From Aquisalinus luteolus (GTDB lineage: Bacteria; Pseudomonadota; Alphaproteobacteria; Caulobacterales; Parvularculaceae), in contig NZ_VCJR02000003.1 in the NCBI RefSeq assembly GCF_009712425.2, positions 62,001-126,000 on the forward strand: a stretch of DNA of 64,000 nt. Reading direction: 5' to 3'. Below, one piece after another: positions 1 to 64,000 of the stretch. Made by a program: the position numbers and the translations under genes. The notes under the pieces are model-generated. The model saw nothing but the letters and a program-made list of their open reading frames with translations, was not told where the DNA came from and searched no databases. Numbering within the stretch: position 1 is the first letter of the stretch; the number at the start of each line of letters is the position of its first letter.

Positions 1-148
1 GGTTGTCGTCATCGGCGTCGCGGGTGATCTCGCTGCCGTCGATCTTGCGAGTGATCTTTTGGGTGTAACTCTTCTCCACCTTGCCAGTGGCCGTGCCATT
101 GCCCCAGCTCCATTTCACTTTCGTGCCGACATTATAGGTCTTGCTCAT
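1..148 (-). CDS. DUF2945 (hypervirulence-associated TUDOR domain) protein, 3' part cut off
   Basis: The first 49 codons are visible; the rest lies outside the window. The start is ATG at 148 with an AGGAGACC ribosome site just upstream. The protein opens MSKTYNVGTKVKWSWGNG and continues with a GKVEKSYTQK stretch and an acidic DADDDN run. This pattern of K-x-W, short glycine loop and charged strands matches the small SH3/TUDOR-like DUF2945 family, which are cytoplasmic proteins of about 70 residues with no settled function. It lies upstream of nothing on its own strand except tag, 50 bases away and read the same way. Confidence 0.7.
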   Translation of the reverse strand, partial: MSKTYNVGTKVKWSWGNGTATGKVEKSYTQKITRKIDGSEITRDADDDN

Positions 149-197
149 CGCAGGTCTCCTTTGTTGCGTTTCGCAAACGCCGGAGGGGCGCGGTGGT

Positions 198-770
198 TCA
201 GCCCATGCGTTTCACGACAGCGTGACGGTGGCAGTCCGCCGTGTGGTCGTTGACCATGCCGACCGCCTGCATGAAGGCATAGATGATGGTCGGCCCGCAG
301 AACTTGAAACCGCGCTTCTTCATGTCCTTGGAGATCGCCTCGGAAAGCGGCGTCGCGGCGGGCACATCCTTGATGGTCTTGCGATTGCCTTGCAGGGGCG
401 CGCCGTCGACGTAGTTCCACAGATAGTCGGAGAAATCCTCGCCCGCTTCGCGCATGTCGAGCCAGATTTGCGCGTTCTTGATTGCACCCTCGATCTTGCC
501 GCGATGGCGGATGATACCGGCATCGCCAAGCAGCCGGGTTACGTCTTTTTCGCCGAAGCGTGCGACTTTCTCGGGCTCGAAGCCCTTGAACGCAGCGCGG
601 AAATTCTCCCGCTTATAGAGTATAGTGCGCCAGGAAAGTCCGGCCTGGAAGCCGTCTAGGATCAGCTTTTCGTAGAGGGCCCGGGCGTCGCGTTCGGGCA
701 CGCCCCATTCTTCGTCGTGATAGGCCGCGTAAAGATCATCGCCTTCCGGCACCCAGGCGCAGCGCTTCAT
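198..770 (-). CDS. tag: DNA-3-methyladenine glycosylase I
   Basis: A 190-residue base-excision repair enzyme that removes N3-methyladenine from alkylated DNA. It begins MKRCAWV, as E. coli Tag begins MERCGWV, and keeps the signature blocks YHDEEWGVP, FQAGLSW, AGIIRHRGKI and KKRGFKFCGPTIIYAFMQA. The zinc-binding set is visible: Cys4 and His18 near the N terminus and the C-terminal HTADCHRH segment. I chose ATG at 770 because it has a GAGGA site eight bases upstream and matches the family start; an in-frame TTG at 785 would add five residues. Its start overlaps the end of ygfZ region closely (4 bases apart), so the two are probably co-transcribed. Confidence 0.95.
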   Translation of the reverse strand: MKRCAWVPEGDDLYAAYHDEEWGVPERDARALYEKLILDGFQAGLSWRTILYKRENFRAAFKGFEPEKVARFGEKDVTRLLGDAGIIRHRGKIEGAIKNAQIWLDMREAGEDFSDYLWNYVDGAPLQGNRKTIKDVPAATPLSEAISKDMKKRGFKFCGPTIIYAFMQAVGMVNDHTADCHRHAVVKRMG

Positions 771-774
771 AGTG

Positions 775-1629
775 TCAGTCCTCAAGATAGGGTGGCCGGG
801 TCAGGGTAACCGTCTGGTCGTCAACCGTAAGGCCAGCGTCACCGGCCTTGTCCAGCCGGTCGAGGCGGATGAGCGCTAGCGACTGTTTGTCAGCATTGGA
901 GGTGATCTCGCCCAGCGTCGACTCACCCGCCATCACCGGGCTGCCAACGCTCAGCGGGGCAGGAGCCTCGACTATGAGAGTGCGCTTGCGCACCTCGCCC
1001 TTGCGCTTCATCCGGCTGGCGACTTCCTGGCCGACGAAACAGCCCTTCTTGTAGTCTATGGCATTGAGCCGGTCCATGTTCACATCCATGGGGAAGGTCT
1101 GCTCACTGACGAAATCAGCATCGAATTCCGGCACGCCCAGTACCGTGCGGTGGGCATCCCATTCGGCGCGGGAGACCTCGCCCGGCAGGTCGGGCTTGGC
1201 TTGGGTTGGCCCCAGCACGCGCACGCCAAGGGCAGGCAGGCGCGGGTCGCGATAGACATGCAGGAAGGCCAGCGCCTCGGCGATCATCTTCTCCAGCCGG
1301 TTCTCATCGCCCCACATCTGCACGGCAGTCCATAACTCGCTGACATCCTCGATCTCGACTTTAGCACGCAGCTTATACAGCGTGAGTTTCTTTTTCAGCG
1401 TGTCGGCGATGCTGGCGGGGCAGTCCAGCAGGAGGTCGTCGCCTTTTCTCGCAATGAAGAAATCCGAGATGATCTTGCCCTGTGGCGTCAGCAGCAGGGA
1501 ATAGACCGGCTGCTCGTCCGTCAGCTTGGTCAGCGACTGGGTGACGAGGCCGCGCAGGAATTCCAGCGTATCGGGGCCCGAAAGATGCAGAACGGCCCGG
1601 TCGGGCAGGGTATAGGAGTGTACTGTCAT
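775..1629 (-). CDS. ygfZ: YgfZ/GcvT-domain folate-binding protein
   Basis: A 284-residue member of the YgfZ/IBA57 family, folate-dependent proteins that help assemble or repair iron-sulfur enzymes, including radical SAM methylthiotransferases. The hallmark K-G-C-F-V-G-Q-E motif is present at about residues 193-200, with the redox-relevant cysteine in place. The N-terminal LSGPDTLEFLRGLVTQ and the C-terminal barrel (SVGSPVMAGESTLGEITS) are typical. The length matches alphaproteobacterial homologues. It diverges from pyrC on the other strand and runs into tag, so tag translation may be coupled to it. Confidence 0.92.
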   Translation of the reverse strand: MTVHSYTLPDRAVLHLSGPDTLEFLRGLVTQSLTKLTDEQPVYSLLLTPQGKIISDFFIARKGDDLLLDCPASIADTLKKKLTLYKLRAKVEIEDVSELWTAVQMWGDENRLEKMIAEALAFLHVYRDPRLPALGVRVLGPTQAKPDLPGEVSRAEWDAHRTVLGVPEFDADFVSEQTFPMDVNMDRLNAIDYKKGCFVGQEVASRMKRKGEVRKRTLIVEAPAPLSVGSPVMAGESTLGEITSNADKQSLALIRLDRLDKAGDAGLTVDDQTVTLTRPPYLED

Positions 1630-1683
1630 GGCTCACACTTAAGCGATTTGCGAGTTGCTTTCAAAGCGCTTATGAAGGCGGGC

Positions 1684-3012
1684 ATGAGCACATATGACCT
1701 GATCCTGAAGAATGGTACTGTCGTCAACCATGACGGCGAAGGAAAACGAGATGTCGGCGTAGTTGGCGGCAAGATTGCCGCGATCGGCGACCTTGGTCAG
1801 GCGGATGCCGGGGAGGTGATCGACTGCACCGGGCTGCACGTGCTGCCGGGCATCATCGATAGCCAGGTGCATTTTCGCGAGCCGGGCAACGAGTACAAGG
1901 AAGACTTGGAAAGCGGTGCCCGCGCAGCGGTGATGGGCGGCGTGACGGCAGTATTCGAGATGCCGAACACCAAGCCGTTGACGACGACGGCGAGCGCGAT
2001 CGAGGACAAGCTGACCCGGGCGAAGGGCCGGATGCGCTGCGATCATGCCTTCTATGCCGGCGCGACCCACGACAATGCCCGCGACCTTGCCGAACTGGAA
2101 ATGCTGCCCGGCGTGTCGGGCGTGAAGATCTTCATGGGCGCCTCCACCGGCGACCTGCTGATTGCCGACGATGAGGGCGTGCGCGAGGTGCTGAAACACG
2201 GTCAGCGCCGGGTCGCGATCCACTCAGAAGATGAAGAGACGCTGCGCGCCAATGCGCCGCTGGCCCGCGAGGGCGACTGGACCAGTCACCCGGAGGTTCG
2301 CTCCTGGCAGGCCGCGCTGCGGTGTACGGAACGCCTGATTGCGCTGGCGCGGGAGACCAAGCGCCGCATTCACGTACTGCATATCTCGACCGCCGATGAA
2401 ATCCCGATCCTGACGGCGAACAAGGACCTCGTAACCTGCGAGATACTGCCCCAGCATCTGACGCTGGAAGCGCCTGACTGCTATGAGCGGCTGAAGGGCT
2501 ACGCCCAGATGAACCCGCCGATCCGCGATGCCCGCCATCGCGAGGCACTGTGGAAGGCCGTGCAGCAGGGCGTGTTCGATGTCATGGGCTCCGATCATGC
2601 GCCGCATACGACGGAAGAGAAGCAGAAGCTTTACCCGGCCTCGCCCTCGGGCATGCCGGGCGTGCAGACGCTGGTGCCGCTGATGCTGACCCATGTCGCG
2701 GAGGGGCGGCTGAGCCTGATGCGGATGATCGACCTGTTGTGTCACGGCCAGCAGCGCGTGTTCGGTATCGCCGGCAAGGGGCGGCTGGCGCTCGGCTATG
2801 ATGCCGACTTCACCGTGGTCGACCTGAAGGCGAAACGCACCATCACCGCAGACTGGATCGAATCCAAATGCGGCTGGACGCCCTTCGATGGTATGGAAGC
2901 CAAGGGCTGGCCCAAAGGTACGATCATCCGTGGACAGAAAGCCATGTGGGAAGATGAGTTGATCGGCGACCCGTTCGGAGAGCCGGTGCGGTTCCAGGAA
3001 ACGATCCGGTAG
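1684..3012 (+). CDS. pyrC: Dihydroorotase
   Basis: A 442-residue cyclic amidohydrolase that closes carbamoyl-aspartate to dihydroorotate in pyrimidine synthesis. Metal and catalytic motifs are clear: HFREPG (first His pair), GVKIFMGAS (carboxylated lysine), HSED and HVLHIST (metal histidines), and GSDHAPHT (catalytic aspartate). The C-terminal WTPFDG and RGQKAMWEDE segments are usual for this group. ATG at 1684 has AAGG five bases upstream; ATG at 1672 is a possible alternative adding four residues, and the longer open frame to 1585 overlaps ygfZ and is unlikely. It stands alone; the other pyrimidine genes are not in the window. Confidence 0.93.
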   Translation: MSTYDLILKNGTVVNHDGEGKRDVGVVGGKIAAIGDLGQADAGEVIDCTGLHVLPGIIDSQVHFREPGNEYKEDLESGARAAVMGGVTAVFEMPNTKPLTTTASAIEDKLTRAKGRMRCDHAFYAGATHDNARDLAELEMLPGVSGVKIFMGASTGDLLIADDEGVREVLKHGQRRVAIHSEDEETLRANAPLAREGDWTSHPEVRSWQAALRCTERLIALARETKRRIHVLHISTADEIPILTANKDLVTCEILPQHLTLEAPDCYERLKGYAQMNPPIRDARHREALWKAVQQGVFDVMGSDHAPHTTEEKQKLYPASPSGMPGVQTLVPLMLTHVAEGRLSLMRMIDLLCHGQQRVFGIAGKGRLALGYDADFTVVDLKAKRTITADWIESKCGWTPFDGMEAKGWPKGTIIRGQKAMWEDELIGDPFGEPVRFQETIR

Positions 3013-3016
3013 CGCT

Positions 3017-3529
3017 ATGCGTGGGGTGGTGTTCTCGATAATCGCGCTTTCCATGTCTGCCTGCGCGGGAGGGGCGATGCTCGATGCATCTCCCAGAACC
3101 AGTCCTTGTTATGAAATTCCCGACGGAGGCTGTCTCGGGGTGGAGAGAAGTCAGCCTATCGACGCCGTTTCATATATGTTCGCGTACGATCCTATTTCCA
3201 ATGACAAACTTGAAGCCTTTATCGGTGAAGCGCGATTCGTGCTGCTTGATGACGATCAATTGTTACAACTTGGCTTGGAACGGCCCGGAGCCAGTTCCGT
3301 CGCATACGCGCTTACTATGTGCGTCGGCTCTTATCAGTATGTGCCGGACGGCAGCCTCGATCCGTCCTCTCTTGATGTTCTTTTCCTGCCAGACCGAAAT
3401 GCCTTACTCGTGGCCAGTGGAGTGCTCGCTGGTCCATCGGCAAAGCCTGAAGATTACGCAAGGCCCGTCGTGATATTCACCGATACGCTCGTAACTAAAA
3501 TCTATAAGGAATTTAGTATCACCGAATAA
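3017..3529 (+). CDS. Hypothetical lipoprotein
   Basis: 170 residues that I do not recognise. The N terminus MRGVVFSIIALSMSACAGG is a short lipoprotein signal with a lipobox ending at Cys16, so the mature protein should be membrane anchored. The body has three further cysteines and a mixed alpha/beta look, without a known motif. It starts five bases after pyrC and may be read from the same transcript. Codon use is more AT-rich than in pyrC, which hints at a lineage-specific or acquired gene. Confidence 0.65.
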   Translation: MRGVVFSIIALSMSACAGGAMLDASPRTSPCYEIPDGGCLGVERSQPIDAVSYMFAYDPISNDKLEAFIGEARFVLLDDDQLLQLGLERPGASSVAYALTMCVGSYQYVPDGSLDPSSLDVLFLPDRNALLVASGVLAGPSAKPEDYARPVVIFTDTLVTKIYKEFSITE

Positions 3530-3616
3530 AGAGACTGTAATGGTTTCTCCTGGAAAAAGGCGGAACGGTCACATTCCTCCGTGTGTCCCCTTTGTGTATT
3601 TGAAAGGAGGACCATT

Positions 3617-4066
3617 ATGTCTACTTCTGAACAAACAGCTGACAAGCTGAATGATGTTGTCTCGATCATGCGCGACGGTGTCTCATTTTATAATGATGCC
3701 ATCGAGCAGGTCGACAATACCTCGCTCAATTCAGTCTTTCGCCGCTATCGCGATGCCAAGCAGACGCTGGTGACGGACCTGTCTTCGGCAGTGTCCCTGC
3801 GCGGTGAGAACCCTGAAACCGATGGCACGATCGTCGGCACGATGCGCGAGGGTTATACCAAGCTGAAAGCCAATCTCGGCGATACCGGCAAATCCTTCGT
3901 CGATGAGCTGGAGGAGCATGAGGACCATGCGCTGCATAAGGTGCAGGACCTGCTCGAAAGCGACGACACGCCGACCGAGGCAAAGGCCGTGCTCAACCGC
4001 GTTTATCCTGAGATCAAGCAACTCCACGATGACATGCGTGACATCAAGGAAACCTACGACGCGTAA
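3617..4066 (+). CDS. DUF2383 (PA2169-type) four-helix-bundle protein
   Basis: 149 residues, predicted all-helical and acidic, from a ferritin-like four-helix family often linked to general stress or envelope stress regulons. The segments LNDVVSIMRDGVSFYNDAI, DNTSLNSVFRRYRDAK and VDELEEHEDHALHKVQDLL follow the family's heptad pattern and carry Glu/His pairs that could bind metal. ATG at 3617 has a strong AGGAGG six bases upstream, so I reject the longer frame from 3581. The gene stands alone between a lipoprotein and a strong terminator. No signal peptide is present, so it should be cytoplasmic. Confidence 0.85.
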   Translation: MSTSEQTADKLNDVVSIMRDGVSFYNDAIEQVDNTSLNSVFRRYRDAKQTLVTDLSSAVSLRGENPETDGTIVGTMREGYTKLKANLGDTGKSFVDELEEHEDHALHKVQDLLESDDTPTEAKAVLNRVYPEIKQLHDDMRDIKETYDA

Positions 4067-4088
4067 TTTCTGCGCGGATAAAATTGAG

Positions 4089-4121
4089 AAGCCGTTCCGG
4101 GTCAGCCGGAGCGGCTTTTTT
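4089..4121 (+). terminator. Rho-independent terminator after the DUF2383 gene
   Basis: Arms at 4089-4100 and 4106-4117 form a 12-bp stem with one G-T wobble and a five-base loop (GTCAG), followed directly by a run of six T. It ends the plus-strand transcript and also separates it from the converging gene that ends at 4130. Confidence 0.93.
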
Positions 4122-4129
4122 AATGGCTG

Positions 4130-4558
4130 TCAGTAGTCGCCGGCATCGTAATCGTATCCACTGACCTGACGGTAGGGTGCGGCGAGGCGCCCGGCGACGA
4201 CGTCGCCATTGCTGGCCGTTTGGCGCATGGCTTCGACGGCTGCTGCCGTACACTGAGCATAACTGGCGCTGGTCTGGCGATAGGCCTCGTTGAAACCGTC
4301 AATCATGTCGTCTTTCAACGTCTCGTATGGGTCTTCCAGCGAGACCATTTCCTTCATCCGGTCGCGATAGAGATCGGGCCGCCAGTCGCCCGGATAACAG
4401 AGCTGGTGGAAGTGATGCAGGTTCCCCAGCAGACGCGACATGGTGACGAGGTCGGTCGAGCGCTGCTGCCACGCACTGGTCGTCTCGCTCTGCGCGGTAG
4501 CGGAGAGGGGAAGGGCCACCGTCAACGCGGCGAGCAGGGTGAGGACAGTCTTTCTCAT
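4130..4558 (-). CDS. TIGR02301-family secreted protein
   Basis: 142 residues with a clear Sec signal (MRKTVLTLLAALTVALPLSATAQ), hence periplasmic. The mature part matches the TIGR02301 pattern known from alphaproteobacteria: an N-terminal helix with LLGNLHHFHQLC, then WRDRM-like DLYRDRMKEMV, a GFNEAYRQT stretch and a second Cys in YAQC. The two cysteines probably form a disulfide. Function is unknown for the family. The start ATG overlaps the TGA of the upstream serine hydrolase (ATGA), so translation is coupled to it. Confidence 0.8.
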   Translation of the reverse strand: MRKTVLTLLAALTVALPLSATAQSETTSAWQQRSTDLVTMSRLLGNLHHFHQLCYPGDWRPDLYRDRMKEMVSLEDPYETLKDDMIDGFNEAYRQTSASYAQCTAAAVEAMRQTASNGDVVAGRLAAPYRQVSGYDYDAGDY

Positions 4559-5712
4559 TCTTCCGACGTGCCATTCCATTGCGGCAGGCTTGTGGCAATC
4601 GTCTCGGTCAGGGTAAAGAAGTCCTTCTTCGCCTGGTTGCTGGTGCCGTCATTTGTAACGATGGCGATGACGGCGTTCTTCTCCGGCAGCTGCACGACCA
4701 GCGCATACCACATTGTGTTCGAGCCATTGTGCCAGATGACGTTGATATCCCCCTCGTTATCGGTGGCACCACCCCATTCCCGGTTCCACGCGACCCAGCC
4801 CTTGGCATAGTCCTCCAGAATCGGAACGTGCAGATATTGATACGTAGCGGGTTCTAGCAAGCCGTCGGCAACGCCAAGCTCGCCCATCAGATGGTGATTG
4901 CCCCACGCTGCCAGATCCTGCAGCGACATGTGCACCGTGCCCGCCGGGCCCATGACCGGCGTGTTGTCGGCGCTGTTGCTTTCCGGGTTCCTGGCGATCT
5001 TGCGTCCGAAGAAAGAGCCATGGCCCCAGGGCTGCTCGCCCTTGGGCGCGCCGAAGCCGGCGCTGTCGAGGCCGAGCGGAGTGAACACCCGCTCGTCCAT
5101 CGCCTGTTCCCACGGTATGCCGAGCGTCGTCTCGATGGCGTGACCGACGATAGTAAAGCCGATATTGGAATATTGATAGGCTGTGCCGGGCTCGGTCACG
5201 GGTGGGTTCTTCAGCGTGCCTGCCAGCACTTCGCCGCGCTTGGCGACCAGTTTTTCCGGCGTGTCGGGCCAATGGCGCTGGACGAAGATCGAGAAATTGT
5301 CCGGCGCGCCGGAAGTGTGGGTGAGGAGTTGTTCCAGCGTCACCTCGCGCCATTGCGGGTGCATGTCTGCAGCCATGTCGGGAAGCATTTTTGCCAGCGT
5401 CATGTCCCACTGATATGTGCCGTCCTCTACCAAGGTCGCAGCGAGGGTCGCGGTCATCGACTTGGTGATCGAGCCGACATGCCAGAGATCGTCGAGTGTG
5501 ACTTCATCCTCGCCACTGACCCGGCGCAGGCCCTCGACCGCCAGCGCCTGCTCCTGTCCATCGACAAGCACGATGGCACCGATCGCTGGTAGCTCATTGT
5601 CAGCGCGAATTTTGGCAATGCCTGCTGCGACATCGGCCTGAATATCCTGAGCGGCAAGCGGCAGCGGCAAAAAGATCGCGCAGGCGCAAGCCATGATAAT
5701 GCGTAAGGTCAT
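4555..5712 (-). CDS. Secreted class C beta-lactamase-fold serine hydrolase
   Basis: 385 residues with a Sec signal peptide (cleavage near LPLAAQD). Penicillin-binding-fold motifs are in order: S-I-T-K (nucleophile Ser and Lys) in VGSITKSMTAT, the Y-S-N box in YQYSNIGF, and H-N-G in IWHNGSNTMW. Such proteins act as periplasmic esterases, peptidases or D-amino-acid hydrolases more often than true beta-lactamases, so the substrate is open. The start at 5712 has GGAG eight bases upstream; a GTG at 5727 is a weaker alternative. It is coupled by ATGA overlap to the TIGR02301 gene. Confidence 0.88.
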   Translation of the reverse strand: MTLRIIMACACAIFLPLPLAAQDIQADVAAGIAKIRADNELPAIGAIVLVDGQEQALAVEGLRRVSGEDEVTLDDLWHVGSITKSMTATLAATLVEDGTYQWDMTLAKMLPDMAADMHPQWREVTLEQLLTHTSGAPDNFSIFVQRHWPDTPEKLVAKRGEVLAGTLKNPPVTEPGTAYQYSNIGFTIVGHAIETTLGIPWEQAMDERVFTPLGLDSAGFGAPKGEQPWGHGSFFGRKIARNPESNSADNTPVMGPAGTVHMSLQDLAAWGNHHLMGELGVADGLLEPATYQYLHVPILEDYAKGWVAWNREWGGATDNEGDINVIWHNGSNTMWYALVVQLPEKNAVIAIVTNDGTSNQAKKDFFTLTETIATSLPQWNGTSEE

Positions 5713-5839
5713 AGGTCTGTCTCCCACGATCCACTGAAGTACGAAATCGCGCGCCTGTCAAGGGTGCTTTACAGTTTGCCGTTCCAGTGTGGTGCGTTAT
5801 GTATGCCGGACGTTTCAAGGGCTCAGCAGGGAAAATACC

Positions 5840-6280
5840 ATGCAATATCTTCATACGATGGTTCGCGTCGCCGATCTCGACGCCTCGCTCGATTTCTATT
5901 GCACCAAACTCGGCCTGGTCGAGTTTTCCCGTAAGGAAGTCGAGAAGGGCCGCTTTACGCTGGTCTTCCTGTGTGCGCCCGACGATGTCGAAGCGGCAAG
6001 AGAGAACAAGGCGCCGCTGGTCGAGCTGACCTGGAACTGGGACCCTGAAGAGTACAACGGCGGGCGCAATTTCGGGCATCTGGCCTATCGGGTCGAGAAT
6101 ATTTACGAGGCTTGCCAGCGCCTGATGGATGGCGGCGTCACCATCAACCGCCCGCCGCGCGACGGGCATATGGCGTTCGTGCGCTCCCCCGACGGCATCT
6201 CCATCGAGCTGTTGCAGGCAAATGAGCCGCTTGCCCCGGCAGAGCCCTGGGCCAGCATGGAAAATACCGGCAGCTGGTAG
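5840..6280 (+). CDS. gloA: Lactoylglutathione lyase (glyoxalase I)
   Basis: 146 residues of the VOC fold; it converts the methylglyoxal-glutathione hemithioacetal to S-lactoylglutathione. All four metal ligands align with E. coli GloA: His5 ([10 protein letters not shown]), Glu in PLVELTWNW, His in FGHLAYRV and Glu in GISIELLQ. Length is typical. ATG at 5840 follows AGGGAAAATACC; the earlier frame from 5789 adds a non-conserved tail. It diverges from the serine hydrolase. The organism also encodes gshA in this window, so glutathione is available. Confidence 0.95.
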
Positions 6281-6472
6281 GTTCCCACCGGCTAGCACAA
6301 GAACCGCCGCCACTCCGAAGAGTGCGAGCATTCAATGAAATGATCCGCCTTCGCCAAGGCTCCGGCGCGACAGAGGGGGCCCGTGGAAGCGCTACCGGCT
6401 CCATAAGCAAAATTCATAAGTGTAGGTAGCCTCACGCTCCCACGGCAGTGATCTGGTGCGGGGCCGATACCG

Positions 6473-6519
6473 TTGGCTGTCAGAAAATCGGGGTTGGGGC
6501 CCCGATTTTCCGGGCCAAC
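6473..6519. repeat. Inverted repeat 1, two-tier hairpin
   Basis: Perfect 11-bp arms GAAAATCGGGG (6483-6493) and CCCCGATTTTC (6500-6510) enclose a six-base loop TTGGGG. An outer pair, GTTGGC (6473-6478) and GCCAAC (6514-6519), extends the stem across a small internal loop. The lack of a T-run makes a simple terminator unlikely. Confidence 0.8.
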
Positions 6520-6583
6520 CTCCCGTCCGCCATGCTAAATGACGGAACACCGCTCGGATGGACGATGCGGTGAGGCGGGAAGA

Positions 6584-6608
6584 GCGATTGATCCAGTGAA
6601 TCAATCGC
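6584..6608. repeat. Inverted repeat 2
   Basis: Perfect 9-bp arms GCGATTGAT (6584-6592) and ATCAATCGC (6600-6608) with the seven-base loop CCAGTGA. It lies between the two G-rich hairpins, so the three could fold together. Confidence 0.75.
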
Positions 6609-6633
6609 CCGCCGAACGCGCCACCGTTCGCCT

Positions 6634-6659
6634 GAAATTGGGGCCCCATCCCCAATTTC
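6634..6659. repeat. Inverted repeat 3, similar in design to repeat 1
   Basis: Perfect 10-bp arms GAAATTGGGG (6634-6643) and CCCCAATTTC (6650-6659) with the loop CCCCAT. Its arm (GAAATTGGGG) resembles that of repeat 1 (GAAAATCGGGG), which suggests related elements or one composite unit. Confidence 0.78.
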
Positions 6660-6812
6660 TGTCGGCTCACCCTGATACGTCGATACTTCGTGCAGGTCAC
6701 ACTTTGCGATCAACGCCTCCGCCGGGTCCTCACCCGGCTTGGACAAGACAATAAGCGTGGTAGCAGGGACGGGGATAAGTTTCCGGCAAATCAGGTCGTT
6801 CCGGTTGATGAG

Positions 6813-6841
6813 TAGACAGGTCGTCAAAATGATTATATATT
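6813..6841 (+). promoter_or_regulatory. Sigma-70-like promoter of the arsR operon
   Basis: TAGACA at 6813-6818 (5 of 6 matches to the -35 consensus), a 17-base spacer, and TATATT at 6836-6841. The -10 box lies inside the left arm of the palindromic operator, so repressor binding would block RNA polymerase. Transcription should start near 6848, leaving a leader of about 15 bases. Confidence 0.55.
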
Positions 6842-6864
6842 TTCCTATATAGGAAAATATATAA
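6833..6864. promoter_or_regulatory. Perfect 32-bp palindromic operator abutting the arsR start codon
   Basis: Every position from 6833 to 6848 pairs with its mirror position 6864 to 6849; the left half reads TTATATATTTTCCTAT. Its right edge touches the ATG at 6865, and the only ribosome site (AGGA, 6851-6854) is in the right arm. ArsR dimers bind such AT-rich dyads, so autoregulation is the likely purpose. Confidence 0.85.
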
Positions 6865-7158
6865 ATGAACGATGCTTTCAAAGCCCTGTCGTCGGATACA
6901 CGCCGGCGTATCCTGAACCACCTTGCCGGTGGGCCTATGACTGTTGGTGAAATCGGCGAGAAATTCGACATGGCCCTGCCTTCGATTTCCAAGCATCTGT
7001 CGATCCTGAAACAGGCGGGGCTCGTCAACGAGCAGAAGCGGGGACAGTTCGTTCTCTATTCGATTGCCGCCGATAATCTGACCAACTCCCTCTACAGCTT
7101 CCTGACACCCTTCTGCCCGGAGGCGCGGCGGATATCGAAAGAGCGCAAGAAGCCATGA
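6865..7158 (+). CDS. ArsR-family winged-helix repressor
   Basis: 97 residues with the ArsR/SdpR-type winged helix: FKALSSDTRRRILNHL, then the recognition segment PMTVGEIGEKFDMALPSISKHLSIL cut here as TVGEIGEKF and SISKHLSILKQAGLV, and a wing in QKRGQFVLYSI. The metal motif ELCVCD of arsenic sensors is absent; only one Cys (PFCPEA near the C terminus) is present, so it is not an obvious metal sensor. It is the first gene of a three-gene operon and overlaps the next gene by ATGA. The palindrome at its start codon suggests it represses its own operon. Confidence 0.9.
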   Translation: MNDAFKALSSDTRRRILNHLAGGPMTVGEIGEKFDMALPSISKHLSILKQAGLVNEQKRGQFVLYSIAADNLTNSLYSFLTPFCPEARRISKERKKP

Positions 7159-7703
7159 CAGCGAGCGCTGCGATACCGAAAGCGATGCCTGACTGGATGC
7201 AGCATTTCACGGAGTATTTTGCCGGACTCGGCGCACGTTGGGGCATGGATGCAGACCTTTGCCGGGTCCACGCATGGCTTTATCTGACAGCCCGGCCTGT
7301 TGCGGTAGCCAACATCGCTACAGCCCTTTCCCTGCCACCTGATACCATTGCCGATGTGGTTTCCCGCCTGAAGGATATGGGCGTGGCGTCAAAGTCTGCT
7401 GATGGGAAATGGTCGACCGGCGGTGATCCGTGGGCTTTGCTTCTTGCAGGGCTGGAACAGCGCCGCCGGGAGGAAGTGCCGATGGCGCAATCTACCTTTG
7501 GTAGATGTCTGGAGCAGGCAAAGGCTGACGGTGCCGCAGCGGGAACGACTGCACGGCTTGAAGCGATCAACGCAATGGCGGGCGATATCGCCGCACTCGA
7601 CGCACAGGCAAGCCGCCTGTCGCCGGAGAGACTGAGGCAGATCGTTGGCCTGACCGGTCGCACGGCGCGGTTCTTCAACAGGTTGGGCGGGAAAGGTCGA
7701 TGA
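7155..7703 (+). CDS. GbsR/MarR-like transcriptional regulator
   Basis: 182 residues. The N-terminal part (HFTEYFAGLGARWGMDADLCRVHAWLYL, here noted by its ends HFTEYF and HAWLYL) followed by ARPVAVANIATALSLPPDTI and VVSRLKDMGVAS is the usual GbsR/MarR helix-turn-helix layout. A helical C-terminal half with an RRRE motif would give a dimer interface. Ligand unknown. Start and stop both overlap neighbouring genes by four bases, so it is translated with the ArsR protein and the desaturase. It could act with the ArsR protein as a second sensor of membrane or osmotic state; this is inference. Confidence 0.78.
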   Translation: MTASAAIPKAMPDWMQHFTEYFAGLGARWGMDADLCRVHAWLYLTARPVAVANIATALSLPPDTIADVVSRLKDMGVASKSADGKWSTGGDPWALLLAGLEQRRREEVPMAQSTFGRCLEQAKADGAAAGTTARLEAINAMAGDIAALDAQASRLSPERLRQIVGLTGRTARFFNRLGGKGR

Positions 7704-8674
7704 GTGATCATGATGATCCGTGTAAAGTCAATTCGCTAACGGGCCTCGATAAGGCCAGCCCCGTCTCAGGCAGGATAGTCTGGGACCCGGTTCATTCGGT
7801 CTGGAACATGGGAATGATCGGCGCGGCCATTATCTTCGCGCCCTTCACCTTTACGGTCCCGGCATTCTTGCTGTTTCTGGCGACGACCGCGTTGACGCTG
7901 TGCGTCGGGCATTCCGTTGGTGTCCACAGGCGGTTGATCCATCGCAGCTTCGACTGTCCGAAATGGCTGGAACGGCTGATGGTCTGGCTCGGCATGATGG
8001 TCGGGATCGGCGGCACTTTCTGGACGATCCGCCTGCATGACACGCGCGACTGGGGGCAACGGGAGGAAGACTGCCATCCGCTGCTCGCACACAAATACCC
8101 GATGTGGAAAGACGGCTTGCTCTATCTCAATACCAGGCTGGACCTCGACCGGCCGCCCGGGTTCGATCCGGGGCCGGAGATTGCCGGCGACACATGGTAT
8201 CTTTTTTTCGAGAAGACGTGGCTAGCCCAGCAATTGGCACTGGCGGGACTGTTCTATCTGATCGGCGGCTGGCCATTCGTGATCTGGGGCGTCTGCGTTC
8301 GTTGTGCCGCCTGCATCCTGATGCACTGGTGGATCGCCCATTACGCGCACACGCAGGGTCCGCAACACTGGCTGGTAGACGAAGCTGCCGTGCAGGCCCA
8401 TGACGTGCCTCTGATGGCGATACCGACTTTCGGCGAGGCGTGGCACAATAATCATCATGCATTTCCCGGTTCGGCGCGTCACGGTATAGAGCCGGGTCAG
8501 GTCGACCTTGGCTGGGAGTTCATCCGCCTGCTGAAAGCCTTGGGCCTCGCCTGGGATATCCGTACACCGGACGTGATGGGACAGAGGCAGCGCGTGCGCC
8601 GGGTGAGCGAGACTCAATCGTCGGTGACGGGCGGGACGACAGGATCGCCCGTATTGAACTCGATACGGAAATAA
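7700..8674 (+). CDS. Membrane fatty acid desaturase (acyl-CoA desaturase family)
   Basis: 324 residues with paired membrane helices around residues 35-75, 90-110 and 170-215. Histidine box 1 is HRRLIH (in GHSVGVHRRLIH) and box 3 is HNNHH. Box 2, usually HRxHH, is replaced by H-D-T-R-D followed by WGQREEDCH, so the di-iron ligand set differs from classic delta-9 desaturases; other bacterial subfamilies may share this form. It likely introduces a double bond into acyl chains at the inner membrane. It is the effector gene of the ArsR/GbsR-like operon. Its end overlaps the converging lipoprotein gene by 61 bases. Confidence 0.85.
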   Translation: MSDHDDPCKVNSLTGLDKASPVSGRIVWDPVHSVWNMGMIGAAIIFAPFTFTVPAFLLFLATTALTLCVGHSVGVHRRLIHRSFDCPKWLERLMVWLGMMVGIGGTFWTIRLHDTRDWGQREEDCHPLLAHKYPMWKDGLLYLNTRLDLDRPPGFDPGPEIAGDTWYLFFEKTWLAQQLALAGLFYLIGGWPFVIWGVCVRCAACILMHWWIAHYAHTQGPQHWLVDEAAVQAHDVPLMAIPTFGEAWHNNHHAFPGSARHGIEPGQVDLGWEFIRLLKALGLAWDIRTPDVMGQRQRVRRVSETQSSVTGGTTGSPVLNSIRK

Positions 8675-9198
8675 CGGCCCGGGCGGGACATCTCGTAGGC
8701 GAACAGGTTGGAGACCGGCCGGACTTCGATCGCCCAGATGTTTTCCTTCGAGGCCGGGATGCCTTCGCGGTCGAACATCTCTTTCGTCGCCTCGTCGGCG
8801 GGGAAGTTTTGGCGCGATCCGCTATTGGTTTCATTCGAGAGGGAAGTGCTTGCAGGGCCGCCATACATGGTGATGGCGTCGGGTGTGCCGTCCTCGTGGC
8901 GGTGGTCATGGCGCAGGGCGAGCTGGCCGCCTTCATCGCGCAGGATCCAGGTGCGGGAGGCATCCTCGCCTACATACAGTCTAATGCGGGTCTCGTCATC
9001 GCTGCAGTCGGTGACATGCATGACGATGCGTTCGGCGCGCCAGTCGTCATCCTGCGGATCATTGCTGACGATGGTGCCTTCATAGGCATTGCCGCAGAGC
9101 TGTGCGACGCGGCCCATGAATTCGGATCGGGCAATAGATTGCTGGTCGCAGGCGGCGATGAGGAGGCAAAGCGACAGGATTGAGTACAGTCTGATCAT
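8614..9198 (-). CDS. Hypothetical lipoprotein
   Basis: 194 residues, not recognised. MIRLYSILSLCLLIAACDQQ is a lipoprotein signal with the lipobox Cys at position 17; the Asp at +2 could favour inner-membrane retention. The mature domain is beta-rich (RIRLYVGEDASRTWILRDEG, ALRHDHRHEDGTPD, GRYFRIEFN) and resembles secreted proteins of about 180 residues without known function. The DHRHEDG cluster could bind metal. It begins four bases inside the Nudix gene's end, suggesting co-transcription. Confidence 0.7.
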   Translation of the reverse strand: MIRLYSILSLCLLIAACDQQSIARSEFMGRVAQLCGNAYEGTIVSNDPQDDDWRAERIVMHVTDCSDDETRIRLYVGEDASRTWILRDEGGQLALRHDHRHEDGTPDAITMYGGPASTSLSNETNSGSRQNFPADEATKEMFDREGIPASKENIWAIEVRPVSNLFAYEMSRPGRYFRIEFNTGDPVVPPVTDD

Positions 9199-9623
9199 GC
9201 GTCACGGGCTTTCTTCATGGCGAGTTTCGCCTTTTGCAGGGCGGTGCGGGTCTGGTCCCAGGCGAGGCGGGACAGCGCCTCGGCGAAGGGCACGAATTCA
9301 GCCTCGTCGGCATCATCGGCAGGCACGACATCGCCCGAAACCCATTCCGCGACATAGTCGATCAGCAGGTAATGGGCCTCGCCGATCTTTTGCGGACGCG
9401 CCTCGAACACATCGATCAGGCCGATGACGTTGATCTCGCAGCCAGTCTCTTCCTTCACCTCCCGGGCGACAGCCTCGGCGAGGGCCTCGCCATATTCCAG
9501 CTTGCCGCCGGGTATGGACCAGTGGCCCTTCAGCGGAGCGCGGCCGCGCTTGACGACGAGGACATCGGAGCCCTTGAACACAACGGCGCCAACGGAGGCG
9601 ATGATCGGTCGATTTTCATTCAT
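9195..9623 (-). CDS. Nudix hydrolase (MutT/ADP-ribose pyrophosphatase-like)
   Basis: 142 residues with a complete Nudix box, G-x5-E-x7-R-E-x-x-E-E-x-G, visible as GKLEYGEALAEAV then AREVKEETG. The N-terminal ASVGAVVFKGSDVLVVKRG and the GHWSIPGG turn are typical. It hydrolyses a nucleoside diphosphate linked to another group; the substrate cannot be read from sequence. ATG at 9623 begins MNENRPI; the longer frame upstream would run across the divergent SRAP gene, so I reject it. Only 21 bases separate its start from that of the SRAP gene. Confidence 0.9.
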   Translation of the reverse strand: MNENRPIIASVGAVVFKGSDVLVVKRGRAPLKGHWSIPGGKLEYGEALAEAVAREVKEETGCEINVIGLIDVFEARPQKIGEAHYLLIDYVAEWVSGDVVPADDADEAEFVPFAEALSRLAWDQTRTALQKAKLAMKKARDA

Positions 9624-9644
9624 GAGGGCGCTATACCCGATTGC

Positions 9645-10367
9645 ATGTGTGGACGCTACTTTCTCCTGTCGGACAGTGACACGATCGAGGCCGCCTTTGG
9701 CGTGAAGCCCGATGTGCCGCCGCCCCCGCGATATAATATCTCCCCCGGGCAGCCGATCCTGATCGTGCGGCAGGACCCGCTGAGCTATGCGCCCAAGCGA
9801 GAAGTGGCGATGGTGCAGTGGGGCTTCATCCCCGACTGGGCCAAGGAGCCAACGGTTGGCGGGGCCGGGCCGTTCGTCAACGCGCGGTCTGAGACAGTGC
9901 ATGAGAAGGCCTCATTCAAGAACGCCTATCGCCGCCGTCGCTGCCTTGTTATCGCCGATGGTTTTTATGAATGGCAGCGGACGGGCAAGCTGAAGCAGCC
10001 TTACCGTATCGACCTCGGCGAGCCGGGTCTTGTTGCCTTCGCCGGTCTGTGGGAGCTGTGGCAGGGCCCGGACGGGACGGAGGTCGAGACGGCCTGCATG
10101 ATCACGCGATCCGCGGGGCCGCTGATGGAAGCGATCCATCACCGCGAGCCGGTCATCATCCCGCCAGAGGGCTGGGATGATTGGCTGCATGCCGATGAGC
10201 GCGACATGAAAGTCTATGGCCGCTGGCTCGATATCGATCCGCCGCTATGGACGCCGCACCCGGTCAGTCGCGACGTCGGCAATGTCGCGAACGACCATGC
10301 CGGTTTGCTGGACGAGGTTGAGCTAGAGGAGGCGCCGAGGGAACCGAAGCAGGGGCAGCTGTTCTAG
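9645..10367 (+). CDS. yedK: SRAP-domain protein (HMCES/YedK-like abasic-site crosslinker)
   Basis: 240 residues. Mature proteins expose Cys2, which forms a thiazolidine crosslink with abasic sites in single-stranded DNA and so protects them. The essential MCGRY start is present, with NISPG, FVNARSET, the ADGFYEW block and the HHREPVII segment carrying the catalytic histidine. Start ATG at 9645 is fixed by the required Cys2; no good ribosome site is seen, so it may be leaderless. It diverges from the Nudix gene, giving a nucleotide-sanitation and DNA-damage pair. Confidence 0.93.
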   Translation: MCGRYFLLSDSDTIEAAFGVKPDVPPPPRYNISPGQPILIVRQDPLSYAPKREVAMVQWGFIPDWAKEPTVGGAGPFVNARSETVHEKASFKNAYRRRRCLVIADGFYEWQRTGKLKQPYRIDLGEPGLVAFAGLWELWQGPDGTEVETACMITRSAGPLMEAIHHREPVIIPPEGWDDWLHADERDMKVYGRWLDIDPPLWTPHPVSRDVGNVANDHAGLLDEVELEEAPREPKQGQLF

Positions 10368-11429
10368 TCACTCCCCGTCGAGATCCAGGAATTCCGCATG
10401 CAAATCGACGGTCGATTCACGGCCGATCCTGTCATAGGACTGGTTCAGCCAAAGCTTCGCCGTCTCGCGCCCGCGCATTTTCAGGTCCTCGAAGAAATGC
10501 CAGTTTGTGTTGTATTTCGACGCGATGGACAGGTCGCGCAACACCTTGTCGGCTCGGATCGAGTGGAACAGGATGTTGGAATAGCGGTCGCGATATTCGT
10601 CCTTCAGCATGTCCTCGTTGAGAAGCCGCTGGACGAAAGCGACGGCGCGCATTTCCTTCAGCAAGGACGAGTTGAAGGAAATCTCGTTGATGCGGTTGTT
10701 GATCTCGGTCGAGGTCTTGGGCACGTCATCGCGGCGGATCGGGTTGATATGCACGACCAAAAGGTCGCGTGTCGCCCGGTCATAGAAAAGCGGGAACAGC
10801 GGCGGATTGCCGGAAAAGCCGCCATCCCAATAGGCTTCTCCGTCGATCTCCACGGCCTGGTAGAGATAGGGCAGGCAGGCGGACGCCATGATGACGTCGG
10901 CGGTGACGTCCCTGGTCTGGAACACCTTCACCCGGCCCGTGCGCACATTGGTGGCGGAGATATAGAGCCGGGTCATCTCGCAGTGCTGCAGGACGTCGAA
11001 ATCGACGATCTCGGTCAGGATATCGCGCAGCGGATTGATCTTCAGCGGGTTGAATTGGTAGGGAGAAATAGCGTGCACGAATGATTCCATCATCGTGTAT
11101 GACAGCCAATCCGTCATGCGCTGCAGTTCGGGCACATGGTCGAGCAGGGGATTGGAGAAGATTCCCAAATGGCTCTTGATCTGGCTGATCTCGTACCAGA
11201 AGCGGTCGAGATGCTTGCGCGCGGCCTCCGGCCCGCCCTCGGCAAGGCCATAGCACATGACAGCGGCATTCATCGCCCCGGCACTTGCCGCCGTGATACC
11301 GGCAAAGTCGATGCGGTCATCCTCGAGCAGGTAGTCGAGCACGCCCCAGGCAAAGGCGCCATGGGCACCGCCGCCCTGCAGGGCGAGATCGATCAGCTTG
11401 CGCTCGCTGCTGGCCGCACGATCCGCCAT
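10368..11429 (-). CDS. Patatin-like phospholipase
   Basis: About 353 residues of the RssA/patatin fold. The oxyanion hole GGGAHGAF, the nucleophile elbow A-A-S-A-G-A and the catalytic aspartate in YWDGGFSGNP are all present. Such enzymes are lipid acyl hydrolases; alphaproteobacterial members sit next to poly-hydroxybutyrate genes, and here it directly follows 3-hydroxybutyrate dehydrogenase. ATG at 11429 comes right after the bdhA stop (TAGGATG), so translation is probably coupled; an ATG at 11453 inside bdhA is possible. It converges with zero gap on the SRAP gene. Confidence 0.9.
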   Translation of the reverse strand: MADRAASSERKLIDLALQGGGAHGAFAWGVLDYLLEDDRIDFAGITAASAGAMNAAVMCYGLAEGGPEAARKHLDRFWYEISQIKSHLGIFSNPLLDHVPELQRMTDWLSYTMMESFVHAISPYQFNPLKINPLRDILTEIVDFDVLQHCEMTRLYISATNVRTGRVKVFQTRDVTADVIMASACLPYLYQAVEIDGEAYWDGGFSGNPPLFPLFYDRATRDLLVVHINPIRRDDVPKTSTEINNRINEISFNSSLLKEMRAVAFVQRLLNEDMLKDEYRDRYSNILFHSIRADKVLRDLSIASKYNTNWHFFEDLKMRGRETAKLWLNQSYDRIGRESTVDLHAEFLDLDGE

Positions 11430-11430
11430 C

Positions 11431-12219
11431 CTACTTGGCAACCCAGCCGCCATCTATGTTGAAGGACGCGCCATTGGCACCGCTGCCAGCCTCGGAGCAG
11501 AGATAGAACAGGAGCCCGTTGAGCTGGGAATAGGTGATGAATTCCTTGCTCGGCTGAGCCTCCAGCATCACGTTCTTTTTCACTTCCTCCTCTGTCATGC
11601 CACGGGCCTTGGCCGTGTCGGCAATCTGATTCTGAACGAGAGGCGTTTCGACATAGCCGGGGCAGATGGCGTTGCAGGTGATGCCGTGTTCGGCGACTTC
11701 CAGTGCCACCGTCTTGGTCAGGCCGATGACGCCATGCTTGGCCGCTACATATGCCGACTTGAACGGCGAGGCGACCAGTCCGTGTACGGAGGCGAGGTTG
11801 ATGATGCGGCCGCTGCCCTGTTCCTTCATGATCGGCACGGCATGCTTGATCGTGTGAAAGGACGAGGACAGGTTGATCGCGATGATCGCGTCCCATTTGT
11901 CGTCGGGAAATTCCTCGATCGGCGAGACCTTCTGGATACCGGCATTGTTGACGAGGATGTCGAGCGAGCCGAAGGTCGATTTCGTTTCCTTGATCAGGTC
12001 GGCGATCTCGGCGGGCTTGGTCATGTCGGCGCCGTTATAGGCGGCCTTCACCCCAAACTTCTCCTCGATCCCGGCGCGCTCCTTCTCGATCTCGTCTGCG
12101 TCGCCGAACCCGTTGAGCATGACGTTGACGCCTTTCGACGCCAGACCCTGCGCGAAATGCAGGCCGATGCCCGAAGTGGAGCCGGTGATGACGGCAGTCT
12201 TGCCTTTGAGGTCTTCCAT
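11431..12219 (-). CDS. bdhA: 3-hydroxybutyrate dehydrogenase
   Basis: 262-residue short-chain dehydrogenase that interconverts 3-hydroxybutyrate and acetoacetate using NAD. It shows TGSTSGIG (Rossmann loop), NNAGI, the catalytic Ser in NLASVHG, and Y-x-x-x-K in SAYVAAKHG. NAICPGYVETPLV and FNIDGGW are characteristic of this subgroup. Start ATG at 12219 has GGAG six bases upstream. Grouped with a patatin-like protein, which suggests a role in storage-polymer or ketone-body use. Confidence 0.93.
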   Translation of the reverse strand: MEDLKGKTAVITGSTSGIGLHFAQGLASKGVNVMLNGFGDADEIEKERAGIEEKFGVKAAYNGADMTKPAEIADLIKETKSTFGSLDILVNNAGIQKVSPIEEFPDDKWDAIIAINLSSSFHTIKHAVPIMKEQGSGRIINLASVHGLVASPFKSAYVAAKHGVIGLTKTVALEVAEHGITCNAICPGYVETPLVQNQIADTAKARGMTEEEVKKNVMLEAQPSKEFITYSQLNGLLFYLCSEAGSGANGASFNIDGGWVAK

Positions 12220-12298
12220 GATGCTCTCCAATGCTTAAACCCGTGAGGGGAATTTAGGTGCATTGCAGCATCAGGCCAAGGGAAGATCAGAAAAGTGA

Positions 12299-13099
12299 TC
12301 AGGCTGCCTTGCTGGCGCCTTTCGGCTCCGGCTGGGGCCGGGCGAATAGCCAGGTGTTGTCGTCTGAGCCTGATTTGCGGAACGTATAGCCGTCGACATT
12401 GAAGTCCTTCAGGCCCTCGACGGTGTCGACGCGGTTCTCGATCGCCCATTTGGCCATCATACCCCGGGCGCGCTTGGCATAGAACATCAGCATGCGCGAC
12501 TGGCCATCCTTCTCTTCCTTGAACTGCGGTGTGATGACCGGCGCCTTCAGGGCGGCCGTGTCGACCGCCTTGAAATACTCGTTGGAGGCGAGGTTGAGGA
12601 CGAACTGGTTCTGCTGGCCTTTCAGCGCCTTGTTGATTTCCTTGGCGATCTTCTCGCCCCAGAAATCATACAGGTTCTCGCCGCGCGGATTGGCGAGCTT
12701 CGTACCCATCTCAAGGCGATAGGGCTGGATCACGTCGAGTGGGCGCAGGATGCCATAAAGGCCCGACAGGATGCGCAGATGGTTCTGGGCATAGTCTAAG
12801 TCTTTCTTGTTGAGCGTCTCTGCCTCCAGCCCCTGATAGACATCGCCGTTGAAGGCGAGCACCGCCTGCTTGGACTCTGCCGGCTTGCCGCGGGCCTTGA
12901 ATGCCTGGAAGCGCTCGAAATTCAGGTCGGCAAGCTTGTCGGAAATGCCCATGAGGCGTGACAGGTCGGCCCGGGTCAGGTCGCGGGTGACCGAGGCGAG
13001 TTCGTTCGTGTCCTTCGACAAGGTGGGCTTGGTCGCCTCAAGGTTGTCCGGTGAAGGGGAAAAGTCGAGGTTCTTGGCGGGTGAGAGCAGAATAATCAT
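12299..13099 (-). CDS. yaaA: Peroxide stress protein YaaA (DUF328)
   Basis: 266 residues matching YaaA over its whole length: MIILLSPAKNLDF at the start, then LMGISDKLADLNFERFQAF, AFNGDVYQGL, LSGLYGILRPLD and NLYDFWGEKI. In E. coli the family lowers free iron and protects DNA and protein during peroxide stress. The protein is cytoplasmic and about the usual length, with a short basic tail. It lies 80 bases upstream of bdhA on the same strand. Confidence 0.95.
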   Translation of the reverse strand: MIILLSPAKNLDFSPSPDNLEATKPTLSKDTNELASVTRDLTRADLSRLMGISDKLADLNFERFQAFKARGKPAESKQAVLAFNGDVYQGLEAETLNKKDLDYAQNHLRILSGLYGILRPLDVIQPYRLEMGTKLANPRGENLYDFWGEKIAKEINKALKGQQNQFVLNLASNEYFKAVDTAALKAPVITPQFKEEKDGQSRMLMFYAKRARGMMAKWAIENRVDTVEGLKDFNVDGYTFRKSGSDDNTWLFARPQPEPKGASKAA

Positions 13100-13182
13100 G
13101 GTCCCATAAATAGCTGCGCCGCCTGATTTGTCATCCCTTCCGGCTGCGGCTGAATGCCGGAGTAAGGCATTTTCTTGATGTG

Positions 13183-13207
13183 GGAACCGGGGAGCGGTTT
13201 GGCTGTT
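13183..13207 (+). promoter_or_regulatory. Possible EcfG-type general stress promoter
   Basis: GGAAC at 13183-13187, 16 bases, then TGTT at 13204-13207. Alphaproteobacterial EcfG promoters read GGAAC, 16-17 bases, CGTT, so one core base differs. It is 45 bases before the glycine-zipper lipoprotein gene, a type often under general stress control. Confidence 0.3.
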
Positions 13208-13254
13208 TGGTTAACATTGATCAAAAGCGGTCCGTTTCCGCGAAGGAGGACATG

Positions 13255-13623
13255 ATGACCAACTTTAAATTCCTTGCCGGTGCCGGTGCAATCGCCCTGA
13301 TGGCAACTGCATGTACACAGACCGGCAATGTCGAACGCAATGCTGCCATGGGCGCCGCCGCTGGCGCCGTCGCCGGTGGCGTGATCGGCAACAACACCGG
13401 TAGCGGTGATGCACAAACCGGTGCCGCGATCGGTGCCGTCGTCGGTGGCGCCGGTGGTGCCATGGTCGGCCGCGAGCAGGACCGCGCGCAGCGCGAAGCG
13501 CCACAGCGACGCGACGCTTCCGGTCGGCCGCTTTACTACGAGCAGTCTTCCGGCCGCTACTACTATGTCGACCAGCAGACAGGTCGGACCTATTACGAAA
13601 ATGGCCAGCTGCGCAGTTACTAA
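13255..13623 (+). CDS. Glycine-zipper outer-membrane lipoprotein
   Basis: 122 residues. Lipoprotein signal with the lipobox MATAC, then a glycine-zipper domain of repeated GAAAGAVAGGVIG and GAAIGAVVGGAGG segments, which pack as transmembrane helices in 17-kDa-antigen-like proteins. The C-terminal half is Tyr-rich and charged (YYEQSSGRYYYVDQQ), a surface-like tail. AGGAGG stands five bases before ATG 13255; ATG 13252 is too close. A strong terminator follows, so it is a single-gene transcript, likely stress regulated. Confidence 0.85.
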   Translation: MTNFKFLAGAGAIALMATACTQTGNVERNAAMGAAAGAVAGGVIGNNTGSGDAQTGAAIGAVVGGAGGAMVGREQDRAQREAPQRRDASGRPLYYEQSSGRYYYVDQQTGRTYYENGQLRSY

Positions 13624-13669
13624 ACCAATCCCTCTGGAATAGTTTGCCCCTCAACTATTCCTGCGTGAG

Positions 13670-13705
13670 GACCCGGCCCGGAGCAATCCGGCCGGGTCTT
13701 TTTTT
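13670..13705 (+). terminator. Rho-independent terminator
   Basis: Perfect 9-bp stem GACCCGGCC (13670-13678) and GGCCGGGTC (13690-13698), 11-base loop, then seven T. It ends the glycine-zipper lipoprotein transcript just before the converging flavoprotein gene. Confidence 0.93.
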
Positions 13706-13707
13706 GC

Positions 13708-15111
13708 CTACAAAAGCTTGCCGGGATTCATGATGTTTTTCGGGTCGAGCGCCTGCTTGATGGCACGCATCATCTGTATCTCGGCGGGGTCCTTGCGCTC
13801 GGCGAGTTCATCGCGCTTCAGGATGCCGATGCCGTGCTCGGCGGAGATCGATCCGTGGTGGGCGACAGCCACATCATGGACCATTCGCTCCATCTCGTTT
13901 GAGCGGGCCTTGAAGGCGTCGCGCTCGCCATCCTCCGAACCCAGAATATCGTAATGGATATTGCCGTCGCCCATATGGCCGAAGGCGATGACCCGGGCGC
14001 CGGGCGCGGCTTTTTCGACCGCCTTGCCGGTCTCTTCGAGGAAGGCGGGGATATCCTGCACTGGCACGGAGATGTCGCATTTGACGCAATAGGCCGGGTC
14101 TTTCTTCATAGCTTCGGAGACGTTGTGGCGGATCTGCCAGAGTTCGGCGGCCTGGGTCTCGTTCTGGGCGATGGTGCCATCGAGGACGAGGTCTTTTTCC
14201 ATCGCCTTGGCCAGTGCGGCCTCGATCTTCTCACCAAGATCAGTGCCGGAGCCGGTGGTGAATTCCATCAGTGTGTAGAACGGTGCTTCAGTCTCCACAG
14301 GGCGCTGCAGATCGGGAAACTGTTTGAGCGTAAGGTCGAGCGTCGAGGCGCTGAGCAGTTCGAAGGATGCGGCCATGCCGCCGGTCTCGCCCTGCATCAG
14401 CGACAGGAGGTCGACCGCCGCGCGGGCCGAGGGCAGGGCGGTGAAAACCGTCACGCTCTGGGCCGGGCGTGGATAGAGTTTGAGAACCGCTGCGGTGACG
14501 AGGCCGAGCGTGCCTTCCCCGCCGATGAAGAGATGCTTCAAATCATAGCCCGTATTGTTCTTGCGCAGGCGGTTGAGACCGTTCCAGACCGTGCCGTCGG
14601 GCAGCACCGCCTCGATGCCCAGCACCAGGTCGCGCATGTTGCCATAACGAATGACATTCACCCCGCCGGCATTGGTGGAAAGGATACCGCCGATCTGGCA
14701 GGTGCCTTCGGACCCGATGGACAGGGGAAAGAGGCGGTCGGCTTTCTCTGCCTCTTGTTGAGCCTCGGCGAGGGTCAGCCCCGCCTCGACCGTCATTGTG
14801 TTGTTCTCAGGCGAAACATCGCGCACGCCGCGTAGTCGCTTCATGGTGATGAGAACCTGCCCGTCCGGGACTTGCCCGCCGACAAGGCCAGTATTGCCGC
14901 CCTGTGGCGTGATACCGACGCCGTGTTCATGGCAATAGGCGGCGATCTTGGAGACTTCCTCTACGGAAGCAGGCGCAAGGATGATCGGTGCAGTACCGGT
15001 CCAGCGGCCCCGCCATTCGGTCAGATAGGGTGCGCGGTCATTATCCTCGATCACGCCTTTCGGGCCGGTGATGGCGGCGAGGGCGTCGATATGCTGCTGG
15101 TCGAGGGCCAT
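13708..15111 (-). CDS. FAD-linked oxidase, D-2-hydroxyglutarate dehydrogenase-like
   Basis: 467 residues of the FAD_binding_4/FAD-oxidase_C (GlcD/D2HGDH) family. The PCMH FAD-binding domain holds GITPQGGNTGLVGGQ and CQIGGILSTNAGG; the C-terminal part has the metal/substrate residues in GHMGDGNIHYD and HHGSISAEHGIG. These proteins oxidise D-2-hydroxy acids such as 2-hydroxyglutarate or D-lactate, passing electrons to the quinone pool or ETF. The exact substrate is not fixed by sequence. It stands as a single gene between two terminators. Confidence 0.9.
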   Translation of the reverse strand: MALDQQHIDALAAITGPKGVIEDNDRAPYLTEWRGRWTGTAPIILAPASVEEVSKIAAYCHEHGVGITPQGGNTGLVGGQVPDGQVLITMKRLRGVRDVSPENNTMTVEAGLTLAEAQQEAEKADRLFPLSIGSEGTCQIGGILSTNAGGVNVIRYGNMRDLVLGIEAVLPDGTVWNGLNRLRKNNTGYDLKHLFIGGEGTLGLVTAAVLKLYPRPAQSVTVFTALPSARAAVDLLSLMQGETGGMAASFELLSASTLDLTLKQFPDLQRPVETEAPFYTLMEFTTGSGTDLGEKIEAALAKAMEKDLVLDGTIAQNETQAAELWQIRHNVSEAMKKDPAYCVKCDISVPVQDIPAFLEETGKAVEKAAPGARVIAFGHMGDGNIHYDILGSEDGERDAFKARSNEMERMVHDVAVAHHGSISAEHGIGILKRDELAERKDPAEIQMMRAIKQALDPKNIMNPGKLL

Positions 15112-15140
15112 GGAAATCCTGCCTCATCCTGAATCACAAA

Positions 15141-15172
15141 GGGCGGGCCCTTGGTCCGCCTTGGGCCCGCCC
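15141..15172 (-). terminator. Hairpin terminator for the lipoprotein methyltransferase gene
   Basis: Read on the minus strand, perfect 10-bp arms GGGCGGGCCC and GGGCCCGCCC enclose a 12-base loop and are followed by TTTGTG. The T-run is short, so termination may be partial, but position just after the stop at 15181 fits. Confidence 0.75.
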
Positions 15173-15180
15173 TGATGATC

Positions 15181-16062
15181 TTAGGCCGGTTTCCTGAATT
15201 TCAACAGGAAGCGGTCGGTGTTGCGGCGCACCGCGGGGTCGAAGACACCCTTGGTGTAGTCGTCGCCTGCATTGGCCAGCGCGTCGGAGCGGGCTTCCAG
15301 CTCGAAGCCTGCAGCCTCTGCCAGCTCGATGACGATTGCCGGGTCAATACGGTGGGTGGTACCGCCGGTCGTCTCCGGATCGCCAGAAGCTGAGGCATGG
15401 TCAAGCGCAATGAAAGCGCCGCCCGGTTTCAGCACCCGGAAGATTTCCGCATAGGACGTTGCCGGATCGCCGAAGCCGTCCGGCTTGTTCTCCGGGAAGA
15501 AGTACAGCTCGTGCGGGCCGAGGATCCAGGTGACGAGGTCGACGGACGCATCGGCCGGTTCCAGCGCATCGAAGTCAGATTTGGAGTAAGTGACATTGGC
15601 CAGCCGGTCATCGGCGAGGCGGTTGGTGACGGAATCGCCGAGGAAGGCGTCGAATTCAGCAGGGTTCTGCATGATGACCTCGCCATCCTCGCCAACGGCA
15701 TAGGACAGGAGCTCGGTATAATAACCACCGCCCGCTTCCAGCTCGAGCACGGTCATGCCGGGCATGACATCCATGAAAGACAGGACAGTCGCGGGCTTGC
15801 GGGAGGCATCATCGGCGGCGTCGCCCTCGGGCCGTGTCTCCATGGTTAGATAGCGACCGTAGCCGGTCTCGACGGGGCCGGACATCTCCCTTTCTTCTTC
15901 GACGACTTCCATCTCCACATCGGTATCGTCGGCGAGTTCCATATCGCCAGATTCTGACGTTTCGACTGGCGTTGCGGTTTCGGTGGTGTCATCGGCGGGC
16001 TCACCGCAGGCCGCGAGGGCCAGCAAAAGTGCGGCGGAGCCGAGTAAGGCGTATTTGGTCAT
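15181..16062 (-). CDS. Lipoprotein with class I methyltransferase fold
   Basis: 293 residues. MTKYALLGSAALLLALAACGEP is a lipoprotein signal with the lipid-bearing Cys at position 19, then a Thr/Glu/Asp-rich linker to about residue 65. The remainder has the Rossmann methyltransferase layout: VLELEAGGGYYTELL (motif I), DALEPADASVDLVTW, and VLKPGGAFIALDH (motif IV/post I). This matches predicted methyltransferases of the COG4798 type, which carry signal peptides. SAM is not expected in the periplasm, so a true activity there is unproven. GAGGGAG stands before ATG 16062. Confidence 0.85.
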   Translation of the reverse strand: MTKYALLGSAALLLALAACGEPADDTTETATPVETSESGDMELADDTDVEMEVVEEEREMSGPVETGYGRYLTMETRPEGDAADDASRKPATVLSFMDVMPGMTVLELEAGGGYYTELLSYAVGEDGEVIMQNPAEFDAFLGDSVTNRLADDRLANVTYSKSDFDALEPADASVDLVTWILGPHELYFFPENKPDGFGDPATSYAEIFRVLKPGGAFIALDHASASGDPETTGGTTHRIDPAIVIELAEAAGFELEARSDALANAGDDYTKGVFDPAVRRNTDRFLLKFRKPA

Positions 16063-16161
16063 TGGGAATCTCCCTCTCTAAGGTGCCTCCTCATAAGGCA
16101 TTTCCTGAAAGGGGAACAGGACTTTGCGCTTAGTGGTTGCTTGTGAAGGGCGGCGAACTGG

Positions 16162-17103
16162 TCAGCGGGGGGCAGCGGCCCGGCGCAAGCGGTCATTGAT
16201 GGCAATGCCAAGGCCGGTCTCCGGGATTGGCGCGACAGCGATTTTCTCGGCGGCTTCGTCAAGCCGGTGCAGGTATGCGAAGAGATTTGCCGCCGCCTCG
16301 GTCAGGTCGCCCGAAGGACTGAGATTGAGGGCGTGGGGTGTGCTTATCGGGCCGAAACCGAGAAATTCCTCACCAGATGCAGGTGTCTTTGCATTGAGGC
16401 GCAGGAGCGCATTGGGCGCGTAATGGCTCTCCATCATGCCGGGGGCCAGAATCTCAGCTGATTTCTCTTTTATCTCAACGGCTTGATCGGTGACCTTCTC
16501 GATCTGCCCGATCGTGATGCTGCCGGGGCGTAGCAGGGAGAGCGTCTCGCCGACGGCAAGGATTGTCGACTCAACGCCCACCGAGGACGGGCCGTTATCA
16601 AGGATCATGTCGACCTTGGCCCCCAGCCCCGCGGCGACATGGGCGGCACTGGTCGGGCTGAGTCCGCCGGACGGGTTGGCGCTGGGCGCGGCAAAGGGCC
16701 TGCCAAAGGCGGCGAGGATAGCCTGCGCTGGCTCTGACTGCGGGCAGCGGATCGCGACCGTGTCGAGTCCCGCAGTGACCAGCTTCGACAAGCCGCTATC
16801 GGCCCTGACCGGCAGGACCATGGTCAGCGGACCGGGCCAGAAAGCGGCAGCGAGTTTCTCTGCCAGCGGGGATATTTCTGCGTAGGTCGCGGCCATCTCG
16901 AGACCGGTCACGTGGATGATCAGCGGGTTGAAGCTGGGCCGGCCCTTGGCCTCATAGATGCGGGCGACGGCGTGGTCGTCCGTCGCATCCGCCGCAAGGC
17001 CATAGACCGTCTCCGTCGGCACGGCGACAAGCCCGCCTTGCGACAGGATCTGCGCGGCTTTCTCGGCGGCATCGGTACTATAGGGGACGATCGGGTGTGA
17101 CAT
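16162..17103 (-). CDS. sua5: L-threonylcarbamoyladenylate synthase (Sua5 type)
   Basis: 313 residues: a YrdC domain (about 1-200) joined to a C-terminal Sua5 domain. It makes threonylcarbamoyl-AMP for the t6A modification of tRNA position 37. Motifs GGLVAVPTETVYGLAADA, KGRPSFNPLIIHV, WPGPLT, PSANPSGGLSPTSA and the linker block APGMMESHYAP are clear. It lies 99 bases upstream of the lipoprotein methyltransferase on the same strand and diverges from the acyl-CoA dehydrogenase. Confidence 0.95.
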   Translation of the reverse strand: MSHPIVPYSTDAAEKAAQILSQGGLVAVPTETVYGLAADATDDHAVARIYEAKGRPSFNPLIIHVTGLEMAATYAEISPLAEKLAAAFWPGPLTMVLPVRADSGLSKLVTAGLDTVAIRCPQSEPAQAILAAFGRPFAAPSANPSGGLSPTSAAHVAAGLGAKVDMILDNGPSSVGVESTILAVGETLSLLRPGSITIGQIEKVTDQAVEIKEKSAEILAPGMMESHYAPNALLRLNAKTPASGEEFLGFGPISTPHALNLSPSGDLTEAAANLFAYLHRLDEAAEKIAVAPIPETGLGIAINDRLRRAAAPR

Positions 17104-17194
17104 ATCGGGTCATAACTGCAGATGAACTGCGCACAAGGCTACAAAAATCTGGGGCCGCTCTACTATAGTTCAGGCAAACACCGGAGTGACCCCC

Positions 17195-18988
17195 ATGACC
17201 TACAAGACACCCGTGCGCGACATGCAATTCATCCTCGACCATATGGCCGGGTTCGACGCGGTGCGCCAGACCGGCGCTTATGACGATCTCGGACCGGAAC
17301 TGGTTTCCGCTGTGCTGGAGGAAGTCGGCAAGCTTGCCGACAACGTTCTGGCGCCGCTGAACCAGGCCGCCGATGAACAAGGCGCAAACCTGAAGGATGG
17401 CGTCGTCACCCTGCCGCCGGAATTCAAGGAGGCCTATGGCCAGTACACCGAAGGCGGCTGGGGCTCGCTGGCCTTCCCGGAGGAATATGGCGGCCAGAAC
17501 CTGCCGCAGACGCTGGCGCTATGCGTGTCCGATGCGCTGTTCGGGGCATGCATCGGCCTGTCCATGGGGTTCTGCCTGACGACTGGCGCGGTCAAGGCGC
17601 TGCTTGCTCACGGTACGGAGGAGCAGAAGAAGCTCTACCTGGAAAAGATGGTATCGGGCGAATGGGCGGGGACGATGAACCTGTCAGAGCCGCAGGCGGG
17701 CTCCGACCTGTCGGTCATCCGCACAAAGGCCGAGCCGGTGGGCGATGGCCGCTACAAGATCAAGGGCAACAAGGTGTGGATCTCCTATGGGGAGCATGAC
17801 CTGACGGAGAATATCTGCCACCTGGTGCTGGCCCGCCTGCCTGATGCTCCGGAGGGCACGCGCGGCATCTCCATGTTCCTCGTGCCGAAATATCACGTCA
17901 ACGAAGACGGCTCGCTGGGCGAACGCAATGATGTGCGCTGCACCGGCATCGAGCACAAGCTGGGCCAGCATCTCAGCCCCACCTGCCAGCTTGCCTATGG
18001 CGATAATGACGCGTGCTACGGCACGCTCGTTGGCAAGGAGAACGAAGGCCTGAAGAACATGTTCGTGATGATGAACGCGGCCCGCATCGATGTCGGCATG
18101 CAGGCGGTCAGCGTCGCCGAGCATGCCTTCCAGTCGGCGCTCGCCTATGCGCAGGACCGCACGCAGGGGCGGGAGTTCGGCGTGAAATCAGGGCCTCAGG
18201 TCGCGATCATTCAGCACCCGGATGTCCGCCGCCAGCTTTATACCATGAAGGCGCTGACCGATGCGTCCCGCGCGATCTGCTATGCCAATATGGTTGCTCA
18301 TGACGTGGCGCATCATTCGCCGGATGAAGAAACCGCGAAACTGGCCAAGGAGCGGGAAGAATTGCTCACGCCGATCTCCAAGGGCTTCTCGTCGGAGCGG
18401 GCGATCGAGTCGACCTCGCTTGGCATCCAGGTTTTCGGCGGCATGGGCTATGTCGAGGAGACGGGCGCGGCCCAGCACCTGCGCGATGTGCGTATCTGCG
18501 CGATCTATGAAGGCACGAACGGCATCCAGGCGATCGACCTGATCGGCCGCAAGCTCGGTATGGGTGGCGGCAAGCTCGCCTATGACTTTATCGCAGAGGT
18601 GAAGGAAAATGCCGACGCGTTGATGGCCTCTAGTGAAGGCGATCTCGAAGCCATCGGCCAGCAATTGAAAGCAGAAGCCGAGCGGCTGGAGGAGGTCACA
18701 CGCTGGATGGTCGAGGCCGGAGGCCGTGGCAAGGCGGAGGATGCGCTCGCTGGCGCGAGCGCCTATCTCGACCAGTTCGGCTATGTTGCCGGCGGGCATT
18801 ATCTCGGCAAGGGGGCGCTCGCGGCGGAGGGGCTGGAGGAGGGCGATCAGGCCTATCATGCCTCGCGCATCGCCATTGCCCGCTTCTATGCCGACAATCT
18901 GCTGCCGCGCGCCAGTGCTTGCGCAACGGCGGCCATGGCCGGTGAGCAGACCGTGCGCGAAATCGATCCGGCCCTTTTAGCGGGATAA
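17195..18988 (+). CDS. Acyl-CoA dehydrogenase with C-terminal extension domain
   Basis: 597 residues, flavin enzyme of fatty acid or related acyl-CoA oxidation. The N-terminal helical domain, NLSEPQAGSDLSVIRTKAE (FAD/substrate), the GIEHKLGQHLSPTC loop and the C-terminal catalytic-base region CAIYEGTNGIQAIDL are all present; the Glu there is the usual base. A further 130-residue C-terminal domain places it in the DmdC-like large subgroup. ATG 17195 has GGAG eight bases upstream; GTG 17186 lies inside that site. No thiolase or hydratase gene is adjacent. Confidence 0.92.
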   Translation: MTYKTPVRDMQFILDHMAGFDAVRQTGAYDDLGPELVSAVLEEVGKLADNVLAPLNQAADEQGANLKDGVVTLPPEFKEAYGQYTEGGWGSLAFPEEYGGQNLPQTLALCVSDALFGACIGLSMGFCLTTGAVKALLAHGTEEQKKLYLEKMVSGEWAGTMNLSEPQAGSDLSVIRTKAEPVGDGRYKIKGNKVWISYGEHDLTENICHLVLARLPDAPEGTRGISMFLVPKYHVNEDGSLGERNDVRCTGIEHKLGQHLSPTCQLAYGDNDACYGTLVGKENEGLKNMFVMMNAARIDVGMQAVSVAEHAFQSALAYAQDRTQGREFGVKSGPQVAIIQHPDVRRQLYTMKALTDASRAICYANMVAHDVAHHSPDEETAKLAKEREELLTPISKGFSSERAIESTSLGIQVFGGMGYVEETGAAQHLRDVRICAIYEGTNGIQAIDLIGRKLGMGGGKLAYDFIAEVKENADALMASSEGDLEAIGQQLKAEAERLEEVTRWMVEAGGRGKAEDALAGASAYLDQFGYVAGGHYLGKGALAAEGLEEGDQAYHASRIAIARFYADNLLPRASACATAAMAGEQTVREIDPALLAG

Positions 18989-19051
18989 TTTCGCCTTTTC
19001 TTTGTCATGATGGCGGGGCATGGTGCGCAAAACCAGCCTCGCCATTGTTTC

Positions 19052-19963
19052 ATGCAACTCCTCATCTATTACGCCAGCTATCTCTACTTCATCGCTGTGC
19101 CGGTCATTCTCTGGCTGATGATCCGCAAGGACTGGCGCGTGCGCAGGGTTCTGCTCGGGCTGTTTCTCGCTGGCATCAGCGTGCTGGCCTATGCCCGCTT
19201 TGTCGAGCCTCGCATTCTGCTCGTGAAAGAGCATGAGCTTAACATCTGTACTGCGGAAGCGCTGGGTGAAGTCAGGGCAGCGGTATTCTCCGATACCCAT
19301 AATGGCATTTTCGGCAATGCAATGCCGGTCGCCCGTATCGTGGACCGGGTGAACGGGCTGGATGCAGACCTGGTGCTGATCCCGGGCGACTTCACTTATC
19401 ATCCGCCAGCGGATGAGTTACCGGAACTATTTGCGTCGCTGGCTGACCTGACGGCCCCCGCCTTTGCCGTGATGGGCAATCACGATGTCGGCTTGTCGGG
19501 AGAGGACCTGACCGAGCCGCTGATCGACACGCTGGAGGCGGTCGGCGTCGCCGTGCTCGATGGCGATGCCGCGGCGACCGAGGTCAACGGCCAGCCGGTC
19601 AACATCATCGGTCTGCCGGACCATTGGGGCGCACAGCGCGATTTTGACTGGGTGGCACCTGAACAGCCCATCTCAGGAGCGTTCACCTTTGCTATCGAAC
19701 ATAACCCGGACGTGCTTGAACAGCGCCGAACCCTGCCGGAATTCGACCTGATGATTTCCGGCCATACCCATGGCGGCCAGATCAATATTCCGTTAGTGAC
19801 CTGTGCGCTGACCTTTGCCTGCGATGTCCATCGCTATGGTTTTAGCGAGGAACGACGCGGGAATCTGTTCGTTACCTCCGGCACGGGCATGGTCGGCCTG
19901 CCGATGCGTTTCAACGTACCTCCGGTCATCGACATGCTGACGATTTCCTACGGGCCGTGTTAG
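19052..19963 (+). CDS. Membrane-anchored metallophosphoesterase
   Basis: 303 residues with two N-terminal membrane segments (about 1-20 and 28-48) and a calcineurin-like domain. Metal motifs in order are SDTHNG, GDFTYH, GNHDVG and SGHTHGGQ, as in YkuE-type enzymes that may act on UDP-2,3-diacylglucosamine-like or other phosphodiesters. I chose ATG 19052 (MQLLIYYAS) because it begins the membrane helix; an ATG at 19007 would add 15 polar residues. Seven bases separate it from the next gene, so they share a transcript. Confidence 0.87.
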   Translation: MQLLIYYASYLYFIAVPVILWLMIRKDWRVRRVLLGLFLAGISVLAYARFVEPRILLVKEHELNICTAEALGEVRAAVFSDTHNGIFGNAMPVARIVDRVNGLDADLVLIPGDFTYHPPADELPELFASLADLTAPAFAVMGNHDVGLSGEDLTEPLIDTLEAVGVAVLDGDAAATEVNGQPVNIIGLPDHWGAQRDFDWVAPEQPISGAFTFAIEHNPDVLEQRRTLPEFDLMISGHTHGGQINIPLVTCALTFACDVHRYGFSEERRGNLFVTSGTGMVGLPMRFNVPPVIDMLTISYGPC

Positions 19964-19970
19964 CGCAGGT

Positions 19971-20660
19971 ATGAGATTCCTTGCCTTTCTGCTCGTCTGC
20001 GCCCTTCTGACCGCAGGCGGTTTCTATGTGCTCGACCGCCATGTGCCTGACCGGTTCAACCCGTTCGAGCCGCTGGCGATTGCCGATGAGCCAACATTCC
20101 TGACCGGCATGAAGCTGACCCGCCTGCGGGTAAATGCTGCCGAATGCCGGGCGGTGCTCGACCAGAGCGAGCTCGACTTCGAGTTCCTGCCGGACCGGGA
20201 GACAGGCGAGAATTGCGGCTTTACGGATGTCGCCCAGCTGCGCCAGTCGAGCATCTCCTATGGCGGCGACATCACGCTGACCTGTCCGGCGCTCGTCGCT
20301 CTCGCGGTCTGGGAAGAGCATGACCTGAAGCCGGCGGCAGAGGAGATTCTGGGTCGTGAGATCATCCGTATCCGCCATTACGGTACTTATGCCTGCCGCA
20401 ACGTCAATAACCGCTCCACCGGGCGGCGGTCCGAACATGCATACGCCAATGCCATCGACATTGCCGGTTTCGTGCTGGAGGATTCGACCGAAATTTCTGT
20501 GCTGGATGACTGGGGCGATGACAATGAGCAGGGCCGGTTCCTAGACGCTGTCCATGAGCGTGCCTGCGAGCGCTTCGCGGTGGTGCTGGGTCCGGATTAC
20601 AACAACGCCCACGCCAATCACTTCCACCTCGACATGGGCCCGTTCATGACGTGCCGGTGA
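19971..20660 (+). CDS. Extensin-like_C family envelope protein
   Basis: 229 residues with an N-terminal signal anchor (FLAFLLVCALLTAGGFYVL). The Extensin-like_C domain shows TGRRSEHAYANAIDIAGF and NNAHANHFHLDMG, a His/Asp arrangement like M15-type D,D-carboxypeptidases, plus four or more conserved cysteines. A role in peptidoglycan handling is plausible but unproven. It directly follows the metallophosphoesterase. Confidence 0.88.
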   Translation: MRFLAFLLVCALLTAGGFYVLDRHVPDRFNPFEPLAIADEPTFLTGMKLTRLRVNAAECRAVLDQSELDFEFLPDRETGENCGFTDVAQLRQSSISYGGDITLTCPALVALAVWEEHDLKPAAEEILGREIIRIRHYGTYACRNVNNRSTGRRSEHAYANAIDIAGFVLEDSTEISVLDDWGDDNEQGRFLDAVHERACERFAVVLGPDYNNAHANHFHLDMGPFMTCR

Positions 20661-20726
20661 GGCAGCAGAAAGCGCCGTGTCATCAAACCACTTTTCGCGA
20701 CCGGCTCACCTTGGCATAAGAAGCCC

Positions 20727-21671
20727 ATGACAACACTTCTCTACAGCCATTCTGACTTCGGCCAGCATGAGGTCCCGCCCGGCCATCCGGAACGCCAGTC
20801 TCGCTATGGCGCGGTCGAGGCGGCGCTTGCCACAAGCGATTTCGATGACTTGATCCGCCTCGAAGCTCCGGAAGCGGCGTGGGACCGTATCGCGCTCGCC
20901 CATCCGCAGGATCATCTCGATCTCGTTCAGGCCAAGGCCCCCAAGGATGAGGGCTGGGCACAGCTCGACCCTGATACTTTCATGGGCCCCCATTCGCTGT
21001 CCGCCGCGAGGCGCGGGGCAGGGGCTGCCGTTGCCGCCGTCGATGCGGTGATGGCGGGCGAGGCCGATAATGCCTTCATTATCGCCCGACCGCCCGGCCA
21101 CCATGCCGAGCAGGACCGGGCCATGGGCTTCTGCTTCTTCAACAATGCCGCCATCGCTGGCCTGCACGCACAGGCGGCCCATGGCTGTGCCCGCGTCGCC
21201 GTGGTCGATTTCGATGTCCATCACGGCAATGGCACTCAGGCGATTTTCTGGGATCGCGAAAACGCGTTCTTCGCGTCATCCCACGAGTGGCCGCAATATC
21301 CGGGCACGGGCAAGGAGACTGATCGCGGCCTTTACGACCAGATCACCAACCAGCCCTTGGCGCGGGGCGAGGGCGGGCAGGCGTTCCGCCGGGCGTGGGG
21401 GGATAGGCTTCTGCCGGCGCTGTCGGATTTTGCGCCTGATTTCATCGTCATATCCGCCGGTTTCGATGCCCATGCCGCGGACCCGCTAGGCGGGTTGAAA
21501 CTGGTCGAGGAGGATTTCGCCTGGATCACGGCCGAAATCGCCGCGATTGCGCGGGACAAGTGCGCAGGCCGTCTCATTTCGGTACTCGAAGGCGGCTATG
21601 ACCTTGATGCACTTGGAAAGTCTGCCGCAGCACACGTTAAAGCGCTCGCCTCACACGGCCAAATCGGCTAA
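20727..21671 (+). CDS. Histone-deacetylase-family (class II) amidohydrolase
   Basis: 314 residues with the arginase/deacetylase fold. Zinc and charge-relay residues are intact: RPPGHHAE (two catalytic His), GFCFFNN, VVDFDVHHGNGTQ (zinc Asp and His) and SAGFDAH (second zinc Asp). Bacterial relatives deacetylate acetyl-polyamines, protein lysines or acetoin-pathway components; the substrate here is unknown. It is the third gene in a same-strand run from 19052 to dxs. Confidence 0.93.
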   Translation: MTTLLYSHSDFGQHEVPPGHPERQSRYGAVEAALATSDFDDLIRLEAPEAAWDRIALAHPQDHLDLVQAKAPKDEGWAQLDPDTFMGPHSLSAARRGAGAAVAAVDAVMAGEADNAFIIARPPGHHAEQDRAMGFCFFNNAAIAGLHAQAAHGCARVAVVDFDVHHGNGTQAIFWDRENAFFASSHEWPQYPGTGKETDRGLYDQITNQPLARGEGGQAFRRAWGDRLLPALSDFAPDFIVISAGFDAHAADPLGGLKLVEEDFAWITAEIAAIARDKCAGRLISVLEGGYDLDALGKSAAAHVKALASHGQIG

Positions 21672-21680
21672 TCCGGACTG

Positions 21681-22298
21681 ATGGTGGGCCGAATCATAAC
21701 TGCGCGCCACGGGCGCCCCAATCTAGACAGGAACGTGCGGATCACCGCGCGGGAGTATGGCGACTGGTGGGCGCGCTACGACGAAAGCGGCTTGCACCCG
21801 GACGAGGCGCCGCCGCGCAGCCTGATCGACGTCGCCACCAATTGCGAGCATGTGCTGTGCTCTACACTGCCGCGCGCGATCGAGACCGCCGACCATATCG
21901 TCGAGGGCGCACGCATCGTGCCGCAGGATGCGCTGTTCGTCGAAGCGCCGCTGCCGCCGCCGCCCGTGCCGTGGATCAGGCTGCGCCCCGGCACCTGGGG
22001 TGTCGTCTCCCGTACCTTCTGGTTCCTCGGCTATGCGCCGGACGAGACGGAGAACCACGCGCAGGCCTGGCGCCGGGTTTCGCAGATCGCCGACCGGCTG
22101 ATCGATCTGTCGGCAGAGGGCGATGTGCTGCTCTGTGCCCATGGCTATCTCAACTGGATGATCGACCGGCACATGTGCAAGAAGCGCCGTTGGGCCCGGG
22201 TCGACCATCAGGGCGGCAATAATTACTGGTCCTGGCGCGCCTATGAGCTGGAAGCGCCGGAAACCAGAGCGACTGAAAAGCCTGCCGTCGCCGAGTAG
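21681..22298 (+). CDS. Histidine phosphatase superfamily protein
   Basis: 205 residues with the phosphoglycerate-mutase-like R-H-G motif (ITARHGRPN) and a second histidine in LLCAHGYLNWM. The region between them is longer and Trp-rich compared with standard enzymes. The phosphate-binding arginine is seen in STLPRAIETA. Substrate unknown. ATG 21681 lies nine bases after the deacetylase stop, so it is probably translated from the same mRNA. Confidence 0.88.
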   Translation: MVGRIITARHGRPNLDRNVRITAREYGDWWARYDESGLHPDEAPPRSLIDVATNCEHVLCSTLPRAIETADHIVEGARIVPQDALFVEAPLPPPPVPWIRLRPGTWGVVSRTFWFLGYAPDETENHAQAWRRVSQIADRLIDLSAEGDVLLCAHGYLNWMIDRHMCKKRRWARVDHQGGNNYWSWRAYELEAPETRATEKPAVAE

Positions 22299-22355
22299 GT
22301 TGGCTGAGGCTATCCGTGTATGATCAGGAATGTGATGGATAGCAGGGAGAATATC

Positions 22356-23078
22356 ATGAAGCGTCGTCTTGCATCGATATCACTGTCGGCAATGCTCCTG
22401 ACTGCAGGATCGGCATGGGCAGGCATGCCGACAAATGAAACTGCCGTGTGCCCGATTGGTGGTGAAGAGTTTGGCTATACCGGCACAATGTCTTGTTCCT
22501 CCCCATGGGGGCAGGCGACCATGTCTTATCGCATTGTCTCGAGTTGCGATTTCATAACGCGCCTGCCGCAATGTCCGACAAACGGCTTGCCGCTTTATCG
22601 CGATTTTGCGGATGAGGAATTGCCCGTCATAGAGGAATTCATGCAGACCCCCGCCTATTCGGAGGGGCGGTCGATTTCGCGCTATTATCTCGCCTACCGC
22701 CTGAGCGAGGAACTGGGGGAGGCAGAGGCGGATGAAGGCTATTTCCTGTTGCTCAACGGCTTTTGGTATGACCCCGAAAATACGTTTTCGAATGCGAATT
22801 ATCTGAAGGCATATCTCGATATTGCTGAACAGACATTGCCAACGATGAGCGACGAGGAACGGCCTTACTATGAGGCTGTAACTGCCTATGTCTATTCCCA
22901 GGACCAACAGCCCGACAAGGCACGGGAAAAGCTCGAAGCCGCCCGGGCATCCATGCCTGAGGATGCAGGGCTTTTATCCGATTATATCAGTCGCGTAGAA
23001 GGCTGTCTTGCGACCCCGGGGGAGACTCGCTGTAGGCCGGAAACCCTGATCGAAACGGAAGAAGACGAAGATGGCTGA
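22356..23078 (+). CDS. Secreted protein with degenerate zinc-ribbon-like motifs
   Basis: 240 residues. A Sec signal ([22 protein letters not shown]) is followed by [12 protein letters not shown], further cysteines in MSCSS and SSCDF, and [15 protein letters not shown]. The spacing of CPxGG and CPxNG recalls a DUF2225-type CPxCG zinc ribbon in which half of the cysteines are lost. The C-terminal half has TPR-like helices ([34 protein letters not shown]). Role unknown. ATG 22356 has GGGAG seven bases upstream. It overlaps xseB by eight bases. Confidence 0.7.
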
Positions 23079-23313
23079 CAATCAGAATATCAATATGATG
23101 TCTTTCGAGGCAGCGCTTCAGGAACTGGAAGGCATCGTCTCCACCCTTGAAAAGGGCGACGCGCCGCTGGAGCAGTCGATCGAGCTATATGAGCGCGGGG
23201 CCGCGTTGAAAGCCCATTGCGAGAAAAAGCTGAAAGATGCCAAGGAAAAGGTCGACAAGATCATGCTGAGCGAGTCCGGCGAAGCGCGAACCGAACCGGC
23301 ATCCTTTGACTGA
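23071..23313 (+). CDS. xseB: Exodeoxyribonuclease VII small subunit
   Basis: 80 residues, the helical small subunit that joins XseA to degrade single-stranded DNA. The family signature [20 protein letters not shown] and [19 protein letters not shown] cover residues 9-53. Start ATG 23071 overlaps the upstream secreted protein. In many alphaproteobacteria xseB is followed by ispA and dxs; here dxs follows at once, 129 bases on, with no ispA. xseA is not in the window. Confidence 0.95.
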
Positions 23314-23442
23314 GTGAGATGGCGGCAATTTGCCCATCATATTTCACACTAATTTCAGGCCCTTGCCGCAAGCGCGGCTTGATTTCGCCCCATAGGACTG
23401 TGAAACTCCTGTGACGCTATAAGATAGTAACGGATAAAACCT

Positions 23443-25365
23443 ATGGCTGTTGAAACCCCGCTCCTCGACAAAGTGACCCTGCCGGCCGATCTGCGCGATC
23501 TGGACCGCAGTCAGCTGCGCCAGCTGGCCGATGAGTTGCGGGAAGAGGTGATCGACGCCGTTTCCGTGACCGGTGGGCATCTCGGCGCCGGGCTCGGCGT
23601 GGTCGAGCTGACCGTGGCGCTGCATTACCTGTTCAACACGCCCGACGACAAGCTGATCTGGGATGTCGGCCACCAGTGCTATCCGCACAAGATCCTGACC
23701 GGGCGGCGCGACCGCATCCGCACCCTGCGCCAGGAAGGCGGCCTGTCCGGTTTCACCAAGCGGTCAGAGAGCGAATATGATCCGTTCGGCGCGGCCCATG
23801 CGGCGACGTCGATCTCCTCGGCGCTCGGCATGGCTGTCGCCCGCGACATGAAGGGCGAGGACAATCGCGTCATCGCCGTCATCGGTGACGGGTCGATGTC
23901 CGCCGGCATGGCTTATGAGGCGATGAACAATGCCGGGGACCTCGGCAGCCGGCTGACGGTCATCCTCAACGACAACGACATGTCCATCGCCCCGCCGGTC
24001 GGCGCGATGAGTGCCTATCTCGCCCGTGCGGCCTCGTCCGGCGCCTATCAGGGCTTCCGCACCTTTGCCAAGCAGCTGGCCAAGAAACTGCCCAAGACAA
24101 TCTATGAAAAAGCGGCGAAGGCAGAGGAATATTCCCGCGGGCTCGTGACCGGTGGCACGCTGTTCGAGGAGCTGGGCTTTTACTATGTCGGGCCGATCGA
24201 TGGGCACAACATGGACCACCTGATCGATGTTCTAGAGAATGTCCGCGACATCGATGACGGGCCGGTGCTGGTCCATGTCGTCACCCAGAAGGGCAAGGGC
24301 TATGCCCCGGCTGAAACATCCGCCGATAAATATCACGGCGTTGCCAAGTTCGACGTCATCTCCGGCAAGCAGCACAAGGGCAAGTCCAACGCGCCGTCCT
24401 ATACATCCGTATTCGGACAGCAGCTGGTCGAGGAAGGCCGCCGCGACGACAAGATCGTCGGCATCACCGCTGCCATGCCGGACGGCACCGGCCTGACAAA
24501 ATTCATGCAAGAGTTCCCTGATCGTACCTTCGATGTCGGCATCGCCGAGCAACATGCGGTGACGTTTGCCGCTGGCCTCGCTGCCGAAGGCATGAAGCCA
24601 TACGCCGCGATCTATTCGACCTTCCTGCAGCGCGCCTATGACAGCGTGGTACACGATGTCGCCCTGCAGAACCTGCCCGTCCGTTTCCCGCTCGACCGGG
24701 CCGGTCTTGTCGGCGCCGATGGCGCGACCCATGCCGGTGCCTTCGATCTCGCCTATCTCGGCTGCCTGCCCAATATGGTGATCATGGCTGCGGGCGATGA
24801 GGCGGAGCTGGTCCACATGACCCATACCTCCGCCATGTATGACGAGGGCCCCATCGCCTTCCGCTTCCCGCGCGGGGAGGGGATTGGCGTAGAGATGCCG
24901 GACAAGCCGCTGATGCTCGAACTTGGCAAGGGTCGCATCGTCAAGGAAGGCACCAAGGTTGCGCTCTTGTCGCTCGGCGGGCGCCTCGGTGAATGCCTGA
25001 AGGCCGCAGACATGCTGGGGGCACAGGGTCTGTCGACGACGGTCGCCGATGCCCGCTTCGCCAAGCCGCTGGACTACGACCTGATCCGCCGCCTGGTGAA
25101 AGAACATGAAGTCGTGATCACGGTCGAGGAAGGCTCACAGGGCGGTTTCGGCGCCTTTGTGCTGCATTATCTGGCAGAGACCGGCCTGCTCGATGGCGGG
25201 CTGAAGATCCGTACACTGACACTGCCGGATACCTATCAGGATCAGGCCAGCCCGGCACGCATGTATGAAGACGCTGGCCTCGATGCCCGCGGCATCGCCA
25301 ATACCGCCCGCCGGGCGCTGGGCATGGAAGACATGCCGGTTCAGGCTGGCGACATCAGGGCCTGA
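23443..25365 (+). CDS. dxs: 1-deoxy-D-xylulose-5-phosphate synthase
   Basis: 640 residues, thiamine-diphosphate enzyme making DXP from pyruvate and glyceraldehyde-3-phosphate, the first step of the MEP isoprenoid pathway. Clear blocks are [20 protein letters not shown], the ThDP/Mg motif [19 protein letters not shown] (GDGS...NN), [24 protein letters not shown] (catalytic Glu) and FPRGEG. Length is standard. ubiA in the same window uses the isoprenoid products. Confidence 0.97.
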
Positions 25366-25373
25366 CAGGCGTG

Positions 25374-26060
25374 ATGATGGGGGAGAACGTCTCAAAGCGC
25401 CTTGTCGCAATTCTGACTGGTCTTGTGGCGATTGTGCTTTTGTCCAGTGCATATGCGCAGGACGATCCCTTCACGGAAAAACTGACCAGCCTCGAGACGG
25501 CGGCAGTGATCACGGCGGATGATGCCAGCCAGCTGCTCGGGGCGTCTATGCCGGGCCCGTCGCTCTATCGCCGCGAAAAGAATGTATTCCGCAAGCTGAT
25601 GCGCAAGCCGGATGAGGCGACCCGCGTAAAATATGAAGGCGTCACCTATGATCTGCCGCCCCTGACCGCACCTGCCCAGCGGCTCGTCACCTTCATCCTG
25701 AAGAACCGGTCAACCGAGGATCTGTGGCTGCAAGGGCGGGCGGAAATGCACACGTTAGTCCGCTATGCCCATATCAACGATGTTTCCGAGAGCAGCTTCG
25801 ACAACAGCCACAATCATTTCTTCTATCATGACTGGCTGGAGGTCGAGCAGGGCGGCGATGCCGCTTCCTTTCGTGCGATGGTCGACAGCTATGTCGACCA
25901 GGTCAGTTCTGCGGCGGCGGACGGCACGGCGTTGAGTGATGAAGACATCGCCTATGCGATCTCCGTCGCCCGTGACTCTCTCGCCTATGTCGATTCCATC
26001 AGGGACGACCGGATGCCTGATGATATTTACGAGGGGCTGGCGCCCCCCGCGCTGGACTGA
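25374..26060 (+). CDS. Hypothetical secreted protein
   Basis: 228 residues, not recognised. A signal peptide (VAILTGLVAIVLLSSAYAQ) precedes a mainly helical, acidic protein with a His-rich patch, NSHNHFFYHDWLEVEQGG near the middle, that might bind metal. It starts eight bases after dxs, probably in the same transcript. ATG 25374 and ATG 25377 are both possible. It converges with the Dabb gene; a weak hairpin (GGACTG/CAGTCC at about 26069-26087) lies between them. Confidence 0.65.
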   Translation: MMGENVSKRLVAILTGLVAIVLLSSAYAQDDPFTEKLTSLETAAVITADDASQLLGASMPGPSLYRREKNVFRKLMRKPDEATRVKYEGVTYDLPPLTAPAQRLVTFILKNRSTEDLWLQGRAEMHTLVRYAHINDVSESSFDNSHNHFFYHDWLEVEQGGDAASFRAMVDSYVDQVSSAAADGTALSDEDIAYAISVARDSLAYVDSIRDDRMPDDIYEGLAPPALD

Positions 26061-26076
26061 TCCCTGAGTGGACTGA

Positions 26077-26481
26077 TTATTCCAGTCCGATTGGCGAACC
26101 TGAAACTACGGAGTCGAACACGCGCACGCTGGCCCAGTTGCCGCTCAGCTCCTCGATGAACTGCTTGTGGGCGTCGGTGACCTGATAGGCGTCCTGCGCG
26201 GCGACGCTCTCGAAAACCAGTGTCAGGGCGACATCGAAGGTCAGGTCATTCACATCGCGCTGTTTGCTCTCGTCACGGATGCTCGCGGTGTAGACGAGAA
26301 TGCCATCGTGGGGCGCGAGATATGTCTCGAAGCCGTCGATCAGGGCCTGCCTGGCTTCGTCGCTGTTGTCCGTCAGTTCAAAGAAAACCACGTGGGAATA
26401 CATCTCATCCTCCGCGTTTGCGGTTGCAAACAGTGTTGTGAAAATCAGTGTCAGGATTGCGAGGAAACGCATCATTTTCAT
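26077..26481 (-). CDS. Secreted Dabb (stress-responsive A/B barrel) domain protein
   Basis: 134 residues: a Sec signal (MRFLAILTLIFTTLFATANA) then a single A/B-barrel domain, starting YSHVVFFELTDNSDEARQALIDGF cut here as YSHVVFFEL and ARQALIDGF, with FDVALTLVFESVAAQDAYQV and AHKQFIEEL. Dabb domains form dimeric ferredoxin-like barrels; most are cytoplasmic, so the signal peptide is notable. Its start overlaps the upstream serine hydrolase stop (ATGA), coupling the two. Confidence 0.85.
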   Translation of the reverse strand: MKMMRFLAILTLIFTTLFATANAEDEMYSHVVFFELTDNSDEARQALIDGFETYLAPHDGILVYTASIRDESKQRDVNDLTFDVALTLVFESVAAQDAYQVTDAHKQFIEELSGNWASVRVFDSVVSGSPIGLE

Positions 26482-27761
26482 TCTCCATCTGGGGTAGTGG
26501 CAGGTAAGGGCGCGGCGAAGGCCGAACCGGAATAGACCGCATCGCGAAACGCCTTGTGCAGGCCGATCTCGTCGAACGGGACTTTCTGGACCAGCATCAC
26601 GGCGGCGAGGACATTGGCCGGGTCGACCCAGAACAGGGTCGAGGCATAGCCGTCCCAGAAGAACTCGCCAACCGCGCCCGACGCCTCATATGATTTCAGC
26701 GGCGGGGCGATGCGCACGGCGAAGTCGAGCCCGAAACCGACCTGTCCCTTGTTGCGCAGCCAGTTCACGTCCTGCACGGTCGAGGGCAGGTGATCGGTCG
26801 CCATTAGCTGCACCGTTTCCGGCTCGAGGATACGTGCGCCATCCAGCTCGCCGCCATTCAGCAGCATGCGGGCAAAGCGCATATAGTCATCGATCTCCAT
26901 GACAAGGCCGAAGCCACCGGCATGAAAAGCGGTGCGGTTGAAGGCGCCGCCATAGGCTTGCATGTTCGGCACACGCTGCAGCGAGCCCGACGCATCGGAA
27001 TAGAACCCGGCCATGCGGTCGCGATCCTCGGGCGCGACATAACGTTTGGCGCTGTCCATGCCGAGGGGATCGAAGATGGTCTCCTGCAGATAGGCGTCGA
27101 ATTCCATGCCCGACAACACCTCCACGAGGCGCGCCTGCACCGAGACGGAGGCGCTGTATTTCCACTCGCCGCCTGGCTGATAGTAAAGCGGCTGGGAGGC
27201 GATGTTCTGGCTGAACTCCTCCAGCGTTTGCGTCACGCTCATTACCCCGGCTTCGCGGTACAGATATGCCGGATATTCCTTCGCTTCGCTGGCATAGCCG
27301 AGACCGGCCGTGTGGCGCATGATGTCGATGACCTTTATCTCGCGCCTGGCCGGTTCGAACACAGGCTCGCCATTGGCATCGAACCCGGCGAAGACTTCCA
27401 TGTCGGTGAACTCTGGCAAATAATCAGACAGCGGCTCGTCGAGGTCGAACTTGCCGTCTTCCCAAAGGGTCATCAGGGCAACGCCGGTGACGGGCTTGGT
27501 CATGGAATAGATCTGGAACAGCGTGTCGCGGGTCATTGCGCGGCCGGCCTCGCGGTCGGCCATGCCGAAATTGCCGGCATAGACCTCCTCGCCATCCTGC
27601 CAGACAAGGGCGGTCGCCCCGGCGATCTTGCCGTCCTCGACAAAGCTTTCCAGCGTCTCGTCGATAACAGCGTCCTGCACCGTGAAGGCGGTTTCCTGCG
27701 CGCTGGTGGCGGTGACGCCGATGAGCGCGGTGGCAAGGAGTGCCGCGAGCGTGTTTTTCAT
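26478..27761 (-). CDS. Secreted class C beta-lactamase-fold serine hydrolase
   Basis: 427 residues with a Sec signal (MKNTLAALLATALIGVTATSAQ). The S-x-x-K motif is YSMTKPVTGV; the second box is Y-S-A-S rather than Y-x-N (WKYSASVSV), and the third is in the AGGFGLVM/ WDGYASTLFW region, typical of the EstB/penicillin-binding-like esterase group. Probably a periplasmic esterase. AGGAGG five bases before ATG 27761 decides the start. It is the second such hydrolase in this window with a small secreted partner gene coupled by ATGA. Confidence 0.88.
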   Translation of the reverse strand: MKNTLAALLATALIGVTATSAQETAFTVQDAVIDETLESFVEDGKIAGATALVWQDGEEVYAGNFGMADREAGRAMTRDTLFQIYSMTKPVTGVALMTLWEDGKFDLDEPLSDYLPEFTDMEVFAGFDANGEPVFEPARREIKVIDIMRHTAGLGYASEAKEYPAYLYREAGVMSVTQTLEEFSQNIASQPLYYQPGGEWKYSASVSVQARLVEVLSGMEFDAYLQETIFDPLGMDSAKRYVAPEDRDRMAGFYSDASGSLQRVPNMQAYGGAFNRTAFHAGGFGLVMEIDDYMRFARMLLNGGELDGARILEPETVQLMATDHLPSTVQDVNWLRNKGQVGFGLDFAVRIAPPLKSYEASGAVGEFFWDGYASTLFWVDPANVLAAVMLVQKVPFDEIGLHKAFRDAVYSGSAFAAPLPATTPDGE

Positions 27762-27840
27762 CCATTCCTCCTCTTTTTGCCCAGCATAAGGGAAGTGCGG
27801 GCGGGATGACCAGCCTGCAAAACCGGGGTATAGACCGGCC

Positions 27841-28572
27841 ATGCGTCTTGACCTTCATCTTGTCGAAAGCGGCCTGTGCGAGAGCCGTGCCCGCGCCCAG
27901 TCGGCCATTGCCGCCGGGCTGGTGCGCATCAATGGCGCGGTGGCCGACAAGCCCTCGCGCAAGATCGGCGCCGGCGATGAGGTGTCGCTGGAGGGAGAGG
28001 TGCTGCGCTGGGTCTCCCGCGGCGGGCTGAAGCTGGAAAAGGCGCTGGCGGTTTTTGGTGTCGATCCGGCGGGGCTGACCTGCCTCGATCTCGGTGCCTC
28101 GACCGGCGGGTTCTGCGATGTGCTACTGGCTGGCGGCGCGGCGAAGATCTATGCCGTCGATGTCGGCCACGGCCAGATGCACGAGAAGATCGCTGGTGAC
28201 GCCCGCGTCGTGAACCTCGAAAAGACCCATGCGAAGGACCTGTCTCCCGCGCTGGTGCCGGAGCCGGTCGACCTCGTCGTCACCGATGTCTCCTTCATCA
28301 GCCTGAAGAAGGCCTTGCCGCCGGCTCTTGACTTGATCCGCCACGGCGGCCATTGCCTCGCTCTCGTCAAGCCGCAATTCGAGGTCGGCCGCGGCGAGAT
28401 CGGCAAGGGCGGACTGGTGCGTCCGGCCCGCGAGAATGCCGAGGGCGTCGCGGAGGACATGCTGGCGTGGATCGCGGGAGAGGGGTTCGATCCGCTCGGC
28501 TGGTGCGAGAGCCCGATAGCCGGCGGCGATGGTAACAGGGAGTTTTTGATCGGTGCCCGGAAGAAGATTTAA
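27841..28572 (+). CDS. tlyA: TlyA-family rRNA 2'-O-methyltransferase/hemolysin
   Basis: 243 residues: an N-terminal S4 RNA-binding domain (MRLDLHLVESGLCESRARAQ, GLVRINGAVADKPSRKI) and an FtsJ-type methyltransferase domain with CLDLGASTGGFCDVLLAGGA, YAVDVGHGQ, DLVVTDVSFISLKKALP and VKPQFEVGR. In mycobacteria TlyA methylates cytidines of 16S and 23S rRNA. It diverges from the serine hydrolase and overlaps the next gene by 20 bases. Confidence 0.94.
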   Translation: MRLDLHLVESGLCESRARAQSAIAAGLVRINGAVADKPSRKIGAGDEVSLEGEVLRWVSRGGLKLEKALAVFGVDPAGLTCLDLGASTGGFCDVLLAGGAAKIYAVDVGHGQMHEKIAGDARVVNLEKTHAKDLSPALVPEPVDLVVTDVSFISLKKALPPALDLIRHGGHCLALVKPQFEVGRGEIGKGGLVRPARENAEGVAEDMLAWIAGEGFDPLGWCESPIAGGDGNREFLIGARKKI

Positions 28573-29884
28573 GCGCAAGCCTGCAAAGGCACCCAAGCCG
28601 TTTGCGGCGGAGGCGGAGATCGTCTCCATCGGCCTGCAAGGCGATGGCACGGCCATCGTCGGCGACAGGACCGTGCATGTGCCCTTCGCCGCGCCGGGCG
28701 ATGTCGCGCAGCTGTCGGTCACCGGCACCAAGGCGCAACTGACCGGGTTGTCGAAAGAGAGCGCCGTGCGCAAGGCCCCGGTCTGCCGCCATTTTGGCCA
28801 TGCGCGCGACGGTGGCCCCAATAATGAAAAACTGGGCGATGAGTGCGGCGGCTGCGCCCTGCAGCATCTCGATACGGACTATTACAATGCGTGGAAACAG
28901 GGGCTGATCCGCCAGGCGCTGTCGCGGGAGGGCCTGTCCCATGTGGAGGTGCTGCCGCTTCTGTCGTCCTCGCCGAAAATGCGCCGCCGGGCGGGCTATT
29001 CGGTGCGCTGGATCGGCGGCAAGGCGCAGATCGGCTTTCTCGCCAAGGGCTCCCACCGGCTGGTGCCGATGGCAGAGTGCCATGTGCTCGATCCGGAATT
29101 GTTCGCCCTGCGCGACGATGTCGCCCGGCTGTGCGAGCCGCTGTTCCGCCTGAACCCCAAGGCGTGGTTCACCTGTTTCGTTACGCTCGCCGACAGTGGC
29201 GCCGATGTCGATCTCGGCGGCGATGTTGCCGAGGAAGATCTGGATTTGGCCGCGCGCGAAGCGCTGACGGAGCTCGCCCGGGCGATGAAGCTGTCGCGGC
29301 TGACCCTGAACCGCGTGCCGCTCTATGTGCCAGGGCCGGTCACGGTGACTTTCGCTGGCACCCCCGTGCCGCTGCCGCCCAAGGGCTTCCTGCAGGCGAC
29401 GAAGGACGGGGAGGAGGCGCTGCAGCGTGTCGTGCTCGACGGTGTCGGCGAGGCGAGCCATGTCGCCGATCTGTTCTCCGGCTCCGGTACGTTCACCTTT
29501 GCCATGGCCAAGCGCGCGAATGTCCACGCCGTGGAGTCCGTGCCCGAAGCGATTGCCGCGATCAATGTGGGGCGCAACCAGGCAGGGCTCAAGCCGATCA
29601 CGACGCAGGTGCGCGATCTGTTCCGCCAGCCGCTGATGCCGGACGAGCTGAAATCTTTCGAGGCGGTGGTGTTCGACCCGCCACGCGCAGGCGCCGAAGC
29701 GCAGGTCGAGCAACTGGCGGGCAGCGCCGTGCCGGTCATCGTCGGCGTCTCCTGCAGCCCGAAGACCTTCGCCCGCGACGCGGCGATCCTGACGGCGGGC
29801 GGCTACAGGCTCGACGCCGTCCAGCCCGTCGACCAGTTCATCTGGTCCCCCCATATCGAAGTTGCAGCGGTGTTCCGGCGGTAA
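28553..29884 (+). CDS. TrmA/RlmD-family 23S rRNA uracil-C5 methyltransferase
   Basis: 443 residues. An N-terminal TRAM-like domain (AEIVSIGLQGDGTAIV), an iron-sulfur cysteine set (CRHFG, DECGGC and a later ECHVLD), and a methyltransferase domain with VADLFSGSGTFTFAMA, VFDPPRAGAEAQ and the catalytic cysteine in VGVSCSPKTFARD. It methylates C5 of uridine in rRNA or tRNA; the exact site is not readable. The start is GTG at 28553 within the tlyA end; no nearer ATG exists. Confidence 0.9.
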   Translation: MPGRRFKRKPAKAPKPFAAEAEIVSIGLQGDGTAIVGDRTVHVPFAAPGDVAQLSVTGTKAQLTGLSKESAVRKAPVCRHFGHARDGGPNNEKLGDECGGCALQHLDTDYYNAWKQGLIRQALSREGLSHVEVLPLLSSSPKMRRRAGYSVRWIGGKAQIGFLAKGSHRLVPMAECHVLDPELFALRDDVARLCEPLFRLNPKAWFTCFVTLADSGADVDLGGDVAEEDLDLAAREALTELARAMKLSRLTLNRVPLYVPGPVTVTFAGTPVPLPPKGFLQATKDGEEALQRVVLDGVGEASHVADLFSGSGTFTFAMAKRANVHAVESVPEAIAAINVGRNQAGLKPITTQVRDLFRQPLMPDELKSFEAVVFDPPRAGAEAQVEQLAGSAVPVIVGVSCSPKTFARDAAILTAGGYRLDAVQPVDQFIWSPHIEVAAVFRR

Positions 29885-29951
29885 GATATAGCAGAGTGAC
29901 ATATGAAGCTCTTCTGCCTAGGATGATTGAAGACAAAGGAAGGAATATCGA

Positions 29952-30371
29952 TTGAAACGCTTGTTGATGTTCTTTTACTGCTTTGTGTTCGCTTCTTGTG
30001 CCTCGGACAAGAATCCTCCAGCGAATTCATATACTGATATTGTCTGGGAGGCCCCTATCCCTTATTTGAGAAAGAATTCATCTTCTTTTCAGAACAAGCT
30101 TGTCAGGGTCAGTGGTTATATTGGTAATGAAAAGCCCGTGGCAATATACGTTACGACTGACCATCTTGAGGCTGGCGATGACAAGTTTGCCGTAACCCTG
30201 GAATCCTTTTCTGATAAATGCCGGTCCGCCGATTTGCGTTCTTTATCCGGCAAGCACGTATCAGTTACTGGTCGCTATACCGGCGAAATGGGCTTGAAGC
30301 AGATAAGTAGAATAACTCTCTGGCCCGAGAGTGATTTCATCAACGGCAAATACACCTCGCTTTGCGAATAA
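29952..30371 (+). CDS. Hypothetical lipoprotein with OB-like fold, AT-rich
   Basis: 139 residues, beginning with TTG at 29952 after AAGGAAGGA, a good ribosome site seven bases away. A lipoprotein signal (LLMFFYCFVFASC) ends in Cys16 or so. The body has beta-strand segments KLVRVSGYIGNEKPVAIYV and GKHVSVTGRYTGEMG that recall an OB fold. G+C is about 46% against over 60% for its neighbours, a sign of recent acquisition. It meets the DNA ligase gene end to end. Confidence 0.68.
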   Translation: MKRLLMFFYCFVFASCASDKNPPANSYTDIVWEAPIPYLRKNSSSFQNKLVRVSGYIGNEKPVAIYVTTDHLEAGDDKFAVTLESFSDKCRSADLRSLSGKHVSVTGRYTGEMGLKQISRITLWPESDFINGKYTSLCE

Positions 30372-31979
30372 TCACTCCGGGATCATCGCTTCCAGCGTTT
30401 CCAGCCGGTCGGCCTCGGCGGCGGGTTTGTCCCATCTGAGCCGGCTGATGCGGGGGAAGCGCATGGAGACGCCTGATTTGTGGCGCTTTGATCGGGCGAG
30501 GCCCTCGAATGCGACTTCCAGCACCAGCCCTTCTTCCTTGCTTGCCTTGACCGAGCGGACCGGGCCGAAGCGGTCGATCGTGTTGTTGCGCACATAGCGG
30601 TCGATCTTCTTCAGCTCCTCGTCGGTGAAGCCGTGATAGGCCTTGCCGACGGGCACCAGCTCGTCCTCGCCATTCTCGTCTTCGCGCCAGCAGCCAAAGG
30701 TGTAGTCGGAATAGTATGAGGAGCGCTTGCCATGGCCGCGCTGGGCATACATCAGCACCGCATCGATCAGGAAGGGCTGGCGCTTCCACTTCCACCACTC
30801 GCCTTTTGGCCGCCCGGGGACGTAGACGGAGGATAGCTTCTTCAGCATCAGCCCCTCGATGGCATCGAGCGGCGGGTTGGCGCGCAGCTCGGCCAGATGC
30901 TCCCAGCTTTCCACCACCACATTGGGCGACAGGTCGAAGCGGGCGGGTTTCTCCGTTTCGATGAAGCGCTCCAGCAGGGCGCGGCGCTCCTCAAAGGGAA
31001 GCCCGCGCAGATCCTGCCCGTCATGCCAGAGCAGGTCATAGGCGCGGATGAAGGCGGGATAGTCCGTCAGCATACGCTTCGTCACCGTCTTGCGGTTCAG
31101 GCGCTGCTGGAGGTCGTTGAAGGGGCGCACGGCGAAGGGCGGCTCACTCGGGTCATAGACCAGCAATTCGCCGTCGATGGCGGCGTCGAACGCCATGCTC
31201 TCGACCAGATCGGGAAAAGCGTTGGAGATGTCGTCGCCGGTGCGCGAATAGAGCCGGGTCTGGCCGCCCTCGGCGACGGCCTGCACGCGGATGCCATCCC
31301 ATTTCCACTCGAAAGCGTTCTCCGACAGGTCGATGCGGGCCTTGTCGGCCTCCTCAATGGCATGGGCGAGCATGACCGGGCGGAAGGGGGCCTTCATCGC
31401 ATTTTCCGGCTTGTCGGCTTTACCCTCCAGCCATTCGAAAAGCTTCGTATAGGGCGGGGCGAGGCCGTGCCACAATTCCTCGATCTCCTGGATCGGCCTG
31501 TCGCCGAAATTGGCCAGCGCCTGTTTCACGAGGCGGGCGCCGACACCGATGCGCAGGCCGCCGGTGATCAGCTTGATCAGGGCCCAGCGGGCGGTCGGGT
31601 CGAGGGCATCGAGCCATGTCGCGACGGTGCCGCGGGCCTCCGTCCGACTCATGGAATTGAGCGTCTCGACGACCTCCGTCAGGGTTGCCTGATAGTTCGC
31701 GCCGCGCTTGCCGGGCCAGATCAGGGAGATCGTCTCACCCAGATCGCCGACATAGTCGTAGGACAGCGCGAAAAGCTCCGCATCCACCCTTTCCGCCGTC
31801 ATCTCGCGCAGCATGGCCGGCTTGACCGAGCGGATGTCGAGATCGCGGGTGATGGCGGCAACGGCCCAGCCGCGTTCGGGGTCCGGCACGGCGCGGAAAT
31901 AATCCTCCATCAAGCGCAGCTTGCCATTGCGCGACGGCGTCAGGATCAGGCGATCAAGGAGGTCGGCGAAGCGCTGCAT
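30372..31979 (-). CDS. ATP-dependent DNA ligase (bacterial repair type)
   Basis: 535 residues. Domains: N-terminal DNA-binding (about 1-190), adenylation with the nucleotidyl lysine in EWKWDGIRVQ (K-x-D-G motif I, about residue 226), DGELLVYD (motif III), IEGLMLKK (motif IV) and WWKWKRQPFLID (motif V), then a C-terminal OB fold with MRFPRISRLRWDKP (motif VI). This is the ligase of the bacterial ligase-helicase-exonuclease-phosphoesterase set. It follows the exonuclease gene in a TGATG overlap, so both are co-translated. Confidence 0.95.
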   Translation of the reverse strand: MQRFADLLDRLILTPSRNGKLRLMEDYFRAVPDPERGWAVAAITRDLDIRSVKPAMLREMTAERVDAELFALSYDYVGDLGETISLIWPGKRGANYQATLTEVVETLNSMSRTEARGTVATWLDALDPTARWALIKLITGGLRIGVGARLVKQALANFGDRPIQEIEELWHGLAPPYTKLFEWLEGKADKPENAMKAPFRPVMLAHAIEEADKARIDLSENAFEWKWDGIRVQAVAEGGQTRLYSRTGDDISNAFPDLVESMAFDAAIDGELLVYDPSEPPFAVRPFNDLQQRLNRKTVTKRMLTDYPAFIRAYDLLWHDGQDLRGLPFEERRALLERFIETEKPARFDLSPNVVVESWEHLAELRANPPLDAIEGLMLKKLSSVYVPGRPKGEWWKWKRQPFLIDAVLMYAQRGHGKRSSYYSDYTFGCWREDENGEDELVPVGKAYHGFTDEELKKIDRYVRNNTIDRFGPVRSVKASKEEGLVLEVAFEGLARSKRHKSGVSMRFPRISRLRWDKPAAEADRLETLEAMIPE

Positions 31980-33001
31980 CAGTCGTTCTCGTCCTCATAA
32001 CCTACGAGGGAGAGCGGTTTGGCCTTCAGCCCCTTCAGGCTCGCCCAGCGCACCAGCGCCTCCTCGCGGCCATGGGTGACCCAGAGTTCTTCGGGGTCGA
32101 CCTCGGTGATCGTGTCGGTCAGCTCGGTCCAGTCGGCATGGTCTGAGATGATCAGCGGCAGTTCGACGCCGCGCTGCTTGGCGCGCTGGCGCACGCGCAT
32201 CCAGCCGGAGGCAAAGGCGGGCAGGGGATCGGGGAAGCGTCGCGCCCATTTGTCCTGGATGGCAGAGGGCGGAGCGATGATGATCTGCCCGGCGAAGTCC
32301 TGTTTTCCTGAACCGTCCTTCGCGTCGATGGTCGCGGGGCGCAGCTCACCCAGATCGATGCCATGCTCCTCATACAGATCACACAAGCGCTGCAGCGCGC
32401 CATGAATGTAGATCGGCCTGTCATAACCCATCAGGCGCAACAGCGTGATGATCCGCTGCGCCTTGCCCAGCGCATAGGCGCCGACGAGATGGGCTCTGTC
32501 AGGGTTGCGCTGCACGCTGCCCAGCAGGTTGGCGATCTCGCCGCGCGTGTCCGGGTGGACGAAGACCGGCAGGCCGAAGGTCGCCTCGGAGATGAAGACA
32601 TGACAGGGCACGGGCTCGAAGGGCGGGCAGGTCGGGTCCTCCCGGCGCTTGTAGTCGCCGGTACAGACGATGGTCATGCCCTTCCATTTCGTGATCGCCT
32701 GGGCCGAGCCCAACACATGGCCGGCCGGCGCGAAGCTGACTTCGACGCCGTTGATGCTCGTCGTCTCGCCATAGCCAAGGGACTGGCGGCGCGCGGTGAA
32801 CTCCTCGCCATAGCGCACGGCCATGATCGCCAGCGTTTCGGGCGTCGCCAGCACGGTGCCGTGCCCGGCCCGGGCGTGGTCGGCATGGCCATGGGTGATC
32901 ACCGCCCGGTCGACCGGGCGCACGGGGTCGATGTAAAAATCGCCGGGCGGGCAATAAAGCCCGGCCGGGGAGGGACAGAGAAGCTGGTCGGGCCGGATCA
33001 T
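31979..33001 (-). CDS. Ligase-associated DNA exonuclease (metallo-beta-lactamase fold)
   Basis: 340 residues of the SNM1/CPSF-like beta-CASP-related nuclease family. Metal motif H-G-H-A-D-H at about residue 37-42, then GHVLGSAQ, CTGDYKRRE, and SDHADWTELTDTI at the C-terminal part are present. Proteins of this type are found beside the ATP-dependent ligase above and are thought to process DNA ends. The usual neighbours, a DEXH helicase and a phosphoesterase, are not next to it here. Confidence 0.92.
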   Translation of the reverse strand: MIRPDQLLCPSPAGLYCPPGDFYIDPVRPVDRAVITHGHADHARAGHGTVLATPETLAIMAVRYGEEFTARRQSLGYGETTSINGVEVSFAPAGHVLGSAQAITKWKGMTIVCTGDYKRREDPTCPPFEPVPCHVFISEATFGLPVFVHPDTRGEIANLLGSVQRNPDRAHLVGAYALGKAQRIITLLRLMGYDRPIYIHGALQRLCDLYEEHGIDLGELRPATIDAKDGSGKQDFAGQIIIAPPSAIQDKWARRFPDPLPAFASGWMRVRQRAKQRGVELPLIISDHADWTELTDTITEVDPEELWVTHGREEALVRWASLKGLKAKPLSLVGYEDEND

Positions 33002-33041
33002 CCGCTAGAGATAGGGCCGGGCCGTGTCAGCGCCAAATTTG

Positions 33042-33557
33042 TCAGGCCTGTTCCTTCGGGATGAAGTCCAGCGCGACGCCATTGTTGCAATAACGCAGGC
33101 CGGTCGGGGCCGGGCCGTCATTGAAGACATGGCCCTGGTGGCCGCCGCAGCGGGCGCAGTGATATTCAGTACGCTTCATGAAGAAGGTGTTGTCTTCCTT
33201 GGTGCCGACGGCATTAGGCAGCGTGTCGTAGAAGGACGGCCAGCCCGTGCCGGACTCATATTTCGTCTTGGACGAAAATTGCGGCCAACCGCACCCGGCG
33301 CACACGAACGTGCCTTCGCGTTTTTCGTTGTTGAGGGGCGATGTGCCGGCGCGCTCGGTGCCTTCCTTGCGCAGCACGTAATATTCCTCATCGGTCAGGC
33401 GTTCTTTCCATTCGGCTTCGGAAAGCTGCCATTTGTCGTAATCGGTGATCTCGCTGCGAGGCGGCTCGGTTGACTTTTCACTGGCTTTGGCGCCGCCAAG
33501 GGCTGCCGTTGCACCTGCAATACCGCCAAGAAATCCGCGTCTGCTCATATTATCCAT
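33042..33557 (-). CDS. msrB: Peptide-methionine (R)-S-oxide reductase, Tat-exported
   Basis: 171 residues. A twin-arginine signal (MSRRGFLGGIAGATAALGG) directs it to the periplasm. The MsrB domain follows: CAGCGWPQF and CARCGGHQGHVF carry the four zinc cysteines, SGTGWPSFYD is typical, and the catalytic Cys lies in LRYCNNGVALDF. It repairs oxidised methionines in envelope proteins. GGAGG four bases before ATG 33557 favours that start; ATG 33548 would begin right at the Tat motif. Confidence 0.94.
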   Translation of the reverse strand: MDNMSRRGFLGGIAGATAALGGAKASEKSTEPPRSEITDYDKWQLSEAEWKERLTDEEYYVLRKEGTERAGTSPLNNEKREGTFVCAGCGWPQFSSKTKYESGTGWPSFYDTLPNAVGTKEDNTFFMKRTEYHCARCGGHQGHVFNDGPAPTGLRYCNNGVALDFIPKEQA

Positions 33558-33654
33558 TTATCCTCCGGAAATCGCTTGTACTCAATATACGCAACGGACG
33601 CGCCATGTGCACCGGACGTTCCATCGCTCTCACCGGAGTGTGACAGCCCGTGAC

Positions 33655-34608
33655 CTAGAATAAACCCGCCAACATGGCACCGAGCAGGATCAGCCCGGCA
33701 TCGCGGTTGGATTTGAACAGCAGCAGGCAGGTCGCGGGCTCGTCCGTCTTCAGCCGCCAGATCTGCCACGTGAAATGGGCCATAGGCGCGACCAGCAGGA
33801 CAAAGAACCAGAAATTCATGCCGACGAGCCGTCCGGCAATGGCGGCGAGGATGACAGTGGCGGTATAGAAGCGCACGAGCCAGGCTTGCGTGCGCTCGCC
33901 GAGCCTCAAGGCGGTGGATTTTACCCCGATCAGCGCGTCATCCTCCTTGTCCTGATGGGCGTAGATTGTGTCATAGCCGAGGGTCCAGAAAATACCCGCA
34001 GCCCACATGAGGAAGGCGGGCCAGCCAAGTGTGCCTGTCACGGCGGCATAGCCGACGAGAATGCCCCAGTTGAATGTCAGCCCCAGCCACGCCTGCGGCC
34101 ACCAGGTGATCCGCTTCATGAACGGATAGGCGGCGACAAGGCCAAGGGCGGCGAGGCCGGTGATGATCGCGGTGAGATTGAACTGGATTAAAACCAGAAG
34201 CCCGATCAGGCTGAGAGCCACGAGGAGCGCCCAGGCGGCTTTTAGGGAGACTCGGCCCGAGGCGAGGGGGCGGTTGGCAGTGCGGGCGACCTTAGCGTCG
34301 ATGTCGCGGTCGATGATGTCGTTATAAACGCAGCCTGCCGCGCGCATGACGAAGGCGCCAATGGCCATGATGATGGCAAAGAACATGAGGCTGCCGAGAT
34401 CGCCATAGCGCGGCAAGGGTGTGGCGGCACCAAGGGCGAGGCCCCACCAGCAGGGGATAAGCAACAACCAAGTACCGATCGGCCTGTCGGCCCGCATCAG
34501 CCTCAGATAGGGGCGGATTGGCGCAGGCATGAAATCGACGAAACTCTCGCGTTCCGCATCGGGTGTCATTTCCTGTTGGGGTTCTGGTGAAGTGTCGTCA
34601 CTGCTCAT
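33655..34608 (-). CDS. ubiA: 4-hydroxybenzoate polyprenyltransferase
   Basis: 317 residues, integral membrane enzyme that prenylates 4-hydroxybenzoate in ubiquinone synthesis. The first Asp-rich motif is CVYNDIIDRDID and the second is YAHQDKEDD, with DRPIGTWLLLIPCWWG just before helix 1 of about eight to nine membrane helices. A polar 30-residue N-terminal extension is present. It diverges from rsmE. Confidence 0.95.
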   Translation of the reverse strand: MSSDDTSPEPQQEMTPDAERESFVDFMPAPIRPYLRLMRADRPIGTWLLLIPCWWGLALGAATPLPRYGDLGSLMFFAIIMAIGAFVMRAAGCVYNDIIDRDIDAKVARTANRPLASGRVSLKAAWALLVALSLIGLLVLIQFNLTAIITGLAALGLVAAYPFMKRITWWPQAWLGLTFNWGILVGYAAVTGTLGWPAFLMWAAGIFWTLGYDTIYAHQDKEDDALIGVKSTALRLGERTQAWLVRFYTATVILAAIAGRLVGMNFWFFVLLVAPMAHFTWQIWRLKTDEPATCLLLFKSNRDAGLILLGAMLAGLF

Positions 34609-34727
34609 CGCCCGATGATGTCGGCTGACCGAGGGGCTTAGTCAAGCCAGAGAAGGGTCAAGCCGGACAGGTGTTTGCCCTTCGCGCCGGACATCCGCTA
34701 AGAGGAGGGCTTATCGAAGGAACAGAC

Positions 34728-35525
34728 ATGGCGACGACACCGAGACTTTTCGTGCAGGACGATCTGGGCGAGGGAGGTATGCTGACCCTGCCGCCGGACC
34801 AGTCGCATTACCTCGTCACCGTGTTGCGCAAGGAGGCAGGCGCGCCGATCCTCGTCTTCAACGGGCGTGATGGCGAGTGGGCAGCCGAGATCGAGACACC
34901 ACACAAGAAGTACTGCGCGATTGCCCTGAAGGAGCGCACGCGGGAGCAGGCGGCCTCGCCGGACCTTGCCCTGCTGTTTGCGCCGGTCAAGAAAGCGCCG
35001 ATCGACCAGATCGCGCAGAAGGCGACGGAGCTTGGCTGTTCGATCCTGCAGCCGGTGATGACGGCGCGCACCATCGTTACCCGCGTGAAAGAAGACCGTC
35101 TGGCCGCCAATGCCATCGAGGCGGCGGAACAGTCCGAGCGGCTCGATGTGCCGGATGTGCGCGAGACGGCGAAGCTGGAGGCTGTGATCGCCAGCTGGCA
35201 GGAGAGCTATCCGGGGCGCCGGCTCATCTTCTGCGACGAGGCCGGGGATGAAGACGGCGAGCGCTGGGGCGGGGCAGAAGGCCGGGCGAAGCCGATGCTG
35301 GAGGCGCTGGCCCCGTTCGCCGATAGACCTTTACCTTGGGCGATCCTGATCGGGCCGGAGGGCGGCTTCACGCCGGAGGAGCGCGACCTTTTGCGCCGTC
35401 AGAACTTCGTCATGCCGGTCACACTTGGCCCTCGCATACTGCGGGCCGACACTGCCGCTTTCGCCGCCATCACCCTCTGGCAAGCGGCGCTGGGCGACTT
35501 ATCTGAGGGCTTCACCAACAGGTGA
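34728..35525 (+). CDS. rsmE: 16S rRNA (uracil-1498-N3)-methyltransferase
   Basis: 265 residues of the SPOUT RsmE family. Motifs include PRLFVQDDL, HYLVTVLRKEAG, LLFAPVKKAPIDQIAQKATELG (here as APVKKAPIDQ and QKATELG), RLIFCDEAG, and the knot segment AILIGPEGGFTPEE with LGPRILRADTA. ATG 34728 after GAAGGA was chosen; the longer frame from 34671 is not conserved. It precedes gshA on the same strand, a common alphaproteobacterial order. Confidence 0.95.
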   Translation: MATTPRLFVQDDLGEGGMLTLPPDQSHYLVTVLRKEAGAPILVFNGRDGEWAAEIETPHKKYCAIALKERTREQAASPDLALLFAPVKKAPIDQIAQKATELGCSILQPVMTARTIVTRVKEDRLAANAIEAAEQSERLDVPDVRETAKLEAVIASWQESYPGRRLIFCDEAGDEDGERWGGAEGRAKPMLEALAPFADRPLPWAILIGPEGGFTPEERDLLRRQNFVMPVTLGPRILRADTAAFAAITLWQAALGDLSEGFTNR

Positions 35526-35622
35526 GGAGCCATTGATTAGCCATTCCCGGCTTTGACAAGCCTGCGAGAAAGGTTATGGCAGTCGCCAGAGCGCCTTGGC
35601 GCCAATGTAATTGGAAGTGCTT

Positions 35623-36999
35623 ATGACCCAGCTTGATGCGTCAACCCGCCAGGATGCGCCCCCCATCGAGGGCAAGGATGACCTCGTCACCTATCTGGAA
35701 TCCGGGTGCAAGCCCAAGGCCGACTGGCGTATCGGCACAGAGCACGAAAAATTCGGCTTTACCTGGGACGATCTGAAACCGATCCCGTTCGAGGGCAAGC
35801 GCTCTGTCAGCGCGATCCTGCACGGCCTCGCCGAGCAGTTCGACTGGGAGCCTATCTACGAGGGCGAGCGCCTGCTCGGCCTGAAACAGAACGGCGCCTC
35901 CATTTCGCTGGAGCCCGGCGGTCAGTTCGAGTTGTCCGGCGCGCCGCTGGAGCATGTTCACCAGACTTGTAACGAGGTCGGCAGCCATCTCGACCAGGTC
36001 AAGAAAGTGTCGGAGCCGCTCGGCATCGGTTTCCTCGGCATGGGCTTCACCCCGAAATGGACGCGGGACGAGATGCCCCACATGCCCAAGGGCCGTTACA
36101 CGATCATGCGCAACTATATGCCCAAGGTCGGCAAGCTCGGCCTCGACATGATGCACAGGACGGCTACGGTGCAGGTAAATCTCGACTTCGCCAGCGAGGC
36201 CGACATGGTCGCGAAGTTCCGCACCTCTCTCGCCTTGCAGCCGCTTGCCAATGCGCTGTTTTCCTCATCGCCGCTGACTGAGGGCAAGCCGAATGGCTGG
36301 CGCTCTTACCGCGGGCATATCTGGACCGATACCGATCCTGACCGGACGGGCATGCTGGATTTCGTGTTCGAGGACGGGTTCGATTTCGAACGCTATGTCG
36401 ATTACATGCTCGGCGTGCCGATGTATTTCCATTATGGCAAGAACGGGTACGAGGATGCGGCGGGGCTGTCCTTCCGCGATTTCATGGCGGGCAAGCTGCC
36501 GATCGCGCCCGGTGTCTATCCCAGCATCGAGGACTGGAAAGATCATCTGTCCACGGCGTTCCCTGAGGTGCGGCTGAAGACATTCCTTGAGATGCGTGGT
36601 GCCGATGGCGGCCCGTGGGCCCGGATCTGCGCCTTGCCGGCCTTCTGGGTCGGGATCCTCTATGACGGCGGCAGTCTCGATGCGGCATGGGATGTGGTCA
36701 AGGGCTGGACCGTCGAACAGCGCCACGAATTGCGCGTCGATGCAGCGAAAAAAGGTCTTGAAGCGAAGATCGGCAGGCACAGCCTGCGTGATATCGCCCG
36801 CGAAGTGCTGATGATCTCCCGCGCGGGACTAAAGGCGCGCGCCGCGACGGATCTTGGCGGTAATGACGAGACAGGCTTCCTCAGCCCGCTGCAGGAAATC
36901 GTCGAAAGCGGGAAGACACTCGCCGATGTGATCCTCGAGGATTACACCGGTCCGCTCGACCGCGATATGCGCAAACTTTACGAGAAATACGCTTACTGA
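35623..36999 (+). CDS. gshA: Glutamate-cysteine ligase (plant/alphaproteobacterial type)
   Basis: 458 residues, first enzyme of glutathione synthesis. The GCS2 fold shows RIGTEHEKFGF, SLEPGGQFELSGAP, MGFTPKWTRDEMP, RYTIMRNYMPKVG and TATVQVNLDFASE. The cysteines that control redox activity in plant enzymes are not readily placed. ATG 35623 begins MTQLDAST; the TTG at 35611 is unlikely. Glutathione made here would serve gloA. Confidence 0.95.
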   Translation: MTQLDASTRQDAPPIEGKDDLVTYLESGCKPKADWRIGTEHEKFGFTWDDLKPIPFEGKRSVSAILHGLAEQFDWEPIYEGERLLGLKQNGASISLEPGGQFELSGAPLEHVHQTCNEVGSHLDQVKKVSEPLGIGFLGMGFTPKWTRDEMPHMPKGRYTIMRNYMPKVGKLGLDMMHRTATVQVNLDFASEADMVAKFRTSLALQPLANALFSSSPLTEGKPNGWRSYRGHIWTDTDPDRTGMLDFVFEDGFDFERYVDYMLGVPMYFHYGKNGYEDAAGLSFRDFMAGKLPIAPGVYPSIEDWKDHLSTAFPEVRLKTFLEMRGADGGPWARICALPAFWVGILYDGGSLDAAWDVVKGWTVEQRHELRVDAAKKGLEAKIGRHSLRDIAREVLMISRAGLKARAATDLGGNDETGFLSPLQEIVESGKTLADVILEDYTGPLDRDMRKLYEKYAY

Positions 37000-37021
37000 C
37001 CTTCCACCAAAGGAGAGCAGA

Positions 37022-38068
37022 ATGGAAAAGAGACCGCTTGGCCGGACCGGCATCGATGTGACATCGCTATGCCTCGGCACCATGATGTATGGCGAGCAGA
37101 TCGGCGAGGAACTGGCCTTTCAGCAAATGGATGCGAGCCTCGATTTCGGCATCAATTTCTTCGACACCGCCGAGATGTACACGATCCCGCCCAAGGAAGA
37201 GACACAAGGCGAGAGCGAGCGTATCGTCGGGCGGTGGATGAAAGCGCGCGGCGCGCGGGAAAAGATCGTGCTGGCGACGAAGGTGATGGGTCAGTCGGGC
37301 TTTGACTATATGCGGCCCTGGGATGGTATACCGCGCCTGAAACGCAAGGACATCGAATTCGCTGTCGACCGGTCCCTGAAAAATCTGCAGACGGATTTTA
37401 TCGACCTCTACCAGACCCATTGGCCGGACCGGCGCGTGCCGACTTTTGGCCGCGACCTGAAGGGATATTACCACTACGAGGAAGAATTCGATGCGATCCT
37501 CGAAACGCTCGAAGTCATGGCCGACCTGAAGAAGGCCGGGAAGATCCGGGCGTTCGGTGTGTCAAACGAGACCGCCTATGGCGTCATGCGTCATGTGAAG
37601 GAGTCCGAGACTCGTGATCTGCCGCGTGTTGCCTCGATCCAGAATGCCTATTCCCTGCTGAACCGCACCTTCGAGATCGGCCTTGCCGAAGTGGCGATGC
37701 AGGAAGATGTCGGCCTGCTCGCCTATTCGGCGCTGGCCCAGGGCGAACTCTCCGGCAAATACCTCGATGACGAGACACCGAAGGGTTCGCGCCGCGACTG
37801 GTTCGGCAAGGCCGACCGTTACCAGACACCGGGCAAGGAAAAAGCCTTGCGCGGTTATATGAAGGTGGCAAAGGATTTTGGCCTCGATCCCTCGGCGATG
37901 GCGTTCCAGTTCGTTACCACGCGCCCCTGGGTGACCTCGAATATCTTCGGGGCCAATGGCATGGACCAGTTACAGACGGTGTTCGACTCCTTGTCCATCG
38001 AGTGGACGGATGAGCTGAACGATGCGGTCAACGCTGTGCATGTCAGCCAGCCCAATCCATGCCCGTGA
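37022..38068 (+). CDS. Aldo/keto reductase (Tas-like)
   Basis: 348 residues with the AKR barrel. Catalytic tetrad parts are visible: FFDTAEMY (Asp, Tyr), LATKV (Lys) and LYQTHWPDR (His). The insertion around DRRVPTFGRDLKGYYHYEEE matches Tas-like reductases of about 346 residues. NADPH binding is indicated by the C-terminal QFVTTRPWVTSNIFGA. Strong AAGGAG site before ATG 37022. Its end overlaps the glycosylase by ten bases. Confidence 0.92.
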   Translation: MEKRPLGRTGIDVTSLCLGTMMYGEQIGEELAFQQMDASLDFGINFFDTAEMYTIPPKEETQGESERIVGRWMKARGAREKIVLATKVMGQSGFDYMRPWDGIPRLKRKDIEFAVDRSLKNLQTDFIDLYQTHWPDRRVPTFGRDLKGYYHYEEEFDAILETLEVMADLKKAGKIRAFGVSNETAYGVMRHVKESETRDLPRVASIQNAYSLLNRTFEIGLAEVAMQEDVGLLAYSALAQGELSGKYLDDETPKGSRRDWFGKADRYQTPGKEKALRGYMKVAKDFGLDPSAMAFQFVTTRPWVTSNIFGANGMDQLQTVFDSLSIEWTDELNDAVNAVHVSQPNPCP

Positions 38069-38715
38069 CACGGCAAGTCCGTGAGCTGAATGTCTTTGCC
38101 GATGTCAGCACTGCCTGTGTGGATCTCGCGAACCGGTCGGCGCCTCTGGCCCGGGCGCTCAAGGAGATAAACGGCAAGCCGCATATCAGGCGGCGGCCAG
38201 GCGGCTATCCCGGCCTGTTCCGGGTCATCGTCGAACAGCAGGTCTCGGTGCCCTCGGCACAGGCGATCCTCGCCCGCTGCGATGCGCGGCTTGGCGAGGT
38301 GTCGCCCGAACAAGTGCTGGGTTTGTCCGAGGATGACCTGCGGGCCTGCGGCCTGTCTGGTCCCAAGATCCGATATGTGAAGGCGGTGGCGACGGCGATT
38401 GCCGATAGGGCTCTCGATCTGGGTGGCCTCGACAAGCTTGACAACAAGGACGCTGCGGCGCAGCTGACGGCGATAAAGGGTATCGGTCCGTGGACGGCGG
38501 CGATCTACCTTCTGTTCTGCGAGGGCCGGGCCGATATCTGGCCCAGGGGCGATGTGGCATTGCTCGCTGCCTATGCTGCCGCGACCGGCTTTTCAGAGAA
38601 GCCGCCGATGAAGGAATTCGATGCGATGGCGGAGGACTGGCACCCTTGGCGCGGTATCGCCGCGCACATCCTGTGGACCTATTACGCCAAGCTGCGCGGA
38701 CGTGCGCCGATCTAG
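38059..38715 (+). CDS. DNA-3-methyladenine glycosylase, AlkA/HhH-GPD type
   Basis: 218 residues with a helix-hairpin-helix LTAIKGIGPWTAAIYLL followed by the catalytic aspartate in WPRGDVALL, the HhH-GPD signature. The N terminus lacks the extra AlkA domain, so it is a compact member (YPGLFRVIVEQQVS is the usual first helix). It removes alkylated bases and complements Tag, giving two alkylation-repair glycosylases in one window. Confidence 0.93.
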   Translation: MPVTRQVRELNVFADVSTACVDLANRSAPLARALKEINGKPHIRRRPGGYPGLFRVIVEQQVSVPSAQAILARCDARLGEVSPEQVLGLSEDDLRACGLSGPKIRYVKAVATAIADRALDLGGLDKLDNKDAAAQLTAIKGIGPWTAAIYLLFCEGRADIWPRGDVALLAAYAAATGFSEKPPMKEFDAMAEDWHPWRGIAAHILWTYYAKLRGRAPI

Positions 38716-38730
38716 ATTACTCAGCCTACT

Positions 38731-39786
38731 CTATTCAGCGGGTGCGATTCGCGCCTTGCCGCCATCCTTCCGCCGCCAGCGGCCCAGGGTGAACAGGGAA
38801 GGGCGGCGATAGAGGAAATTCAGCGGTGTATCTTTCACAACCGCATGGATCAGCAGCGGCACGGCAACGGCGATGGCGAGCACGGTCAGGCAGGCAAAAC
38901 CGATATCCGGAATCAGGCCAGTGGCGCCAAGGGCCTTCTCTGCGGCTTTCATTGGTACAAAGAACGTCAGGTAAATAACGATGGAATGCTTGCCGGCATA
39001 ACGGATGGCGTTGCCGATATTCAGTTCCGCAAGTAGCGCTGCGACGGCGATGATCGCGGCAGCGCCTGCCATGCCGAGCCCCAAGGCGATGACCGGCGCT
39101 TCACCCAGTCCGGCTGCTACAAAACCCCAGTTAATCAGGCCCCAAACTGCAAGACCGGCAAGCGTGAGCAGGCGTCGCGTGCCGGCGATGTGCGCAAATC
39201 GGAAGACCAGAGGCGCACAGGCATAGCCCGCGAAGAAAAAGACATACCAGTTGGCAATGCGGTCGGTGACGGACCAGCCGGTTTCGATAAGGCCGGCATA
39301 GAACAGCGTGTGCAGGAGTGCGGCTGCCGCGAGCACAGCCATCGCCGGGACTTTGCGCAGGATGCGCGTCAGGACGTAAAAGACCAGTAGCTGGTGCAGG
39401 AACCACAGGCTGCCAGACGGGAAGACCAGCTGTTTGGCAAACAGAGCGGCGAAGGCGAGAGGGTCTGCCAACAGTAACTCCGACTCAAGCGCGACATTCT
39501 GGATCGCCAGCCACAGGATATAGAAATAGGCGAAGTGAATGACCTTTCGGTCGATATAGTCAGCCAGCGGACCATGGATAGTGCGCGACAGGAACAGCCC
39601 GGCGATGAGAAAGAAGTCCGGCATACGGATCGGCTTGGCAAACTCGATGATGTTATGCATCCAGCCTTCACCACCAACCATCGCGCCATAGCCATAGGTA
39701 GAATGCATCATCACGACGAGGATGATGCAGATCCCCTTGCCATAATCGACCCAGTCTACGCGATATGGTGACGGTTGCGCCGTCAT
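38731..39786 (-). CDS. Membrane acyltransferase (acyltransferase 3 family)
   Basis: 351 residues, about ten membrane helices. The N-terminal DWVDYGKGICIILVVMMHS with the conserved His before helix 1, and FFLIAGLFLSRTI, are family hallmarks. Members transfer acetyl or succinyl groups to periplasmic glucans, O-antigens or peptidoglycan; this one resembles YcfT-like proteins of unknown substrate. ATG 39786 follows GGAG eight bases away. It converges on the AlkA-type gene. Confidence 0.85.
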   Translation of the reverse strand: MTAQPSPYRVDWVDYGKGICIILVVMMHSTYGYGAMVGGEGWMHNIIEFAKPIRMPDFFLIAGLFLSRTIHGPLADYIDRKVIHFAYFYILWLAIQNVALESELLLADPLAFAALFAKQLVFPSGSLWFLHQLLVFYVLTRILRKVPAMAVLAAAALLHTLFYAGLIETGWSVTDRIANWYVFFFAGYACAPLVFRFAHIAGTRRLLTLAGLAVWGLINWGFVAAGLGEAPVIALGLGMAGAAAIIAVAALLAELNIGNAIRYAGKHSIVIYLTFFVPMKAAEKALGATGLIPDIGFACLTVLAIAVAVPLLIHAVVKDTPLNFLYRRPSLFTLGRWRRKDGGKARIAPAE

Positions 39787-39921
39787 GAACTTTCTCCGGT
39801 GTGTTGCCTGCCTGGAGAAATGCAAGGGCCATACCCAAAAGGGGCAGTCAGAGCCCGGTCATGGTAAATTTTTGGCGGATTAAACCCAAAACAGCCAGAC
39901 CTCACGCAAATGTCAGGGAGA

Positions 39922-41028
39922 TCAGCTGCCTTGAGGAGGTGTTACGCTTTGCGTGGAGCGGCGAATGGCTGGTGCCGGGCGCATGCCAAGAAGTCTCTGC
40001 ACGAAGGAAATTAACCCTAACAGGCCAAGCGCCGTCAAGGCGATGCCGGTCATGAACACGACGAGCTTGTATACAATGCCGCCTGTCTTGGCCGCATGTA
40101 GCGGATAAAAGGCGTTATAGGCGCGCTCGCCCAGTGGCGCAGCCTGTGCATTCGTAGTGGTGGTCGGCTCACCCTGCGCCAATGGTGCCGCCAGATAGGT
40201 ACGCCCATTGGGATGCCATTCAGGGGCACGGCGCATGCGCACCGACGCTGCAGGGCGGCTCTCGCTCGGCCAGCTGCCCATGCGGATATCGGCATCGGGA
40301 AAGGCAGCCTGTCCCGCGGTGAAGACAGCTTGCCAGTCCTGCGCCTCAACACGTGCCACAGGCTGCGGTGCCGGGGCAGGGGTGTCGAAGACTGTCAGTA
40401 TCGCTTTGGTCGGGCCATAATAGACGATGGCACCGCCTGTCAGGATCAGCAGAAAGGCGGGCACGGCGAAAATGATGCCGATATTCCGGTGGCTGAGCAG
40501 CAGGTGCGGACGTCGCAGGCTGCGCACTGCCATTCCCAAACGGAAAGCCTTGCGCGTTGGCCAGAATGCGATGAGTCCGGCAATGATCAGAACGGCCATG
40601 GACAGCCCGGCAGCCCCGGCGACGAGCTTGCCGGTACGCCCGGCCAGCAGATAGTGATGCAGGTCGAACAGCCATTCCTCGAAACGTGCCGTGCCGTGCC
40701 AGGTGGCGAGCACATTCCCTTCGCCATCGAGATAGGCGAAATCCTCGCCGTGCAGATAGACCTTGTTGATGCCGAAATGCTCCGTACCAAACACGATCAG
40801 GCGGATATTCTCGCGCCCGAACTTAGTCTCTGCCGTATTGGCGAGGATTGCCAGATTGTCCGGCGTTGCCTCGAAAGGCTGGCGGGCCTCTGGCATTGTC
40901 AGGCGCAGATAGTCCTCCTTCCAGACGAGGAGGGCACCGGACAGGCTGAGCACGATCATCAGGGCCGAGAGGATCGCTCCTGCCCAGGCGTGCAGTGCAC
41001 GCGCAGTACTGATGACCGGTCCACCCAT
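39922..41028 (-). CDS. PepSY-associated inner-membrane protein (siderophore/iron related)
   Basis: 368 residues with four to five membrane helices: LHAWAGAILSALMIVLSLSG near the N terminus, HHYLLAGRTGKLVAGAAGLS, and HRNIGIIFAVPAFLLILTG; the C-terminal helix VVFMTGIALTALGLLGLIS ends it. These PepSY_TM proteins carry conserved His residues and accompany TonB-dependent siderophore receptors, probably as ferric reductases. It begins four bases after the receptor gene, forming an operon with it. Confidence 0.9.
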   Translation of the reverse strand: MGGPVISTARALHAWAGAILSALMIVLSLSGALLVWKEDYLRLTMPEARQPFEATPDNLAILANTAETKFGRENIRLIVFGTEHFGINKVYLHGEDFAYLDGEGNVLATWHGTARFEEWLFDLHHYLLAGRTGKLVAGAAGLSMAVLIIAGLIAFWPTRKAFRLGMAVRSLRRPHLLLSHRNIGIIFAVPAFLLILTGGAIVYYGPTKAILTVFDTPAPAPQPVARVEAQDWQAVFTAGQAAFPDADIRMGSWPSESRPAASVRMRRAPEWHPNGRTYLAAPLAQGEPTTTTNAQAAPLGERAYNAFYPLHAAKTGGIVYKLVVFMTGIALTALGLLGLISFVQRLLGMRPAPAIRRSTQSVTPPQGS

Positions 41029-41032
41029 AGCT

Positions 41033-43156
41033 CTAGAATGCGCCAGTCCAGCGCAGGGTCATGGCACGGCCACGGCCCGAGAAATAACGGGCCTCGGTGG
41101 TCGTGCCGGACTGGGAGTAGTAGTGGATATAGTCCTCGTTCAGCAGGTTCTGGACGCCGAGGTCAAGCCTGCCCTTGTCGGCGATGCGATAACTGGCGAG
41201 CACGTCGACCAGCGTATAGCCGTCGAAATCCGTCGCATCGCCGGCATCATCGAAGTCCCGGTCGAAATAGGTCGAGCTCTGTCCGCGCAACGAGAGCGCT
41301 GGCGTCAGGCTTGCCTCGATATAGGTATTCAGTCGGTTCGGGCTGATATTCGCGCCGGGCAGGTCGCTGTCGACACTGCCATCGTCATCGCTGTCGAATT
41401 GCCCATCGAGATTGGCGTAGTTCGCGCCAACAGCTACGGCCTCGGTGACCTGAAAGCGGCCGCGCAGCTCGATGCCCTCAATCTCCGTCTGCTCACGGGC
41501 GACCGCGAAGATGCCATCTGCATTGGCAACGAGACGCTGGCCGAAATCGCTTTCGGACCGGAACCATGCAGCATCACCGGAGAAGCGACCCTGCTCGAAC
41601 TTGACGCCGACCTCCAGATTGTCGGCGACGATCGGCTGCAGGTTCAGCAGCGTATCGACATCGGCATCCGGGTCGGTGACACCGCGCAGTACGCGACCGA
41701 CATCCGGCATGGTAAAGCCTTCGGCATAGCTGCCATAGAAGGTCAGCCCGTCAATCACCTCATAGCTCGCGCCGATATTGCCCAGCGTGTCACTGAAGCT
41801 CGGGGTGCCGCCATCCACGGTCACAGGGCCGTAGGAATAAAGCGTCGTGAACGTATCGGTGCTCAGTTCTGCATCGATATAGCGCAGGCCACCGGAGACG
41901 AGCAGGCGCTCATCCAGCAGGGTCTGGGACAGCTGGATGAAGGGCGATGTAGAGGTGAACTCCGTCTCCGGCACCCATAGGCGACCTGTCTGCACCAGCT
42001 CCTGGAAGGTCTTGTCCTTCAGCCAGTCGAACCCGGCGGTTACGGTCATGCCGTCAACCGGCAGGCTGTCATTGACCCATGTGGTCTTGAAACCATGCTT
42101 TTCGGAATTGTTCGCAGACTGATCGAACAGCGTGCCGCTCGGGTCGATATCAGGGTCCTGGAACGTGGCGAAGGAGCCGCCGCCAAAGACGGCCTCAAAG
42201 TCCTGCATGAAGACCTGGCCGGACAGCGTGCCGCCGAAAACCTCTTCGCGGCTGGCGTCGAAAGAGATCGTCATTACGTCATTGGTCGCCGGTATGCCGG
42301 GATAGGTGCCTTTGACGGAAATGGTCGGGATACCGGCATCGCGGTCACCGACGACCTCGACATAGTCGCCGTTCCCTTCGAGATCGAAAGTGTTGATCAT
42401 CAGCTGCAGGCGGGTCTTGTCGTCAGGCTCCCAGCCGACCTTGCCGAACAGGTTCAGTGACTGTGAATCCTGGATATCGCCTTGCGTCGTGTCGACACCG
42501 ATGCGGCGGCCTTCGCCATCATAGAAAATGCCACGGTCTTCCACGGCGGCGCTGGCAACGATGTCGAAATCGCCGAAGCGGCCAAGGGCAGTGGCAGCGC
42601 CGCGATAGGACGTGCCGTCATCCTCCAGGCCGTCAGCGACGGTGATGCCTGCCTCGTAGCGAACCTGCCAGCCCTCTTCCCTGGTCGGGGCCACGGTGAC
42701 GTAGTTGATCAGGCCGCCGGTCGCGCCGATGCCCTGGATGGCGTTGGCGCCGTAGAGGATTTCCACGCGCTCGATAACCGCCGGATCAAGGGTGAATCCG
42801 TCGCGAGAGCCGTTGCGCAGCGGGTTGGACTGGGGCACCCCGTCGATCAGGTAAAGCGGGTTACGGCCACGGAAGCTCTCGCCGGCCGTGGACAGCTTCT
42901 GGCGGGTCGGGGCGGTGGACGGGGCGACCTGGCCGATCGCGTCGAGAATGCTGGTCGAAATCGCCAGCTGGTCCTCGATGTCCTCGCGGCCGATCACGCT
43001 GACGGCGTTCGGCAGGGCTTCTGCGGGCGTGCTCGAGCGGGTTGCCTCGATAATGATGACTTCCTCGGTGTCACCCGAATTCTCATCTTGGGCTGCGGCT
43101 GGAAGGATTGCGAGACTGCCGAGAACGCTGCTGGCCAGCAGGAAAGATCTGTACAT
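41033..43156 (-). CDS. TonB-dependent receptor, siderophore type
   Basis: 707 residues. Signal peptide (LLASSVLGSLAILPAAAQ), a TonB-box-like EEVIIIEATR, a plug domain (ALPNAVSVIGREDIEDQ to about residue 150, with RVEILYGANAIQGIGATGG), then a 22-strand barrel ending in the aromatic residue Phe (MTLRWTGAF). It imports an iron complex; the ligand is not readable. It is transcribed with a PepSY protein, and Fur-box-like dyads lie at its promoter. Confidence 0.93.
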   Translation of the reverse strand: MYRSFLLASSVLGSLAILPAAAQDENSGDTEEVIIIEATRSSTPAEALPNAVSVIGREDIEDQLAISTSILDAIGQVAPSTAPTRQKLSTAGESFRGRNPLYLIDGVPQSNPLRNGSRDGFTLDPAVIERVEILYGANAIQGIGATGGLINYVTVAPTREEGWQVRYEAGITVADGLEDDGTSYRGAATALGRFGDFDIVASAAVEDRGIFYDGEGRRIGVDTTQGDIQDSQSLNLFGKVGWEPDDKTRLQLMINTFDLEGNGDYVEVVGDRDAGIPTISVKGTYPGIPATNDVMTISFDASREEVFGGTLSGQVFMQDFEAVFGGGSFATFQDPDIDPSGTLFDQSANNSEKHGFKTTWVNDSLPVDGMTVTAGFDWLKDKTFQELVQTGRLWVPETEFTSTSPFIQLSQTLLDERLLVSGGLRYIDAELSTDTFTTLYSYGPVTVDGGTPSFSDTLGNIGASYEVIDGLTFYGSYAEGFTMPDVGRVLRGVTDPDADVDTLLNLQPIVADNLEVGVKFEQGRFSGDAAWFRSESDFGQRLVANADGIFAVAREQTEIEGIELRGRFQVTEAVAVGANYANLDGQFDSDDDGSVDSDLPGANISPNRLNTYIEASLTPALSLRGQSSTYFDRDFDDAGDATDFDGYTLVDVLASYRIADKGRLDLGVQNLLNEDYIHYYSQSGTTTEARYFSGRGRAMTLRWTGAF

Positions 43157-43179
43157 GCGTGATTGCCCCTGAACGATAC

Positions 43180-43194
43180 TGCAAATTATTCGCA
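43180..43194 (-). promoter_or_regulatory. Fur-box-like dyad before the TonB receptor
   Basis: On the minus strand TGCGAATAATTTGCA is a 7-1-7 palindrome with one G-T mismatch, resembling alphaproteobacterial Fur sites. It begins 24 bases upstream of the receptor ATG, just downstream of the likely promoter. Confidence 0.55.
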
Positions 43195-43196
43195 GC

Positions 43197-43238
43197 TGCA
43201 TAGAAGGGCTTACCTGTTATTGCAAGTCATTATCAAAT
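43197..43238 (-). promoter_or_regulatory. Promoter of the TonB receptor operon with second Fur-like site
   Basis: Minus strand: TTGCAA (43225-43220), 17 bases, TATGCA (43202-43197). The -35 box overlaps TTGATAATGACTTGCAA (43236-43220), which looks like an E. coli-style Fur half site. Together with the dyad at 43180 this predicts iron repression. Confidence 0.5.
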
Positions 43239-43277
43239 CTATCGGCCATTTTCCCGAAAGTCATTGGGGGAGAACAC

Positions 43278-43306
43278 AAAAAACGGGCGGCCCGAAAGCC
43301 GCCCGC
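43278..43306 (-). terminator. Rho-independent terminator
   Basis: Read on the minus strand, stem CGGGCGGC and GCCGCCCG with a six-base loop, then TTTTTT. It terminates the L,D-transpeptidase-fold gene ending at 43346 and isolates the TonB receptor promoter. Confidence 0.88.
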
Positions 43307-43345
43307 AGGTGCAGTCTACACTTCAGAAGGAGAGGAGAAGTCACA

Positions 43346-43951
43346 TCAGGCGCTGATAGTGCCGCCTGTGGTGTAGACAAAAGATCCACCCTTGATCGCC
43401 TCGATCAGTGGCTTGGAGCGCGCACGCTCGACCGATGGGCAGCCCCAGCTGCGCCCTTGGCGGGTGCGGGCAGGGTTGATGTAGTCGGCGCCATGAATGA
43501 CGATTGCCCGGGCGCGGGCGTTGGAATTGGTCTCTTCAAGGCCGTCGAGACGCAGGGAAAGGCCGTGCTTGCCGTAATAGGTCTCGGCGGTCACGAAGGA
43601 GCCGATAGAGGTCATCTTCGATTCAGGCGTGTCGGAAAAAGTTTCGGCGAAGCCGTCATGATTGGTGTCTGAGCCTCGGCCATGGGCAACGAGCATCGTC
43701 TCGATATCGCCGGTCTTCGTGTCGACCAGATAGAGGCGGTCTTCGCTGGAATTCTTGCGATAGTCGATGATGGTGACGTAGCGCTCATTGCTGATCTTGC
43801 CGCGATACGCATCCCTTGCGGCGATGGCTTCCTCGAGCAGGGCATAGTCGAGCCCGGCGGCGGATACCTTGTCGTAATTTACCGGTGTCGGCTGCTGCGG
43901 GTTGAGGGAGAGCATGAGGCCTGCAAACAGGCCAGCAAGAGTGGCTAGCAT
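43346..43951 (-). CDS. YkuD_2-type murein L,D-transpeptidase-fold protein
   Basis: 201 residues. A short N-terminal hydrophobic segment (MLATLAGLFAGLMLSL) acts as signal or anchor. The catalytic region is IVIHGADYINPA (His) and GRSWGCPSVE (Cys), the YkuD_2 pattern, preceded by EDRLYLVDTKTGDIETMLVAHG. Such proteins may crosslink or edit peptidoglycan in the periplasm. A paralogue sits just upstream on the same strand (ends at 44140). Confidence 0.87.
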   Translation of the reverse strand: MLATLAGLFAGLMLSLNPQQPTPVNYDKVSAAGLDYALLEEAIAARDAYRGKISNERYVTIIDYRKNSSEDRLYLVDTKTGDIETMLVAHGRGSDTNHDGFAETFSDTPESKMTSIGSFVTAETYYGKHGLSLRLDGLEETNSNARARAIVIHGADYINPARTRQGRSWGCPSVERARSKPLIEAIKGGSFVYTTGGTISA

Positions 43952-44139
43952 AGTGGCAATATCCTGTCGCTTCGTGTGGTCGGTGTGCGGCAGATGTCAT
44001 CCCGTCTCTCTCGGGCCCGAGACCCCATTTTTCAGGGTCGGGAACATGACGTATCAGAAATTTTGGAACTGACCTGCCTTGTGTTCCTTTGTATCAAAGG
44101 GACGGGTTCAGATCAAATTTCGATATCGTAACATCCATG

Positions 44140-44823
44140 TTAATCCCTGGTTGCCAAGCGCGCCGCATTGTCGTCATATTTCGGCGCGGGGCCTGCAATA
44201 TAGAGAAATGTGCCCTGCTTTATTTTCTCGATTAGCGGACCTGATTTTGCGTACTCCACGGCGGGGCATCCCCAGCTCCAGCCCTGCTCGGCGAGATGCC
44301 TGCCGACATAGTCCGCACCATGGATGACAATCAATCTGTCCCACGCGGTTACGTTGGTGTCTTCCAGGCCCTGCAGGCGTAGCGACAGGCCGTGTGCGCC
44401 ATAATAAGTGTCTGCGGTCAGGTATCCGCCGAGCGAGCTCATGCGCGAATTGGGCACCGGCGAGAAGCGGTCGGCATAACCGTCCTTGTCCGGGTCCGAT
44501 CCCTCGCCATGGGCGACGAGCATTGCCTCCACCGTGCCGGCGACGAGGTCCAGCAGGTAAAGCCGGTCCTCGCTCGACGGTTTTCCGAAATCGATAATGG
44601 TCAGATAGCGGCGGTCTTCAATGTCCCCGAGATACCGGTCGCGAGCCGAGAAAGCCTCGTTAAGCACGCGAGGTTCAAGCCCGACCGCCTGTACCTGGCC
44701 GTAATCGACGATCTCCGTGATAGGCATGCCGGCCGCGACTGGACAGGACATCTGTGACCAGATGAGCGCAAGGCCTGCCGCCAGCACAATCAACCCGTTT
44801 CGAAACGCACGCACGCATGCCAT
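44140..44823 (-). CDS. YkuD_2-type murein L,D-transpeptidase-fold protein, paralogue
   Basis: 227 residues with a signal-anchor (FRNGLIVLAAGLALIWSQ). It repeats the same features as the gene at 43346: EDRLYLLDLVAGTVEAMLVAHGEG (split here as EDRLYLLD and EAMLVAHGEG), YYGAHGLSLRLQGLEDTN, IVIHGADYV and WSWGCPAVE. The two proteins are clearly duplicated. It has a longer C-terminal tail (ARLATRD). The start is ATG 44823 (MACVRAF); an adjacent GTG at 44826 is possible. Confidence 0.86.
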   Translation of the reverse strand: MACVRAFRNGLIVLAAGLALIWSQMSCPVAAGMPITEIVDYGQVQAVGLEPRVLNEAFSARDRYLGDIEDRRYLTIIDFGKPSSEDRLYLLDLVAGTVEAMLVAHGEGSDPDKDGYADRFSPVPNSRMSSLGGYLTADTYYGAHGLSLRLQGLEDTNVTAWDRLIVIHGADYVGRHLAEQGWSWGCPAVEYAKSGPLIEKIKQGTFLYIAGPAPKYDDNAARLATRD

Positions 44824-45000
44824 GACCGAATACCCCAATTCCCCGCACGGATTGGAGGCTATACTGCGGTTCTTTGCAAGGGGGTGGGGTCTCAACGCGG
44901 TGCGATCCGTTTGACCGCCATGACAGGACAGGGTAAAGCGCTCACTCAAAATCAGGGCCGCAAGGCTCACGTAAAATCAGAGCCGAAAGCTGGTCCCCGA

Positions 45001-46353
45001 ATGTCCGTCAAAGTCCGTTTCGCCCCGTCGCCCACTGGCAAGATCCATGTCGGCAATGTCCGCGCCGCGCTGTTGAATTACCTGTTCGCGCGCAAGGAGG
45101 GCGGCACCTTCATGCTCCGCTCCGACGACACCGACCAGGCGCGCTCGACCAAGGTGTTCGAGGAAGGCATCCAGGCTGATCTCGGCTGGCTGGGGCTCAA
45201 GCACGATGAATTTGCCCGTCAGTCCGAGCGGTTCGGCGAGTACGACAAGGTTACCGATTGGCTGAAGGACAAGGGCTTTCTCTATCCGTGCTACGAGACC
45301 TCCGACGAACTGGACCGCAAGCGCAAGCTGCAGCGTGCCCGTGGCCTGCCGCCGGTCTATGACCGTGCCGCGCTGAAACTGTCGGACGATGAAAAAGCAG
45401 CTTTCGAGGCCGAGGGCCGCAAGCCGCACTGGCGCTTCAAGCTGTCACAGACACCGGTTCAGTGGAACGACCTGATCCGCGGCGAGGTAACGGTTGACAC
45501 CTCCGCTGTTTCCGACCCTATCCTGATCCGCGAGGACGGCATGTATCTCTACACGCTGCCGTCCTGCATCGACGATGTCGATTTCGGCATCACCCATGTC
45601 ATTCGCGGCGAAGACCATGTCACCAATACGGCTACGCAGGTGGAGATTTTTCGTGTACTGATCGAGCTGCGAGGTGAGGGGCAGGTGCCGCAATTCGCTC
45701 ACCACTCGCTACTGGTCGGCGCTGACGGCCAGGGGCTGTCCAAGCGTCTCGGCTCCCTGTCTATCGAGGGCATGCGTGAGGCTGGCATCGAGCCGGCGGC
45801 CATCACCAGCCTGCTGGCACGCCTCGGCACATCCGACCCGGTCCAGCCGGTGCCGGACCTTGCTGATCTCGTGGAGGGCTTCAGCTTCGACAAGATGGGC
45901 CGCGCCCCGGCGCGGTTCGACATGGACGAACTGACGGCACTCAACGCCAAGATACTGCACGAAACGCCTTTTGAAAAAGTCGCCGACCGCCTCTCTGCCG
46001 ATGGCGTGACCGAGGAAATCTGGAACACCGTTCGGGGCAATGTCGAAACGCTGAAGGATGCGGTCGCATGGAAGGCGGTCATCGACGGACCGGTCGAGCC
46101 GGTCATCGCCGATGAGGACCGTGAGTTCACGACCAGCGCAGCAGCGCATGTGCCCGATGGTTCGCTGACGGATGAAAGCTGGGGTGAACTGACCTCGGCC
46201 CTGAAAGAGGCAACGGGCCGCAAGGGCAAGGGGCTGTTCATGCCGCTGCGCCTCGCGCTGACCGGCCAGCCGCACGGGCCCGACATGGCAGTGATGTTCC
46301 GCCTGATCGGCGCGGAGAAAGCCAGGGCCCGCCTGCTCGGCGAGACTGCCTGA
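45001..46353 (+). CDS. gltX: Glutamate-tRNA ligase
   Basis: 450 residues, class I synthetase. HIGH-type motif is PSPTGKIHVGNVRAALLNYLF and the KMSKS-type motif is GQGLSKRLGSLS. The catalytic domain, the anticodon-binding C-terminal half, and FAPSPTG at the start are normal. Some alphaproteobacteria have two paralogues, one being specific for Gln-tRNA; I cannot tell which this is. ATG 45001 (MSVKVRF) matches the family, though the ribosome site is weak; ATG 44920 would add 27 residues. Confidence 0.93.
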   Translation: MSVKVRFAPSPTGKIHVGNVRAALLNYLFARKEGGTFMLRSDDTDQARSTKVFEEGIQADLGWLGLKHDEFARQSERFGEYDKVTDWLKDKGFLYPCYETSDELDRKRKLQRARGLPPVYDRAALKLSDDEKAAFEAEGRKPHWRFKLSQTPVQWNDLIRGEVTVDTSAVSDPILIREDGMYLYTLPSCIDDVDFGITHVIRGEDHVTNTATQVEIFRVLIELRGEGQVPQFAHHSLLVGADGQGLSKRLGSLSIEGMREAGIEPAAITSLLARLGTSDPVQPVPDLADLVEGFSFDKMGRAPARFDMDELTALNAKILHETPFEKVADRLSADGVTEEIWNTVRGNVETLKDAVAWKAVIDGPVEPVIADEDREFTTSAAAHVPDGSLTDESWGELTSALKEATGRKGKGLFMPLRLALTGQPHGPDMAVMFRLIGAEKARARLLGETA

Positions 46354-46418
46354 TAATCAGAATTAAATATCTGCGAAAGGATATCGCTCTAGCGTGCTGC
46401 CACAAAGGGAGCGCGTCA

Positions 46419-47309
46419 ATGATCGGTATCGGAACAGCAAGCACGGCGAACATCGCCAGCCTGTTTTCCTCTGGCGGCGCACTTCCAGCCAGGGCTATGG
46501 CTGAAAAACCCGAAGCTGATGCCGAACCAAGGCCGTTTCTGCCCAGAGCGTCGAAAGTATCTGCCGATCAGGCCTATGACACGCTGAAGATGATGCGTGT
46601 ACTGGAGGGCATCAGCGGCAAGGCAACTGACCCACAGATCAAGTTTGACCTCGTCAAGCGAGCAGCCCCGGCATACATGGACGACGTTGCCAGAGGTCTT
46701 GCCGACTTGCCTCTGTATAGCCGCGACAACACTCGTAGTACGGAGGAAAAGGCGCAAGAAACCTTCGAGCGCATCGAGGTTTTTACATGGGCGTTGTCGA
46801 GTTCATTGAAAGGACTGGCCGACAGGGATGGCTTTGCGATGCAAATCCAACAGCCGTTAACGGGCAAGGATATCGCCAGCCAGCTATTCGATCTCATGGA
46901 CAAGGCCAGTGAGGCCGCAGAGGAAAACCAAGTAGCCGATAGCAACGGAAAGGCCGCAGAAGTCCGCACAGAGCCGAAAGTCCACGGGCCCCTTGGGGGA
47001 GTGATCGCCGCGCTGAATGCTGAGGGTGGTCCGCTCAATGACAGCTTCATTGCCTCTGCGCCCGGTATCGAGGCGCTTGCAGCGCGTGACGACGATTTTG
47101 CGCTGATCGGTCAGGCAGCCGCCGTATTCGCCTATGCGGCTTCCATCTATATACAAAATCCTGACATTCTGGGCGACGACACTGCCGCTGAAACCGAAAA
47201 ACGCCTCGAGCGCATCTTCATCGACATCAAGTCAGCGGCATTTTCCATGATGGACCTTCAGGACCGCAACGGCGCGCTGCCGTCACAGCGGTTCGACATG
47301 ATTTTCTAG
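46419..47309 (+). CDS. Hypothetical helical protein
   Basis: 296 residues that I do not recognise. No signal peptide or membrane segment is visible. The N-terminal 45 residues are Ala/Ser/Pro-rich and likely disordered, and the rest is predicted helical and acidic, with repeated Ala/Leu heptads (SADQAYDTLKMMRVLEGISG, LADRDGFAMQIQQPL, GQAAAVFAYAASIYIQN). GGGAG seven bases before ATG 46419 supports the start. It ends two bases from the converging LOG gene, so it is a single-gene unit of unknown role. Confidence 0.65.
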   Translation: MIGIGTASTANIASLFSSGGALPARAMAEKPEADAEPRPFLPRASKVSADQAYDTLKMMRVLEGISGKATDPQIKFDLVKRAAPAYMDDVARGLADLPLYSRDNTRSTEEKAQETFERIEVFTWALSSSLKGLADRDGFAMQIQQPLTGKDIASQLFDLMDKASEAAEENQVADSNGKAAEVRTEPKVHGPLGGVIAALNAEGGPLNDSFIASAPGIEALAARDDDFALIGQAAAVFAYAASIYIQNPDILGDDTAAETEKRLERIFIDIKSAAFSMMDLQDRNGALPSQRFDMIF

Positions 47310-47311
47310 CG

Positions 47312-47911
47312 CTAGATCCGCTCCTCGAATTCTTCGCTTTCTTCCGCATCGCAGGAGAGGTCGTCCAGCGCCTTTTGGGCGGCCGGGATCACGTCCTCTG
47401 CACGATCGACGAGAATCAGGTCCTTGCGCAGCTCCGGCGCGGCGAAACCGCGTTCGATAATGTGGTCGATCAGCTCGACCAGCGGTGACCAGAAGTTTTC
47501 GAGGTTCAACAGCACGATCGGCTTTCGGTGCAGGTCCAGCCGCGCCCAGGACAGGATTTCGATGATTTCCTCCAGCGTGCCGATGCCGCCGGGCATGGTG
47601 CAGATGGCGTCCGCCTGCTCGAACATGATCATCTTGCGTTCATGCATGTTCTTGACGATCCTGTGGTCGGTGCCTTCGAGGATGCCTTCGACCTCGACGA
47701 GGAATTCGGGAATGACGCCAAACACGTCCGCGCCATTGTCGCGGGCGGTCGAGGCAACGCGGCCCATCAGGCCCAGCGCGCCGCCGCCATAAATGAGCTT
47801 GATATCCTTATCGGCGATATCTCGCCCCAGTTTCTCGGCTGAGTTGACATAGATAGGGCTGTCGCCCTCTTTATGGCCGCAATAGACGCATATTGATTTC
47901 AATTTAGACAT
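47312..47911 (-). CDS. LOG-family nucleotide 5'-monophosphate phosphoribohydrolase
   Basis: 199 residues of the LONELY GUY (TIGR00730) family, which cleave ribose-phosphate from nucleoside monophosphates, including cytokinin precursors. Motifs SICVYCGHKEG, LIYGGGALGLMGRVAS, MHERKMIMFEQAD and the signature PGGIGTLEEIIEILSW are complete. ATG 47911 begins MSKLKSI; the ribosome site is poor. It diverges from the LysM protein. Physiological substrate unknown. Confidence 0.93.
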   Translation of the reverse strand: MSKLKSICVYCGHKEGDSPIYVNSAEKLGRDIADKDIKLIYGGGALGLMGRVASTARDNGADVFGVIPEFLVEVEGILEGTDHRIVKNMHERKMIMFEQADAICTMPGGIGTLEEIIEILSWARLDLHRKPIVLLNLENFWSPLVELIDHIIERGFAAPELRKDLILVDRAEDVIPAAQKALDDLSCDAEESEEFEERI

Positions 47912-48028
47912 ATAGCTGGTCTCGTATACCTTAATGGGAATAGACAATTGGTCAGGCGCGGCGGTGCATGCTAAAGCTTGGTCGACAACTAGCCGATATC
48001 GGACCATTGCAACAAAAAGGCCATTAGA

Positions 48029-49060
48029 ATGCGTGTCGTCCTGTTTTTTCTGGTTCTCGTAATCCTTGCAGTGGTTGGTTATTTTGCAGCCCAGAAGATG
48101 GGATGGCTCCCGGGGGCTGGCAACACTAGCGGAATTGATGTCCCGACGGAAGTGCAGGAAACACAGGATGTGGAGCCGGCGGAGACTGGAATCAAGCCGC
48201 CACGATTCGATATCGTTCGCGTCGACCGGTCCGGGTTTGCCGTCATCGCCGGTGTCGCGGCGCCGGGCGCGACCGTGACGCTCTATGCCAATGGCGAGGA
48301 ACTGGCGACCGAGACCGCGGGCCGCGATGGCGCCTGGGCGATTTCAACCGAGACGCCACTGAAATCCGGCACGGTCGAGCTGACTCTGTCCATGACCACG
48401 ATCGACGGGCTGGAGATCGGCTCCGACGAGACCATCGTCGTCTATGTGCCGGAGCGCGAGGGCGATCAGCCGCTGATCCTGCGCACGACACCGGGCGGCG
48501 CCAGCGAAGTGCTGCAGCGCCCTACGGACCGTCCTGCAGGGCTCGGCCCGCTCAGTCTCGACACCATCGACTATGACGACGCCGGCAGCGTCATCTTCTC
48601 CGGCATGGCCTCGCCGGGTTCGACCGTGCAGGTCTTCGCCAATCGCAATTTCATCGACCAGGCGATCGCCGCCGATGATGGGTCATGGACCATGTCGACG
48701 TCGATTGTGCCGGGCCGCTATACACTGCAGATCGTCCAGCTCGATGAGTTCGGCAATCCTGCTTATGCCATCGAGGTACCGTTCGAGCGGGCCTCGTTCA
48801 GCGATGTCGTGTTCCGTGACGGCAATGTTATCGTCCAGCCGGGTAACTCCCTTTGGGTCATTTCCCGCCGCGCCTATGGCGAGGGCGCCCAGTACACGAT
48901 CATCTACGAGGCGAACCAGGCGCAGATCCGCGATCCCGACCTGATCTATCCGGGCCAGATTTTCGATGTGCCGGGTGCCGAGGAAGAAGATACGCCGACG
49001 ACGCCGGAACCGGAAATGGTCGATGAGAATGAGGAAGCCGAAGACACGGCTGACCGGTAG
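48029..49060 (+). CDS. LysM peptidoglycan-binding protein with Ig-like domains
   Basis: 343 residues. A single N-terminal anchor (MRVVLFFLVLVILAVVGYF), then an acidic linker, two Ig-like domains of the same kind (AVIAGVAAPGATVTLYANGE and VIFSGMASPGSTVQVFANRN), and a C-terminal LysM (VIVQPGNSLWVISRRAYGEGAQYTIIYEANQAQIRDP in outline). The tail is Glu/Asp-rich. It should sit on the inner membrane and bind peptidoglycan in the periplasm. It converges with the RND pump gene. Confidence 0.88.
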   Translation: MRVVLFFLVLVILAVVGYFAAQKMGWLPGAGNTSGIDVPTEVQETQDVEPAETGIKPPRFDIVRVDRSGFAVIAGVAAPGATVTLYANGEELATETAGRDGAWAISTETPLKSGTVELTLSMTTIDGLEIGSDETIVVYVPEREGDQPLILRTTPGGASEVLQRPTDRPAGLGPLSLDTIDYDDAGSVIFSGMASPGSTVQVFANRNFIDQAIAADDGSWTMSTSIVPGRYTLQIVQLDEFGNPAYAIEVPFERASFSDVVFRDGNVIVQPGNSLWVISRRAYGEGAQYTIIYEANQAQIRDPDLIYPGQIFDVPGAEEEDTPTTPEPEMVDENEEAEDTADR

Positions 49061-49088
49061 ACCTTTTTCTGCTTAAGCGACGCTAGTC

Positions 49089-52000
49089 CTACTCTGCAGC
49101 CGTACGGGTGGCGTCAGGTGACTGCTGACGATTTTCCCGAGTATCCCCGTCATCCGGCTTTGTTGACCGGGTCTGATATTTTTCCGTCTTGCGCTTAGCG
49201 ATGCCGAAGGCTTTCTTGATCCGGGCCGAGAAGACTTTGGGGGCAGCCAGAAGGACAGGAGTCAGGATCAACGTCAGCAGCGTGGAGAAGGCAAGGCCGA
49301 AGACGATGGCAGAGGACAGCAGCACCCACCAGCCGGACGTTGCCGAGCCGATGCCGATCTGACCGGCGGTGAAATTCACGTTGATCTCGAACACCATCGG
49401 CAATAGGCCCATAATCGTCGTCGAGGTCGTCAGCAGCACCGGTCGCAGGCGCTGGGCGGCCGTGCGGATCACCGCATCTTCCACCGACAGGCCGGTATTG
49501 CGCAGGAAGTGATAGGTGTCGATCAGCACGATATTGTTGTTCACGACAATGCCCGCCAGCGCGACGATGCCGACGCCGGTCATGATCACCGAAATATACT
49601 GCCCGGACAAGGCGATGCCGAGCAATACACCGTAGACGGACAGGATGACGGCGGAGAGCGTCAGCGCAGCATGGTAGAAATTGTTGAACTGCAGCATCAG
49701 GATGACGCCGATCATGAACATCGCCGACAGCATGGCGGTCAGGAAGAAGCCTGCCGCCTCGTTGCGGCTCTCGCTCGCCCCACGAAGGCGCCATGAAACG
49801 GACGGGCTGACTTGTTCGGCCAGCACGCCGGTCTCAAGCCAGGCACGCATTTTTTCGATGGCGACATCCTGGCTGACTTCATAGCCCTCGACCGTCGTGT
49901 TGCCATTGGCCTTGATGTCCATCACCCGGTTGCCGTCGCGGCGGGTGACGCGGTCGACCTGCTGCTGCGGCACGATCTGCACGAAATTGGAGATCGGCAG
50001 CGGGCCGTCGCGGGTCTGGATGTTCAGATTCTGCAACGCTGTGACCGTGCGCTCGTCGGCAGGGAAGCGGACGCGGATATCGATCTCGTCATCGCTGTCA
50101 TCCGGGCGATAGGTATCGATCAGCAGGCCATCGGTGACGAGCTGGATCATCGAGCCGATCTCGCCAAGCGATACGCCGAAGCGCCCGGCCTGCTCGCGGT
50201 CGACCACGGCGACAAGTTCCGTCCCCGGCAAGGGCTGGTTGTCCTCGATATCCATATAGGTCGGCACTTCATGGCCGTTGACGACGGTGGTGCTCTCTTC
50301 CATGAACTGGCGCACCAGAACGGCAGCCTCTCGGGCGAGCGTGAAATTGCTGGCGGTCAGCTCGACCTGTGTGTCCTTGCCCTGTGGCGGGCCCTGTTCA
50401 GGCTGGCGCACCTCCAGCACGATACCGGGAAGGCCGGCGGTGCGTTCGCGCAAATCCTCCAGCACTTCGCGGGAGTGCTTGCGCTCCTCATACGGATAAA
50501 GGTCGATGTTCAGCTGGGCGATGGTCTCCGGCGGCGCCGTCGGGTCACGCGAAAGGGCCGGGCCGGTCTGGGTATAGATGCTTTCGATCGCCGGATGATC
50601 CTCGACCAGCCCGCGCACTTCCTCGGCGATGGCGAGTTTGTCTTCTTCAGACAGGTTCCCGCGGCCCTGCACGATGACCAGTACCTGCTCATCATCATTG
50701 CGGATGAAATATTCGACATCGGGCGATGCGACGGAGAAGGTGAGGTTGCACACGGCGATGATGATGGCGGCATAACCCAGAACCAGCACGGGCTTGTCGG
50801 TCAGCCACGCGATAAGCCTTGCATAGGCACCCGTCATGCCCCCCAGCGTGCGCGGATCAACATTGTCGAGGTCGACGCGTGTTTCCTCGCTGTCCGTCTT
50901 GCCCTGAATGCCGAGGCGGCGTTTCAGCTTTTCCGGCAGGCCGAAGCTGGCGCCAATGATCGGCAGGAAGATGAGCGCCACGAAAAGTGATGCAGACAGA
51001 ACGAAGATCAGTGTGATCGGGATGAATTTCATGAACTCGCCATCGAGCGAATTCCAGAACAGGAAGGGGATGAAGGCGGCAAGCGTCGTGCCGGTCGAGG
51101 CAACGATCGGCCAGAACATCCGCTTGGCCGCCTCGGCATAGGCTTCGCGGCGGCTGGCCCCCTCGATCATCCGGCGGTCGGCATATTCGACGATCACGAT
51201 GGCGCCGTCGACCAGCATGCCCACCGAGAGCACCATGGAGAACATGACCAGCATGTTCAGCGTGTAGCCATTCATCGACAGAAGGGCGAGGCCGATCAGG
51301 AAGGAGGAGGGGATAGCGATGCCGACCATGACCGCCGAACGGAAGCCCAGAGCGCCGACGACGATGATCATGACAAGCAGGATCGCGAGGATGATCGATG
51401 ATGTCAGCGACGACAGGATATCGCTGACGAAATAGGACTGGTCGCCGGTGAAGGCATAGTGGATAGTCTCCGGCCATTCCTGGGCGAGGCGTGCGGTCAC
51501 ATCCTTCACGGCCTGGCTGACTTCGACAATGTTCGCGCCGGAGCGTTTGGACACGTTCATGCCGATGGCAGGTTCGCCATTGAACAGGGCAAAGCCGTCA
51601 GGGTCCTCGAAGGTGCGGCGGATTTCGGCAATATCGCCCAGCGTCACGACGCTCTCGCCGTCAGTGCGTACCGGTATGTCCTGCGCATCCTCGACCGTCT
51701 TGATGAGGCCTGGCAGCTTGACCGAATAGCTGCCGTCGGAAAAGCGCAGCGAGCCGGCGGTGATCAGCGAGTTGTTGGCGCGGACAGCCTGTGCGACTTC
51801 CTGCTCCGAGAGGCCATAGGCCTCCATCACTTCGGGGTCGATGATGACTTCAAGCAGTTCCTCACGCGCACCGACCAGATCTGCCTCAAGAACGCCGGGT
51901 GTGGCGATCAGTGCGTCCTGCAGCTGCTTGGCGCTCTGGAACAGCGCGCGTTCCGGCGCGGTACCTGACAGGATGACGGAGATAACCGGAAACAGCTGCT

Positions 52001-52403
52001 GGGCGTTGAACTCCTGCACGATCGGTTCTTCCGCATCCGCCGGATATTCGGCACGGGCGCGGTCGACTGCCTCGCGCACATCGGCGAGGACATCATCCAT
52101 GTCGACGGTCGGCTCGAACTCCAGCCGGATCTGCGCGGCGCCCTCATAGGCGAGCGAGTCCATCTGGTCGAGACCTTCGATCGATTGAAGCTCAGCCTCT
52201 GTCGGCTTGACCAGCAGGCGTTCACCGTCTTCTGGCGAGACGCCGGGCAGGGGCAGCACCACCAGCGCGACAGGAATGGGAATATCCGGGTCGGCTTCAC
52301 GGGGCATGCTGACAAAGGCAGAAATGCCGAAAATCGTGAAGGCGACAAGAGCCAGCATGGCGACTTTCGAGCGCTGGAAGGCGGCATCGACGATATGCAT
52401 CAT
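49089..52403 (-). CDS. Efflux RND transporter permease (AcrB/CzcA superfamily)
   Basis: 1104 residues, about 12 membrane helices with two large periplasmic loops. It begins with the usual helix 1 (MLALVAFTIFGISAFVSMP) and PREADPDIPIP. The TM4 block is VDGAIVIVEYADRR, with a single Asp as in metal-type members rather than the DD of AcrB; TM10 has GIVVNNNIVLID. Substrate is not readable. GGGAGG six bases before the start. It follows its adaptor gene by 15 bases; no TolC-like gene is in the window. Confidence 0.93.
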   Translation of the reverse strand: MMHIVDAAFQRSKVAMLALVAFTIFGISAFVSMPREADPDIPIPVALVVLPLPGVSPEDGERLLVKPTEAELQSIEGLDQMDSLAYEGAAQIRLEFEPTVDMDDVLADVREAVDRARAEYPADAEEPIVQEFNAQQLFPVISVILSGTAPERALFQSAKQLQDALIATPGVLEADLVGAREELLEVIIDPEVMEAYGLSEQEVAQAVRANNSLITAGSLRFSDGSYSVKLPGLIKTVEDAQDIPVRTDGESVVTLGDIAEIRRTFEDPDGFALFNGEPAIGMNVSKRSGANIVEVSQAVKDVTARLAQEWPETIHYAFTGDQSYFVSDILSSLTSSIILAILLVMIIVVGALGFRSAVMVGIAIPSSFLIGLALLSMNGYTLNMLVMFSMVLSVGMLVDGAIVIVEYADRRMIEGASRREAYAEAAKRMFWPIVASTGTTLAAFIPFLFWNSLDGEFMKFIPITLIFVLSASLFVALIFLPIIGASFGLPEKLKRRLGIQGKTDSEETRVDLDNVDPRTLGGMTGAYARLIAWLTDKPVLVLGYAAIIIAVCNLTFSVASPDVEYFIRNDDEQVLVIVQGRGNLSEEDKLAIAEEVRGLVEDHPAIESIYTQTGPALSRDPTAPPETIAQLNIDLYPYEERKHSREVLEDLRERTAGLPGIVLEVRQPEQGPPQGKDTQVELTASNFTLAREAAVLVRQFMEESTTVVNGHEVPTYMDIEDNQPLPGTELVAVVDREQAGRFGVSLGEIGSMIQLVTDGLLIDTYRPDDSDDEIDIRVRFPADERTVTALQNLNIQTRDGPLPISNFVQIVPQQQVDRVTRRDGNRVMDIKANGNTTVEGYEVSQDVAIEKMRAWLETGVLAEQVSPSVSWRLRGASESRNEAAGFFLTAMLSAMFMIGVILMLQFNNFYHAALTLSAVILSVYGVLLGIALSGQYISVIMTGVGIVALAGIVVNNNIVLIDTYHFLRNTGLSVEDAVIRTAAQRLRPVLLTTSTTIMGLLPMVFEINVNFTAGQIGIGSATSGWWVLLSSAIVFGLAFSTLLTLILTPVLLAAPKVFSARIKKAFGIAKRKTEKYQTRSTKPDDGDTRENRQQSPDATRTAAE

Positions 52404-52418
52404 GATCTGCCTCCCTGC

Positions 52419-53540
52419 CTAGCCCGGCTGTTGTTCCGATTGCTGATAGGTTTCGCCCGGTGCAGCGATCTCTATTTCCTGACCGTCCCGGACATAGTTC
52501 TGGCCGCGCACGATGATTTCCTGCTCTCCGGACAGGCCGCTGACATAATAACCATCGGGAGAATCGCTGGTTATGGTAACGGGCCGGAACACGACCTCGC
52601 CTGTCCTGCCGCCTGTGCGCGTCACGCTGCGTATGCCGCTCTGACCCTGGTCGGAGGTGACGACTACATCATGGGGCAACAGCCATGCATCCGTGTCCCC
52701 GGTATCGATGAACACGGTGGCGGTCTGACCGGCGCGAATATTGCCGGGGTTCTCAGCTTCCAGCTCGACTGCATAGGTGCGGGTCGCGTCGCTGGCGGCA
52801 GCACCGACGAAGGTAACGCGGGCGGGGAATTCCTGCCCGGTCGCCAGCGTGACCTGCGCCATGTTGTTTTCGCGGATGCGGGCGATGTCTTTCTCCGGTA
52901 CAGCACCACGGATGCGGATCGGGTCGAGTTCGGCAAGGGTGGCGCAGGGGGCACCGACATTGAGGAAGTCGCCTGCCTCCGCCTGCTGTTCTTCAAGGAT
53001 GCCAGCGAAAGGCGCGCGAACCGAGGTCTTGCCGAGATCGGTGCGGGCGCGCTGCAGGGCTGCCTCTGCCTGGTCATAAACGGCCCTTGCTGATGCGACG
53101 CCAGCCTCAGATGCAAAGCCCTTCTCGGCCAGTTCCTGCGCGGCTTCATAATCGATCCGCGCTTTCTCGAAGGCGGCCCGGGCTTCTTCAACTGTAGCGC
53201 TGCGGGTTTCGACATCGATTTCGCACAGCACCTTGCCGCGCTCGACAAACTGACCTTCCGGTGACGGGGTAGAGCGAACCTGCCCCGCCGTCTCGGCCCG
53301 CACCACGACGAGGCGGCGGGCCTCGGTGCGGCCACGCATATCGACTTTTTCGGTGATGGTCTGGGGATCGACCGTCTCAGTCACCACCCGGAACAGGCGG
53401 GTTTCCTCCTCGGCAACTATCTCTTCACCGCCGGAACGCAGTAGCATGGAAAGGGCAAAATAGGCCACGACGCCTGCCGTAATCAGCAACGCCGTCTTGA
53501 CCGAGCCCGGGAGTGACCGCCAGCCTGCCATGTTTTCCAC
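52419..53540 (-). CDS. RND efflux periplasmic adaptor (membrane fusion protein)
   Basis: 373 residues. N-terminal membrane anchor (VKTALLITAGVVAYFALSMLL), then lipoyl/barrel-sandwich parts (RAETAGQVRSTPSPEGQFVERGKVLCEID in outline), a coiled coil (about 115-165), beta-barrel and MP domains. It links the pump to an outer-membrane channel. I chose GTG 53540 because AAGGA is five bases before it; GTG 53543 and ATG 53531 are alternatives differing by a few residues. Confidence 0.9.
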   Translation of the reverse strand: MENMAGWRSLPGSVKTALLITAGVVAYFALSMLLRSGGEEIVAEEETRLFRVVTETVDPQTITEKVDMRGRTEARRLVVVRAETAGQVRSTPSPEGQFVERGKVLCEIDVETRSATVEEARAAFEKARIDYEAAQELAEKGFASEAGVASARAVYDQAEAALQRARTDLGKTSVRAPFAGILEEQQAEAGDFLNVGAPCATLAELDPIRIRGAVPEKDIARIRENNMAQVTLATGQEFPARVTFVGAAASDATRTYAVELEAENPGNIRAGQTATVFIDTGDTDAWLLPHDVVVTSDQGQSGIRSVTRTGGRTGEVVFRPVTITSDSPDGYYVSGLSGEQEIIVRGQNYVRDGQEIEIAAPGETYQQSEQQPG

Positions 53541-53561
53541 CACTATCCTTGTCCTGCCTAA

Positions 53562-53585
53562 GCGGGAATATGTATTCTTTCCCGC
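53562..53585. promoter_or_regulatory. Inverted repeat upstream of the RND operon, possible operator
   Basis: GCGGGAA (53562-53568) and TTCCCGC (53579-53585) with a ten-base AT-rich centre, 22 bases before the adaptor start. The centred, AT-rich form suits a dimeric repressor site, but no regulator gene is adjacent. Confidence 0.5.
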
Positions 53586-53711
53586 AAATTACTACAGCAG
53601 ACATGGTAAAGATCGGCTCAACATAGCTCATTAATCATGCATCAGCGTTATGCTTTTTGTGCATGGCAGCATTTTGTCGCTGACGCGAGGGATGGCGTGG
53701 GAAGACCGGCG

Positions 53712-56528
53712 CTAACCGATCGCCCCGAAATAATGGCTGATCCCGTTGGTGATCCGCATCAGGAGACCGTAGGTTTCCTCCATCGGATCAACCATTTCCC
53801 GCTGCAACCTTGTATATTTGGGTTCGGCTGAATTGTCAGGATAGGTCGCGCTTTCCTTCAGGCTGAAATCCCCGATCCGCGGGGCATCCGTCGGGAAGAT
53901 CTCGTGCAGCAGGTCGGTCGCGGCGGGCACGTCGAGATGGAAGATCATCTCGATCACGTCCTGCTTGGAGTGGCCGGTCTGCGGCGAGAAGGTTGGCAGT
54001 TTGGCGACCATGATGAACAGGTGCTGGATCAGGGCAATACGCACGGCGTGAAGCACGTCGAGGGAAAGGGGCACTTCGGCCGTTTCGCTGCGCAGGCCCA
54101 TTTCCGTCAGCGCCTGGCCGAGGGAGATGGAGTCAGAGCGCAGGCGCGCTGCAAGCTGCAGGGCCGAGAAATAGCGGCCATCCGAGGCGAGCAGGGCGGC
54201 AAGCTCCGCGCAGGGCTTTTCAAGGTCATGCTCATTGCCCGACAGTGGACGGGTCGCCCAGAAGGAGCCGTCGAACAGCTTCATATAGGCGATCATGGTC
54301 TTGATTTCGCTGAGGGACTTGGCCTTTGCAACCAGCGTCATCAGCCTGTGGAACCGGTCGGAGCTGTCATTGAGCGAGACGAAATAGTCCTGCTCGGTCG
54401 ACAGAGCCTGGCCGACACCACCGATCAGGTTTGCCAGCAAGCCCATCTGCTGCAGGATCGCATTGTGCGGGATCGCGCGGATCTTGCGCAGGGACACGTC
54501 CTCGTCCGAGCGGCGCTCGAACTGGCGCTTGGCCTTGCGTGAGCCGGTAGTGGGCAGCAGTGACAGACCAAGGGCGGAGAGGGTGGTGTGATAGGCCTTG
54601 TCGGCGAACAGGTCCTCCTGGCGGCCTTTGACCGTGCGGTAGAAGTCGAGACTGGTTGCCGTGTCCTCATAGAACAGGTCTTCGGACTTCATCGCCTTCT
54701 CGGCCTGCAGATGTGCGTTGAGAAGGCCGTTGATGACGGCTTCAGCCAGCGGCTCGGACCCGAACAACACGTAGCCATCGCCGCCCTGGAAGCTCGATTC
54801 CTGGATCAGGTGGATGCCGCGCGAGGCAAACTCGTTGCGCGCCCAGGGAGAGAGCGCATACAGCGAGCGGTCGCTGAAGCTCTTCTGGTGGTTGCCACGG
54901 CCCATGGACTCGCCGTGGGTGTCGAAGACGATGGCATCGAGATGGCCAAGTCCGTGCTTGTCGATCAGTTGGGCGAAATGGCCCTGCAGCCGCTCGATGG
55001 CAAGCGTTGCGGGGATCTGTCCCATGAAGCGCCCGGCGTCGGAGAAGCCGGCCTGGATCGCCACACGGCCACGACCATTGGCATAGTCGCGATAGATTTC
55101 CTGCCCCAGCAGCACATCGAGGATGCGGCGGGAGCGGTCGAGGGCCTTGGCCGTCTCGAACAGCGGGCAGATATCGATCTTCTTGTCGACGCCGAACTGC
55201 TTGCCGAGATAGACGCAGGCAAGGACGGTGACCGGGTTTTCGCATTCGGCAATCAGCAGGCGGATCGGCTGGTCGGCATCGATATGCTTGACTATTTGCG
55301 CCATGGCGATGAGCAGCCGCGAGGCAGAGGATTTCTCGATCGCGAGCGAGGCGAAGTTGACATCCACCGGATCGGTCTTTTCGATCTCTTCCTGTACGCG
55401 CTCCAGCGCCCGACGGCCGAACAGGTCGTCGTCAGAAACGAGGTTCAGGATGTTGCGCGCGGCGTTGCGGATCTGCGAGGCGTTGAGGCGGAAATGGATC
55501 TCCCCGGCGCCGAGGCCGAAGCTCTTCATCGACGATTTCAGCGCGAGCAGCGGCAGGCAGTTGTCACCGGCAGCCTTGATCGCGTCATCCATCTGGGCGA
55601 GCAGCGGATCAATGCTGGTCAGACGGCCCGGGCCATCCTCTGTCAGGTGATCGGCCGCCGCTGCGAGCGTTTTCGGTGTCTCGTCATACATCGCCATCAG
55701 GGTGATGGCCTTCTCGGTGTGGTTACGGGCGGCGCCGACCGTCTCGGCGATGGCAGCAACGTCGAGGCCGTCCTTGGCCAGGGCGTCCAGTTCATCGGCA
55801 TACCAGTCGAGGCGGAAGTTCTTCTCGATCAGGCGGTGACGGATGACATCGTTCCAGCCGATATCGTTGCGGCCATCCATGTCATAGCCGACCCAGCTGG
55901 CGATCTTGACCGGCGTCGGCAACATCGTCTGCCACTGGTCGGGGAAGCGCTCGCGGGCTTCTTCAAGCACGATGCGGGTGAGGGTATTCAGCGCCTTTGT
56001 GCCATTCTTCATGGCGTCGAGAACAGCCCCGTGTTCATAGGCAAGGGTGATATCCGTATCCGGATGGTGAACCACATCGGTCAGGGAGGAGCGCAGGTCG
56101 AAATCCGGCTCCGTCGCAGCCTTGATCAGCAGCTCGCGTTGCTTGGCCGACAGGATGAAGGTCGGGTGCGCGGTAAAGACCGCGATGTCGCGGCACCGCT
56201 GCCAGTAGGCGGAGAATTCGTCTGCCGTCTTGAACCGGTCGGAGATCGTCTTGACCGTCTTCCTCAGGGCGACACCGCTTTCGCGCTGCTCGTCCATGCC
56301 GAGATAGTTGGACAGATAATCGGCACGCGAGGCGAAGGCATCGTCGCTCAGTGCCTTGACGAGACCTGACAGGTCCTCAAGGGAGATTTCGTTCTTCTCG
56401 ATCCGCACGGACAATTCGTGGGCCAGCTGGCGCACCGGGTTGGCGAGGGGGTCTTTCAGGATATGCGTGCGCAATTCCTCAAGGCGGCTTTTCAGGCTGG
56501 TTTCCAGGTCTGTCGTGCTGGTTGTCAT
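53712..56528 (-). CDS. ppc: Phosphoenolpyruvate carboxylase family protein, divergent
   Basis: 938 residues, the usual PEPC length, and homologous along its whole length: FTAHPTF (residues 118-124; usual TAHPTE), GYDMDGRND (214-222; usual GDRDGNP), GFSDAGR (494-500; usual GYSDSAKD), THGESMGRG (537-545; usual HGRGGSxGRGG) and RKIRAIPHN. His538 and the Arg of GRG are kept, but the flexible loop Lys is Arg and the first loop Arg is Glu. The C terminus ends in Gly, as PEPC does. It may be an active PEPC supplying oxaloacetate, or a relative with altered chemistry. A hairpin (CCCGTT/AACGGG) overlaps its ribosome site. Confidence 0.85.
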   Translation of the reverse strand: MTTSTTDLETSLKSRLEELRTHILKDPLANPVRQLAHELSVRIEKNEISLEDLSGLVKALSDDAFASRADYLSNYLGMDEQRESGVALRKTVKTISDRFKTADEFSAYWQRCRDIAVFTAHPTFILSAKQRELLIKAATEPDFDLRSSLTDVVHHPDTDITLAYEHGAVLDAMKNGTKALNTLTRIVLEEARERFPDQWQTMLPTPVKIASWVGYDMDGRNDIGWNDVIRHRLIEKNFRLDWYADELDALAKDGLDVAAIAETVGAARNHTEKAITLMAMYDETPKTLAAAADHLTEDGPGRLTSIDPLLAQMDDAIKAAGDNCLPLLALKSSMKSFGLGAGEIHFRLNASQIRNAARNILNLVSDDDLFGRRALERVQEEIEKTDPVDVNFASLAIEKSSASRLLIAMAQIVKHIDADQPIRLLIAECENPVTVLACVYLGKQFGVDKKIDICPLFETAKALDRSRRILDVLLGQEIYRDYANGRGRVAIQAGFSDAGRFMGQIPATLAIERLQGHFAQLIDKHGLGHLDAIVFDTHGESMGRGNHQKSFSDRSLYALSPWARNEFASRGIHLIQESSFQGGDGYVLFGSEPLAEAVINGLLNAHLQAEKAMKSEDLFYEDTATSLDFYRTVKGRQEDLFADKAYHTTLSALGLSLLPTTGSRKAKRQFERRSDEDVSLRKIRAIPHNAILQQMGLLANLIGGVGQALSTEQDYFVSLNDSSDRFHRLMTLVAKAKSLSEIKTMIAYMKLFDGSFWATRPLSGNEHDLEKPCAELAALLASDGRYFSALQLAARLRSDSISLGQALTEMGLRSETAEVPLSLDVLHAVRIALIQHLFIMVAKLPTFSPQTGHSKQDVIEMIFHLDVPAATDLLHEIFPTDAPRIGDFSLKESATYPDNSAEPKYTRLQREMVDPMEETYGLLMRITNGISHYFGAIG

Positions 56529-56606
56529 CGCGGGCTCCCGTTGCAGGTCAAACGGGAACGGTTGTGGGGAAGGCTGTGGCCAGCGTCAAGCCACCCGGTG
56601 ACGAAT

Positions 56607-59600
56607 TCAGGCGGCGTTGATCTTCTTGTCCGCCTTTTTCTGCTCAATCCACGAGGAAATCATTTCCATCACGGCATCCTTGCGCACTGGCTTTGGCAGA
56701 TAGTCGTCCATGCCGGCAGCCCGGCAGCGTGCCTGGTCTTCCTGCATGGCATGGGCAGTAATGCCAATCACGGGAACGTGTTCGCCGCGTTGCTTCTGAA
56801 TCTGCTTGATCTGGCGGGTTGCCTCGAGGCCATCCATGACCGGCATGGAGACGTCCATCAGCACGAAATCGAAATCATGCTGCTGATAGATTTCGACGGC
56901 TTCGGCACCGTTATTGGCGATATGCAGGGTGCAGGCCATCGGTTCGAGCATGGCGCGCAGCACCATCTGGTTGACCAGATTGTCTTCTGCAATCAGGAAG
57001 TGGCAATCGGTGAAGCTCAGGGCAGCCTTTACCTTGGCCTCGGCGCCTCCGGTCTGGGCGCTATCCTGGCTCTTGTCGACGGGCAGGGTGATGGTGAAGG
57101 TGAAGGTCGAGCCGACACCGACGGCGCTTTCCACCGTGATGGTACCACCCAGATTTTCAGCGATCAGCTTGGAGATCGACAGCCCAAGCCCGGTGCCCTC
57201 ATGCTGGCGGGACGATGATCCGTCGACCTGCTCGAACTTGTTGAAGATGCGGTCGAGCTTGTCCGCCGGGATGCCGCAGCCGGAGTCCGTGACGGCAATG
57301 GTAAGGGTGGCCATGTCATCGCGTGCCTGCTGGCTGACGCGCACTTCGACCGTGCCTGTCTCAGTGAACTTGACGGCATTGCCGGCCAGGTTCGTGACGA
57401 CCTGGCGGATACGGCCGACATCGCCGATGAAGCGGCTGGAAATGTCTGTCTCGAATTCGAGATTCAGGTCGATGTCCTTGCCGGCGGCCTTCGGCGCCAG
57501 AATGTCGGCGACATCGCCAAGGGCGGCTTTAAGGTCAAAGCTTTCCTTGACGAAAGTCATTTTCCCGGCTTCGAGCTTGGAGAAGTCGAGAATATCGTTG
57601 ATGATCGTCAGCAGGCTGTCGGCGGACCGCATGACGACCCGGGTCATCTCTTCCTGTTCGTCGGAAAGGCCGGTTCCCATCAGGATTTCCGTCATGCCGA
57701 GAATGCCGTTCATCGGTGTGCGGATTTCGTGGGACATGTTCGCGAGAAATTCAGACTTGATACGGCTGGCTGCCTCAGCGGCTTCCTTCGACCGGCGCAA
57801 GTCGACGGAAAGCGCGCGCAGTTCTTCCTCGCGCTTGGCTTCCTTTGTGATATCCGTGTAAAGAATAACGTACCCGCCACCCTGTCTAGGATAGAAGTTC
57901 TCGCTGATATGCTGGCCGGATGTGTCGATGCGGTTAAGCCGCAGCGCTTCTCCGCGCTCCATCTTGTCAGCTATAGAGTTGGCTTTACTATTCTCTGTCG
58001 GGCGGTCGCGATAGAGCCCGAGGGAATGCGCCCGCATATAGATCTCTTTGGCATCACTGCCCAGCGCCCATTTCCCCGGTGGCAGGGCGATACCCTTCTT
58101 CTCGTTGACCATTGCGATCGTCAGATCGCTGTCGAGTACAACGAGGCTTTCGCCCATCGTGTCGAATATCTCCTGCAGCAGGTTACTCTTTTCCTGAAGT
58201 TCGCTCGTGCGCTGGTCGATGCGCTTTTCCAGTTCGCGATTGGCGATCGTCAGTTTTTCCTCGGCCCTTCGTGCTGCTTCGCGTGCCTCGTATTCGGAGG
58301 TTATCTCGCGTGTGTAGCCGCGATAGCCGCAAAACTCGCCATTGGCATCGAACATGGGTTTGCCGCTCAGGCTCAGGAAGCCGCCCTTGCCATCCTTCAT
58401 GACAAAGTCACGGAATGGTTCGTGCCGTGCTTTCAGGGCGAAATGGTCGTCCCAGCGCTGGCGTTCTTCTTCTGTCTGTGTGTTGACCTCCTTGAACGCC
58501 GACCCGGCTTGCTTGCCAATGAATGATTTCACCGACTTGCTCAGTTTGCGGACGCTGGATTCCGAGATATAGGTGAAACAGTCATTCGCATCGGTCTCCC
58601 AGAGGCGCTCAGCAGCATATTCTGCGAAATCACGGAACCTGGCTTCGCTCTCTTCCAGTGCACGCTGGCTCTCGATCTTCTGGGTGACATCAGACAACAA
58701 GCCTCGATATCCCGCGAATTCATCTGCGTGATTCCGCAGGGGCACACCGGAGAGGCTGATATAACGCTTGGCGCCGTCCGGGTGTGTTATCGCAAAGACA
58801 AGATCCCTGAACGCAGCGCGCTTTTTCAGTAAGTCGCCGGACATCTCGAGTGACTTGCGCGAGTACGGATCATCCTGATCGATAAGTGCCGCAAATTTTG
58901 TGCCGATCAGGCGCGACGGTTCACGACCGAGAATTTCGTGTGCGGTTTCCGCCAGTTGCGTGAGGCGAAGGCGTTCGTCAATTTCCCATGCCGTATCACG
59001 TGACATTTCCATGAAATCGCGCATCGCCGCGGCCATCCAGCCGCGTTGCAACGCGTTCTGGTCGGCCTCGTCGGTGATGGTCCTGATCAGCTTCAGGACA
59101 GTAGAGAACGTGCCCATACAAAGAAGCGACAGGACGATCATGGACAGGCCAAAAATCTGGGTGGTGATTTGGGGAGACCCAAGCAGTACAATGTTGGATG
59201 GTAGCAATAGACCCAGCATTGTCAGGCGTCCCGTTACAGGTAGCGAGCACATCGAGATGCCTGTTATCAGGGCCATCAGGGACATCCAGCCGGCGACCAT
59301 TACACCTATTTCGCTGCTGCTGGTGATAAACAGGATTGAACAGGCCGACATGAACGGTACGTTCAGCGCTGCGGATCGGCGAATATACTTTATGGTCTTC
59401 TGGACTTTTTCTTCGGAAAAAGCGCTCGGCACGGCCTTTTGCCAGTAGACAAAGCGCATGCCGGAAAACATGGTACCCGCAATCATCAGGACAGCCAGAA
59501 AATAATAGCCCAGATACAAGTTTAGCGTTGCGCCCATCAGCCCCGAGATGCCGAGGCAGGCAAACAGCATCGGTGACAGCTCTTTGAACACGACGACCTT

Positions 59601-59675
59601 CCGCAGGTCGCTTGTCGAAGAAGACACTGTCGCATCAGGCTGCCGTCTGAATAACGCTTCTATCTGGAATGGCAT
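56607..59675 (-). CDS. Membrane hybrid sensor histidine kinase with three PAS domains
   Basis: 1022 residues. About six N-terminal membrane helices (30-195), PAS 1 (about 225-335), PAS 2 with a GYRGYTREIT PAC end (about 355-470), a coiled coil (about 480-520), PAS 3 (about 520-640), HisKA with the phosphorylated His in NMSHEIRTPMNG, HATPase with DSGCGIP and GTGLGLSI, and a receiver domain with the acceptor Asp in FVLMDVSMPVMDG and the KPV lysine. It has no HPt domain and no adjacent response regulator, so phosphotransfer likely goes to a distant protein. ATG 59675 follows GAGGGACAA. It is upstream of ppc on the same strand. Confidence 0.93.
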   Translation of the reverse strand: MPFQIEALFRRQPDATVSSSTSDLRKVVVFKELSPMLFACLGISGLMGATLNLYLGYYFLAVLMIAGTMFSGMRFVYWQKAVPSAFSEEKVQKTIKYIRRSAALNVPFMSACSILFITSSSEIGVMVAGWMSLMALITGISMCSLPVTGRLTMLGLLLPSNIVLLGSPQITTQIFGLSMIVLSLLCMGTFSTVLKLIRTITDEADQNALQRGWMAAAMRDFMEMSRDTAWEIDERLRLTQLAETAHEILGREPSRLIGTKFAALIDQDDPYSRKSLEMSGDLLKKRAAFRDLVFAITHPDGAKRYISLSGVPLRNHADEFAGYRGLLSDVTQKIESQRALEESEARFRDFAEYAAERLWETDANDCFTYISESSVRKLSKSVKSFIGKQAGSAFKEVNTQTEEERQRWDDHFALKARHEPFRDFVMKDGKGGFLSLSGKPMFDANGEFCGYRGYTREITSEYEAREAARRAEEKLTIANRELEKRIDQRTSELQEKSNLLQEIFDTMGESLVVLDSDLTIAMVNEKKGIALPPGKWALGSDAKEIYMRAHSLGLYRDRPTENSKANSIADKMERGEALRLNRIDTSGQHISENFYPRQGGGYVILYTDITKEAKREEELRALSVDLRRSKEAAEAASRIKSEFLANMSHEIRTPMNGILGMTEILMGTGLSDEQEEMTRVVMRSADSLLTIINDILDFSKLEAGKMTFVKESFDLKAALGDVADILAPKAAGKDIDLNLEFETDISSRFIGDVGRIRQVVTNLAGNAVKFTETGTVEVRVSQQARDDMATLTIAVTDSGCGIPADKLDRIFNKFEQVDGSSSRQHEGTGLGLSISKLIAENLGGTITVESAVGVGSTFTFTITLPVDKSQDSAQTGGAEAKVKAALSFTDCHFLIAEDNLVNQMVLRAMLEPMACTLHIANNGAEAVEIYQQHDFDFVLMDVSMPVMDGLEATRQIKQIQKQRGEHVPVIGITAHAMQEDQARCRAAGMDDYLPKPVRKDAVMEMISSWIEQKKADKKINAA

Positions 59676-59824
59676 TTGTCCCTCACCTAAGCCGTCATGC
59701 ATAAGGGAAGGGTGTTAATTTCGGGTTTCCGGGCGCTTGGGGACGTTTTTGAACCGCTTCCGGCTTGCTTTGCGGACCAATTTTTAGCAGACAATCTCTC
59801 AAACTTCGCAAAAAAGAGTGAAAA

Positions 59825-61546
59825 ATGACTATCGACAAATCCCGCCTGCCATCCCGCCATGTTACGGAAGGTCCTTCACGGGCTCCGCACCGGTCATATT
59901 ATTACGCAATGGGCCTGTCGACGAAGGAAATCGAGCAGCCATTCGTCGGCGTCGCCAGCTGCTGGAACGAGGCCGCACCGTGCAACATCGCGCTGATGCG
60001 CCAGGCACAGGCGGTCAAGCAGGGCGTAAAGGAAGCCAATGGCACGCCGCGCGAGTTCTGTACCATCACCGTCACCGACGGCATCGCCATGGGTCATGAG
60101 GGGATGCGCTCTTCACTCGTCTCGCGAGAAGTCATCGCCGATAGCGTCGAGCTGACGATGCGCGGCCATTGCTATGACGCGCTGGTCGGTCTTGCCGGCT
60201 GCGACAAGTCCCTGCCGGGGATGATGATGGCGATGCTGCGCCTGAACGTGCCGAGCGTGTTCATCTATGGCGGATCGATCCTGCCGGGCAAGTTCGAGGG
60301 CAGGGATGTGACCGTACTCGACGTGTTCGAGGCAGTCGGTGCCCATGCCGCCGGCAAGAACGACATGACCTCCGACAAGCTGCGCCTGCTGGAAAAGGTC
60401 GCCTGTCCCTCCGCCGGTGCTTGCGGCGGCCAGTTCACGGCGAACACCATGGCCTGCGTGTCCGAGGCGATGGGCCTCGCCCTGCCTCTGTCCTCGGCCC
60501 TTCCTGCGCCTTACGAGAGCCGGGACGAATATGCCCGCGCCTCCGGCGAAACGGTCATGATGCTGATCGAGAAGAATATCCGCCCGCGCGATATCGTGAC
60601 GCTGAAGGCACTGGAAAACGCAGCTGCCGTCGTCGCCGCGACCGGCGGATCGACCAATGCGGCCCTGCACCTGCCGGCGATCGCCAACGAGGCAGGCATC
60701 GAGTTCACCCTCGACGATGTCGCCGCGATCTTCCGCAAGACGCCTTATCTGGCCGACCTGAAGCCCGGCGGGCAATATGTCGCCAAGGATATGGGCGAGG
60801 CGGGTGGCATGCCGATGCTGATGCGCACCATGCTCGATGGCGGCTACCTGCATGGCGACTGCCTGACTGTGACGGGCAAGACGCTGGCCGAGAACCTCGA
60901 AGACGTCGTCTTCGATGATACCCAGAAGGTCATCCGCCCGGTGAGCAATCCACTGTCGCCGACCGGCGGCGTCGTCGGGCTGAAGGGCTCGCTGGCGCCC
61001 GAGGGAGCGATCGTCAAGGTCGCCGGTATGAAGAACCTGAAATTCCGCGGCCCGGCTCGCGTTTTCAACTGCGAGGAAGATTGTTTCAAGGCGGTAGAGA
61101 ACCGTCAGTATGAGGAGGGCGATGTCCTTGTCATCCGCTATGAAGGGCCGAAAGGCGGGCCCGGCATGCGCGAAATGCTGTCGACGACCTCTGCCATCTA
61201 TGGCCAGGGGATGGGGGACAAGGTTGCACTGATCACCGATGGCCGCTTCTCCGGTGCGACGCGTGGCTTCTGTATCGGCCATGTCGGACCGGAAGCATTC
61301 GACGGCGGTCCCATCGGTCTTCTGCAGGATGGCGACATGATCGTCATCGATGCCGCAGAGGGCACGATCGATGTCGAGCTGAGCGAAGATGAACTGGCCG
61401 AACGGCGCAAGGCTTTCTCGCCAAAGCAGAACATGTACGCGACCGGTGCCTTGTGGAAATATACCCAGACCGTCGGCCCGGCCTATCTGGGTGCCTGCAC
61501 CCAGCCCGGTGCGAAGGATGAAAAGCACGTCTACGCCGATATCTAG
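59825..61546 (+). CDS. ilvD: Dihydroxy-acid dehydratase
   Basis: 573 residues, the iron-sulfur enzyme of branched-chain amino acid synthesis that dehydrates 2,3-dihydroxy-isovalerate and -methylvalerate. Cluster cysteines lie in [20 protein letters not shown] and [16 protein letters not shown], a [2Fe-2S]-type arrangement. [12 protein letters not shown] is the C-terminal signature. Length is standard. It diverges from the hybrid kinase and is followed closely by the esterase gene. Confidence 0.95.
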
Positions 61547-61574
61547 AAACATCAGGAGACCCGGAGGTTTGCCA

Positions 61575-62603
61575 ATGTCTGTTGATCGCCGCCAGCTCTT
61601 GGGTGGTCTTGCGGTCGGAGCCGCCGGGTCTCTTGCTGGCTGCGCCAGTGCCGTGCCACAATCCGCAACGGTACGGCGGCCTGATACGGACGATCTCTTG
61701 GTCGATCCGGACCGCGAACCGGATGAAATCATTCCTCTTTGGCCGGACGGTGTGCCGGGTGTCGGTGAGGAGGCACACCAAAACCAGCTGGTTGAGCGTG
61801 CAGGACCCGGCGAGATGCCGAACCGGGCCTATTTCGATATCGCCGAGCCCCACCTTGCCGTTTTCCGGGCGTCTCAACCAGACGGGTCCGCCCTGATGAT
61901 CATGCCGGGCGGCGGCTATGCACGCGTGGTCATTGACAAGGAGGGATATGAAGGCGCACGGTGGTTTTCCCGCAGGGGCATGACCGTCTTTGTGCTGTTT
62001 TATCGCCTGCCGGGGCAGAATGGCGGGGCAGGCTGGGCAGCTGGGGCCGACGCGCCGTTGCAGGATGCCCAGCGGGCAATGCGGATTATCCGTCATCGCA
62101 GTTCGGATTTCGGGATTGCGCCTGACAGGATCGCGGCACTCGGCTTTTCCGCTGGCGGGCATTTGTCAGGCTCGCTTGCGACCCGGTTCGATATTCCAGT
62201 CTACGAGCCGGTCGATGCAGCCGATGCGCAATCTGCCAGGCCGGACCTATCGGGACTGGCCTATCCGGTCGTGACGATGGCCGGGCCGCATGTGCATGGC
62301 GGGTCGCGCGACAACCTTCTGGGGCCGTCGCCATCTCCGGAGGCAATAGAGACTTATTCCGTCGAGCAGGCGATCAGACCGGACACCCCGCCGCTCTTTG
62401 TATTTCATTCTTCGGACGATGCCTCTGTGCCGGTAGAAAATGCACTCGCACTATATGAGGGTGCTCGGCGCGAAGGCGTACCGGTCGACCTGCATGTTTT
62501 TCCGACGGGTGGGCACGGCTATGGCTTCCGGATCAGTCAGAAACAGACAGCCGCCGGATGGCCAGGTCTGTTCGATCAGTGGCGGCGTCGCGCTTTTGTA
62601 TAA
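61575..62603 (+). CDS. Lipoprotein alpha/beta hydrolase (acetylesterase-like)
   Basis: 342 residues. The start MSVDRRQLLGGLAVGAAGSLAGCAS combines a Tat-like RRQLL with a lipobox Cys at position 23. The hydrolase domain has MPGGGYARVV (oxyanion region), the nucleophile in LGFSAGGHLSGSLA, the Asp in SSDDASVP and the His in TGGHGYGF, like BD-FAE/acetylxylan esterases. It is expected to remove acetyl groups from a sugar at the cell envelope. GGAGG is 8 bases before ATG 61575. Confidence 0.88.
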   Translation: MSVDRRQLLGGLAVGAAGSLAGCASAVPQSATVRRPDTDDLLVDPDREPDEIIPLWPDGVPGVGEEAHQNQLVERAGPGEMPNRAYFDIAEPHLAVFRASQPDGSALMIMPGGGYARVVIDKEGYEGARWFSRRGMTVFVLFYRLPGQNGGAGWAAGADAPLQDAQRAMRIIRHRSSDFGIAPDRIAALGFSAGGHLSGSLATRFDIPVYEPVDAADAQSARPDLSGLAYPVVTMAGPHVHGGSRDNLLGPSPSPEAIETYSVEQAIRPDTPPLFVFHSSDDASVPVENALALYEGARREGVPVDLHVFPTGGHGYGFRISQKQTAAGWPGLFDQWRRRAFV

Positions 62604-62669
62604 ATGGCGAGCTTCCGTTTTCCGCCTGGTATGGCTAGGTTCACTGAAAAGGAATCGGGAGAGACACTC

Positions 62670-63140
62670 ATGAAGTATATGTTTGCAGCATCGGTCCTGT
62701 TCGCAGGGCTGGCGTCTACACAAGCGTCAGCGCAGGACATGCAGGCCCAGTTGACGCTGGAAAGCGCGGCAACCATCCGCGATGCATGCCTTGCCCATGC
62801 AGCGGAGAATGACATGGTCATTGCGATCGCCGTGTTCGACAATCGCGGCATGATGGTGACCTATGCGGCGATGGATGGCATCGCCGCTGCGATCCCGGAT
62901 GTCGCGATGTGGAAGGGCCGCTCTGCAGCGAAATATCGCTATGCGACCTCCGTCACTGCCGACTGGGGCGGAGATGCACCGGAGATTGCCGTGTGGGAAG
63001 GTGGCCTGCCCATCTTCATGGCGGATGGCTCACCGCTTGGCGGTGTCGGCGTTTCGGGTGCAGCCAGTGCCGATGACGTTGCCTGCATCATGGCTGGTGT
63101 CGAAGCGGCAGGCCTTGTTACTGAACTTGCGGCAGACTGA
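62670..63140 (+). CDS. Secreted GlcG/HbpS-type heme-binding family protein
   Basis: 156 residues with a Sec signal (YMFAASVLFAGLASTQASAQ) and a single GlcG-like domain: IAIAVFDNRGMMVTYAAMDG, then GLPIFMADGSPLGGVGVSGA and DDVACIMAGVEAAG. Family members bind heme or cobalamin or act as small-molecule-binding partners; the ligand here is unknown. GGGAG eight bases before ATG 62670 sets the start. It is 66 bases after the esterase and probably in the same transcript. Confidence 0.88.
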   Translation: MKYMFAASVLFAGLASTQASAQDMQAQLTLESAATIRDACLAHAAENDMVIAIAVFDNRGMMVTYAAMDGIAAAIPDVAMWKGRSAAKYRYATSVTADWGGDAPEIAVWEGGLPIFMADGSPLGGVGVSGAASADDVACIMAGVEAAGLVTELAAD

Positions 63141-63151
63141 GTGGGCTTAGT

Positions 63152-64000
63152 GTGACAGACTTTAGTACTATACATGCCGATTTCTCCTCGTTTGAAACTC
63201 TCTACACAGATGAGATAGAGCCGAAGCTGCAGACAATGGAGCAGGAGCGCCAGCAAAAGCTCAAGGGCTTCTGGCGCGGGCTTGCGATAGCTGTCGCTGT
63301 TGGCGCGGCAATCGGTGGCTTGCTTTTTTTCCTTTTCGGGCATGCCGTCGTGGCGGGCATTGGCGGCCTCGTTGTCGCCGGGGTCGGTATCGCCATTGCC
63401 TATATGCCGCTTGGGAAGGTCAACAAGCAAGCCCATGACTTCCTGATGGAGACGGTCATATCCGCACTGGACATGGCGTATACGGAGAAGGGCTTCACGC
63501 CGCCGGAGTTTTCTACATTTCGTTCGATGAAACTGTTGCCGTCGGATGATCGGCGGTCGTTCGAGGACCTTGTTACCGGTACGCGCCACGGCGCAGATTT
63601 CTTTGTCTACGAAGCACACCTTGAAACCGTGACCCGTGACAAGGATGGCGATGAGACATGGCACACCGTGTTCCGGGGGCAGCTGCTGAAGATTGGCTAT
63701 CCGAAGAAATTCCTCGGCAAGACAGTGGTCGCGCGCGATGCTGGCTGGTTCAACGGCATGTCAAAGCCTGGTAAGGACTATTCAAAGGTCGGGATTGCCA
63801 GTCCGCGGTTCGAGAAACTGTTCGAGGCGTGGTCGACCGACCAGGTCGAGGCGCGCGAGCTGCTCGACCCTGTCGTGCTGGAGCGTTTTCTTGAGCTTGA
63901 AAACCTGTTCGACGGCAAGAAACCACGTGCAGCGTTTGCCGATGGCGCACTTTACCTGGCTGTGGAGACCGGCAATGTCATGCAGAAGGGCTCCAGCTTT
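63152..64000 (+). CDS. DUF3137 membrane protein, 3' end cut off by window
   Basis: 283 codons are visible, from GTG 63152 to the window edge with the frame still open. An N-terminal coiled region (LQTMEQERQQKLKGFWRGL) leads to two membrane helices (about 45-90: AVAVGAAIGGLLFFLFG and AGIGGLVVAGVGIAIAY), then a soluble beta-rich domain with FEDLVTGTRHGADFFVYEAHL, HTVFRGQLLKIGY, and DQVEARELLDPVVLERFL, matching DUF3137. Function unknown. No strong ribosome site is visible; no nearer ATG gives the helices. Confidence 0.85.
   Translation, partial: MTDFSTIHADFSSFETLYTDEIEPKLQTMEQERQQKLKGFWRGLAIAVAVGAAIGGLLFFLFGHAVVAGIGGLVVAGVGIAIAYMPLGKVNKQAHDFLMETVISALDMAYTEKGFTPPEFSTFRSMKLLPSDDRRSFEDLVTGTRHGADFFVYEAHLETVTRDKDGDETWHTVFRGQLLKIGYPKKFLGKTVVARDAGWFNGMSKPGKDYSKVGIASPRFEKLFEAWSTDQVEARELLDPVVLERFLELENLFDGKKPRAAFADGALYLAVETGNVMQKGSSF

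Follow-up and report, generated by a model that had tools for sequence, protein, structure and literature searches.

A divergent alphaproteobacterial clade of phosphoenolpyruvate carboxylase-like proteins with altered active-site loops

Phosphoenolpyruvate carboxylase (PEPC) is a central CO2-fixing enzyme, and its catalytic loops are well mapped. The bacterial and plant-type form is represented by Ppc of Escherichia coli (1FIY/1JQN), in which we take Glu506 and Asp543 to be the metal ligands and Arg396, Arg587, Arg699 and Arg713 to be functional arginines. PEPC binds its metal through a Glu and an Asp, and catalysis involves a conserved His residue (PMC10176493). Archaeal-type PEPCs (PF14010, 3ODM) are proteins of 55-60 kDa, and the accessible portion of the review giving this size lists four PEPC types (PMC8100219). 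A further described group is the serine-cycle or ‘non-regulated’ PEPC of the Methylosinus Ppc1 type, in which the Lys and Asn of the inhibitor site are replaced (PMC3615186, accessible text), while the serine-cycle ppc gene of Methylobacterium was found by mutational analysis to be methylotrophy-specific (PMC2680597, accessible text). In this work, we describe a clade of PEPC-like proteins that corresponds to none of the four types named in the accessible part of that review.

Homology, fold and phylogeny

The window analysed here is a stretch of 64,000 nucleotides from Aquisalinus luteolus. It carries an open reading frame with an ATG start:

53712..56528, minus strand: PEPC-like protein of 938 aa, member of a divergent alphaproteobacterial clade (ORF call, Pfam, profile alignment and tree)

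The only Pfam family matching this protein at E up to 1 is PF00311 (PEPcase), which scores 68.8 bits against a gathering cut-off of 22.4 in two stretches of the protein; PF14010 gave no match at the same threshold. The protein resembles E. coli Ppc in length and in its barrel core, but identity between them is only about 17% (corrected alignment), and the NCBIfam PEPC equivalog NF000584 gives it 77.6 bits, far below the cut-off of 815. All six clade members scanned lie in the same range (63-78), whereas a canonical control (L037) reaches 1210.3 and a serine-cycle-type control (L063) 753.8, the latter also under the cut-off. The initial annotation had proposed full-length PEPC homology. This was borne out at the level of profiles, since the clade and canonical profiles align in the global mode of hhalign over 774 columns with 18% identity (E 6.7e-38; the canonical profile included two wrong-strand rows, L038 and L044), but single-sequence matches to solved PEPCs span residues 205-546 at most. 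With the clade profile as query, the best matches among solved structures were plant and E. coli PEPCs, at no more than 74 bits.

The AlphaFold model, built on an alignment of four sequences, is poor (pLDDT 49.9). In fold comparison, 23 PEPC entries scored Z 15.1-21.7 (21 of them at 20 or more) and the next family 10.4; the best match (Z 21.7, rmsd 4.6, 451 residues) involves only about residues 76-604 of this low-confidence model. A Foldseek search likewise ranked PEPCs first. The archaeal-type enzyme 3ODM overlaps the barrel with Z 9.9 over 210 residues, which is within the range of unrelated barrels.

Comparison with the homologue of Aquisalinus flavus (NG86) gave dN 0.035 and dS 0.60, indicative of purifying selection, and the open frame together with a dN far under dS rules out a pseudogene. 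Scans for promoters and terminators returned no promoter-like sites (1.0 expected) and three terminator-like sites (2.4 expected), and no relatives were found in the viral contigs scanned.

That the protein might belong to a distinct PEPC clade, as suggested initially, is now well supported: a single branch with SH-aLRT 100 splits 54 aligned clade members from 29 canonical PEPCs. The clade gene occurs in 45 of 289 genomes sampled from the class of the window, a count obtained from 49 profile matches by removing four canonical PEPCs that scored 25-34 bits (G051, G087, G280, G207). The alignment contains 41 of these 45 genomes (G045, G077, G249 and G276 were left out), and its other 13 clade rows are three named loci, six loci from a phylum sample and four plasmid copies; G421 and G537 were left out as well. 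On the canonical side, 29 of 31 sequences were used; L051 has an internal stop and L052 is truncated. Within PEPC, the clade is a deeply divergent branch that seems to have escaped study, and we know of no assay of any of its members.

Catalytic and inhibitor-site residues

Residues were counted over the 54 clade rows and the 29 canonical rows, E. coli Ppc included. In the window, the motifs lie as follows (E. coli numbering after the equals sign):

56157..56174, minus strand: TAHPTF, residues 119-124; His121 = His138 (54/54), Phe124 in place of Glu141 (54/54)
55869..55895, minus strand: WVGYDMDGR, residues 212-220 (WMGGDRDGN in E. coli); Arg253 lost, Arg gained at Asn256
55488..55490, minus strand: Arg347 = Arg396 by alignment (54/54)
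55152..55166, minus strand: PLFET, residues 455-459; Glu458 = Glu506, metal ligand (54/54)
55029..55049, minus strand: GFSDAGR, residues 494-500; Asp497 = Asp543, metal ligand, and Arg500 in place of Lys546 (54/54)
54894..54926, minus strand: FDTHGESMGRG, residues 535-545; Asp536 at His579, His538 at Arg581, Arg544 = Arg587
54468..54545, minus strand: GSRKAKR...RAIP, residues 662-687; Arg664, Arg668 and Arg684 = Arg699, Arg703 and Arg713 (54/54)
53715..53723, minus strand: C-terminal Ala-Ile-Gly; terminal Gly as in Ppc, Ala at the Asn881 position

The core shared with E. coli Ppc is invariant in all 54 clade rows and comprises His138, Arg396, Glu506, Asp543, Arg587, Arg699, Arg703, Arg713 and the terminal Gly883. 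Around it, Glu141, Lys546, His579 and Arg581, each identical in 29/29 canonical rows, are all replaced: Glu141 by Phe, Lys546 by Arg and Arg581 by His in every clade row, and His579 by Asp or Asn. Similarly, Arg253 is present in 29/29 canonical and 0/54 clade rows, while Arg at the Asn256 position shows the reverse distribution (0/29 and 54/54). Serine-cycle PEPCs, in contrast to the clade, keep Glu141, Lys546, His579 and Arg581 and group with the canonical sequences in the tree.

The three motif substitutions noticed initially are all present. GFSDAGR in place of GYSDSAKD and TAHPTF in place of TAHPTE were confirmed as clade features: G[FY]SD[AS]GR occurs in 54/54 clade and 0/29 canonical rows and GYSDSxKD in 0/54 and 29/29, whereas TAHPTE is found in 0/54 and 28/29, with TAHPTF complete in 47 of the 54 clade rows and its His and Phe in all of them. 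The replacement of HGRGGSxGRGG by THGESMGRG is also fixed (THG[ED]x-GRG in 54/54 and 0/29, HGRGGxxxRG in 0/54 and 29/29). The idea of a shortened HGRGG loop was nevertheless rejected, as FDTHGESMGRG and FHGRGGSIGRG align without gaps in the profile alignments, placing the clade His on Arg581 and Asp or Asn on His579. Fixation in every clade row and absence from every canonical row rule out chance motif variants.

At the site where aspartate and malate inhibit the canonical enzyme, Lys773 is lost in 53 of 54 clade rows and kept in one. Asn881 is lost in all, with Ala (41), Phe (8), Ser (4) or Thr (1) as the third residue from the C-terminus, and the Arg832 position is placed differently by two alignments. 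Because Lys773 and Asn881 are gone, feedback inhibition of the clade enzyme by these compounds is probably weak or absent, as judged from the alignment.

Carboxylase content and gene neighbourhoods

A check for another ppc or pyc gene had been recommended. In the window genome, all PF00311 matches lie in the 53712-56528 gene; there is no match to PF02436, and neither a pyruvate carboxylase (PYC; only biotin-carboxylase, carrier-like and weak matches were seen) nor an ATP- or GTP-type PEP carboxykinase (PEPCK) scores over the cut-off. The genome does contain pyruvate phosphate dikinase (PPDK, 1407 bits), an enzyme that can make PEP, and an isocitrate-lyase-like gene.

Among the 289 genomes, 45 carry the clade gene, 31 canonical PEPC and 44 PYC. 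The clade gene occurs together with canonical PEPC or PYC in only two of its 45 genomes (G283 with canonical PEPC, G257 with PYC), against 11.4 expected (Fisher p 1e-4, not corrected for kinship). The PYC count leaves out 16 genomes in which the PF02436 match is weaker (35-112 bits), among them G244, which has the clade gene and an OadA-like match; in six genomes (G010, G046, G110, G144, G163, G171) the PF00311 matches are weak or broken, and these belong to neither PEPC set. In four families (f15, f18, f54, f97), some sampled genomes have the clade gene and others canonical PEPC (in f54 with PYC), and none has both. The clade gene seems to stand in for ordinary PEPC in many alphaproteobacteria. 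Since all three carboxylases are lacking in 173 of the 289 genomes, the absence of the others does not prove a need for the clade gene.

The neighbours in the window, which lie outside the proposed function, are:

56607..59702, minus strand: PAS hybrid histidine kinase/response regulator, directly upstream
52419..53543, minus strand: RND periplasmic adaptor, downstream
49089..52403, minus strand: RND (AcrB family) permease, further downstream

The initial annotation had drawn attention to the hybrid kinase. The adjacency is real but local: a full-length kinase match is found immediately upstream in just three cases, the window, A. flavus (L033) and one MAG (L034), and none adjoins the clade gene in the remaining 53 of 56 regions or in a further 16. 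In L097, L126 and L159, partial matches (22-32%) are found at a distance of up to about 1 kb, that of L159 being an upstream PAS protein with no kinase match in Pfam; two other family members have different upstream genes, encoding an M13 peptidase in L160 and an outer-membrane efflux protein in L035. A kinase-PEPC functional unit was rejected, as the pairing is not kept beyond close relatives.

Elsewhere, the contexts are metabolic. In four of five f15 genomes, the clade gene ends an operon in which zwf-edd-glk precedes it (with eda in three), and in all three f40 genomes and in Phyllobacterium it follows a sucC/mtkA-sucD/mtkB pair. Canonical PEPC of the serine-cycle type occupies the same post-mtkA-mtkB slot in G283 (L063) and G211 (L064); in G148, the third genome with such a PEPC, no mtkAB match was found in its region. 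The f40 pairs may not be malate thiokinases, because their SucC scores 551-555 against a malate-CoA-ligase cut-off of 604. The two kinds of linkage cover only 8 of 56 regions, and the counts are descriptive, since the 17 probe proteins were picked from contexts already seen. Two plasmid members lie in accessory, catabolic-looking operons, each with a 2-hydroxyacid dehydrogenase; one operon also encodes an APH-type kinase, an enolase and an FAH-family protein, and the other an RraA-family protein. On the Sphingobium plasmid, the enolase gene is two genes upstream of the clade gene and scores 523.5 against an eno equivalog cut-off of 300.

Proposed role and alternative explanations

We consider it likely that the protein is catalytically active, an anaplerotic PEPC belonging to a clade of its own, and that aspartate and malate probably do not inhibit it. 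It would convert PEP and bicarbonate into oxaloacetate and phosphate, the reaction also of archaeal-type PEPC, and would be the main oxaloacetate-forming carboxylase of the window genome. The barrel core would work as in E. coli Ppc, with Glu458 and Asp497 holding the metal, Arg347, Arg664 and Arg684 holding PEP, and Arg544 and His121 handling bicarbonate and carboxyphosphate. In the glycine-rich and GFSD loops, charges would be rearranged through Lys546 to Arg, Arg581 to His, the new Arg at Asn256 and the loss of Arg253. As the serine-cycle gene of Methylobacterium is methylotrophy-specific, the anaplerotic part could fall to the clade enzyme in carriers such as G283. If so, a clade that takes the place of PEPC with changed loop residues would reveal which of these residues are truly needed; it might be a source of feedback-resistant PEPC for engineering, and metabolic models that score such bacteria as PEPC-negative, or the gene as hypothetical, would be corrected. 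A bolder version, which we hold only tentatively and find somewhat doubtful, regards the clade as an alternative PEPC design with a redrawn PEP/bicarbonate pocket and no aspartate/malate control, serving as the main anaplerotic CO2-fixing enzyme in a sizeable share of alphaproteobacterial lineages, while some accessory copies may use related phospho-enol substrates.

Of the changed activity or regulation envisaged initially, altered regulation is plausible given the lost inhibitor-site residues. A changed reaction is not favoured, because the core does not vary, this gene and canonical PEPC replace one another between genomes and in an operon slot, and the window genome lacks another PEPC, PYC or PEPCK over the cut-off. 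An enzyme with the PEPC fold that carboxylates another phospho-enol acid, or hydrolyses PEP in a bicarbonate-dependent manner, would fit the clade-wide replacement of four loop residues, the new Arg and the catabolic-looking plasmid operons; it is unlikely, since the metal ligands, His138, Arg587 and the PEP arginines never vary in the clade rows, the clade gene seldom occurs in one genome with canonical PEPC or PYC, clade and canonical genes take up the same operon slot, and the Sphingobium enolase points to PEP. It is hardly probable that the clade is an ordinary, already characterised group under another name: RefSeq does apply the name phosphoenolpyruvate carboxylase to the homologues in Phyllobacterium and Burkholderia, but the solved structures closest to the clade profile are distant plant and E. 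coli enzymes, the accessible part of PMC8100219 includes no such type, and no description of the clade was found in the literature searched, which takes in few subscription papers. Least probable of all is that the protein has little or no catalytic activity and acts in regulation, in connection with the hybrid kinase. The changed loops, the three upstream kinases and the PAS protein of L159 could be read in this way, yet the catalytic residues are invariant, no full-length kinase match adjoins the gene in the other regions, the gene sits in glycolytic operons elsewhere, and the window genome would be left without any PEPC, PYC or PEPCK over the cut-off.

As regards database naming, one Sphingobium record leaves the clade gene hypothetical.

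Classification and spread of the divergent PEPC clade

The PEPC-like gene and the genes downstream of it lie in the window as follows:

53712-56528, minus strand: PEPC-like ORF, 938 aa
49089-53543: RND adaptor and permease genes, downstream of the PEPC-like ORF

The ORF product has a single Pfam match, to PEPcase (PF00311, 68.8 bits), and reaches 77.6 bits against the NCBI PEPC equivalog, far under the cut-off of 815. Its homologues in Aquisalinus flavus, a Parvularculaceae MAG, and Parvularcula dongshanensis are 93%, 62%, and 54% identical, respectively, which marks the source of the window as an Aquisalinus-like genome of the Parvularculaceae. From the comparison with A. flavus (dN 0.035, dS 0.60), the gene is under purifying selection.

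The initial annotation suggested a distinct PEPC clade as one possibility, and phylogeny bears this out. In a tree of 54 clade members and 29 canonical PEPCs, obtained by a quick LG+G4 search without an outside root, two groups are parted by one branch with an SH-aLRT of 100. Sequences share a mean 38% identity inside the clade, 45% among the canonical PEPCs, and 17% across the two groups. The clade is placed in the PEPcase superfamily, not in the canonical equivalog; judged by tree and motifs, it falls outside the canonical bacterial PEPCs with which it was compared. A 2020 review lists four PEPC types, namely bacterial, plant-type, plant bacterial-type, and archaeal-type (PMC8100219). The clade gave no match to PF14010, the archaeal-type family, and among solved structures its profile best matches canonical PEPCs, at no more than 74 bits. 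Searches of an open-access library found no published description of the clade; subscription journals may hold one.

An AlphaFold2 model of the window protein, built from four sequences only, is weak (pLDDT 49.9, pTM 0.48). Residues ~76 to 604 of this weak model match 23 PEPC entries (Z 15.1-21.7), 21 of them with Z of at least 20 and an rmsd of 4.5-5.3 over 414-458 residues; pyruvate kinases are the next structural family (Z 10.4).

Matches to the window protein at E ≤1e-5 occur in 49 of 289 genomes of the class, 45 representing the divergent clade and 4 canonical PEPC. The order sample gave matches in 27/60 genomes, distributed by family as 11/13 (f1, the window's own), 11/12 (f3), 0/12 (f2), 2/12 (f160), and 3/11 (f215). 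Across the phylum, 25 of 299 genomes match at E ≤1e-10; 17 are clade members from the same class as the window, and the remaining eight (41-53 bits), judged as a group, look like canonical PEPC. Plasmid records of Phyllobacterium, Sphingobium, Methylobacterium bullatum, and Burkholderia pyrrocinia also carry clade copies, the last being a betaproteobacterium and thus outside the class in an otherwise alphaproteobacterial clade. On the B. pyrrocinia plasmid (L081, 9290-13849), an operon with genes for an RraA-family protein, the clade PEPC, and a 2-hydroxyacid dehydrogenase lies downstream of 5-oxoprolinase genes.

Two further PF00311 proteins, L140 (G010:C17:15227-17341, 1164-codon frame) and L141 (G110:C2:25198-27009, 1062-codon frame), score 85-90 bits to that family. 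Their average identity is 16% with the clade and 18% with canonical PEPCs, and they group stably with neither. They may constitute another divergent PEPC type.

Active-site and inhibitor-site residues

Residues were counted in an 85-row alignment including the 54 clade and 29 canonical rows. All 54 clade rows keep the E. coli residues His138, Arg396, Glu506, Asp543, Arg587, Arg699, Arg703, Arg713, and Gly883, the last at the C-terminus. Six other positions, conserved in 28-29 of the 29 canonical rows, are replaced in the clade: Glu141 by Phe, Lys546 by Arg, Arg581 by His, and Asn256 by Arg in all 54 rows, and His579 by Asp (36), Asn (17), or Ser (1), with Arg253 kept in none. With these loop changes, the phosphate/bicarbonate pocket may have been rebuilt.

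At the inhibitor site, Lys773 is kept in 1/54 clade rows. The third-last residue, Asn in 26/29 canonical rows, is Ala in 41 clade rows, Phe in 8, Ser in 4, and Thr in 1; two alignments placed Arg832 differently. Such losses suggest an enzyme that would operate without aspartate/malate feedback. The inhibitor-site Lys and Asn are also replaced, by hydrophobic residues, in the Ppc1 of Methylosinus, a serine-cycle PEPC from the non-regulated group (PMC3615186).

Gene neighbourhood

The hybrid kinase pointed out in the initial annotation does lie directly upstream in the window, but of the other regions examined only those of A. flavus and the MAG (L034) have a full-length match at this place. In L159, from the window's family, the upstream gene matches the N-terminal half of the kinase (22%), with a PAS domain and no kinase match; an M13 peptidase and an outer-membrane efflux protein occupy this place in L160 and L035. 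Partial kinase-domain matches near the clade gene in L097 and L126 (29-32%) are to be expected from common kinase domains. The downstream RND genes persist further out than the kinase: besides A. flavus and the MAG, the more distant family members L159 and L160 have them.

Fifty-six clade regions were examined with 17 probes. Upstream of the clade gene, zwf-edd-glk is found in 4/5 genomes of family f15, then eda in three (gene families by NCBIfam); f15 is probably sphingomonad, as a tree places its proteins with the Sphingobium plasmid protein. A sucC-sucD/mtkA-mtkB pair lies upstream in 3/3 f40 genomes and in Phyllobacterium. The linked SucC of f40 scores 551-555 bits, under the malate-CoA-ligase cut-off of 604, and a second SucC elsewhere scores higher (584-597 bits); the linked pair is therefore an extra copy. 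Both links were absent from 48/56 clade regions and from 16/16 further regions of the order.

The canonical PEPC of genomes G283 and G211 directly follows malate-CoA-ligase genes (760 and 724 bits vs the curated cut-off of 604), the same placing as in the serine-cycle cluster, whose order is MtkA-MtkB-Ppc1-Mcl (PMC5023235). The region of G148, holding the third PEPC of this serine-cycle-type branch, gave no malate-CoA-ligase match. SucC matches G000:C4:21719-22912 (TAA) and G183:C1:1410488-1411684 (TGA) contain one internal stop codon each, which may be the match merely running past the stop.

On the Phyllobacterium zundukense plasmid (L079, 140-12820), the sucC-sucD/mtkAB-like pair and clade PEPC stand beside an oxalate uptake/activation cluster (frc, a thiamine-pyrophosphate enzyme, oxlT), possibly a plasmid-borne oxalate assimilation module. 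The Sphingobium plasmid operon (L080, 5385-12760) encodes a 2-hydroxyacid dehydrogenase, an APH-type kinase, enolase, a FAH-family protein, and the clade PEPC, annotated as hypothetical; a glycerate-to-oxaloacetate route is possible.

Carboxylase content and the probable role of the clade enzyme

The window genome was searched for another ppc or pyc, as had been proposed. PF00311 matches are confined to the clade gene, and no pyruvate carboxylase (PYC) over cut-off, no PYC_OADA domain, and neither ATP- nor GTP-dependent PEP carboxykinase (PEPCK) was found. PPDK (1407 bits) and an isocitrate-lyase-like gene are present.

Among the 289 class genomes, 45 carry the clade gene, 31 canonical PEPC, and 44 PYC, the last counted at PF02436 ≥184 bits, leaving out 16 genomes with weaker OadA-like matches, one of which (G244) carries the clade. 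Overlaps are limited to clade with canonical PEPC in one genome (G283, family f72), clade with PYC in one (G257), and canonical PEPC with PYC in two, including G051 of f54. The clade gene thus co-occurs with either enzyme twice, against 11.4 expected (Fisher p 1e-4, kinship ignored). Within families f15, f18, f54, and f97, the clade gene occurs in some of the sampled genomes and canonical PEPC in others. At the thresholds used, 173/289 genomes have none of the three.

Most likely, and in our judgement with good probability, the window protein is an active anaplerotic PEPC, because the catalytic residues are kept, because the gene is under purifying selection, because it and canonical PEPC alternate across genomes as well as in operon position, and because no other PEPC, PYC, or PEPCK was found. 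Mutational analysis in Methylobacterium showed ppc, mtkAB, and mcl to be specific to methylotrophy (PMC2680597). The clade protein of G283 is almost the same as the M. bullatum one. This genome combines the clade gene with a serine-cycle-type PEPC and has no PYC match; there, the clade enzyme may serve growth on multicarbon substrates.
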